IMG/VR virus record: IMGVR_UViG_3300025168_000392
Span: 1 to 31,017 of that record
DNA: 31,017 nt
Strand: one strand, 5' to 3'
Origin: a virus
Each line of letters begins with the position of its first letter. Position 1 is the stretch's first letter. The notes under the pieces are model-generated. The model saw only the letters and a program-made list of their open reading frames with translations, was not told the DNA's origin and made no database searches. Shown here one piece after another: positions 1 to 31,017 of this stretch. Both the position numbers and the translations under genes were made by a program.

Positions 1-1
1 A

Positions 2-349
2 AAGCTGATGGAAGCAGCCGCTACCCCGGCAGAGTACGACGCCGACACGGGGCAAGAGACCAGCGCGAAAAGCTATCCGGCTGCCGCTACGGTCTACGAA
101 GAAATAGACACCGATGAGGTCGTTCTCCGCGATCACAAGTGGCTGACCGCAAAGTACGACACAGAGGAATGGGCTGCGCTTCGAGCAGAGAGAGATCGCT
201 TGCTGGCTGCTTGTGACTGGGTTGTCGTGAAGGCTCAAGAGGCTGGCGAGGATGTACCGGCAGCGTGGGTGACGTACCGGACTGCACTGAGAAATATTCC
301 GGCGGCTACCAGTGACCCGGCCAACCCGACGTGGCCCACCGCTCCGTAA
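2..349 (+). CDS. Tail assembly chaperone-like protein (5' end cut by window)
   Basis: The C-terminal half (roughly residues 50-113 counted from the ATG at 8) carries the pattern of the phage tail assembly chaperone (Phage_tail_APC) family: RAERDRLLAACDW, a short linker, then AAWVTYRTALRNIP and a closing NPTWPTAP. Proteins of this type accompany tail-fibre or tail-tip genes and are thought to help tail assembly. The frame stays open to the left edge and there is no Shine-Dalgarno in the few bases before the ATG at 8, so this is probably the tail of a longer protein. The stop is 2 bases before the next start, indicating co-transcription. The family call rests on the C-terminal motif only; the N-terminal Ala/Thr-rich part is not recognised. 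Confidence 0.7.
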   Translation, partial: KLMEAAATPAEYDADTGQETSAKSYPAAATVYEEIDTDEVVLRDHKWLTAKYDTEEWAALRAERDRLLAACDWVVVKAQEAGEDVPAAWVTYRTALRNIPAATSDPANPTWPTAP

Positions 350-351
350 CT

Positions 352-699
352 ATGGACGAGAGTTCGCTCAGAATTCTTCTCACGCTGGGGGGGATGATTG
401 CGTCAGTGGCTGCGGCATTTGCCGTGGTGCGCCAGAGCGTCAAGGCTTTGACTGAATCCCTTGCTGACGTTGAAGTCCGACTTCGGCGCTTAGATTCTAA
501 AATTGATAGGCAAGAAACAGAGGCTTCAACTGTAGGGCAGCGTTTAAACATACTCGCTCAGATGAGCAGCCCAGATAGTCTTGAAAGACGCCACCGAGAG
601 CTAGGCGACCTGATAGCTAGACTGGGGTTCATAGAGAAGGATGTCGCCTCTATTAAGTCGATGCACAACGGAAAACACCCGAAGAATGGCGAAATGTAG
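352..699 (+). CDS. Small membrane protein with coiled coil, late/lysis region
   Basis: A 115-residue protein. A hydrophobic segment (about residues 6-25, ILLTLGGMIASVAAAFAVV) is followed by a long charged heptad-rich stretch (about 28-70) predicted by eye to be a coiled coil, then a basic C-terminus. A single N-terminal membrane anchor plus coiled coil is the layout of phage XhlA/holin-accessory and spanin-like proteins, but no family-specific motif is visible. The ATG at 352 was chosen over the GTG at 331 because it lies 2 bases after the upstream stop; neither has a strong Shine-Dalgarno. A role near lysis or the tail is inferred from position. Confidence 0.65.
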   Translation: MDESSLRILLTLGGMIASVAAAFAVVRQSVKALTESLADVEVRLRRLDSKIDRQETEASTVGQRLNILAQMSSPDSLERRHRELGDLIARLGFIEKDVASIKSMHNGKHPKNGEM

Positions 700-742
700 A
701 AAAGCGTCCTATGATGTGTAAACGCACTCCGGGAGGTAGCAG

Positions 743-1429
743 ATGATTCCATTAGAACACTTAATTCACCACGAGCTAGGTGAGGGAGCGGGCGAAGAAG
801 TAACGTGCATGAGGCCATTTGGCCCGGCGATTGGTTACGCAACGCTGCCGCAAGAGATTATTGACGCTTTCAATGACGACCTAGATGGCGGAACCGAAGG
901 CCCAGACTGGAGCGAAAAGCTGGTCGGCCAGGTGAGCGCTCAAAACCTAATTCCTACTGACGTTCTGGAGCCTCACTCAAAGTATTTTGCAACTGCTGCG
1001 CTGCAATACGTCGATAATTACGCTGAGCGCCACTGCAAACCCATCCCAACGAACATTAAACCCGTGGTTCAGGTCCACAGTGCCTGGTATGTCCAGCAGA
1101 AAGCCGCTGATTTCAATCCACTCCACCTTCACACCAACGCGGAGTTGTCCGCCGTAGGCTATCTAAAGTTGCCTGAAGGCATCGATGAGGAGTGGGAAGA
1201 AGAAGATAAATCTCACTACCAAGCGGCAGGAAACATAGAGTTTCTGAACGGAAGCCCGACCTTTATGAACAGGTCAACATTTATGGTGCGTCCCAAGGTT
1301 GGTGATTTCTTTATATTTCCATCCGATCTGTTGCACACTGTCTATCCGTTCAAATGTGCCGGCGAAAGGCGCAGCTTCTCCATGAACCTAATTCTCGGAG
1401 AGCAGGACGATGAAAAAGAAGGAGAGTAG
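743..1429 (+). CDS. 2OG-Fe(II) oxygenase family protein
   Basis: A 228-residue protein with the signature of phage 2-oxoglutarate/Fe(II) dioxygenases of the TIGR02466 type: NPLHLHTNAELSAVGYL (about 125-141) giving the first metal histidine(s) at H128/H130, a middle strand GNIEFLN, then KVGDFFIFPSDLLHTVYPF with the distal histidine H198, and ERRSFSMN with R210 as the likely 2OG-binding arginine. Such enzymes oxidise a substrate while decarboxylating 2-oxoglutarate; the phage substrate is unknown. The start is supported by GGGAGG 7 bases upstream. It is followed 2 bases later by a small structural-region gene, so it sits in the late operon. The classical HxD is not obvious here (HLH then TNAE), so the exact facial triad is uncertain. 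Confidence 0.82.
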   Translation: MIPLEHLIHHELGEGAGEEVTCMRPFGPAIGYATLPQEIIDAFNDDLDGGTEGPDWSEKLVGQVSAQNLIPTDVLEPHSKYFATAALQYVDNYAERHCKPIPTNIKPVVQVHSAWYVQQKAADFNPLHLHTNAELSAVGYLKLPEGIDEEWEEEDKSHYQAAGNIEFLNGSPTFMNRSTFMVRPKVGDFFIFPSDLLHTVYPFKCAGERRSFSMNLILGEQDDEKEGE

Positions 1430-1431
1430 TC

Positions 1432-1683
1432 ATGGCGACTAACCAGGAAGCCCGACAGACTTCCGTTCGCGGCGTTACGTCAACGACTGGCACTTATGAC
1501 GAGGACTGGGTGGCGCTGTTTACGGCGCGGTCGGCCCCTGCTGGAACGTACAACGAGCGCCTTCTCAACTACATCAACACCAAGCTATCCACCAGCTACA
1601 CCAATATGAACGATGCTCTGCAAGCATTGGCTGCGAACCAAAGCGCAGATAACTTCAGCTCAATGGGGACGTTTACACCGTGA
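1432..1683 (+). CDS. Small phage protein, paralogue 1 of a tandem pair
   Basis: An 83-residue protein of unknown function. It shares a clear pattern with the next gene: an N-terminal M(A/T)TNQEARQ, then (D/N)EDW, GT(Y/I)NERLLNY(I/L)N, and a short Gly/Phe-rich end. The two genes are therefore a tandem duplication. A good Shine-Dalgarno (GGAGAG) precedes the ATG. No transmembrane segment or enzyme motif is seen. Its place between tail and lysis genes suggests a virion or host-contact component, but that is inference only. Confidence 0.75.
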   Translation: MATNQEARQTSVRGVTSTTGTYDEDWVALFTARSAPAGTYNERLLNYINTKLSTSYTNMNDALQALAANQSADNFSSMGTFTP

Positions 1684-1988
1684 CTACCAACCAGGAGGCT
1701 CGCCAGATATCGTGCCGGGCAGCTTCTGGTACGGCCTTTACTGTCAACGAAGACTGGATGGCGGTAGCAGCCACCGCTGGGTTTACGACAGGCACCATCA
1801 ATGAACGTTTATTGAACTATCTCAACGCTGCCCTTGGGGCGACGTGGGATGCTGCGTCATGGGACGAAACTTCATGGGACGGCACTGGAGGCGACCACAC
1901 CAACATCAACGAAGCGCAAGCGGCTTTTGCAGAATCAAACGGCGTTGTGGGCATTGGCGGTATGTTCTCCCAGCTTGGATCGTTCTAA
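1680..1988 (+). CDS. Small phage protein, paralogue 2 with WD-repeat-like insert
   Basis: A 102-residue protein starting with GTG, overlapping the previous stop by GTGA. It keeps the shared MTTNQEARQ, NEDW and GTINERLLNYLN blocks of its neighbour but adds an insert, TWDAASWDETSWDGT, at about residues 54-68. The tail protein encoded at 23607-25130 carries a similar three-fold SAWDTATWDSATWGS near its C-terminus, so the motif probably belongs to virion assembly surfaces. Function unknown. The GTG start is supported by the paralogy to the upstream protein's N-terminus rather than by a Shine-Dalgarno. Confidence 0.72.
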   Translation: MTTNQEARQISCRAASGTAFTVNEDWMAVAATAGFTTGTINERLLNYLNAALGATWDAASWDETSWDGTGGDHTNINEAQAAFAESNGVVGIGGMFSQLGSF

Positions 1989-2212
1989 TGGCTGATGATA
2001 TTGGTGTCCCCGATAAGTTGTCATGGCAACAGAACCGTCGCCGGTTGGCCTACATTGCGATGGGCGCGATCTTGGTGACAATTGCATCGAGCTTTGTGTG
2101 GCCCGAGCGAGCCGCACAGGTGCCTGCCGCAGAGATGATCTACATCAGCTTGGCTGGCGTCATCATGGCGTTCTTCGGCGCCGACGCACTGGTTAGCAAG
2201 AAGAAGGGCTAA
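1988..2212 (+). CDS. Putative holin (two-TM small membrane protein)
   Basis: A 74-residue protein beginning MADDIGVPDK. It has two hydrophobic segments (about residues 21-38, AYIAMGAILVTIASSFVW, and 48-66, IYISLAGVIMAFFGADAL) and a positively charged KKKG end. Size, topology and position, two genes before an endolysin, fit a class II-type holin that permeabilises the inner membrane. The start is the ATG overlapping the upstream stop as TAATG, chosen over a longer in-frame ORF that would overlap the upstream gene. The stop again overlaps the next start as TAATG, so the lysis genes are translationally coupled. No holin family was confirmed. Confidence 0.65.
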   Translation: MADDIGVPDKLSWQQNRRRLAYIAMGAILVTIASSFVWPERAAQVPAAEMIYISLAGVIMAFFGADALVSKKKG

Positions 2213-2682
2213 TGCTTACGCTGCTCGGTAGCCTGTTGGGCTTTGGGACGAGTATCGTTCCAGAAGTTCTCGGGTTCTTTAAGCAGAGCCAAGCCAACAA
2301 ACAAGAAATCAAGATGCTGGAGGCGAAAGCCCAGTACGCTTCGCAGCTTTCCACTCTCAAATTACAAGAGCTAGACGCCGAAGCCGACATTGCCGAAACC
2401 AAAGGGTTGTACGCTCACGACACAGCGCTTGCCAGTCATGGCGGGTGGGTCGTCGGCTTGCAGGCCAGCGTCAGGCCGGTTGTTACCTATTTGTTTATGT
2501 CAGCGTTTCTGGCCGTCAAAGGCGGCATGGTCTATTCGTTGATTTTCACGCAAAGCGTCGATTGGGTTACGGCCCTGGCTGTAGCGTGGGACGGTGAAAC
2601 GCAGGCGTTGTTTGCTGCCATCATGTCGTTCTGGTTTGGCAACCGGGCGATGAGCAAAGCAAGGGCGGTCATTAAAAAATGA
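2212..2682 (+). CDS. Putative holin of the 3-TM/GTA type
   Basis: A 156-residue protein. It starts with a hydrophobic segment (LLGSLLGFGTSIVPEVLGFF), then a charged helical/coiled-coil region (about 25-65, KQEIKMLEAKAQYASQLSTL...), then further hydrophobic segments around 93-115 (PVVTYLFMSAFLAVKGGMVYSLIF) and 130-145 (FAAIMSFWFGNRAM). This order (helical linker, Arg-Pro before a TM, FGNRAM-like end) resembles the 'holin of 3TMs' family from gene-transfer agents and phages. It overlaps the endolysin start by ATGA. It would form or regulate the inner-membrane lesion at lysis. The family assignment is from memory and moderately sure; a lysis role follows mainly from context. Confidence 0.68.
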   Translation: MLTLLGSLLGFGTSIVPEVLGFFKQSQANKQEIKMLEAKAQYASQLSTLKLQELDAEADIAETKGLYAHDTALASHGGWVVGLQASVRPVVTYLFMSAFLAVKGGMVYSLIFTQSVDWVTALAVAWDGETQALFAAIMSFWFGNRAMSKARAVIKK

Positions 2683-3158
2683 GCATTTCAAAGCATTTCA
2701 CGTTAAACGAGTTGATGAAAAGTCAGACCGCTTTACGTCTTGGCTTAGACAATACGCCAGACAATGACGCGCTGGAGGCTTTGACCGCGCTTTGCGAAAA
2801 CGTGCTGGAGCCAGTGCGCGAGCATTACGGCTTGCCCGTTGTCGTCAGCAGCGGCTACCGATCCCCTGCGGTTAACAAAGCCATCGGCAGCAAGTCCACC
2901 AGCCAGCACACCAAAGGCGAGGCGGCAGACATCGAGATCCCTGGCATCGATAACCTAGAGCTTTACTACTGGATTGCGATAAACGCCGATTTCGATCAGG
3001 CAATTCTGGAGTATTACAACGGCGAGCCGTCCAGCGGCTGGGTCCATGTCAGCTACGCAGGACACGAAAACCGCAGGCAAACCCTCAGAATTGATAAAAG
3101 TGGGGTGAAGCGGGAGACTTTCAGCGGAGACAATGGGTTGCCATCTCTAGCGGCGTAA
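2679..3158 (+). CDS. Endolysin, M15-family peptidase (D-Ala-D-Ala carboxypeptidase-like)
   Basis: A 159-residue peptidase of the Peptidase_M15_3 type, cutting peptidoglycan peptide stems. The zinc ligands are visible in order: SGYRSPAVNKAIG (58-70), SQHTKGEAADIEI with H77 and D84, and WVHVSY with H123. The length is typical of the single-domain M15_3 proteins. There is no signal peptide, so it needs the holins encoded just upstream to reach the periplasm. It starts by ATGA overlap with the preceding gene and is the last gene of the rightward late/lysis operon; a two-tier hairpin and a terminator follow within 90 bases. Confidence 0.9.
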   Translation: MSISKHFTLNELMKSQTALRLGLDNTPDNDALEALTALCENVLEPVREHYGLPVVVSSGYRSPAVNKAIGSKSTSQHTKGEAADIEIPGIDNLELYYWIAINADFDQAILEYYNGEPSSGWVHVSYAGHENRRQTLRIDKSGVKRETFSGDNGLPSLAA

Positions 3159-3162
3159 GATA

Positions 3163-3200
3163 GCTTTTCCTGGTACTCCTCCCAAGTACCACCTAAAAGC
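3163..3200 (+). other. Two-tier inverted repeat after the endolysin gene
   Basis: TGGTACT (3171-3177) and AGTACCA (3185-3191) form a perfect 7-bp stem with a 7-base loop. Outside them GCTTTT (3163-3168) pairs perfectly with AAAAGC (3195-3200) across a 2/3 internal loop. No U tract follows on either strand, so it is not a canonical terminator; it may protect the 3' end of the lysis mRNA or act with the terminator 12 bases downstream. Confidence 0.6.
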
Positions 3201-3209
3201 CCCACCACT

Positions 3210-3488
3210 TTAAGGCCCGTCTTTTTTAGGCGGGTCTTTTTTTGTGAGCTTGTCGAGTAAATCTGCATATCCCGCGATGTCGGTTGAGTGATCTGGGTCT
3301 GCTTGGTTCCCTTCTTTTGACCGAGCAACCTTTAGCAAAATCATCATGCGAACTACGTCTGTAGCCGCGACATCGACCCCAAGGTACGCCGCCCATAGAT
3401 CAGCTATCCGTTGGTGGGTGTGGCGAAAGTCACCGTGCCTGCCGTGCCGGTCTTTGACTGCCTCTGACGCTGCTTCAAGGATGTCCAT
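3210..3488 (-). CDS. DUF6378-like phage protein
   Basis: A 92-residue protein. The sequence DILEAASEAVKDRHGRHGDF, HQRIADLWAAYLGV, ATDVVRMMILLKVAR and DIAGYADLL follows the pattern of the small all-helical phage family DUF6378 (usual form: DYG.P..NF..IA.LWSA.LG...TP..VA..M..LKlaR...D...DIAGY). Function is unknown; relatives are common in phage early regions and look like MazG/dUTPase-type helical bundles, though that relationship is only suggestive. The ATG has AGGAG about 9 bases upstream, located inside the methyltransferase gene end. Its last ten codons encode KDPPKKDGP and double as the terminator hairpin of the opposite strand. Confidence 0.72.
   Translation of the reverse strand: MDILEAASEAVKDRHGRHGDFRHTHQRIADLWAAYLGVDVAATDVVRMMILLKVARSKEGNQADPDHSTDIAGYADLLDKLTKKDPPKKDGP
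3212..3243 (+). terminator. Rho-independent terminator of the rightward late/lysis operon
   Basis: GGCCCG (3214-3219) pairs with CGGGTC (3231-3236), with one G-U pair, followed directly by seven T (3237-3243). The loop is T-rich. It stops plus-strand transcription before it enters the convergent minus-strand arm. It lies inside the last codons of the opposing minus-strand gene. Confidence 0.8.
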
Positions 3489-3489
3489 C
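3475..3489. repeat. 15-bp direct repeat, copy 1 (flanks methyltransferase)
   Basis: The sequence tcaaggatgtccatc is identical at 3475-3489 and 4443-4457, and the flanking bases differ on both sides. On the minus strand this copy holds the methyltransferase stop and the start of the DUF6378-like gene. Confidence 0.9.
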
Positions 3490-4443
3490 TAAGTAAGCTC
3501 CTATAAATTCCGCTGAGACTTGCGGGACGATAGCGTTACCCGCGCCGCGCAGCGTGCCCACCCTGTTGGGAAACCCATTAGCCAGAGGGAAAATGCTGGG
3601 TTCAGCGCGGCGGGCTTTCCCGTCAGCGCAGGGGATGAGGGTTGCGTCAGACCAATGACTTGATCTTCCAGTTTCCATCGGCCCCCGTCTTTTCCGCCGC
3701 CTGTCGGCGTCTTCGGCGTTAGCCAGCCCGCTGTCTGCACTAGGTCGCTTAGGTTCGCCCCAAACGTCCCGCTCGGGCTGACCCGCTGGCCCTTCTCGTT
3801 CAGCGTCCGTCCCGCTGTCTGGTCGCTGACCCTGGGCGTCGGCCACCCCGCCGTTAGAGCTGCCCCCGCCAATGTTGTGCCGCCCGTCTGCGCTGCTGAT
3901 GGGTTGTCTTTGTGTTGAGCGTTTCCTGCCTGACTGGTTGGCGTCGGCCACCCAGAACAATCGCTGCCTGATATGCGGTGCGCCCGCGCCCGCAGCGCAC
4001 AGATCGGCGGCCCCGACAGCATATCGTGCGTCTTCCAAATCAGTGCGTATTCCGCAGAGCCATTCCCGGCCATCCTTGCTCGCAACTTGTTCTCCAAAGA
4101 TCGCTGGAGGTCGGCGCTCGGCGATGAGTTCGTAAAAAGCGGGCCAGAGGTGTCGTTCGTCGGCATGACCTTGTCGCTGTCCCGCGCTCGAAAGCGGCTG
4201 ACAGGGACAGGAGCCGGTCCAGACGGGTCGGTCTTCGGGCCATCCAGCAAGTTGGAGGGCGTAGGACCAGCCGCCGATTCCGGCGAAGAAATGGCACTGA
4301 GTGAACCCGACAAGATCGGACCCCCGAATATCGGTAATTGATCGCTCATCAACCTCTCCCTCTGGTATCAACCCCTCATCAATAAGCTCCCGCAACCATG
4401 CGGCGGCGAACCTGTCGTTTTCGTTGTAATAAGATTTAGACAT
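3475..4443 (-). CDS. DNA (cytosine-5) methyltransferase, phage orphan type
   Basis: A 322-residue C5-cytosine methyltransferase. Motif I FFAGIGGWSYAL (52-63) binds S-adenosylmethionine; motif IV GSCPCQPLSSAG (77-88) contains catalytic C81; motif VI appears as FGEQV (E conserved, Q replacing N); motif VIII is IRQRLFWVADA; motif X is LRGAGNAIVP near the end. The region between VIII and X is a low-complexity string of VADA/LANAE repeats, as usual in this phage subfamily. No restriction enzyme is next to it, so it is probably an orphan enzyme protecting phage DNA. The ATG at 4443 overlaps the upstream TGA (TGATG). The gene is bracketed by an exact 15-bp direct repeat and fully contains a second open frame on the same strand. 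Confidence 0.93.
   Translation of the reverse strand: MSKSYYNENDRFAAAWLRELIDEGLIPEGEVDERSITDIRGSDLVGFTQCHFFAGIGGWSYALQLAGWPEDRPVWTGSCPCQPLSSAGQRQGHADERHLWPAFYELIAERRPPAIFGEQVASKDGREWLCGIRTDLEDARYAVGAADLCAAGAGAPHIRQRLFWVADANQSGRKRSTQRQPISSADGRHNIGGGSSNGGVADAQGQRPDSGTDAEREGPAGQPERDVWGEPKRPSADSGLANAEDADRRRKRRGPMETGRSSHWSDATLIPCADGKARRAEPSIFPLANGFPNRVGTLRGAGNAIVPQVSAEFIGAYLDGHP
3501..4349 (-). CDS. Overprinted open frame inside the methyltransferase gene
   Basis: An 849-base open frame on the same strand as the methyltransferase but in another frame (282 residues). It starts MSDQLPIFGG with a strong, well-placed Shine-Dalgarno (GGGAGAGG, 4353-4360, 3 bases before the ATG). It contains three Trp-Pro blocks (SGWPTPTSQ, AGWPTPRVSD, AGWLTPKTP) and ends with LNPAFSLWLMGFPTGWARC, a string also familiar at the C-terminus of other phage cytosine methyltransferase-associated proteins. 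I recall similar proteins being annotated in many phages beside or over this methyltransferase type. The Trp-Pro blocks are the alternate-frame reading of the host gene's VADA(N/Q) repeats, so conservation could be a passive shadow. Coding status is unresolved. Confidence 0.35.
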   Translation of the reverse strand: MSDQLPIFGGPILSGSLSAISSPESAAGPTPSNLLDGPKTDPSGPAPVPVSRFRARDSDKVMPTNDTSGPLFTNSSPSADLQRSLENKLRARMAGNGSAEYALIWKTHDMLSGPPICALRARAHRISGSDCSGWPTPTSQAGNAQHKDNPSAAQTGGTTLAGAALTAGWPTPRVSDQTAGRTLNEKGQRVSPSGTFGANLSDLVQTAGWLTPKTPTGGGKDGGRWKLEDQVIGLTQPSSPALTGKPAALNPAFSLWLMGFPTGWARCAARVTLSSRKSQRNL

Positions 4444-4457
4444 CAAGGATGTCCATC
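4443..4457. repeat. 15-bp direct repeat, copy 2 (flanks methyltransferase)
   Basis: Second exact copy, 968 bp from the first. On the minus strand it holds the stop of the 77-residue upstream gene, next to the methyltransferase start. Both upstream proteins end in the same residues, DGHP, because of the repeat. Confidence 0.9.
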
Positions 4458-4676
4458 AGTCTCATCCATCGTGTCGCCCTCAAGTCGCTCTTGGTCTACA
4501 TGAGTTTTAACAACGCTATCAAACTTGTCGGGGTAAGCGCTCCAAGCGCTCACTCTGTTTTTGGCTTGGCTGGGAAAGTGAAGTGTTGAACCGCACTCGC
4601 ATCGGGCGGTCGCCATGTCTGTCTCTTCGTCGTAGTCCACAAAAGACGTGTAAACGTGTTCGTGCTTCTTAGTCAT
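4443..4676 (-). CDS. Small hypothetical protein, possible zinc-binding CxC
   Basis: A 77-residue acidic protein, MTKKHEHVYTSFVDYDEETDMATARCECG then a hydrophilic remainder. HEH near the N-terminus and CEC at 26-28 could bind a metal, but the pattern is incomplete and no family is recognised. GGGAG lies 9 bases before the ATG. A GTGTAAACG word occurs at 4648-4656 within its 5' part. It is co-directional with, and overlaps, the methyltransferase start. Confidence 0.65.
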   Translation of the reverse strand: MTKKHEHVYTSFVDYDEETDMATARCECGSTLHFPSQAKNRVSAWSAYPDKFDSVVKTHVDQERLEGDTMDETDGHP

Positions 4677-4681
4677 GTTAA

Positions 4682-5131
4682 TTAGCTCCCTTTAAAAGCA
4701 TCTTGCCTCGCCTTTGTAAGCCTGATGTGAGTTCTTTTTACCTCCTCTCTCTTGGCTGACGTTTCTCTCCAGATACGAGACGGGATGTAAGGCGGCCAGA
4801 TATCGTATACAGCAACCCCAACGATAGAGCTGATGTGGCTTTTAATTTCCTCTGACGGAATTGAAACTCCGGTGATATAGCGGCGGACTTGCTCGCTAGA
4901 TTTTGTCACTCCGTTAACTCTAAGGTTAGCGGTAAGCCCGACTGCGCTCATCTTTATGGCGTTTAACCTCAGCCGCAACGGGCTGTTCCAGCCCGCCGAT
5001 ACGTCGGGATGCACAGAATTTTTCTCCGCCGGTTGGGGCGCGTCCCCATACTCCACGCGGAACGGCTCGCGAAGCCGCAGTATCTCGGCTCGCGCTAGTT
5101 CAAGAAGATCAACGATATCAATTTTGCTCAT
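4682..5131 (-). CDS. Hypothetical protein with possible HTH-like region
   Basis: A 149-residue protein, MSKIDIVDLLELARAEIL at the start and basic at the end. The segment LRLRLNAIKMSAVGLTANLRVNGVTKSSEQVRRYITGVSIP...GVAVYDIWPPYIPS (about 52-120) has the spacing of a small helix-turn-helix followed by a DIWP-type end, as in Nlp/SfsB or Cro-type regulators, but the match is weak and was judged by eye. It could be a regulator or DNA-binding accessory of replication. An AGGATAGG-type Shine-Dalgarno precedes the ATG. It sits between the primase-helicase and methyltransferase modules. Confidence 0.65.
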   Translation of the reverse strand: MSKIDIVDLLELARAEILRLREPFRVEYGDAPQPAEKNSVHPDVSAGWNSPLRLRLNAIKMSAVGLTANLRVNGVTKSSEQVRRYITGVSIPSEEIKSHISSIVGVAVYDIWPPYIPSRIWRETSAKREEVKRTHIRLTKARQDAFKGS

Positions 5132-5138
5132 TATTCGC

Positions 5139-5369
5139 CTATCCTTTCTTTGGGTTGATGTCTGAAGTTATGCCAAACATTCTTCGTGTTGCGGCTACAT
5201 GGCCGTAGCGTCCAGGGATGGGTGCAATTCTGACTTCGATGCGGCGTCCGCGTTCCAAGTGGTAGGCGATCAATCGCGCCGCCAATATCTCTGCGCCTTC
5301 TTTGGTGCAGTAGTCGTGCATTGGCTCGGTGCCGCCGCTAAAAGGCGCTCTGTCTGTTAGCTTGCTCAT
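5139..5369 (-). CDS. Small hypothetical protein
   Basis: A 76-residue protein, MSKLTDRAPFSGGTEPMHDYC..., with a central helix (EGAEILAARLIAYHLERG) followed by strands (RIEVRIAPIPG, HVAATRRMFGI). The helix-strand layout resembles small phage proteins of unknown function. No catalytic motif. GGAAGG precedes the ATG. Located immediately downstream of the primase-helicase gene in the leftward replication operon. Confidence 0.65.
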   Translation of the reverse strand: MSKLTDRAPFSGGTEPMHDYCTKEGAEILAARLIAYHLERGRRIEVRIAPIPGRYGHVAATRRMFGITSDINPKKG

Positions 5370-5388
5370 TCTGTAGCCCTTCCCGTTC

Positions 5389-6855
5389 TTAGCTCTGCCA
5401 GACCTTTTGATATTCTGTGCATTTGAAGACCCCGTGGTTGACAGAAAGCTCCATCGGGATCTCGCATGGATAGCCCAGTTCTTCGTAGCGGCTTTTGTGG
5501 ACGATCAGCCTAGCCTTTGTTTCACGGCCACCAGAATCATTAACAAAGTTGTCGCGGTGTATGGACATCACTTGGTCTGCCTTGTTTGCCCAATGCTGCG
5601 AACCGGCAATGCTGCTGTAGGTGATCGGCTCCTTGACCCCGGACCCGATGGGCTTGGCTGGGTGCGCCAATATCTGCAAGTGCAAGTTGCAAGCCTTCGC
5701 TAAGTAAGTGCATTGGTCTAAGCATTTACCTATCCAGCCGGTTTCCGTCTGATCTCTTTTGCTAAAGCTCGGAACGATCATGTTCCACGGATCAATCGAC
5801 GCGGCGCTAATTCCGTGCCGCACATAGGCGTTGTTGACCATATCAACGATCCACTCAAAGCTGGGGCTGTTGCGCGGGTGATGCAGAAATAGGAAGTGGT
5901 CCTCAATCCAGTCGTCGGCTTCCTTCTTCTGTACGTCAGTCATTTCTTTTTCCAGCCGCCCCCAATAAGCGCTCCGAAGATTTCGCCGCACAAAGGGCTT
6001 CTCTCTCGTTTCCATCGACATGATGGCAACACGAATGTCGTAGCGCCGGACGATCTGCGCCCAAAGCTGCTGGCTAAGATGGCTCTTGCCGTGTCCGGGC
6101 CAGCCCGACATGACCGACAAATGGGAGGGCGACAGCATCAAACGGGATTCCCATTCCGGCCAACCCTGCCACAAGGTCAATGCCGGTGGCTCTGGTATTT
6201 CCGACAGGCGGTAGATTCCTTCGATGGGGTAAGGCGCGGGGTTCTCGCGTAGATACATGCTGAGGCCCTCTGCGCCCCACTGCATCAGAGCATCGTTGGC
6301 ATCCTTAATGCCCTGCGGCCAATCAACCCAATAGCACTGCGCTGGGCCAATTACTTGCGCTAGGTCGGCCCGCAGATGTCGCCCTGGCTCGTCGTTGTCT
6401 GTCACGAGAATGACGCGCTCGCACTTCGACAAGAACGGCAGCGCATCCGCGACGTACCCGTAGCGCTTCGCTTCGGCTGGGTTCTCTGTGGCGTTGGCTG
6501 GGGCGCCGCCCACAACACTCAGCACCGCATCAGCGGGAACGCCCGCTTCAACCAGTGACAAGGCGTCCATCTCGCCTTCGGTTATATAAACTTCGTTTAG
6601 TGCGCCTGCTTCGACAGCGGCTTGGTTGTAGAATTGCTGCTTGCCGCCTGCCTGCTGACGGAAAACCTTGTCGTTTAAACTGCGCGCTTTCCAGTTAACG
6701 ATATCGCCTTGGGCGTCGAAGTAGTTAAAAATAATGGCGGGCTTGTTGCCGTCACCATACGACGTGACCGCGCCGCCAACGCTCAGTTTTCTCAGGGTTT
6801 CGGGGCTTATCTTTCTTCGTAAAGCCCACTGAATCACGTCCTGATCTAGCCTCAT
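5389..6855 (-). CDS. TOPRIM primase-helicase (T7 gp4-like, lacking the zinc domain)
   Basis: A 488-residue protein combining primase and replicative helicase activity at the fork. The TOPRIM core is visible as YITEGEMDALSLVEAG (90-105) and VTDNDEPGRHLRADL (151-165). A RecA-type helicase domain follows: Walker A SGWPGHGKSHL (250-260), METREKP (281-287), Walker B AASIDPWNMI (351-360, D355), and ILAHPAKP. T7 gp4 carries a zinc-binding domain in front of TOPRIM; here that domain is encoded by a separate gene overlapping this one by 104 bases in another frame. A GGAGGG Shine-Dalgarno 5 bases before the ATG, and a stop about 40 bases upstream in this frame, support independent translation. Confidence 0.92.
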   Translation of the reverse strand: MRLDQDVIQWALRRKISPETLRKLSVGGAVTSYGDGNKPAIIFNYFDAQGDIVNWKARSLNDKVFRQQAGGKQQFYNQAAVEAGALNEVYITEGEMDALSLVEAGVPADAVLSVVGGAPANATENPAEAKRYGYVADALPFLSKCERVILVTDNDEPGRHLRADLAQVIGPAQCYWVDWPQGIKDANDALMQWGAEGLSMYLRENPAPYPIEGIYRLSEIPEPPALTLWQGWPEWESRLMLSPSHLSVMSGWPGHGKSHLSQQLWAQIVRRYDIRVAIMSMETREKPFVRRNLRSAYWGRLEKEMTDVQKKEADDWIEDHFLFLHHPRNSPSFEWIVDMVNNAYVRHGISAASIDPWNMIVPSFSKRDQTETGWIGKCLDQCTYLAKACNLHLQILAHPAKPIGSGVKEPITYSSIAGSQHWANKADQVMSIHRDNFVNDSGGRETKARLIVHKSRYEELGYPCEIPMELSVNHGVFKCTEYQKVWQS

Positions 6856-7063
6856 CGTACCCTCCGTGCCACTCGCAATGGTGGCAGTACCACATCACTT
6901 CCGTGCCTTGCCGCGTAATCGACAATGCGCGGTCAGCTTTATTCTTTCGCTGATCCGTACATCGTGGGCAGCGGTGCTTTCTTGAGCCTGTCGCCGCCGT
7001 CACGATGCCCGCTATTTCAGCGTTATCCTCTTGCCAACCCATAGGACGCGAACACCTTCCCAT
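6752..7063 (-). CDS. Stand-alone primase zinc-binding domain protein
   Basis: A 103-residue protein with a four-cysteine zinc ribbon, RCPRC (C32, C35) and YCHHCEWHGGY (C60, C63), spaced as in the N-terminal template-recognition domain of T7-type primases. After the ribbon it ends in a charged tail (KDKPRNPEKTERWRR) read from DNA that also encodes the first 35 residues of the TOPRIM-helicase. It should act together with that protein to recognise priming sites. The start is either the ATG at 7063 or the ATG at 7042; both overlap or abut the end of the upstream HTH gene. It is either a natural split of gp4 or a frameshift/assembly error. Confidence 0.82.
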   Translation of the reverse strand: MGRCSRPMGWQEDNAEIAGIVTAATGSRKHRCPRCTDQRKNKADRALSITRQGTEVMWYCHHCEWHGGYDEARSGRDSVGFTKKDKPRNPEKTERWRRGHVVW

Positions 7064-7232
7064 TTTTATGCTGGTACGATGTGTCTATTTCGAGGCCGTC
7101 TTCTCGCAATTCGCCAACACGAGCGGCCAGCCGGAAACAGCCCCACTTGTCCAAGGCTTGTATTGGGGTGATGCGATGACCTCTTTCGAGCCACGCTTGG
7201 ATCTCTGCTTTCTGCGAAATTGGTTTAGCCAT
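7023..7232 (-). CDS. Helix-turn-helix domain protein (HTH_39-like)
   Basis: A 69-residue protein, essentially one winged-helix domain: SQKAEIQAWLERGHRITPIQALDKWGCFRLAARVGELREDGLEIDTS. The pattern ITP.(E/Q)AL...GC.RLAARI.(D/E)LR..G..I matches the phage HTH_39 family found among replication genes. It probably binds DNA or assists replication; the target is unknown. AAGGAG precedes the ATG, and the RusA stop lies inside its first codons, so the two are coupled. Confidence 0.82.
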   Translation of the reverse strand: MAKPISQKAEIQAWLERGHRITPIQALDKWGCFRLAARVGELREDGLEIDTSYQHKNGKVFASYGLARG

Positions 7233-7716
7233 TGTCTTCTCCTTTTTCCCATGATCTCCACCTTAAGCGAAAGCGGTCGAAGTTCTGTGTGACTTCGTAC
7301 ACGTCGATAGAAATCCCCGCCCTGTCTTCGGTGTAAGTCTTAAAACAAGAAATCTCGATTATCTGCTTATCGTCTGCGATTGCCCCATTTTCGCCACAAA
7401 TCGCGTCCGTAGCGGCTTTCAATAAATTATCCAGGTCGGGCTTGATCGCGTGATGCCCGCCTCCCTGCAATAGCTGGGTGCGCCGCGTTTTTGTGTAGCT
7501 TTTCGGCGGTTCAAAAAACGCTGCAAAGTGGACAATTACCGGCCTTTCCGTTGGCTTTTTACCAATCAGCCTGACAGCAGCAGCAAGCCTGATTTGGTCC
7601 TCGTAGTCTCGGGTTTTCTGAGGCGTGTAAACGTGCCCGCTACGGGCCATGCGGGGGCGACCCTTTGCTACAGGCACCCCCGGCACGTCCAAAGTGAAGT
7701 AAGGCCGGTCAGACAA
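7225..7716 (-). CDS. rusA: RusA-type Holliday junction endonuclease
   Basis: A crossover-junction endodeoxyribonuclease. Visible motifs are VPVAKGRPRMARSGHVYTPQKTRDYE near the N-terminus (basic DNA-binding segment) and KPDLDNLLKAATDAICGENGAIADDKQI with the catalytic acidic residues of RusA. It would resolve branched replication or recombination intermediates before packaging. Start choice: the open frame runs to 7785, but a TTG at 7716 overlapping the stop of the upstream gene gives MSDRPYFTLDVPGVPVAKGRPR, the usual distance to the first motif; the longer form would overlap the upstream gene by 77 bases. Its stop overlaps the next gene's start. Confidence 0.92.
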   Translation of the reverse strand: MSDRPYFTLDVPGVPVAKGRPRMARSGHVYTPQKTRDYEDQIRLAAAVRLIGKKPTERPVIVHFAAFFEPPKSYTKTRRTQLLQGGGHHAIKPDLDNLLKAATDAICGENGAIADDKQIIEISCFKTYTEDRAGISIDVYEVTQNFDRFRLRWRSWEKGEDNG

Positions 7717-8182
7717 GACGTTTTCCCGCGACAATGCTGTCGTGCCAGTCAATGCACTGCTGCACCTGTGCCGCGTCACCACCAACGGCTACGACTGATT
7801 TAATCATGGCTTGAGCCACGATAGACCGTTCCCGATTGCCAGTCCCGGCGTTAGCGACAGCCATTGGGGTCGTCTGCGGTGGTGGTGCCGGGATAGGGCT
7901 TGGAGCGCCTTGAGGATGCTGTGGCGGCGCTACAGGGCCACCTCCCAGCGGAACTTCCTTGATAATCCCAAACTTTGAGATCATGCGCTCGGTCGTGCCC
8001 TCATAGTCTTTGTCGTAGTAGGGAATCTGGTAGGTCTTCCCGATAACAAGCTCGTCTGCTTTTTCCTTAAATCCCTTGATCGTCTGCCCATCGGTAGTCC
8101 TCACGAGATACGGCGATGACGCAGACGGTCCAGGCTGGATGCTGGAAATCGTCGCGGTGGTCATAAGTTGCTCTTTTGCCAT
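7709..8182 (-). CDS. Unknown protein; candidate ssDNA-binding (OB-like) protein
   Basis: A 157-residue protein. The N-terminal half (about 8-75) reads as a run of short strands with a glycine turn (ATISSIQPG, PYLVRTTDGQTIKGF, IGKTYQIPYYDKDY), which could be a small OB-like barrel. A Pro/Gln-rich linker follows (about 80-110, PVAPPQHPQGAPSPIPAPPPQ), then a helical end (RERSIVAQAMIKSVVAVGG...). A compact fold plus flexible Pro-rich linker, placed between a PD-(D/E)XK nuclease and RusA, is where many phages keep a single-strand binding protein. No family motif was recognised, so this is contextual inference. GGAGG lies 6 bases before the ATG. Confidence 0.7.
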   Translation of the reverse strand: MAKEQLMTTATISSIQPGPSASSPYLVRTTDGQTIKGFKEKADELVIGKTYQIPYYDKDYEGTTERMISKFGIIKEVPLGGGPVAPPQHPQGAPSPIPAPPPQTTPMAVANAGTGNRERSIVAQAMIKSVVAVGGDAAQVQQCIDWHDSIVAGKRLV

Positions 8183-8241
8183 GTATTCCTCCGTTTAGCC
8201 CAGAAAAAGGGGGGAGACGCCACGTTTGTCGGAACTAAGCG

Positions 8242-8262
8242 CCTCCCCAAGCGACGGGGAGG
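8242..8262. other. GC-rich hairpin between nuclease and ssDNA-binding candidate
   Basis: CCTCCCC (8242-8248) and GGGGAGG (8256-8262) form a perfect 7-bp stem with a 7-base loop; AGC/GCT outside can extend it. It lies in the 107-base gap between two minus-strand genes. There is no T tract on the minus strand, so it may be an mRNA stability or processing element rather than a terminator. Confidence 0.5.
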
Positions 8263-8289
8263 AGGCTAAAACCCCTCCGCCGCTATTCT

Positions 8290-9039
8290 TCAAAAGACTG
8301 TCGCTTTCGGCTTATATCGCGCCAAATGCAACGCCGCCTCGAACGCGGCCAAGTCTTCCTCGTAGTGTGTAAACGTCACCGGGTCGATTTCGCCGGTCTT
8401 CCGCGAGAATCGCACCAAGGTCGTGCCGTCTATTTCTTCTCCAGCCTCTTGGAGCATGGCGCGATACGCGGCCAACTGCCCAACGTGACCGGCTTTCAGC
8501 CCAGCTTTTAGGTCCGTGACACCCTTCCAGTCTAGGACGTGGACCTGACCACTCCGCAGCTTCGCTACCATGTCGCAGGTTCCGGCAATCTTCCATTTCG
8601 GGCTGTATAAACGCCGTTCAACGTGAAGAACTTCGGCAATGTTCGCCTTGAACCAATCGCCAAGTGCCTGCTGACACCGCGCAATAGCGATGTCCTCGTG
8701 CAGTTCTGGCTCTAGCCCGTGTCCGAGATCCTCGACGTATTTGTGACAAATCGTACCAGTCGAACCGGCATCAAGCGTGAATCGTGCCGGGGCTTTGCAT
8801 AGTTCCTTAGCCCACTCGGCCTTTGCGTCGGCGCTATCAAACGTCAGCGGTATTTCGGATTTTATTAGCTCCTCCCGAATCAGCTTTGAGGCCCAGCCGC
8901 TCGCTATCCCAAAATTGAGCGGATAACATGAAGAAATTGATGAGACTGAGTGGTCGATTTTCTCCCCGTCAAACTCGTAGCGGTGTCTGGCCTCGTGGTA
9001 GGTGAGCGTACCGCCCCCGGTTTTGTGTATTTCAATCAT
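8290..9039 (-). CDS. PD-(D/E)XK nuclease (RecB/Cas4-like exonuclease)
   Basis: A 249-residue nuclease. The order of motifs is typical of RecB/Cas4-like PD-(D/E)XK enzymes: GTICHKYVED with H99, a conserved glutamate in HVERRLYSP (E141), KIAGTCDMVAKL with D156, VHVLDWKG with D170 and K172, and GQLAAYRAM with Q188 and Y192. It would process DNA ends in recombination or degrade host DNA. The ATG at 9039 is preceded by GGAGG 6 bases upstream, preferred over the TTG 15 bases earlier, and it overlaps the stop of the upstream zinc protein. No Fe-S cysteine cluster is apparent. Confidence 0.86.
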   Translation of the reverse strand: MIEIHKTGGGTLTYHEARHRYEFDGEKIDHSVSSISSCYPLNFGIASGWASKLIREELIKSEIPLTFDSADAKAEWAKELCKAPARFTLDAGSTGTICHKYVEDLGHGLEPELHEDIAIARCQQALGDWFKANIAEVLHVERRLYSPKWKIAGTCDMVAKLRSGQVHVLDWKGVTDLKAGLKAGHVGQLAAYRAMLQEAGEEIDGTTLVRFSRKTGEIDPVTFTHYEEDLAAFEAALHLARYKPKATVF

Positions 9040-9208
9040 CTTCAGCCTCCGCAAAGGGGTCTACCTGGCGCAACACAAAGCCAGCGCCCTCACAGCCAAA
9101 ACAGGCCACTAGTCGCGCCGCTGGATCGTTTGGGTTTCGGTCAGTAATACTGCCGGTGCCCTGGCAATCGGGGCAGTCTACCTCCTCAAAAGGCCAGTCT
9201 TCGCTCAT
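9032..9208 (-). CDS. 58-residue four-cysteine zinc-ribbon protein
   Basis: A short gene: MSEDWPFEEVDCPDCQGTGS..., with CPDCQGTG (C12, C15) and CFGCEGAG (C36, C39). The two CxxCxGxG blocks resemble half of a DnaJ zinc-finger module, so a zinc-bound protein- or nucleic-acid-contact role is plausible. It ends in an acidic tail. Its ATG overlaps the stop of the 106-residue upstream gene (ATGA) and its own stop overlaps the nuclease start, so it is tightly embedded in the operon and very likely real despite its size. The partner is unknown; the nuclease is the obvious candidate by context. Confidence 0.78.
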   Translation of the reverse strand: MSEDWPFEEVDCPDCQGTGSITDRNPNDPAARLVACFGCEGAGFVLRQVDPFAEAEDD

Positions 9209-9525
9209 TGCTCACCCCCAAGCCTGCGCTCCAGGTCATCAGCCCAGCAGTCGCGCATCTCGTCTCTGCGCTCTTGCGTGTTTTCATGAAGGCGCTCTAA
9301 CTCTAACGTTAAGGCGGTTATAGATTTCTGAAAAAACTTAAACGTAGACTCTGGCGTGTCTCGCTTTTCCGTCGCGCTTCGTTCGCTGTAGTCCGCTCCG
9401 ACTTCTAAAGTCTGCGACCTAACTAGCAAGTCGGCCAACTCGTCTAAAAGCGCCTCATATTGGCGGAAGAAGTCCAGCATTTCGCTACGCGGGCGGAGCA
9501 GTCTAGGAAAGTTTAAGATCTTCAT
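9205..9525 (-). CDS. Hypothetical helical protein
   Basis: A 106-residue charged protein starting MKILNFPRLLRPRSEMLDFFRQYEALLDELADLL. It is almost wholly helical by eye, with a probable coiled coil over the second half (SITALTLELERLHENTQERRDEMRD). No family recognised. The ATG at 9525 overlaps the stop of the upstream membrane protein gene (ATGA), which favours it over the GTG at 9540. Confidence 0.7.
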   Translation of the reverse strand: MKILNFPRLLRPRSEMLDFFRQYEALLDELADLLVRSQTLEVGADYSERSATEKRDTPESTFKFFQKSITALTLELERLHENTQERRDEMRDCWADDLERRLGGEQ

Positions 9526-9692
9526 AGTGTTAAGGCCCACCCGACCACGGCCACCGTGACCACAACTAAAGTGACGTGAATCGCAATCCCTGCGGTTATC
9601 TTGACCGTCTTTTGTAATCGCGGCGCATCGGCCAGCATCGCAACAAACATCAGGCGCTGAATCTTCGAGCCGTGCGCTGGTTCGTATTTCAT
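9522..9692 (-). CDS. 56-residue single-pass membrane protein
   Basis: Reads MKYEPAHGSKIQRLMFVAML... and ends with a hydrophobic segment (about residues 33-56, ITAGIAIHVTLVVVTVAVVGWALTL). One transmembrane helix with a basic cytosolic N-terminal part. It overlaps both neighbours by four bases (ATGA). Small early membrane proteins of this kind can be superinfection-exclusion or host-takeover factors, but nothing in the sequence proves that. Confidence 0.68.
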   Translation of the reverse strand: MKYEPAHGSKIQRLMFVAMLADAPRLQKTVKITAGIAIHVTLVVVTVAVVGWALTL

Positions 9693-9910
9693 GCTGCCAC
9701 CTTTAGTTCCTCACGGCACATGCGCCGGGCTTCGTCTATGCAATATTCGGCGGTCTCTAGGTCTGGGGCCATCCCATACGCTGCGCTCATGCTGACCATT
9801 AGCATTGCCATAATGGCCGAGAACTCGTCGACCTTATCAGCCGCGAGCCGTTCCATTGCGTCCATTCCGACAGAATGCGCCGCTTGGTAGTCTTTTGCGT
9901 TAAATGCCAT
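9689..9910 (-). CDS. Small hypothetical early protein
   Basis: A 73-residue helical, acidic protein (MAFNAKDYQAAHSVGMDAMERLAADKVDEF..., then LETAEYCIDEARRMCREELKVAA). No known motif. It is the first gene behind one of the two repeated 50-bp elements and carries the GAGGCTA leader 10 bases before its ATG, so it probably begins a transcription unit that continues leftward by overlapping genes. Confidence 0.68.
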   Translation of the reverse strand: MAFNAKDYQAAHSVGMDAMERLAADKVDEFSAIMAMLMVSMSAAYGMAPDLETAEYCIDEARRMCREELKVAA

Positions 9911-9953
9911 GACTTAGCCTCGCTTGTTCATGTTTCAGATTCGGTTGCCACTT

Positions 9954-9983
9954 GTAGAAACCGGGAGACGCAGCGCGTGTAAA
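9954..9983 (-). promoter_or_regulatory. Candidate leftward promoter in repeat element A
   Basis: On the minus strand TTTACA (plus 9978-9983) and TTCTAC (9954-9959) are 18 bases apart, matching a weak sigma70-type pair. The homologous copy at 11060-11089 has the same 18-base spacing. The -35-like hexamer lies in the GCGTGTAAACGC palindrome-like word. Confidence 0.4.
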
Positions 9984-10004
9984 CGCTGCGAAACCGAGTC
10001 GCTA
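9955..10004. repeat. 50-bp repeat element A (pairs with element B)
   Basis: Aligned without gaps to 11061-11110, 39 of 50 bases are identical, including AACCGGGA, CGCGT-TAAACGCT and AAACCG. Each copy ends in the CTA that is the stop codon (TAG) of the minus-strand gene before it, and each precedes an AGGCTA leader and a new gene. The core GCGTGTAAACGC is at 9975-9986 and GCAGCG/CGCTGC around it can pair. Confidence 0.75.
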
Positions 10005-10172
10005 TGCAGGGCGGTTTGATGCGAATAATGCAGCCCCGGCCAACGCGATCAGCAGATATAGCGCAGGTCGATCCGTGAAACCGTCTGCCGTAGCGGTCGC
10101 AAAGTACACAAAACCAGCGGTTCCCAGGCTCAGAAGTAACCCGGCAAGAACTGTCTGCACTCGATTCAGCAT
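10002..10172 (-). CDS. 56-residue two-TM membrane protein
   Basis: MLNRVQTVLAGLLLSLGTAG..., with hydrophobic segments at about 6-24 and 38-52 (ALYLLIALAGAALFA) joined by a polar loop. Small inner-membrane protein of unknown function. The start has GGAGG with the spacer-and-start context ACTTAGCATG, nearly identical to those of the next two upstream genes; the longer frame to 10265 would overlap the 55-residue gene upstream and is rejected. Confidence 0.7.
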   Translation of the reverse strand: MLNRVQTVLAGLLLSLGTAGFVYFATATADGFTDRPALYLLIALAGAALFASNRPA

Positions 10173-10173
10173 G

Positions 10174-10341
10174 CTAAGTCCTCCGAAACCGTAGTTCCGC
10201 AAATGCTGCACGGTAAAGAGCCGATTCGCGGTCGTCGCAACCGTCGAGTATTTGTCGCAAGTCAAAGTTTAGCAAAGAGCGGATAAAGTCCTCGTCTGGG
10301 ACTTTGGACTCGCCAATAGATCTCACTAGTTCGCTGCTCAT
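10174..10341 (-). CDS. 55-residue hypothetical acidic protein
   Basis: MSSELVRSIGESKVPDEDFI..., ending in AFAELRFRRT. Helical, acidic in the middle and basic at the end; no recognised family. It overlaps the stop of the 87-residue upstream gene (ATGA) and has GGAGG followed by ACCCAGCATG. The next start lies 2 bases before its stop codon on the minus strand. Confidence 0.66.
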   Translation of the reverse strand: MSSELVRSIGESKVPDEDFIRSLLNFDLRQILDGCDDRESALYRAAFAELRFRRT

Positions 10342-10601
10342 GCTGGGTCCTCCGCGTAAACAAACATAGAGCCGCGATGGTCCTTTAGGCCCTTCTCAAT
10401 GTCTACATAATCACATGACCAAGATCGGGACCCCGACGGACCATCGCTAAATTGCCACTCGGGATCACCAAGTTTGGCCTTAAAGTTATGGGCCTCGGGG
10501 TCCGTGACGGTTCCCTTGGATATCCAAACCGTGCCCGCGTCCCAAAATTCGGGAGTGGCGTAGACTTTTCGAGTTGCGGTCGGTTTCATTGGGATTTTCA
10601 T
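10338..10601 (-). CDS. Hypothetical protein
   Basis: An 87-residue protein starting MKIPMKPTATRKVYATPEFWDAGTVWIS. Mixed strand-rich character with several Trp; no known family. The ATG at 10601 is supported by GGAGG plus TCGCAGCATG and by ATGA overlap with the upstream gene; the longer frame to 10628 is not preferred. Confidence 0.67.
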   Translation of the reverse strand: MKIPMKPTATRKVYATPEFWDAGTVWISKGTVTDPEAHNFKAKLGDPEWQFSDGPSGSRSWSCDYVDIEKGLKDHRGSMFVYAEDPA

Positions 10602-11023
10602 GCTGCGACCTCCAGCGCTGGGGTCCATTTCTCGCGAGCATATCGGATATCATTGGCAAAGCGGCCCTCCAGATAGCTAAGTGCGTCGAGTGTGATTTGA
10701 TCCGCGTCGAGTAGCGCTAACATTGCCGCACAATGCTTGCGGGCTGTGGCCGCACTTTTGTAATGCTTCGTGTGTTCATTGATAACGCTGCCCGCCAAAT
10801 CAAAGATCGCGTAGCTATAGACGCGGGTCGCGCCATTAAGTGACGTGGCTTGCGAATGAACGACAACAAATAGCCGACCGTCCGCGCGATCATATGCGCT
10901 CAAAACTCGGCCTGAGAAATAGCGCAACGTAGCATCATCAACAAAGTGCGAGCGCCCGCGCAAATTGTGCTGTGCATTGTATCGAGCGTTATAGGAGTGC
11001 TGGGAATACTTTTCTACGTTCAT
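10598..11023 (-). CDS. Conserved-looking phage early protein, unknown function
   Basis: A 141-residue protein. The N-terminal part YSQHSYNARYNAQHNLRGRSHFVDDATLRYFSGRVLSAYDRADGRLFVVVHS has the look of a recurring small phage family (Asn/Tyr-rich start, then a two-strand GRV..A...DGRL.VV.HS unit) that I associate with early regions of other phages but cannot name. A helical C-terminus follows. It begins behind repeat element B and carries the shared leader (TCGGAAC, then GAGGCTA 10 bases before the ATG). Its stop overlaps the next start by ATGA. Confidence 0.68.
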   Translation of the reverse strand: MNVEKYSQHSYNARYNAQHNLRGRSHFVDDATLRYFSGRVLSAYDRADGRLFVVVHSQATSLNGATRVYSYAIFDLAGSVINEHTKHYKSAATARKHCAAMLALLDADQITLDALSYLEGRFANDIRYAREKWTPALEVAA

Positions 11024-11050
11024 AATTTAGCCTCTAAATTTGTGTTCCGA
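11024..11050 (-). promoter_or_regulatory. Shared 5' leader, copy in front of the 141-residue gene
   Basis: On the minus strand TCGGAACAC (from 11050) is followed 17 bases later by AGGCTA (11033-11028), 10 bases before the ATG. AGG within it serves as the Shine-Dalgarno. The copy at 11405-11431 has identical spacing and 11 identical bases around the TCGGAAC box. Confidence 0.6.
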
Positions 11051-11059
11051 CACGGCCCC

Positions 11060-11089
11060 ATAGGAACCGGGAAAAGGAACGCGTTTAAA
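11060..11089 (-). promoter_or_regulatory. Candidate leftward promoter in repeat element B
   Basis: On the minus strand TTTAAA (plus 11084-11089) and TCCTAT (11060-11065) lie 18 bases apart, the same spacing as in element A. Transcription from here would begin just before the shared TCGGAAC leader. Confidence 0.4.
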
Positions 11090-11110
11090 CGCTCCCAAAC
11101 CGGGTTTCTA
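11061..11110. repeat. 50-bp repeat element B with perfect 12-bp palindrome
   Basis: Second copy of the element at 9955-10004 (39/50 identical, no gaps). Its core GCGTTTAAACGC (11081-11092) is a perfect 12-bp palindrome, and AACCGGG occurs on both sides as a direct repeat. Likely a promoter/operator or protein-binding site. Confidence 0.75.
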
Positions 11111-11404
11111 ATGACAAGAGACAAACTTTAAAGCGCGCTCGCGGGTAGGATGGGCGACCATATTGACGAAACCCTGAGAGTCTTCCCAAATGACGACAGT
11201 GTCGCCAATCTTAACCTCTTCCGGAAATGCCTGGGATTCTTCGTAGTCCACAGTAAACAGCGTATAGATGAGTCCGTCCCAGACCTGCGGATGGTCCTCT
11301 CCATCCCCATTCATGACGCAATTCCAATACCAGTTAGCGAGTCCAGTCTCGCCCTCGAACTTGCCGCAATCGTTAGTGATAGCCGCGTAATCCTGTAATT
11401 CCAT
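11108..11404 (-). CDS. Hypothetical acidic early protein
   Basis: A 98-residue acidic protein, MELQDYAAITNDCGKFEGETG..., with LANWYWNCVMNGDGED and a strand-rich end (KIGDTVVIWEDSQGFVNMVAH). It looks like a small globular phage protein; no family recognised. The ATG at 11404 has GAGGCTA at the shared leader position and starts the leftward operon from the divergent region. The longer frame to 11485 would run through the promoter region and is rejected. Small acidic early proteins are sometimes DNA mimics or host inhibitors; that is speculation here. Confidence 0.72.
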   Translation of the reverse strand: MELQDYAAITNDCGKFEGETGLANWYWNCVMNGDGEDHPQVWDGLIYTLFTVDYEESQAFPEEVKIGDTVVIWEDSQGFVNMVAHPTRERALKFVSCH

Positions 11405-11431
11405 TGTGTAGCCTCGTTTTTTGTGTTCCGA
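11405..11431 (-). promoter_or_regulatory. Shared 5' leader, copy in front of the 98-residue gene
   Basis: On the minus strand TCGGAAC starts at 11431 and AGGCTA at 11414, the same 17-base interval and 10-base distance to the ATG as in the copy at 11024-11050. Confidence 0.6.
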
Positions 11432-11476
11432 CGCGGTCACACTAGCACAATATAATGACCATGCAAGCGCTAATAT

Positions 11477-11498
11477 GCATTGCAATGCGTTTATACGC
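11477..11498. promoter_or_regulatory. Overlapping operator-like palindromes in the divergent region
   Basis: GCATTGCAATGC (11477-11488) is a perfect 12-bp palindrome and GCGTTTATACGC (11487-11498) is a near-palindrome related to the cores of elements A and B. They cover the -35 hexamer and spacer of the rightward promoter, so a protein bound here would block or redirect transcription. Confidence 0.55.
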
Positions 11499-11507
11499 TG
11501 TTATAGT
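11480..11507 (+). promoter_or_regulatory. Rightward sigma70-like promoter for the SprT-like gene
   Basis: TTGCAA (11480-11485) and TATAGT (11502-11507) are separated by 16 bases. Transcription would begin around 11514, just before TCGGAAC (11516-11522) and AGGCTA (11530-11535), the leader shared with the leftward genes. A second TATAAT at 11451-11456 lacks a convincing -35. Confidence 0.55.
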
Positions 11508-11540
11508 GCTGGGTATCGGAACTCTAGAAAGGCTAAACAA

Positions 11541-12134
11541 ATGGACAATGTGACTCGCGAACAATGGCTCAGGGATTTCGTGGAGTACGGTTTTGCGGAT
11601 AAGTTCGCGGCCATTGGCGCGCCCCTGCCGGACAATATCAACGTCTCTTGTGGCTTTCCCTCCAGCCGTGGGCTAAGTGCTAACCGCCGCACGTTGGGGC
11701 AGATTTTCGACCCTTCATGTAGCGCGGACGGCACAACCGAGATTTTCATCAGCCCGACGCTAGATTGCCCCGAGCGCGTCGCGGCCACCCTATGCCACGA
11801 ACTGGTCCACGCGGTCGTCGGCGTGGCGGCTGGGCATGGTCCCGCGTTTCGCAAGGTAGCGTTGGCAATGGGCTTAACGGGCAAAATGACCGCAACCGTT
11901 GCCGGGCCGGGTTTTCAAGAAATGTTCGACCATTTCTCTCGGTCCAAGGGGATCATGTCCGTTGTTGGCGAATACCCTCATTCTAAATTGGACGCGACTC
12001 AGCGCAAAAAACAGCGCACCCGCATGGTCAAATGCCAGTGCCATTGCGGATATACAGTGCGGACAACGCGGACGTGGATTGCCGTGGGCGTCCCGCATTG
12101 CCCTCTACATGGAGAAATGACCGTGGCGTCATAA
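11541..12134 (+). CDS. SprT-like zinc metallopeptidase-fold protein
   Basis: A 197-residue protein. The zincin signature LCHELVHAVVGVAAGHGPAF (84-103) gives HExxH (86-90) with a third histidine at 99, as in the SprT/Spartan family. A C-terminal zinc ribbon follows: KCQCHCGYTVRTT (C165-C169) and HCPLHGE (C187, H190), also typical of SprT-like proteins. Eukaryotic Spartan cleaves DNA-protein crosslinks; the phage function is unknown. The ATG at 11541 has AAAGG in the shared leader; the longer frame from 11421 lies in the promoter region. It is the only gene of its short transcription unit, followed by a terminator. Confidence 0.85.
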   Translation: MDNVTREQWLRDFVEYGFADKFAAIGAPLPDNINVSCGFPSSRGLSANRRTLGQIFDPSCSADGTTEIFISPTLDCPERVAATLCHELVHAVVGVAAGHGPAFRKVALAMGLTGKMTATVAGPGFQEMFDHFSRSKGIMSVVGEYPHSKLDATQRKKQRTRMVKCQCHCGYTVRTTRTWIAVGVPHCPLHGEMTVAS

Positions 12135-12150
12135 GACGTTTAAACACTAC

Positions 12151-12180
12151 GGGGCGGTCATTGGGGCCGCCCTTTTCTTT
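12151..12180 (+). terminator. Rho-independent terminator after the SprT-like gene
   Basis: GGGCGG (12152-12157) pairs with CCGCCC (12167-12172), followed by TTTTCTTT. It separates the SprT-like gene from the HTH/replication gene pair. A CGTTTAAAC word lies just upstream at 12137-12145. Confidence 0.75.
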
Positions 12181-12194
12181 GCATGGGAGTTATT

Positions 12195-12389
12195 ATGGAC
12201 CTGCTAGAAGAATTGACGGAATTTTGCGAAAAATACGGGTTATCTGACACCGCCCTGGGGCTGGCCGCAACGGGGGACTCTCATTTAATCCATCGAATGC
12301 GACGAGGCGGCGCGGGGACGGCTAGACGGTCAACCGTACTGAAATTACGGCGCTATATGGCGCGCCGTGCGCTAGACGCGGACATATGA
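12195..12389 (+). CDS. Small Cro/XRE-like HTH protein
   Basis: A 64-residue protein. MDLLEELTEFCEKYGLSDTALGLAATGDSHLIHRMRRG... has the helix spacing of a minimal helix-turn-helix (scaffold helix 1-13, HTH about 15-38, with LGLAATGDSHLIHRM as the recognition part), followed by RRSTVLKLRRYM. Similar mini-proteins in phages act as Cro-like repressors or anchor replication genes. The ATG at 12195 has GGGAG 5 bases upstream and is preferred over 12183. Its stop overlaps the start of the winged-helix replication gene by ATGA. A candidate binder of the palindromic operators around 11477-11498. Confidence 0.72.
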   Translation: MDLLEELTEFCEKYGLSDTALGLAATGDSHLIHRMRRGGAGTARRSTVLKLRRYMARRALDADI

Positions 12390-12889
12390 GTTGGCGGCTG
12401 ATTGGCCCGGCCTGGAAGGTGCCGGATTTGACAATGTCCGAGCGTATTGTCCTGCTAGCGCTTGTCAGCTTCACTGATAAGGCCGGGGCTAACGCCTATC
12501 CGAGTATTGAGACGTTGTCGGCCCGGTGTTGTTGCTCGCGGTCCACCGTCAAGCGCTCTATTGCCGCATTGTGTAAACGCGGCCTGCTAGAGGCTACCGG
12601 CAAGGGCCGCAAGGGCACGAACCGATATAGGGTAGGGTTCACCGGGGACACGGTGGGGGTCCACACTGGGCACAAGGTAGTTCACTCTGGGCCGTCTAGG
12701 CGGTCCACACCGGACCCCAATCCTAGTAAACATCCTAGGGACTATCCTAGTGAGACTTATCCTAGTAACGGGTTGCCGGTGGATTCTGTTTTTGATTCGC
12801 CTATTAGGCAAGACACTGGAGACTGGACCTTCGAGACGGTATCCGAGCAGGCACAAAGATTGAACCGAGAACGACGCCAACGAAAGTAG
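12386..12889 (+). CDS. Winged-helix replication initiator-like protein (lambda O-like organisation)
   Basis: A 167-residue protein. The N-terminal domain (about 10-84) is a helix-turn-helix of the HTH_36 type: LTMSERIVLLALVSFTDKAGANAYPS, then IETLSARCCCSRSTVKRSIAALCKRGLLEA and the wing TGKGRKGTNRYRV. Proteins of this type initiate phage or plasmid replication. A flexible basic linker follows (about 95-130), encoded by DNA carrying four ATCCTAG iterons, and a hydrophilic C-terminus. An initiator N-domain followed by iterons within its own gene is the design of lambda O and its origin. No helicase loader is visible; the phage primase-helicase is on the other arm. A regulatory rather than replicative role remains possible. 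Confidence 0.75.
   Translation: MSWRLIGPAWKVPDLTMSERIVLLALVSFTDKAGANAYPSIETLSARCCCSRSTVKRSIAALCKRGLLEATGKGRKGTNRYRVGFTGDTVGVHTGHKVVHSGPSRRSTPDPNPSKHPRDYPSETYPSNGLPVDSVFDSPIRQDTGDWTFETVSEQAQRLNRERRQRK
12720..12765. repeat. ATCCTAG iterons (4 copies), candidate replication origin
   Basis: ATCCTAG begins at 12720, 12732, 12744 and 12759, so spacings are 12, 12 and 15 bases. They lie inside the winged-helix initiator-like gene and encode the repeating P-S/P-R residues of its linker. Modestly AT-richer DNA follows (about 12784-12812). Confidence 0.6.
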
Positions 12890-13320
12890 CCAAGGGCAAC
12901 GACCGACATCGGGCGGGCAATACCTAGCCCCGGCGCTAGGCGGGCAATGCCAGGGCTGGCCTCGTTTGTAGCGTGGTCGAGTGGTGTTGGACGGTGGTGC
13001 GAACAGCACGCGGGAGTGTCCCCCAGCGCCCAAAAGCCCCAGCCCTAGCGCGCCCGCCCCGGCCCGACCCGGCCTAAACCCTAGGCGTGGCGCGGGTTAC
13101 AGCCTATCCGATAGGGGCCCCTGGCCCGAAAACGAGTTTAAACGGCGCGGCGCGGCTCGACGCCCGGGTGCCCGGTCCGGGGGCCTAGCTGGGCTAACTC
13201 ACCCCCACCAACCCCCTATTTTCAGCCCTCTACTAGGTATTCACTCGATACGCTCTAGTTGTTGCCGTTGATCTGGTCGCTAACTCGGTAGTTTCCGACC
13301 TAAGCGCAAACGATTTTAAT

Positions 13321-13341
13321 AAGGGGTCCAAAAAGGGCACC
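13321..13341. repeat. 21-bp direct repeat, copy 1
   Basis: Starts aaggggtcc and ends aagggcacc; identical to 13446-13466. Preceded by TTAAT in this copy and CTATT in the other. Confidence 0.9.
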
Positions 13342-13347
13342 TATTCC

Positions 13348-13403
13348 CAGGAGTGTTGCAAGGACAATAAAGGATTTTAAATGAACGAGGCAGGAGTGTT
13401 GCA
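13348..13403. repeat. 13-bp direct repeats caggagtgttgca
   Basis: Exact copies at 13348-13360 and 13391-13403, 43 bases apart, nested between the two 21-bp repeats. Confidence 0.85.
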
Positions 13404-13473
13404 CTGTTGCAGTGGCGATGGAGGGGGTAGATACCCCCCCCTATTAAGGGGTCCAAAAAGGGCACCAATATAA
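13381..13473 (+). CDS. Possible 30-residue micro-ORF
   Basis: ATG with AAAGGA 6 bases upstream, reading MNEAGVLHCC... to a TAA at 13471. The frame crosses the palindrome and the second 21-bp repeat, and its composition is odd, so it could be accidental. Listed only because the ribosome-binding site is good. Confidence 0.15.
   Translation: MNEAGVLHCCSGDGGGRYPPLLRGPKRAPI
13423..13438. other. 16-bp palindrome GGGGGTAGATACCCCC
   Basis: Perfect 7-bp arms around GA. It lies between the 13-bp repeats and the second 21-bp repeat, in the presumed origin/packaging region. Confidence 0.7.
13446..13466. repeat. 21-bp direct repeat, copy 2
   Basis: Exact copy of 13321-13341, offset by 125 bases. Confidence 0.9.
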
Positions 13474-13502
13474 CTAGAAGCCTTTAGACACCGCCCCCTG
13501 GG

Positions 13503-13532
13503 TTGTTGGCTTCTGTAAAATTGGGATATAAC
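13503..13532 (+). promoter_or_regulatory. Candidate promoter for the late virion operon
   Basis: TTGTTG (13503-13508) and TATAAC (13527-13532) are 18 bases apart, directly before the terminase small subunit gene. The expected start site falls at or next to the ATG at 13540, implying a leaderless message or a later real start codon. Confidence 0.35.
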
Positions 13533-13539
13533 AAAAAGG

Positions 13540-14022
13540 ATGGTTGCTCATAGAAAAGTTAGGGATGTGCCGGAGCGCACGTCTCGTGATCCTGAAGAAG
13601 TAGACTTGGGCGGCGAGCGGTATCACAAGCCTGACGACAAATCGCGCAGGGTTGTTATTGAGGCTGTCGGGTTGGGGATGCAGCAAAAGAACGTGGCCCG
13701 GATGCTGGGCATCTGTGTGCGAACGCTGCGGAAGCACTATCGGGAAGAGCTAGATATAGCTGTTGATAGCATCAATTTTGATGTGGCCCGTGCGCTGTAC
13801 CAAAGGGCTGCTTCTGGTAAGGACACGATAGCGTCTATTTTTATGTTGAAGTCGCGGGCGGGGTGGAAAGATACTCAAGCCCCGGATGCTAATTTGCCGT
13901 CGCAGATACAGGTTACTTTTGCGTTGCCTGACCCGAAAGATGCGGTGGGGCAACAGACGGCAATGGTTGATGTGACGCCTAGAGAGACAGAAGAAGCAGA
14001 AGAAGAGCCAGAACCCAGTTAG
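13540..14022 (+). CDS. terS: Terminase small subunit-like protein
   Basis: A 160-residue protein with an N-terminal HTH (DDKSRRVVIEAVGLGMQQKNVARMLGICVRTLRKHYREEL, about 30-70), then a helical segment (FDVARALYQRAASGKDTIASIFMLKSRAGWKDT) and an acidic tail (RETEEAEEEPEPS). The AGWKDT ending of the helical part is common in small terminase proteins that recognise the packaging site. It opens the late operon and lies 428 bases before the large subunit. The start is unsure: AAAAAGG abuts the ATG, too close for a normal Shine-Dalgarno. It presumably binds the repeat region immediately upstream. Confidence 0.8.
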   Translation: MVAHRKVRDVPERTSRDPEEVDLGGERYHKPDDKSRRVVIEAVGLGMQQKNVARMLGICVRTLRKHYREELDIAVDSINFDVARALYQRAASGKDTIASIFMLKSRAGWKDTQAPDANLPSQIQVTFALPDPKDAVGQQTAMVDVTPRETEEAEEEPEPS

Positions 14023-14043
14023 GTATTTATTGGAGTTGTTTCT

Positions 14044-14196
14044 ATGCCCGGACTTTATGCCAACATGAACGCTCGCAAGAAAAAGAAGATGTCTCGTTCT
14101 AAGAAGAGAAGCACGATTTCCCCCAAGGTTTACGGCCAGATGAAGAGCAAAACTGGCGGATTTGCGCCAAAACCTAAGCCCATAAAAAGGGGTTAG
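14044..14196 (+). CDS. 50-residue very basic phage protein
   Basis: MPGLYANMNARKKKKMSRSK..., ending in KPKPIKRG. The MPGLYANI/MNAK(R/K) opening is typical of small basic proteins next to terminase genes in T7-like phages. About a third of residues are Lys/Arg, suggesting nucleic-acid or capsid binding; the function is unknown. TTGGAG precedes the ATG. Confidence 0.75.
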   Translation: MPGLYANMNARKKKKMSRSKKRSTISPKVYGQMKSKTGGFAPKPKPIKRG

Positions 14197-14198
14197 CC

Positions 14199-14456
14199 GT
14201 GGCTAAGTATAAGGGGCGCACGGTCACGCTGAATAAGCCCCGCCGGATTTCTGCTGGTGAAACCAGCTATGGGAAGAAGAAGTCCGTCGTTTACGTTAAG
14301 GATAAGGGCAATGTCCTAAGAGTGACATTTGGTGACCCAAATATGAAAATTCGCAAAAACGAGCCTGGTCGGAAGGCAAGTTTCCGGGCACGGCATAAAT
14401 GCGCTGATCCTGGGCCTAAGACTAAGGCGAGATACTGGTCCTGTAAGGCTTGGTAG
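14199..14456 (+). CDS. Conserved-type small phage protein (FRARHKC...YWSCKAW)
   Basis: An 85-residue basic protein starting with GTG, with GGGG 4 bases upstream of the stop/start junction. The C-terminal half, VTFGDPNMKIRKNEPGRKASFRARHKC then ARYWSCKAW, is a highly recognisable block found in proteins beside terminase or head genes of many phages. The Cys/His pattern (HKC, SC) may bind a metal. Biochemical function unknown; a head-assembly role is inferred from context. It overlaps the TTG start of the large terminase. Confidence 0.75.
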   Translation: MAKYKGRTVTLNKPRRISAGETSYGKKKSVVYVKDKGNVLRVTFGDPNMKIRKNEPGRKASFRARHKCADPGPKTKARYWSCKAW

Positions 14457-15793
14457 CCGATTTGAAAATAGAAATACCCTACGCCCCACGCCCCCAGCAG
14501 CTTGATCTACACCAAGATTCGTCCCGTTTTAAGATTTGTGTGTCCCATAGACGCTGGGGTAAGAGCGTTTACGCGGTTACGGAGCTGCTGCGTAAGGCTT
14601 TGGAGATACAAACCGAGCGCGGAGATGGCCGGTTTATGTACCTGGCCCCGTATTATCGGCAGGCCAAGCAAGTCGCCTGGGATTATCTTTGTTATTACGC
14701 CAAGGATTTGCCCGGAACTAAGATTAATCAGTCAGAACTCAGGGTTGATTTGGTTAATGGCAGCCGTATTCGGCTTGCTGGGGCCGGAGATGACCCCGAT
14801 GCGCTACGCGGAATCTACCTTGATGGGGTAGTTTTGGACGAATATGCCGATATGTCGCCCCGTGTATGGGGTGAGATCGTCAGGCCCGCTTTGGTAGATA
14901 GAAAGGGGTGGGCAATATTTATTGGGACGCCAAAGGGGAGAAACCACTTTTGGCGGTTGTATGAGGATACCGCTGGGGATAAGGAGTGGTATCGAAATAT
15001 CTATAGGGCCTCAGAGACAGGGGTTATCGACCCGCACGAGCTTGCAGCCGCAAAGCGCGAGATGGGTGAAGATGAATATCTCCAGGAATTTGAGTGTTCT
15101 TGGACTGCTGCAATCAAGGGCAGCTATTACGGAGGATTGGTTGAAGATGCAGATAAAGAGGGTCGTATATCCCGTGTTGAGCATGATCCGGCGATCCCTG
15201 TCCACGTTGCTTGGGATCTTGGTATCGCTGATTCGTGCGCTTTATGGTTTTTCCAAGTCACTATGGGCGAAGTTCGTATCATTGATTACTACGAACACAA
15301 CAACGTAGGACTTGAGCATTACGTCAAAATTATGGCGGAAAAAGGGTATTGGTACGGCGATGACTGGTTGCCGCACGATGCCAAGGTCCGCGAGCTAGGA
15401 ACAGGCCGCACACGCGCAGAAACACTAGTAAACATGGGCAGACGGCCCCGGATTGTCCCAAATCACAAGATTGCAGACGGCATCAACGCTGGTCGGTTGC
15501 TGTTACACCACTGCTATTTTGATGAATTAAATTGCGAGCAGGGCATTAATGCGCTGCGCTCATATCAACGTGAATATGACGACGTAAAGCGCGTATTTAA
15601 GAAAACGCCACTGCATAATTGGGCCTCGCACGCCGCAGATGCCTTCAGATATTTGGCTATTGCCTATAAAGATTTAAAACCAAAAGAGCCGCCCGCAGAC
15701 TGGCAAGAAGAGATGTTAAAAAAACCTAGCCTTGACGACTTGTGGGAAATGCACGATTTTGATTCCGCAAATCATTCGGAGCCGAGAATTTGA
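14450..15793 (+). CDS. terL: Terminase large subunit
   Basis: A 447-residue packaging motor and nuclease. ATPase: Walker A SHRRWGKS (32-39), Walker B DGVVLDEYADM (125-134), and a coupling segment AIFIGTPKGRNHFW. Nuclease domain: HVAWDLGIADSCALWFF with the first catalytic Asp and, near the C-terminus, WASHAADAFRYLAIAY with the last. Length and motif order fit Terminase_6-type large subunits. The start is TTG at 14450, 7 bases inside the previous gene, with TAAGG just upstream. The stop overlaps the next ATG (TGATG). Confidence 0.95.
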   Translation: MVADLKIEIPYAPRPQQLDLHQDSSRFKICVSHRRWGKSVYAVTELLRKALEIQTERGDGRFMYLAPYYRQAKQVAWDYLCYYAKDLPGTKINQSELRVDLVNGSRIRLAGAGDDPDALRGIYLDGVVLDEYADMSPRVWGEIVRPALVDRKGWAIFIGTPKGRNHFWRLYEDTAGDKEWYRNIYRASETGVIDPHELAAAKREMGEDEYLQEFECSWTAAIKGSYYGGLVEDADKEGRISRVEHDPAIPVHVAWDLGIADSCALWFFQVTMGEVRIIDYYEHNNVGLEHYVKIMAEKGYWYGDDWLPHDAKVRELGTGRTRAETLVNMGRRPRIVPNHKIADGINAGRLLLHHCYFDELNCEQGINALRSYQREYDDVKRVFKKTPLHNWASHAADAFRYLAIAYKDLKPKEPPADWQEEMLKKPSLDDLWEMHDFDSANHSEPRI

Positions 15794-16170
15794 TGGCTGT
15801 TAATTATGGTGAGCCTATGCCGCAAGGGTTTGGTCCCCAGGGCGGTTTAGCGATTCCGGGGCCTATGGGCGGGGAGTTTGGTTCATACCAAGAAGACCCC
15901 GCTATGCTCAGTGAAATTCTGGGAAATCTTACTGCTAAAATTACAGTCGAAACCGAACAGGTTCCTGGCGACTACAGCGGCGTTCCAGTTAAGAGCAAGA
16001 CTGAAGAAGAAGTTGATCTTGCGGACTTACTTCCTGGCCCCGCTCCCATGATGATGTCGATGGGGCCACCGCCGCCGCCAATGCAGCAGATGCAGCAGCC
16101 AATGATGGGCGCTCCGATGCAGCAGCCGATGCAACAGATGCAGCCACAACCAATGCAGCCGTTAATATAA
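15793..16170 (+). CDS. Met/Pro/Gln-rich hypothetical virion-region protein
   Basis: A 125-residue protein. The N-terminal part is Gly/Pro-rich, the middle contains an acidic segment (KSKTEEEVDLADLLPG), and the C-terminus (about 88-125) is a low-complexity run of Met, Gln and Pro built from MQQ/PMQQ units. Disordered proteins of this kind often lie between terminase and portal in short-tailed phages. Function unknown; it may be a portal-associated linker. The ATG at 15793 overlaps the terminase stop. Confidence 0.7.
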   Translation: MAVNYGEPMPQGFGPQGGLAIPGPMGGEFGSYQEDPAMLSEILGNLTAKITVETEQVPGDYSGVPVKSKTEEEVDLADLLPGPAPMMMSMGPPPPPMQQMQQPMMGAPMQQPMQQMQPQPMQPLI

Positions 16171-16171
16171 A

Positions 16172-18094
16172 ATGGCAGATAGCACCCAGGCAGAACAAGA
16201 AAAGCTCTACGGCACCGCTCGTTATTGGCAACGTGAGATCGACCAAGCCAGTGACTTCGAGCGTGATTGGCGGGATCGCGGCATTCGTGTTGTAGAACGA
16301 TACCGTGACGAGCGGGATACCGGACTTTCTGGACCTCTTAGCCATCGTTTCAACATTCTTTGGTCTAATACCGAGACGCTAAAGGGCGCACTGTTTGCGC
16401 GCATGGCCCAGCCTGATGTTCGTCGCCGGTTTAGCGGCGGTGACGCTGCGGCACGACAAGTTGCTATCGCACTAGAGCGTGCGCTTCTTTACGAAATGGA
16501 TACCTACGATTCGGCGTTGCCTGTTCGCGCTGCGCTAGAAGACTACCTGTTGCCTGGACGCGGGGTAGTGTGGGTTGTCTATGAGCCGATAATTATTAAA
16601 GAAAAAACAAAGATCCAAATTAAAGGCGACGGCGTAAACATTACAGAAGAAGAAGAAGTCGAGCGTCTTGGCGATCAGCGTTGCCGATTTGAATACGTTC
16701 ACTGGCAAGATTACCGAGAAAGCCCAAGCCGTAGATCAGACGACGTTTCATGGCGGGCGCGGCGACACTTGCTTACGCGAGAAGAACTTGTTGGACGTGG
16801 TTTTGATAACGCAGAAGACGTTCCCCTTAATTGGAGTCCAGAACGCCCGGACGCTGGAGATGCAGACGATAGCTACAGCCGCGCCGAAGTTTGGGAAATC
16901 TGGGACAAAGTAAAGCGTCGGCGTTTGTTCGTTGCAACAGGACACAAGGATGTTCTGGCAGATGACGAAGACCCGTATAGCCTAGAGAACTTCTTCCCGT
17001 GTCCGACGCCGCTAATAGCAGTCCACACGAACAACACGTCTGTTCCAGTTCCAGAGTTTACGCTTTACCAAGACCAAGCAGATGAGCTTGACCGCGTAAC
17101 CACTCGAATTACAAACCTAATTGAAGGGCTAAAGCGCCGGGGCGTCTATGACGCAAGCATTCCAGAGTTAGCGCACCTAGCAAACGCATCAGACAATGAG
17201 TTCGTTCCGAGCGATAACTTTGCAAATCTGGCCCAAAAAGGCGGATTAGCTGGCGCTTTTCAAACAGAAGACATTTCTTCGATCACTCAGGTTCTTGCTG
17301 GCCTATACAACCAGCGGAACCAGGTGTTGCAGGCGATTTATGAGATCACTGGAATTTCGGACATCATTCGAGGCGGCGGCACAAAAGCTAGCGAGAGTGC
17401 AACAGCGCAACAGCTCAAAGCACAGTACGGCTCAATGCGGTTACGGCTACGCCAAGAAGACATATCCAAGTACATCCGCGATCTTTTCCGTATTAAAGCC
17501 GAGTTGATTGCAGAAAATTACGAGCCAGAAATCTTGGAGCGTATTACCGGGATTGAGATCACCGAAGAGATGGTCGAGATCATGCGTAACGATAAGTTGC
17601 GTAGCTATCAAATCGACGTAGAGACAGATAGCACCGTCTTCGATGACGAAGAGCAAATAAAACGGACCCGGATAGAGTTCGCCAACGTCATGGGCGGGTA
17701 TCTAGTCCAAGCAATAGAGGCAACAAAAGCCGCTCCAGAGCTAACGCCGATTGCTTTCCAGATACTCAAATTTGTATCGGGTGCATGGAAAGTTGGCCGA
17801 CAGTTTGAAGAGGTCATCGAAGAAACGGAAGCCTCTGTCATGCAGAAGTTGCAGGCTTCACAGCAACAACCTCAAACCTCGCCAGAGCAGCAGCTCGAAC
17901 AAGAAAAGATTGCTGCTGAAATGCAACGTGAGCAATTAAAACAAGAGGGCAAGTTGGCAGACATCAGTTCGCGTGAACGGGCAACAGCCGCAGAAATAGA
18001 AGAAAAAAGCCGAGCGTCCTCTGAACGTGTGCAAAGCAAAGAAGACTTGGCGTTGCTAGAAGCAGAAATGCGTATGGCAGAGGGTCAGCGATGA
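16172..18094 (+). CDS. Portal protein
   Basis: A 640-residue portal (head-tail connector). Supporting segments are the N-terminal YWQREIDQASDFERDWRDRG, the HRFNILWSNTETLKGALFARMAQPDVRRRF region, a stem-like segment LYQDQADELDRVTTRITNLIEGLKRRGVYD (about 300-330), and IYEITGISDIIRGGGTKASESATAQQLKAQYGSMRLRLRQEDISKYIRDLF (about 390-440), the classic portal clip/crown signature. The C-terminal 100 residues are a Gln/Glu-rich coiled coil (barrel). It forms the dodecameric ring through which DNA is packaged and ejected. Its position right after the terminase genes agrees. Confidence 0.92.
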   Translation: MADSTQAEQEKLYGTARYWQREIDQASDFERDWRDRGIRVVERYRDERDTGLSGPLSHRFNILWSNTETLKGALFARMAQPDVRRRFSGGDAAARQVAIALERALLYEMDTYDSALPVRAALEDYLLPGRGVVWVVYEPIIIKEKTKIQIKGDGVNITEEEEVERLGDQRCRFEYVHWQDYRESPSRRSDDVSWRARRHLLTREELVGRGFDNAEDVPLNWSPERPDAGDADDSYSRAEVWEIWDKVKRRRLFVATGHKDVLADDEDPYSLENFFPCPTPLIAVHTNNTSVPVPEFTLYQDQADELDRVTTRITNLIEGLKRRGVYDASIPELAHLANASDNEFVPSDNFANLAQKGGLAGAFQTEDISSITQVLAGLYNQRNQVLQAIYEITGISDIIRGGGTKASESATAQQLKAQYGSMRLRLRQEDISKYIRDLFRIKAELIAENYEPEILERITGIEITEEMVEIMRNDKLRSYQIDVETDSTVFDDEEQIKRTRIEFANVMGGYLVQAIEATKAAPELTPIAFQILKFVSGAWKVGRQFEEVIEETEASVMQKLQASQQQPQTSPEQQLEQEKIAAEMQREQLKQEGKLADISSRERATAAEIEEKSRASSERVQSKEDLALLEAEMRMAEGQR

Positions 18095-18360
18095 ACAAAA
18101 AATATCTAAGCAACTACGATGAGATTAAGTGGGACAAGCGCAAGGCTGTTTCTCGCGTTGAAACCGCAAGCCAAAAAGTTGCCTACAACATTATTAGAGA
18201 CATTGAGCCTTTCCAAAGTCCTGTAGACGGCAGCTATGTAACTAGCCGGTCAGAATTGCGGGAACACGAGAAAAAACATAATGTTCGCCAAACCGGCAAC
18301 GATTGGACCGGAAGTGAACGCCCCTCCAACTGGGATACAATTAGAAATGTCAACAACTGA
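18091..18360 (+). CDS. Small conserved-type protein after portal
   Basis: An 89-residue protein overlapping the portal stop by ATGA. IRDIEPFQSPVDGSYVTSRSELREHEKKHNVRQTGND follows a recurring pattern (DI.P..SP.DG..I.SRS..REH...H......GND) of small proteins encoded next to phage portal genes, resembling a degenerate zinc-finger or FmdB-like fold. Function unknown. The following scaffold gene starts inside its last codons. Confidence 0.75.
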   Translation: MNKKYLSNYDEIKWDKRKAVSRVETASQKVAYNIIRDIEPFQSPVDGSYVTSRSELREHEKKHNVRQTGNDWTGSERPSNWDTIRNVNN

Positions 18361-19441
18361 GACAAGCACCCCTGATCCGGGGCCAGCGTCAGAGCCGACT
18401 ACACTTGATGGCGTACTAGAAAGCGTCATCTCAGGAGAGTTCACGCAAGGCAATGCTGGACCCACTTCTGTAAACCCACGAGCCATTGCCGGTGATACCA
18501 GCGCGGAAAACGTCGAAGTCGAATCAGACGACCCATCGAACGAAGCCGCCGAAGGCCATGAAGAAGGCAAAGACGAAGCCACTCCTCTATCAGATGATAC
18601 AGATTCTGAAGCGGAGCCAGAGCCGGATGCTTTAGCCGCACCAAAAACATGGCCTGCTGAACAAAGAGAAGCGTTCAATCAGCTACCCGATGAGCAAAAG
18701 GATTTTATGCTCAACCGGGAGAAAGAACGGGACTCGGCGTTTACTCGCAAGACGACTGAACTATCAGAGCAGCGTAAACAGCTAGAAGGCTTAAACGGGG
18801 TTTTGGCACCGTATAAACAGCAGATGCAGGCTCACGGGATTAGCGAAGCTGAGTATGTTTCGCGTCTTATGACCTACGACAATGCACTACGGCAAAACCC
18901 CAAAGCAGCCCTCCAGCAACTCGCCCAGCACTATGGCGTTCAGCTTCCGTCAGGCGATTCGGGCGCGGATTATGTAGATGAATACGCTACAGATTCGCAT
19001 ACACAGCAACTGCAACAGCAATTAGCCCAAACGCAACAGCAAGTTAATATGTTGGCCCAGTCGCAGCATCAAGATCGTTACCAAAGTTTAGAGAATGTCG
19101 TTGTAAAGTTTGCAAATGAGAAAACCGCAAACGGAGAACTTAAACATCCTCATTTTGAACAGGTGCGTGAACGGATGTCGCGGCTCGTAACTGCCGGAGA
19201 GACTCAAGATTTGAGTAAGGCATACGACATGGCGCTTCGATTAGATGACGGCCTCTACAAAGAGACGTTGGAAAAAGAGCGGCTAAGCGTAAGCAATAAA
19301 GAGGACGCAAAGAGAAAAGCGGCTATAGATAAAGCCAAAAAAACTCGGCCTTCTCGCTCTGCTTCTCCACCTAATGGAGTAGTCACATCTACGGGTCTCG
19401 ATGAAATTTTACGCGACAAGATTAACACTGCTAGAGCATAG
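18347..19441 (+). CDS. Scaffold / capsid assembly protein
   Basis: A 364-residue acidic protein. The N-terminal 90 residues are Ser/Thr/Glu-rich and disordered; PKTWPAEQREAFNQLPDEQKDFMLNREKERDSAFTRKTTELSEQRKQ is a typical scaffold segment; then a long Gln-rich coiled coil, and a basic C-terminus (AAIDKAKKTRPSRSASP) that would contact the coat protein. It lies directly upstream of the major capsid gene, as scaffolds do. The ATG at 18347 was chosen over the longer frame from 18281, which would overlap the previous gene by 80 bases. Confidence 0.85.
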   Translation: MSTTETSTPDPGPASEPTTLDGVLESVISGEFTQGNAGPTSVNPRAIAGDTSAENVEVESDDPSNEAAEGHEEGKDEATPLSDDTDSEAEPEPDALAAPKTWPAEQREAFNQLPDEQKDFMLNREKERDSAFTRKTTELSEQRKQLEGLNGVLAPYKQQMQAHGISEAEYVSRLMTYDNALRQNPKAALQQLAQHYGVQLPSGDSGADYVDEYATDSHTQQLQQQLAQTQQQVNMLAQSQHQDRYQSLENVVVKFANEKTANGELKHPHFEQVRERMSRLVTAGETQDLSKAYDMALRLDDGLYKETLEKERLSVSNKEDAKRKAAIDKAKKTRPSRSASPPNGVVTSTGLDEILRDKINTARA

Positions 19442-19479
19442 GGTTTCTGCCGTTGCCATTTTGATGGAAGAAAACAGAA

Positions 19480-20436
19480 ATGGTCGCTTCTCCAAATTCC
19501 ACCTATACGGAGATCGTAACCACTACGCTTGCTGGTTACTCCAAAACGATGGCCGACAACGTGACGAACAACAATGCGTTGCTTCGCCACATCGACTCAA
19601 AGGGAAATAAAAGCCCCGCAACTGGTCGTACTATCGTCCAAGAGCTTGAGTATGCAACGAACTCGACCACCAAGTGGTATTCGGGTTACGAGGTACTCGA
19701 CACCTCAACTAGCAATGTCTTCACGGCTGCTGAATTTAACTACAAGCAGTTGGCGGGCAACGTAGTGATCTCCGGTCTCGAACAAGTCGAGAACTCTGGC
19801 TCAGAGCAGATTTTCAATCTTCTCAAAAGCCGCATTCGCAACCTTGAAAAATCGCTAAAAAACACGATGGCGTCTGCGCTTTATGCGGATGGCAGCGGGA
19901 CTGATTCCAAAGAACTTGGCGGTCTACAGCTTGTTGTTCCTGGCACCGTGGGTAACACGGTCGGCGGGATTAACAGCACGACCTACGATTTCTGGCAGAA
20001 TCAGGTTTATGATTTTTCCACTGCGGGGGTAACCGCTTCAGCTACGACGATCCAGACGGCCATGAACACGTTGTGGCTTTCTACTATTCGTGGCGCTGAT
20101 CGGCCTGACGTGATTGTCGGTGATACCAACTACTTTGGTTTCTACTGGTCATCGCTTCAGACGAACCAGCGGTTCACATCTGATGAGTCGGCGTCGGCTG
20201 GGTTTATGAACTTGATGTTCATGGACGCTCCGGTCTATTACGACGATCAGTGCCCTGCCAATAAGATGTACATGCTCAACACCGATTACCTCTTCTTGCG
20301 TTATGCAGAGGGTCGTGAGTTTGTTCCTCTTGGCGAAAAGGCATCCGTAAACCAAGACGCTCTTGTCATGCCTGTTGCATGGGCCGGTAATATGACGGTC
20401 AGCAATCGCGCACGGCAAGGCATCATCCAAGCCTAG
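19480..20436 (+). CDS. Major capsid protein
   Basis: A 318-residue coat protein. N-terminal arm TYTEIVTTTLAGYSKTMADNVTNNNALLRHIDSKGNKSPATGRTIVQELEYA, then WYSGYEVLDTSTSNVFTAAEFNYKQLAGNVVISG, a long central domain (KNTMASALYADGSGTDSKELGGLQLVV...), and SNRARQGIIQA at the end. The pattern matches HK97-fold coat proteins of short-tailed phages. GGAAG precedes the ATG. Followed by a gene with a strong Shine-Dalgarno, consistent with very high expression of both. Confidence 0.9.
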   Translation: MVASPNSTYTEIVTTTLAGYSKTMADNVTNNNALLRHIDSKGNKSPATGRTIVQELEYATNSTTKWYSGYEVLDTSTSNVFTAAEFNYKQLAGNVVISGLEQVENSGSEQIFNLLKSRIRNLEKSLKNTMASALYADGSGTDSKELGGLQLVVPGTVGNTVGGINSTTYDFWQNQVYDFSTAGVTASATTIQTAMNTLWLSTIRGADRPDVIVGDTNYFGFYWSSLQTNQRFTSDESASAGFMNLMFMDAPVYYDDQCPANKMYMLNTDYLFLRYAEGREFVPLGEKASVNQDALVMPVAWAGNMTVSNRARQGIIQA

Positions 20437-20449
20437 TAGGAGGTCTTTA

Positions 20450-20920
20450 ATGACTTACACAACTCAAGGTGCTATCGGAATTGACTTTGATGGGGGCACC
20501 GAAACGACCCCATCTCAGCCTCCGGGTAGCAGAATGGTTGGAACCGATGCTTCAACTTGGCTCTACATCGAAGCAGGGGCAGCGATTGCTCAATACGATG
20601 TAGTGGCTGTGACGGAGCTTTACGTTGGCGTTCCAATCACAAAAGCACTCGTCGATACTGGTGAACTTGTTGCTATAGCTCCTCAAGCAATTACGAATGG
20701 GGAATATGCGTGGGTTCAGTTGACTGGAACTTGCACGATCAATGTTTTGGCAAGTGCTGCCGCAAACGTGATCTTGTTTTCCACGGCAACAGCCGGAAGT
20801 CTTGATGATGCCTCTACTGGTCAAACAAGAGTAGACGGCCTCAAATTGACAGCGGCGCGTGGCGGAACTGCTGGTAGTGCAGCGGGTCTTGCTTCATATC
20901 CAAAGTCGTTTGTGATCTAA
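20450..20920 (+). CDS. Putative capsid decoration / head fibre-like protein
   Basis: A 156-residue, strand-rich, Ala/Thr/Gly-rich protein with a strong AGGAGG 8 bases before the ATG, 13 bases after the capsid gene. A small beta-rich protein directly behind the coat gene is usually a decoration protein; the fold features (LYIEAGAAIAQYDVVAVTE, YAWVQLTGTCTINVLASAA) agree with that, but no family was confirmed. It is followed by a strong hairpin. Confidence 0.75.
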   Translation: MTYTTQGAIGIDFDGGTETTPSQPPGSRMVGTDASTWLYIEAGAAIAQYDVVAVTELYVGVPITKALVDTGELVAIAPQAITNGEYAWVQLTGTCTINVLASAAANVILFSTATAGSLDDASTGQTRVDGLKLTAARGGTAGSAAGLASYPKSFVI

Positions 20921-20931
20921 CCAAAAAGGAA

Positions 20932-20957
20932 GTGCGGGGGTGTAAAAGCCCCCGCGC
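20932..20957 (+). other. GC-rich hairpin after capsid and decoration genes
   Basis: GTGCGGGGG (20932-20940) pairs with CCCCCGCGC (20949-20957) around an 8-base loop. No T tract follows. Likely an attenuator or 3'-protecting structure that sets off the highly expressed capsid pair from downstream tail genes. Confidence 0.55.
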
Positions 20958-20962
20958 AACTG

Positions 20963-21379
20963 ATGCTTATGAGCGGAAATATCAGAGTCGAATTTATTCC
21001 TGGGGAAAATGGCAGCCCCGATCTGATCGAAATACGACGAGTGGGAGATCCAGATACGGTCCTCTACAAAGTCTCAGAAAAGATCGAATGGCTGGAAGAG
21101 AATTTTCCAAAGGAAATTGCGGCTTACCAAAAGAATGGTGGCGGCGCGTCGTCAGCTAAGATTAAGCCCTCGGGGACTTTGCTTACCGCCCTAAAGGGTG
21201 TCGGTAACAGGCGAGCTAAAATCCTAATCAACCAGGATGTCAGCACGGTTGAACAACTATCAGAACTTTCCGATGCAAGCGTTGGCAGTCTGGGTGCTGG
21301 AACGGTAGATTTGCGTAAGCAAGCCCGTGACTACCTGGCGGCTCAAGCTGGCATTCAACCGAAACAGGTTGTTGGATGA
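20963..21379 (+). CDS. Head-region protein with helix-hairpin-helix-like C-terminus
   Basis: A 138-residue protein. N-terminal strands (NIRVEFIPGENGSPDLIEIRRV) and a helix (EKIEWLEENFPKEIAAYQK) are followed by SGTLLTALKGVGNRRAKILINQDVSTVEQLSEL (about 72-104), resembling a helix-hairpin-helix with GVG(N/D)..A..L. It may bind DNA or act as a head-completion component. There are two possible starts (20963, 20969), neither with a Shine-Dalgarno; the hairpin lies just upstream. Its stop overlaps the adaptor start by ATGA. Confidence 0.75.
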   Translation: MLMSGNIRVEFIPGENGSPDLIEIRRVGDPDTVLYKVSEKIEWLEENFPKEIAAYQKNGGGASSAKIKPSGTLLTALKGVGNRRAKILINQDVSTVEQLSELSDASVGSLGAGTVDLRKQARDYLAAQAGIQPKQVVG

Positions 21380-22083
21380 CCCTTCTAACGATTTGCCAAG
21401 ACGCCGCAGACATCATTGGGATAACTGCGCCTGATGCTGTCACTGCGTCAACGGACACCTCAGTTATTCAGCTAAGGGCTGCGGCAAATCAAGAAGGTCG
21501 CTCTTTAGTGCAGCGCCATACCTGGCAGCTTCTTACAAAAGAAGGCAGCCACACCACTCTAGCCGCAGAAAGCCAAGGGACGATGGTTTCGATTGCCGCT
21601 GACTTTGGGCGGTTTAGCAACGACACAATGTGGAACCGCACGACAGACCGGACATATTACGGCCCTCTAACTGGTTCCGAGTGGCAGCGGCTTCTAGCTG
21701 TCGTTAGCGGCGGCATTACCAACTATTTCCGCATTCGAGGCGGGTTGCTGCTTTTGAATCCGGCCCCGCCAGCAGGCGAGTCAATCAAGTTTGAGTACAT
21801 TACAAAAAACTGGGTAGACGAGTCAGGCGGCACGGTTGCTGACGCAGACAAGTTTACCGGAGACGGGCAGACAAGCGTACTTCCCGAAGAGCTAATCACT
21901 CTTGGCGTTATCTGGCGCTTTCTGAAGATTAAAGGACTGTCATACGAACAGCAGTTCCTTGAGTATCAGTCGCGATTGCAGGAATACACGCAAAGCGAAG
22001 GAGCGAGACCAATTTTGCGTATGAGTGGACAAAGCCGAGCTATTCTTGCGCTTAACGTGCCCGATTCGGGCTTTGGAAGCTGA
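21376..22083 (+). CDS. Head-tail adaptor (tail tubular A / gp4-like)
   Basis: A 235-residue protein. MTLLTICQDAADIIGITAPD...LRAAANQEGRSLVQRHTWQLLTKEGSHTTLAAESQG..., TMWNRTTDRTYYGPLTGSEWQRL and the later KFTGDGQTSVLPEELITLGVIWRFLKIKGLSY...FLEYQSRLQ match the adaptor proteins that join portal and tail in short-tailed phages. It would form the ring below the portal. ATGA overlap with the previous gene. Confidence 0.82.
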   Translation: MTLLTICQDAADIIGITAPDAVTASTDTSVIQLRAAANQEGRSLVQRHTWQLLTKEGSHTTLAAESQGTMVSIAADFGRFSNDTMWNRTTDRTYYGPLTGSEWQRLLAVVSGGITNYFRIRGGLLLLNPAPPAGESIKFEYITKNWVDESGGTVADADKFTGDGQTSVLPEELITLGVIWRFLKIKGLSYEQQFLEYQSRLQEYTQSEGARPILRMSGQSRAILALNVPDSGFGS

Positions 22084-22098
22084 ACAAGGAGACACGCT

Positions 22099-22272
22099 AT
22101 GCCGATGGTTGATGGAAAAAAGTATCCCTACACTTCAAAAGGGATGGCCGCTGCTGAAACTGCTAAGAAAAGCTCGACTAAAGTAGCGTCTAACAAAAGT
22201 TACAAAGGCGGCGAAAAACCTAACGGAACTTTTAGCTGTCCGGGCAGCAACGAAACTAACATTACGGCGTAG
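22099..22272 (+). CDS. 57-residue basic virion-region protein
   Basis: MPMVDGKKYPYTSKGMAAAE..., a Lys/Ser-rich low-complexity peptide ending ETNITA. The MPMV(D/N)GKK(F/Y)PYT opening recurs in small proteins of the tail region of other phages. AAGGAG precedes the ATG. Function unknown. Confidence 0.72.
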   Translation: MPMVDGKKYPYTSKGMAAAETAKKSSTKVASNKSYKGGEKPNGTFSCPGSNETNITA

Positions 22273-22275
22273 ACA

Positions 22276-23607
22276 ATGAAGCGCGATCTTTATGGCGAGT
22301 TAATGGGAAGGGCGCTTAATCGCAGCGCTCCTCCTGGGCATTTCGCTGCTTATATTCGGCCTGACGAGAGTGAGGTTCTGCGCTCTATGGGTGGCGGCGT
22401 TGCTCCTGATGGCGGGCAGAATATGTATAACGGGATGCCTGCGTACTTTAGCGGACTCGGTAGCGTTTCGTTTGACAACCCGTCCGTCACAGCTCCAAGT
22501 GCGCCTTCAGTAGATGCGCCTTCAGTAAACGCGCCCTCAGTAAACTTTGACATACAGTCCGCTGTTGATGCTGGAGCCGCCGCCGCCGCCGCCGCCGCCG
22601 GTCCACAAGGCAACTCAGGTGTCAGAGGCGACAATCCAACTACTGTCGCTCAAGAATTTGCCCAGGCCCAAGCTCAAGCTGAGGCCCAGGCTCAAGCCCA
22701 AGCCCAAGCCCAAGCCCAGGCTCAAGCCAACATACGAAGCGGCGGCATAGCGGCAGCAGCGGAGCAGGCTAGAAGCCAAGGCATAGCTGACATTCTTGCT
22801 GTTCAAACAGCTAATACAAACAGCCTTCTTGCAGGCACGGGAAGCAAAGGAATTGCTGATATTCTTGCTGACCAAACCATTGCTGATGATATTGCTGACC
22901 GGGCATCAGTCGGCTCTAAGTACGACGCATCAAAAGTTGGGAAAGGCCCTAACACTAGAACCGGGACATATGTTGATAAAGATGGCGTAACACGGTCTAT
23001 CTATGATTCGGGCGAAAGAGGTAAGCCAGGGCAGACAAGAACTGGACCGGACGGAATTACTAGATCTGCCTCAAACACATCTTATCCTGGCGGAAGTCCA
23101 TATGCTTTTACCGTGCCTACGATAGAGGCGCAGCTTGAACAAGCCGACGTAGACAAAGCTAACAACAGTTTTTTTGGCAGGATGTCTCCTGGTGACCTTA
23201 CAGTCGTTCAAGACCCGTATACGGGAATTGTATCAAGAGGGCGTTCTGGGACAGCGGCGGATATCGGGATGGGAGTTGCGAGTTCTTTATTGCCTACCTG
23301 GCTATCGGCTATTCTTGGCGGCAGAAATCTTATGACACCCGCTGCAAAAGGCGAAGTTACCTTTGATGCTGACTTAACTCCTCTTGCGGGTGAAGGAGGT
23401 ACTTATAACGATGATTTTAACATTGACGATATAAGCCTCCCAAGCCCGAGCGATGAAGAGCTTATGGCGGCTACGCAACCAACAGACCCAACAGACCCCG
23501 CAAATGACCCAGCGCCGCCTGCGGTCAAGGAGTATTACAAACCGCCGCAGTGGGTTCTTGATAGGCTTGCTCAGAACTTGGCGTATGGCCCTGGTCGTAT
23601 AGGCTGA
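22276..23607 (+). CDS. Repeat-rich virion-region protein
   Basis: A 443-residue low-complexity protein. It contains three 5-residue repeats (APSVD/APSVN/APSVN, from 15-bp DNA repeats at 22501-22545), an eight-alanine run from (GCC)8 at 22576-22599, an AQ-dipeptide tract of about 25 residues (22661-22735), two GIADILA(V/D)QT units, and an acidic Pro/Asp/Thr-rich end. It lies between adaptor and tail hub and overlaps the next start (TGATG), so it is probably a disordered virion or tail protein. The repeats are prone to slippage and may vary between isolates. Confidence 0.72.
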   Translation: MKRDLYGELMGRALNRSAPPGHFAAYIRPDESEVLRSMGGGVAPDGGQNMYNGMPAYFSGLGSVSFDNPSVTAPSAPSVDAPSVNAPSVNFDIQSAVDAGAAAAAAAAGPQGNSGVRGDNPTTVAQEFAQAQAQAEAQAQAQAQAQAQAQANIRSGGIAAAAEQARSQGIADILAVQTANTNSLLAGTGSKGIADILADQTIADDIADRASVGSKYDASKVGKGPNTRTGTYVDKDGVTRSIYDSGERGKPGQTRTGPDGITRSASNTSYPGGSPYAFTVPTIEAQLEQADVDKANNSFFGRMSPGDLTVVQDPYTGIVSRGRSGTAADIGMGVASSLLPTWLSAILGGRNLMTPAAKGEVTFDADLTPLAGEGGTYNDDFNIDDISLPSPSDEELMAATQPTDPTDPANDPAPPAVKEYYKPPQWVLDRLAQNLAYGPGRIG

Positions 23608-25130
23608 TGGCAAGATCTCCTGCATCCATGACCGGGCAAAGCACTGCTTTCCCATCTCCGATAGGCGGTCTAAACACCCGTGATTCGGTGGACTTGTTGC
23701 CGGAGACTGACGCAATCAGGCTGGACAATTTCTTCCCAGCGCGCTCTCACGTTCAAGTTCGCAACGGATACGACGACCATGTGACAAGTCTGCCGTCTAC
23801 GGTGGAGAGCTTGATGGTCTACAACAGCGGCACGGCCAACACGATGTTCGCCGCAAGCGGGAGCGCAGTCTACAACGTGACTAGCGCGGGTTCTGTTGGC
23901 GCTGCTGTTATTACCAGTCTGTCTAACGCTAAATTTCAGTCGGTCAACATGACCACTTCTGGTGGGTCATTTCTTTGGATCTGCAACGGTGAGGACGCAC
24001 CTCGTCACTGGAACGGCTCTGCATGGGCCACGCCGACATTGGGCAGCGTTACCGCCGCAAACATAATTAATGTCGAGGTCTACCAAGAGCGGCTGTTCTT
24101 CGTTCTAACCGACAGCCTAACGTATGGATATCTGCCGGTGAATAGCATTGCTGGAACAGTTGCCTCAGTAAATCTGGGCAGCGTTTTCAGCAAGGGCGGC
24201 AAGCTGATGGCGATCAGCACCTGGACCCGTGATGGTGGGTCTGGTCCTGATGACAACATCTTGTTCTTTACCGACCAAGGCGAGATCGCGATGTACAGCG
24301 GGACCGACCCATCCGACGCTACAAAGTGGGGATTAGTCGGCGTTTACACGGTTGGTCGGCCAATCGGGCGTAGGTGCATGATGAAGGTTGGCTCTGACTG
24401 CTATCTAGTCACAGAGAACGGCCTGCTTCCAATGACCCAGGTTCTTGGAACAGGCGAGGCTGCGCCGAACGTCGCTCTTAGCGACAAGATCAGCAACAGC
24501 TACAACGATTCAGTCGTTGAGTTTAAGGGAACTTTTGGCTGGCAAGGAGTGGTGTATCCAAAAGGCGGATACGCCGCTGTTAATGTTCCATCGTCTACCG
24601 CTGGCAACTTTATTCAATACATCATCAATTTAGAAACTGGGGCATGGTCCCGTTTCACCAATCAAGACGGATATGCTTGGGCTGTATTTAATAGCGACCT
24701 CTATTTCGGGGGAAGCACCAAGGTCTACAAAGCAGACAGCGGAACAGACGATTCGGGCGGGGCAATAGAAGCCGTCGCTAAGACAGCCTTTATCTACTTC
24801 GGCGGTAGGTCTGGACCAAAGCGTTACACAGCAATCCGGCCTGTTATGGCGAGCGACTCTGAGCTTGAGGTCAGCATCGGCTTTGATACAGACTTCAGAG
24901 ATGGAACCACGACGTTTACACCAAGCACGACAGGCTCTATCGCCTCTGCGTGGGACACAGCGACTTGGGACTCAGCAACGTGGGGAAGCCCGATCACAAC
25001 CCATCAAGCGTGGTTTAGCGTAGCCGACATCGGCTGGAACGCAGCCGTCCGCGTTAGAACCAGCACGACCCAACAGTCTGTTCGTTGGCTTGCTACAGAT
25101 GTCCGCTACGAAGTAGGGGTCGGGCTATGA
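23607..25130 (+). CDS. Tail hub / stabilisation protein (gp10 or tail tubular B-like)
   Basis: A 507-residue beta-rich protein. It opens FPSPIGGLNTRDSVDLLPETDAIRLDNFFPARSHVQVRNGY, the usual start of phage stabilisation proteins, then has repeating blade-like segments (FAASGSAVYNVT, FLWICNGEDAPRHWNGSAW, ILFFTDQGEIAMYSG, SDCYLVTENGLLPMTQVL) like a beta propeller. Near the C-terminus is SAWDTATWDSATWGSP, shared in style with the small protein encoded at 1680-1988. It would cap the portal/adaptor and plug the DNA channel. The start overlaps the previous stop as TGATG. Confidence 0.85.
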   Translation: MARSPASMTGQSTAFPSPIGGLNTRDSVDLLPETDAIRLDNFFPARSHVQVRNGYDDHVTSLPSTVESLMVYNSGTANTMFAASGSAVYNVTSAGSVGAAVITSLSNAKFQSVNMTTSGGSFLWICNGEDAPRHWNGSAWATPTLGSVTAANIINVEVYQERLFFVLTDSLTYGYLPVNSIAGTVASVNLGSVFSKGGKLMAISTWTRDGGSGPDDNILFFTDQGEIAMYSGTDPSDATKWGLVGVYTVGRPIGRRCMMKVGSDCYLVTENGLLPMTQVLGTGEAAPNVALSDKISNSYNDSVVEFKGTFGWQGVVYPKGGYAAVNVPSSTAGNFIQYIINLETGAWSRFTNQDGYAWAVFNSDLYFGGSTKVYKADSGTDDSGGAIEAVAKTAFIYFGGRSGPKRYTAIRPVMASDSELEVSIGFDTDFRDGTTTFTPSTTGSIASAWDTATWDSATWGSPITTHQAWFSVADIGWNAAVRVRTSTTQQSVRWLATDVRYEVGVGL

Positions 25131-25474
25131 TAAGTGATTACGTCTGGGATCTTCTTCTGCCCTCAACGGAAAACTTTGAATCGGTTGACCGGCAGGATGT
25201 CGAGCTTGGCCTTGATAACGGAAGTTTCACGCTGTTCCAGGGAGAAAGATCGGCTGCGGTGACTTGTGCTTACGGCGAATCTTTAAGAATTGGATTGGCC
25301 GGAGGCGACCTTGATGAACTGAAAGAGATCGAAGAAAAGATCTGTAGTTTTGCAAAGGACAATAAGTTTAGGTTTATTGAGATTATTGGCCGTCCTGGCT
25401 GGGAAAAAGCATTGACCGATTACAAAAAGACAGCAGTTCTGCTGAGAAAGGAGCTAAATCATGGGCTTCATTAG
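25127..25474 (+). CDS. T7 gp13-like internal virion protein
   Basis: A 115-residue protein beginning MISDYVWDLLLPSTENFESVD. The C-terminal IIGRPGWEKALTDYKKTAVLLRKELNH is the pattern of T7 gp13-type proteins and their GNAT-derived relatives (GR.GWE..L.DY......L.KEL). In T7 the protein is needed for correct internal core assembly. No acetyltransferase active site is visible. The ATG at 25127 overlaps the tail hub stop (ATGA) and is preferred over the longer frame from 25085. Confidence 0.75.
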   Translation: MISDYVWDLLLPSTENFESVDRQDVELGLDNGSFTLFQGERSAAVTCAYGESLRIGLAGGDLDELKEIEEKICSFAKDNKFRFIEIIGRPGWEKALTDYKKTAVLLRKELNHGLH

Positions 25475-26528
25475 AGATATGTTTAGCAGCCCACAGGCAC
25501 CGCCCCCGATAGATTACGGGCAGTTGGCGCAAAACCAAGCTGCTCTTGACGAGGACGCTCTCAGGCTGCAAACGAATTTAAGCCGCCCTGATATGGTGAC
25601 GCCGTACAGCACGACGACGTTCCGCGAAACTGGGCCTGACGAATATCTAGGCACCTACACTCTCGCCCCCGAATACGAAGCCCAGCGTGCTGGAGAGCAG
25701 CGAATACAAAGCGGGTTGCAGGGACTGGCGCAACAGCGAGTTGGTCAGATAAGCCAAAACCCGTTTAATACGCGGGGACTCCCATCTGAGCCGGGTGCTT
25801 TCTCGTATGGAGATTATGGAGCGCAACCGCAGTATTCTACCGCTGGAGCATCGTACCAACTGCCTGGCTACTCAGATTTAGAGTCTTACGCCACTGGCGC
25901 TGCTGATGATTTCTACAATCGTGCGACGAACAGGCTAAACCCGCAGTTTGACAGACAAGAGGCTGCTCTCAGAACTCAGCTAATCACCACAGGAATCCCA
26001 GAAAATTCTCCTGCTTACAATCAAGAGATGGAGACGTTCCGACAACAAAAGAACGATCAGTTAGCTGATTTGGCAAGTCAGGCCGTGTTCCAAGGTCAAG
26101 ACCTTCAGTCAAGCATGATGGGCAATATCTTGACGGGGCGCGGACAGCAATTGCAGGAACTGGGTACGCAATACGACGTTTCCCAGGCGCAGAGAAGCCA
26201 GCAGATTGCAGAAGGCCGAGATCAATACGGAATAGGGCAGCAAGCGAGGGATCGCGCTATTGCAGAGAGGCTCCGAGAGCGGCAGCAGCCAATGACAGAG
26301 CTTTCGGCTTTGTTGACCGGCACGACACCGTTCTCACAAGCTGCTGCTCAAGGTCCAGGCGGGCTTGCTCCAATCAACGCGCCACCGCCAGTAGACCTGG
26401 GCCAATACGCAGCCATGCAGCAAGCAGATAACCTTGCTCGCTACCAAGGTGCCCAACAAAGGCAAGCAACGGCTCTAGGCATCCCTGTGGCCCTTGGGTC
26501 GGCATACCTGGGCAGAAACACAAGCTAA
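25461..26528 (+). CDS. Internal virion / tail-associated protein, Gln-rich
   Basis: A 355-residue hydrophilic protein overlapping the previous gene by 14 bases with AGGAG before its ATG. The block NRLNPQFDRQEAALRTQLITTGIPENSPAYNQEMETFRQQKNDQLADLASQA (about 155-205) is a recurring pattern in proteins of short-tailed phages placed between gp13-like and large internal proteins, probably a T7 gp14-like ejection protein. The ends are Pro/Gln-rich and disordered. Confidence 0.75.
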   Translation: MGFIRDMFSSPQAPPPIDYGQLAQNQAALDEDALRLQTNLSRPDMVTPYSTTTFRETGPDEYLGTYTLAPEYEAQRAGEQRIQSGLQGLAQQRVGQISQNPFNTRGLPSEPGAFSYGDYGAQPQYSTAGASYQLPGYSDLESYATGAADDFYNRATNRLNPQFDRQEAALRTQLITTGIPENSPAYNQEMETFRQQKNDQLADLASQAVFQGQDLQSSMMGNILTGRGQQLQELGTQYDVSQAQRSQQIAEGRDQYGIGQQARDRAIAERLRERQQPMTELSALLTGTTPFSQAAAQGPGGLAPINAPPPVDLGQYAAMQQADNLARYQGAQQRQATALGIPVALGSAYLGRNTS

Positions 26529-26540
26529 AAGGCTGTAGCA

Positions 26541-28463
26541 ATGGCAACATTCATCACAGACCCTCGGATTGCTTACGCCCAAGCTGCGCGTAACGACTAC
26601 AGAAAGCGGTCGCTTGCCCCAATCCAACTGCCAAGAAACCCGTATGGCGGCTCTCCGGTTGCAAGTGCGCTGCGAAACCTGACCTACGGAGCCTTGGCGG
26701 GACAAGAAGGGCGGCGAGTTAATGAGCTTCAAGAAGCTCAGACTGCGGCTCAAAATAAGATTATGGGTCAGATTCTACAGTCCTCAAGGGCCAGACCTCC
26801 TGGTGAGGGGGGATACCTTTCTCAGTCTATGGTCAACCCTCCTGACCCTACGGGGATGAGAGCGGCAGTAGGAGATACCTTGCCTCCTCAAACGCAAGTA
26901 AGCGTTAATCGCCCTGCCCGTCCAGCAATGCAGCCGTTTGATGCAGGCGTTGCTAAAACTGCTGGGATTATGCCTGCTCAACTTGAGATGCTTCGCATGA
27001 AAGCAATTCAACAAGGTGATGCGGCCACTGCTAAAAAAATTGCCGAAGAAGCGCAAAGGGGTTTGCAAAATGCTCTTTTGCAGAACACTCCAGAAGGGAT
27101 GCAGCTCGCGGAGCAGTACGGAGCAATCCTTGATCCAGCAAGTTCTTTGACTCGGCAACGGCAACTTGCTGATAAAGGCGTAGCAAGAGACCAGACGGTT
27201 GCTGATACAGCAGCAAGAAATCTGCGCCAAGACACAAACACGGAATCAGCCAATCTTCGGGCAGAAACTCTCTATGGCGTAAGACTAGCGGAAACAAGGG
27301 CTTATGATGAAGCAGAAGCAGACGAAACCAGGACTTACACCGAAGGGCGAGCAACGGAAATTGCTAGAGGCAAAATAGTAGGAGTCTTTGACACAACAAA
27401 AAATTCAAACGTCTTTGTCACTGCTGGTGAACTTATAGATGACAAAGGAAGTAAATTCGTTCCAAAGCGAACAGATGCTCGGACAACTGCTCCTAGCGTC
27501 AAAACATTCTATCCTACTGAAACTTTTGTGGCAGACGGTCGGACGTATGAAAAAGACAAGCCCTACGATTTAACAAACCAGCAAATTGCAGAACCAGAAT
27601 TGCGTAATGCTTTAAGCACTGGAAAATTCACAGCAAGAGCGCCGTCTACAACACCAAAAACAACGGTGTCTCTGGTTACTCTTGTGTCGAATGAAGAGCA
27701 AGTAGGCCCTAACGGGGATATAATAGCACCTAACACGCCGTTTACTGTTCCCAAACGACAACTTGATAGTAAATCTGATAGCGCAAACGACAAACTTATT
27801 CGAGGGCTAGGGAGCGGCGCAATCCGACCAGTCACGCCAAGCACTTTCGAACCTCCCGTCAGAAATCTGTTAAGAGATATTGAGAGTGGTTTAGTACCAA
27901 GACCAAACCCAGAATCTTCAGAAGCCTTTGATGAAAGCATTTTCTTAAAGGATATGGACGAAAACGATATTGCAGGGATGCTAGAACAAGGTTCTTTTGA
28001 CATCCCAAATTTAGGAAGGAGAGCCGCAAACTTTGTTTCTGCTAATTTAGGGTTCAATGATCCGAGCAAAGCTACAAGAACCCAGTCGGCTAATTTAGAT
28101 CAAGTGCAGGCTTTAATGAGGGTAACTTTAGTTAAAGCGTTAAGTGCGCGAGGGTCTAACCTGACTATTGAGCTTGCAGATCGCATACTTCCTAGTTCTG
28201 GCAAAACTAAACAAGAAAACATTTCCATTGCTAAAGCTGGTCTGGGGGTGTTTGAGACTAATCTTGAAATAATAAAATTAAAGTTAGACGACCCTAATCT
28301 TTCTGCAAAAGAAAGAAGCAAGTTTCTTCAAGCTGGATTGGAGCTTATGCGGGTTATCCCTGTTTATAAAGCAATGGCTAATGCTGGCGGCGAGCCAACC
28401 GGCGCAGACGAAGTTACCAGAACGGGCCGCGAGTGGTCTCGCGTCTCATCGGGAAGTGAATAA
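26541..28463 (+). CDS. Large internal virion protein, putative ejection protein
   Basis: A 640-residue protein with an Arg-rich N-terminus, long Gln/Ala-rich helical regions, a Thr/Pro-rich centre and a helical C-terminus (TLVKALSARGSNLTIELADRILP, then AGLGVFETNLEIIKLKLDDPNLSAKERSKFLQAG). No catalytic motif seen. Position and character fit the T7 gp15-type inner core/ejection proteins; this is inference from synteny. AAAGG lies 8 bases before the ATG. Confidence 0.72.
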   Translation: MATFITDPRIAYAQAARNDYRKRSLAPIQLPRNPYGGSPVASALRNLTYGALAGQEGRRVNELQEAQTAAQNKIMGQILQSSRARPPGEGGYLSQSMVNPPDPTGMRAAVGDTLPPQTQVSVNRPARPAMQPFDAGVAKTAGIMPAQLEMLRMKAIQQGDAATAKKIAEEAQRGLQNALLQNTPEGMQLAEQYGAILDPASSLTRQRQLADKGVARDQTVADTAARNLRQDTNTESANLRAETLYGVRLAETRAYDEAEADETRTYTEGRATEIARGKIVGVFDTTKNSNVFVTAGELIDDKGSKFVPKRTDARTTAPSVKTFYPTETFVADGRTYEKDKPYDLTNQQIAEPELRNALSTGKFTARAPSTTPKTTVSLVTLVSNEEQVGPNGDIIAPNTPFTVPKRQLDSKSDSANDKLIRGLGSGAIRPVTPSTFEPPVRNLLRDIESGLVPRPNPESSEAFDESIFLKDMDENDIAGMLEQGSFDIPNLGRRAANFVSANLGFNDPSKATRTQSANLDQVQALMRVTLVKALSARGSNLTIELADRILPSSGKTKQENISIAKAGLGVFETNLEIIKLKLDDPNLSAKERSKFLQAGLELMRVIPVYKAMANAGGEPTGADEVTRTGREWSRVSSGSE

Positions 28464-28465
28464 GA

Positions 28466-31017
28466 ATGGCTGACACACAAAGGATTTCTATTAAAGGGTT
28501 TGGCGAGTACGACATCCCGGCTGACTTAACGACAGAACAAATAAGCGCAATGGTTGACGAGATTGTTGATAGTGAGCGCAGCCAGCCATTGTCTGCTTCC
28601 CAAGCAGCGGGAGCCGCTGGAGCAGGCGTAAACGTAGGGCTTGCCGATTTTGTTGGCTCTGCTGTAGACCTTGTAAACCAGATCCCTACTATTGTGAGCC
28701 GTGCTGATCCAGCAGAGTTGGCAAGAAAAGCTGTTTACAACATAGCCAACATTCAAAACAGGCCCGAAAACCCTAATATTATTGGCAGCGCGTTTCGTAA
28801 TGTACGCGAGCAAATTACGGGAGTCCCTGCTGAACCAAGAAAAGAATTTGAAGGACAACCTCTTGCGCCTGCAATGTCTCAAAATCCTGTGGGCGGTCGC
28901 CAGCAGTTAAGGGGATTGTTGGCTGCGGGAAATATAGGTTATCGAGACATATCCGACGTTCCCTTCAACCAACGGGCTTTTGCGCGAGCAGGGGAAGTGG
29001 TGGGGTCTAGTTTGCCTATTGCCGCACTGCCTTTTGCGGGCCAAGCCTCTAGGTTAGTCCCAACGATAGCTCCTCGCGCCGCACCAGCAGTTGAAACGCA
29101 GAGGGCAACGGGAATGTTTGCGCCATTTGTTCAAAAAGCTGCCAACCAACCAGGGCGATTTGCTGCGATGGAAGCGTTGTCTACCGCTCTTTCTGGAGCG
29201 GGAGCAGGCGGTGCGGAAACAATTTTCCCTGGGAGCGACGTAGCGAGAATAACTGGCTCTGTTGCTGCGCCTCTAGCGCCTGCGGTCACTGCGCTTAGAA
29301 ATGCTCCAGCACTTGTCAGAGGTGCAGCCGATGCAGTTCGGACTCAGTTTGGCAGAGCCGGGAGAGAGGCTGCGGCGGCAGACGAGCTAGCAAGAATAGT
29401 TCCTGATCCCCTTGATAGAACAAGATTAGCGGAAGAAATTAAGAGCAGTGACCTTGTTGATAGTGGTGTGCCAATAACCCCAGGCCAGATTACAGGCGAC
29501 CCGGAGCTAACTGCCCTTGAAAGACTTTTAGTCAGGTTAGATGAAAGAACCCCTGACGGGGGGCAAGGTAAATTAGAAGCCGTGCTGTTGGCGCAACGCC
29601 AAAGATTTAACGCAATCGTTGCAGAGGGCGACCCACGGGCAATTCAAGAAGCAGCGCAGGCCAGAGTAGACATGTTTAATAGTGTCTTAAACTCTAGGAC
29701 CGCGCAGGCAAAAGAAATGCTTGAGAAGGCTGCTGACAAGACAACAACTTCTGCTGATAGAACAGAGTTAAATTTATCTGCTAGGCAGATACTAGACGAC
29801 GTAAAAAAAGCCGCTAATGATACTGAAGACCAGTTGTGGAACACCGTTCCTAGGGATGTTGAGAGCGCTCCTCTTTCTACCGTTATTTCTTACGAAAAAA
29901 ACGCAGCCGAGTTTCTCCCAGGGGAGAACCCATTTGGCGTTATATCTACTGCCGTCAGGGGTCTTAAAAGACGACAAGCTAAATTAGATAAATGGACAAA
30001 AGATAAAGCAGCGGGAAAAGAGGTTGCGAACAAAAGACCTCCCCCTGTGCTTTCTGGTGATTTGCTTAGATTAAGAAATAGAACACGGGCGCTTCAAAGA
30101 AATCCGCAAACAGACCCTGACACAAAAAGGCGTCTTTCTACTGTTGTTGAAGGGATAGATCAAGACTTGGCGGACATGGGCATTTCTGAAGCGACTGCCG
30201 CAATACGCTTTACGAAAAACAAAAATCTTACTTTTGGAGAAGGAATTGTAGGCAAGACCTTGGCTACCTCGGGTAGGGGTGTGCCAAAAATACCGGCACA
30301 AGTTACGTTGACTGCCGCCCGTGCCAATAGAGAAAAAGGTGACGTAAACTTTCAAGAGCTTAGAGAGGCCGCAGGATTTAATGCTGTTAACACAAAAAGT
30401 CTTGGCGGCGTTGAAATGGAAGCGTTGCAAAAAGAATTTCTTAGAAAAATGGCATCTGAAACAGCCGGAATGGCGGGAGATGTAAACCTTAGAAACTTGA
30501 GAACATTTATTTCAAGAAACGAGGAAGCTATTAAAAGCCTTGGGCTAACTGACGTTTTTTCTGACACTGCAAACGCAGCGGCTGTTGCTCAACGAGTGTT
30601 AAACAAGGTTAAGAAATATGGACCCGGATCAAGCCGTCAGAAAAAAAGTTTTGCCTCCAGAGCGGTAAAAATGGATATTAACCAGGCCGTCAAGCAAATT
30701 TTAGTGTCGCCAGACAAAGGCAGGGAACTGCAAAAGTATTTGAACCTTGTGCGAGGCAGGAAGGGCGGAAGCAGAGAAGCATTTGAAGGGTTGCGTTATG
30801 CTGTTTACCAACAAATTCTTGACTCTGCGACAACTAGCAAAGGAATGTTGTCGGCCCGCGCCCTTAACGCGATACTAGACGCGCCTGCTTCTTCATACAC
30901 TTTAGGGCCGTCACGGACGCTAAGATCAGAACTTACAAGGCAAGGCATTTTAACCGCAGACCAGAATAAAGGACTCGATGCCCTAATTGTGCAGGCGAGG
31001 AAGTTAGAAAATTCGGT
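28466..31017 (+). CDS. Very large internal virion protein (3' end beyond window)
   Basis: An open frame of at least 850 codons, read to the window edge without a stop. It begins MADTQRISIKGFGEYDIPAD, then a hydrophobic Gly/Ala-rich region (about 44-75, AAGAAGAGVNVGLADFVGSAVDLV), further Ala/Gly-rich stretches (about 170-300) that may be membrane-active, and long charged helical parts afterwards (EAKRLEE-type composition with many Lys/Glu). This order suggests a T7 gp16-like ejection protein that could cross the envelope, but no lytic transglycosylase motif is seen in the visible part. GGGAAG lies upstream of the ATG, 3 bases after the previous stop. Confidence 0.8.
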   Translation, partial: MADTQRISIKGFGEYDIPADLTTEQISAMVDEIVDSERSQPLSASQAAGAAGAGVNVGLADFVGSAVDLVNQIPTIVSRADPAELARKAVYNIANIQNRPENPNIIGSAFRNVREQITGVPAEPRKEFEGQPLAPAMSQNPVGGRQQLRGLLAAGNIGYRDISDVPFNQRAFARAGEVVGSSLPIAALPFAGQASRLVPTIAPRAAPAVETQRATGMFAPFVQKAANQPGRFAAMEALSTALSGAGAGGAETIFPGSDVARITGSVAAPLAPAVTALRNAPALVRGAADAVRTQFGRAGREAAAADELARIVPDPLDRTRLAEEIKSSDLVDSGVPITPGQITGDPELTALERLLVRLDERTPDGGQGKLEAVLLAQRQRFNAIVAEGDPRAIQEAAQARVDMFNSVLNSRTAQAKEMLEKAADKTTTSADRTELNLSARQILDDVKKAANDTEDQLWNTVPRDVESAPLSTVISYEKNAAEFLPGENPFGVISTAVRGLKRRQAKLDKWTKDKAAGKEVANKRPPPVLSGDLLRLRNRTRALQRNPQTDPDTKRRLSTVVEGIDQDLADMGISEATAAIRFTKNKNLTFGEGIVGKTLATSGRGVPKIPAQVTLTAARANREKGDVNFQELREAAGFNAVNTKSLGGVEMEALQKEFLRKMASETAGMAGDVNLRNLRTFISRNEEAIKSLGLTDVFSDTANAAAVAQRVLNKVKKYGPGSSRQKKSFASRAVKMDINQAVKQILVSPDKGRELQKYLNLVRGRKGGSREAFEGLRYAVYQQILDSATTSKGMLSARALNAILDAPASSYTLGPSRTLRSELTRQGILTADQNKGLDALIVQARKLENS

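Follow-up and report, generated by a model that had tools for sequence, protein, structure and literature searches.

A putative beta subunit of a phage C5 cytosine methyltransferase encoded in a second frame nested within the catalytic gene

The question raised by this locus is whether a phage cytosine methyltransferase gene encodes a second protein in another phase of the same strand, or whether the second frame simply stays open as a by-product of the first. The DNA examined, hereafter the window, is a stretch of 31,017 bp from IMG/VR virus record IMGVR_UViG_3300025168_000392, whose gene content is phage-type and includes terminase, portal, endolysin and primase-helicase genes among others. 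The methyltransferase gene, ORF1, occupies positions 3475-4443 of the minus strand within an open frame of 3475-4446, and its ATG at 4443 overlaps the stop codon of the upstream ORF. ORF2 is nested entirely within ORF1 in its +1 frame and spans 3501-4352 when read from a TTG or 3501-4349 when read from the ATG (minus strand), coding in the latter case for 282 amino acids followed by a stop. The initial annotation had noticed this 282-codon frame, starting at 4349 with a Shine-Dalgarno sequence of its own, and both features were found in the DNA: the Shine-Dalgarno-like GGGAGAGG lies at 4353-4360 (minus strand), inside ORF1 codons, and its GGGAG portion ends 6 nt 5' of the ORF2 ATG. The window also carries a 2OG-Fe(II) oxygenase gene at 743-1426 (phrog_81, 2.7e-28), another possible phage modification enzyme.

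ORF1 was assigned to the C5 cytosine methyltransferases by its matches to PF00145 (1e-13; 51.9 bits against a curated cut-off of 22) and phrog_363 (3e-72), and its PCQ, GEQV and PHIRQR blocks were invariant or nearly so across the alignments. The AF2 model of the protein showed a confident catalytic domain, for which Foldseek returned M.HhaI as the top match. Motif VIII (PHIRQRLF, 3955-3978, minus strand) is the last catalytic motif ahead of a variable region (3609-3980, minus strand) in which the VADA/LADA segment of ORF1 lies opposite the WPTP repeats of ORF2, and motif X (GNAIVPQ) follows at 3520-3540. Model confidence was low through the variable region up to motif X, with pLDDT values of 40-58 over most of the variable region, and a confidently predicted target-recognition fold was absent from the ORF1 model. 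No window of the ORF1 profile matched canonical motif IX (best p=0.77). ORF1 shares its catalytic fold and motifs with the canonical M.HhaI and M.HaeIII, single-chain enzymes whose one polypeptide also holds the recognition domain and motif IX; since split C5 enzymes are known, the missing motif does not affect its membership of the catalytic family.

The ORF2 protein matched phrog_1008, a 'DNA methyltransferase' family, over residues 16-268 (4.6e-25), while sequence searches of Pfam, NCBIfam and the PDB with ORF2 returned no match. Its AF2 model was poor overall (pLDDT 61.5) and, at this low confidence, gave no PDB fold match in Foldseek. Residues 77-123 were predicted better, with pLDDT 76-87 for most positions, as a helix and beta hairpin (LQRSL..LIWK..SGPPICALRAR; 3981-4121, minus strand) facing the part of ORF1 that separates motif IV from motif VIII, and helices were also predicted at residues 251-273. 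The repeated GWPTP blocks and the C-terminal string singled out in the initial annotation were both located in ORF2, the former at residues 133-137 and 168-172, with a GWLTP copy at 208-212, and the latter, NPAFSLWLMGFPTGW, at residues 250-264.

In the window the +1 open run reaches 288 codons, compared with an average of about 175 in synonymous-codon shuffles (p about 0.01-0.02), a value too weak for an overprint to be judged from this sequence alone. The comparison was thus extended to relatives, namely some 50 viral loci and some 80 from bacterial genomes, fetched by the ORF1 protein or its alignment, blind to ORF2, together with a few further loci, viral or from GenBank phages, added through ORF2 or annotated-phage searches. 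These relatives are mostly 45-55% identical to the window's ORF1, hence divergent, yet not phylogenetically independent. The shuffle null keeps the protein and the codon usage, treating codons as exchangeable within a gene, and the stop and start counts rest on alignments built in this analysis. Over 128 full-length homologues, the +1 run covered on average 90% of ORF1 as against 45% in the shuffles, and the frame was at least 70% open in 98% of them. Frequent stops in relatives had been named at the outset as the outcome that would speak against a real gene, and the opposite was seen: from ORF1 codon 38 to the end of the variable region, 125 relatives contained 13 stops in the +1 frame compared with about 403 in synonymous shuffles. 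The depletion was found in each segment of this interval (7 observed and 68 expected over codons 38-75, 1 and 81 over codons 75-105, 0 and 117 over codons 105-165, 5 and 138 in the variable region), whereas ahead of the ORF2 start, at codons 1-25, stops were not depleted (165 observed, 129 expected). The +2 frame of ORF1 showed nothing unusual in the shuffle comparison, and in 24 ordinary C5 methyltransferases, taken as a group, the +1 run did not exceed chance (0.19 of the gene versus 0.17 in shuffles). One PF00145 locus among these canonical controls (L200) was an exception, with 73% of its ORF open in +1 (0.32 in shuffles, p<0.01), and may represent another overprinted methyltransferase.

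The start of the second frame is likewise enriched. A +1 ATG preceded by at least a 5/6 match to AGGAGG occurred within ORF1 codons 21-42 in 52 of the 125 relatives, against 11.2 +- 2.9 in shuffles, and these ATGs cluster at ORF1 codons 27, 33 and 37.

Several loci depart from the common architecture. At L134, ORF1 runs about 140 codons beyond motif X and the +1 run ends sooner, covering 65% of ORF1; at L100 (Consotaella salsifontis, 2001-2579), ORF1 has a stop in the variable region after which the same frame resumes, ORF2 being open throughout; and at L026, tblastn detected a second tandem ORF1-like segment directly downstream of the first (537-1478 and 1505-2209). In a lake phage group (L045, L046, L047, L053-L055), indels located within the variable region or ahead of it exchange the frames of the C-terminal parts, so that in L045 the ORF1 N-terminus reads into the ORF2 motif IX block and in L046 and L047 ORF2 reads into the ORF1 motif X; these swaps may be assembly errors, pseudogenes or real frame exchanges.

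A protein encoded in the +1 frame should also restrain synonymous change in ORF1, a check proposed in the initial annotation. Four-fold sites were compared in 20 non-redundant close pairs, where the divergence of ORF1 was 0.290 outside the overlap, compared with 0.179, 0.213 and 0.105 in the catalytic, variable and C-terminal parts of the overlap, respectively (Fisher p=2e-4 for non-overlap versus catalytic overlap). Flanking genes of the window's clade gave 0.298, and this control is conservative because it includes a few wrong frames, which lower its divergence; the corresponding control for the distant clade described below took wrong frames and was left out of the comparison. Relative synonymous rates were then computed from 478 pairs, which are not independent and serve for description only. 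Across much of the overlap ORF1 synonymous change was 24-60% of the non-overlap level: the relative rate was about 1 up to codon 75, fell to 0.36-0.74 over codons 76-165, with values of 0.36-0.48 opposite ORF2 residues 77-123, reached 0.24 at codons 271-285, a stretch bordering on and in part shared with the motif IX-like block described below, and returned to 0.85 past the end of ORF2. The first ~45 residues of ORF2 imposed no synonymous constraint on ORF1 in these pairs and therefore seem to be kept open rather than conserved. An OLGenie-style dNN/dNS ratio was below 1 but was set aside as proof of selection on ORF2, since position 2 evolves more slowly than position 1 in any gene. Judged from sequence evolution, the stop depletion, start enrichment and synonymous constraint establish ORF2 as a protein-coding frame that is under selection and has a start of its own.

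The repeat region allows the two frames to be told apart. Among the most similar pairs within the window's clade, mismatch in the variable region at ORF1 positions 1, 2 and 3 was 0.170, 0.061 and 0.061; the fast position of ORF1 is the third position of ORF2, and the periodicity of this region is therefore that of the ORF2 frame. The contrast is lost in divergent pairs of the same clade because the whole variable region has changed there. A distant clade, whose ORF1 and ORF2 match those of the window at 1e-36 and 9e-19, was represented by 370 IMG/VR stretches fetched with the ORF2 protein. Its alignment showed ORF1 periodicity over codons 31-210, ORF2 periodicity over codons 241-360 (0.22-0.29 versus 0.03-0.07), a mixed pattern over codons 361-390 and ORF1 periodicity again at motif X. 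Fetching by the ORF2 protein favours ORF2 conservation, but the flip occurs within one alignment and also in the clade fetched with ORF1, which answers this bias. The distant clade (L214-L293, L167-L169, L177), with the same +1 overprint, is very common in viral contigs, and its ORF2 has a conserved WLYIP start region and a RTLNPLFVEALMGWPTGW end. Selection in the variable region thus acts mainly on ORF2, and the idea that the second frame is a shadow of conserved VADA repeats turned out to be inverted: the repeat region is selected in its WPTP frame, and the VADA/LADA string of ORF1 is the passenger and shadow of that frame.

We then asked what the second protein may contribute. Residues 248-264 of ORF2 (ALNPAFSLWLMGFPTGW; 3558-3608, minus strand) form a block, LNPAxSxWLMGxPxxW, in which W256 and W264 were invariant in 94 sequences. 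In a profile-profile comparison of ORF2 with canonical motif IX, this block was the top-scoring window, although the match was short and weak (p=0.07); the homologous block again ranked first in the distant clade, also as a weak match (p=0.026), and a strict motif IX PSSM gave a non-significant score for the window's ORF2 (p=0.08). The block is followed, across frames, by motif X of ORF1 after 9 codons, compared with about 16 residues in canonical enzymes, a difference that a two-chain enzyme could tolerate. These data are suggestive, though not proof, of a motif IX at the C-terminus of ORF2.

A natural two-polypeptide enzyme offers a close comparison. In M.EcoHK31I the small subunit is encoded in another frame within the gene of the large subunit, and here too coding selection and the start/Shine-Dalgarno signals indicate, from sequence comparison, a second polypeptide inside the large one's gene. 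According to PMC3404938, which cites Lee, Kam and Shaw (1995), M.EcoHK31I (recognition sequence YGGCCR) consists of two polypeptides, the large one with motifs I-VIII and X, the small one with motif IX alone. ORF1, with motifs I-VIII and X and without IX, resembles this large subunit; the literature assigns the target-recognition domain to the large subunit, whereas here the selection on the variable region falls on the small one. M.AquI (CYCGRG), also treated in PMC3404938, is another C5 methyltransferase of two polypeptides, divided within the variable region; its small subunit holds both IX and X, while in the present case alpha retains X, and the genes described here differ from those of M.AquI in being overprinted.

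We therefore consider it likely that the nested ORF2 serves as beta subunit in an m5C methyltransferase composed of two polypeptides, both chains being made from the same stretch of DNA. Alpha (ORF1) would supply the cofactor-binding and catalytic motifs I-VIII together with motif X, whereas beta (ORF2), read in +1 from its own internal ATG and Shine-Dalgarno sequence, would contribute the segment predicted as helix and hairpin, the WPTP region with its variable sequence, and motif IX. The two chains would assemble, with beta replacing the small domain responsible for target recognition and motif IX, and the middle stretch of alpha would be a linker under little selection that stays open together with the coding sequence of beta. 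Both the assembly with alpha and the role of beta in target recognition are proposed here on the basis of this arrangement.

ORF2 might be a real protein with a separate role, such as a regulator, an anti-restriction factor or a host-takeover protein, rather than a methyltransferase subunit. Its lack of a relative of solved structure or in Pfam and its weak motif IX match agree with such a role, but in the loci examined ORF2 never occurred apart from ORF1, even in the clade where ORF1 matches at only 1e-36, its motif IX-like block sits exactly where ORF1 has none, and the variable region of ORF1 is so little selected in the closest pairs that something else should recognise the DNA; we regard a separate role as rather unlikely. 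Programmed frameshifting would instead join motifs I-VIII in frame 1, recognition and motif IX in frame 2 and perhaps motif X in frame 1 into a single chain, as the codon periodicity, passing from frame 1 to 2 and back to 1 along the gene, and the indels fusing the frames both ways in lake phages (L045-L047, L055) could suggest. Such a chain would need no open frame 2 upstream of the switch, yet stops are depleted there (codons 38-165); two opposite shifts would be required, and an ATG with Shine-Dalgarno sequence is enriched at the start of ORF2 itself, making this mechanism very improbable.

The initial annotation had left the choice between real overprinting and a recurrent shadow, in which the frame would be open only because the methyltransferase uses GC-rich codons and contains VADA repeats. 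The modest p value of the open run in the window speaks for such a shadow, but shuffles preserving protein and codon usage yielded about 30 times more stops in the overlap, the 24 unrelated C5 methyltransferases as a group had no such frame, the third positions of ORF1 were conserved inside the overlap and not outside, and the coding periodicity of the repeat region belongs to ORF2, not to ORF1. The shadow is contradicted by the tests run and is hardly credible, whereas stop depletion and reduced synonymous change favour real overprinting.

Returning to the two-subunit enzyme, the overprinted pair occurs widely across phages and prophages, and annotation often gives the name 'DNA methyltransferase' to both frames. 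The prediction that databases would hold many annotations of the second frame was borne out by the phrog_1008 family and by several phages in which the two frames are annotated as separate genes, such as Xanthomonas phage PhiXhv-5 and Kagunavirus K1G. In the latter, ORF31 and ORF30 ('C-specific methylase' and 'Mte8-like protein') have the same nested +1 layout, with an ORF1 counterpart about 48% identical and an ORF2 of 230 aa, and are annotated as two genes with their relation unstated. In a 299-genome sample, all ORF2 homologues at the loci examined overlapped an ORF1 homologue. The nameable neighbours of bacterial copies were largely phage-type (integrase, primase-polymerase, RecT, RusA and other methyltransferases), and no restriction-enzyme family was found among their 25 commonest neighbour families, which sets the pair apart from M.EcoHK31I and makes protection of phage DNA a likely use. 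A restriction-linked copy was sought in Enterobacterales, where matches were too few to be informative (2 of 296 genomes, one being the centre genome). The enzyme would thus probably methylate phage DNA against host restriction.

None of the papers searched describes this overprint in phages. Nested genes longer than 280 codons on the same strand and so well documented by evolutionary comparison are unusual for double-stranded DNA phages. The present one has been overlooked, as both frames are named 'DNA methyltransferase' or one is dropped. On balance, we favour the broader view that the catalytic core lies in frame 1, recognition and motif IX in frame 2 only and motif X again in frame 1, that the variable region of ORF1 is a functionless passenger, and that this arrangement is older than the split of two very distant clades, so that a large group of phage C5 enzymes would be misannotated two-frame heterodimers. 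If the recognition region does lie in frame 2, annotation, specificity prediction and cloning of many phage methyltransferases, where based on just the annotated gene, may have used the wrong frame.
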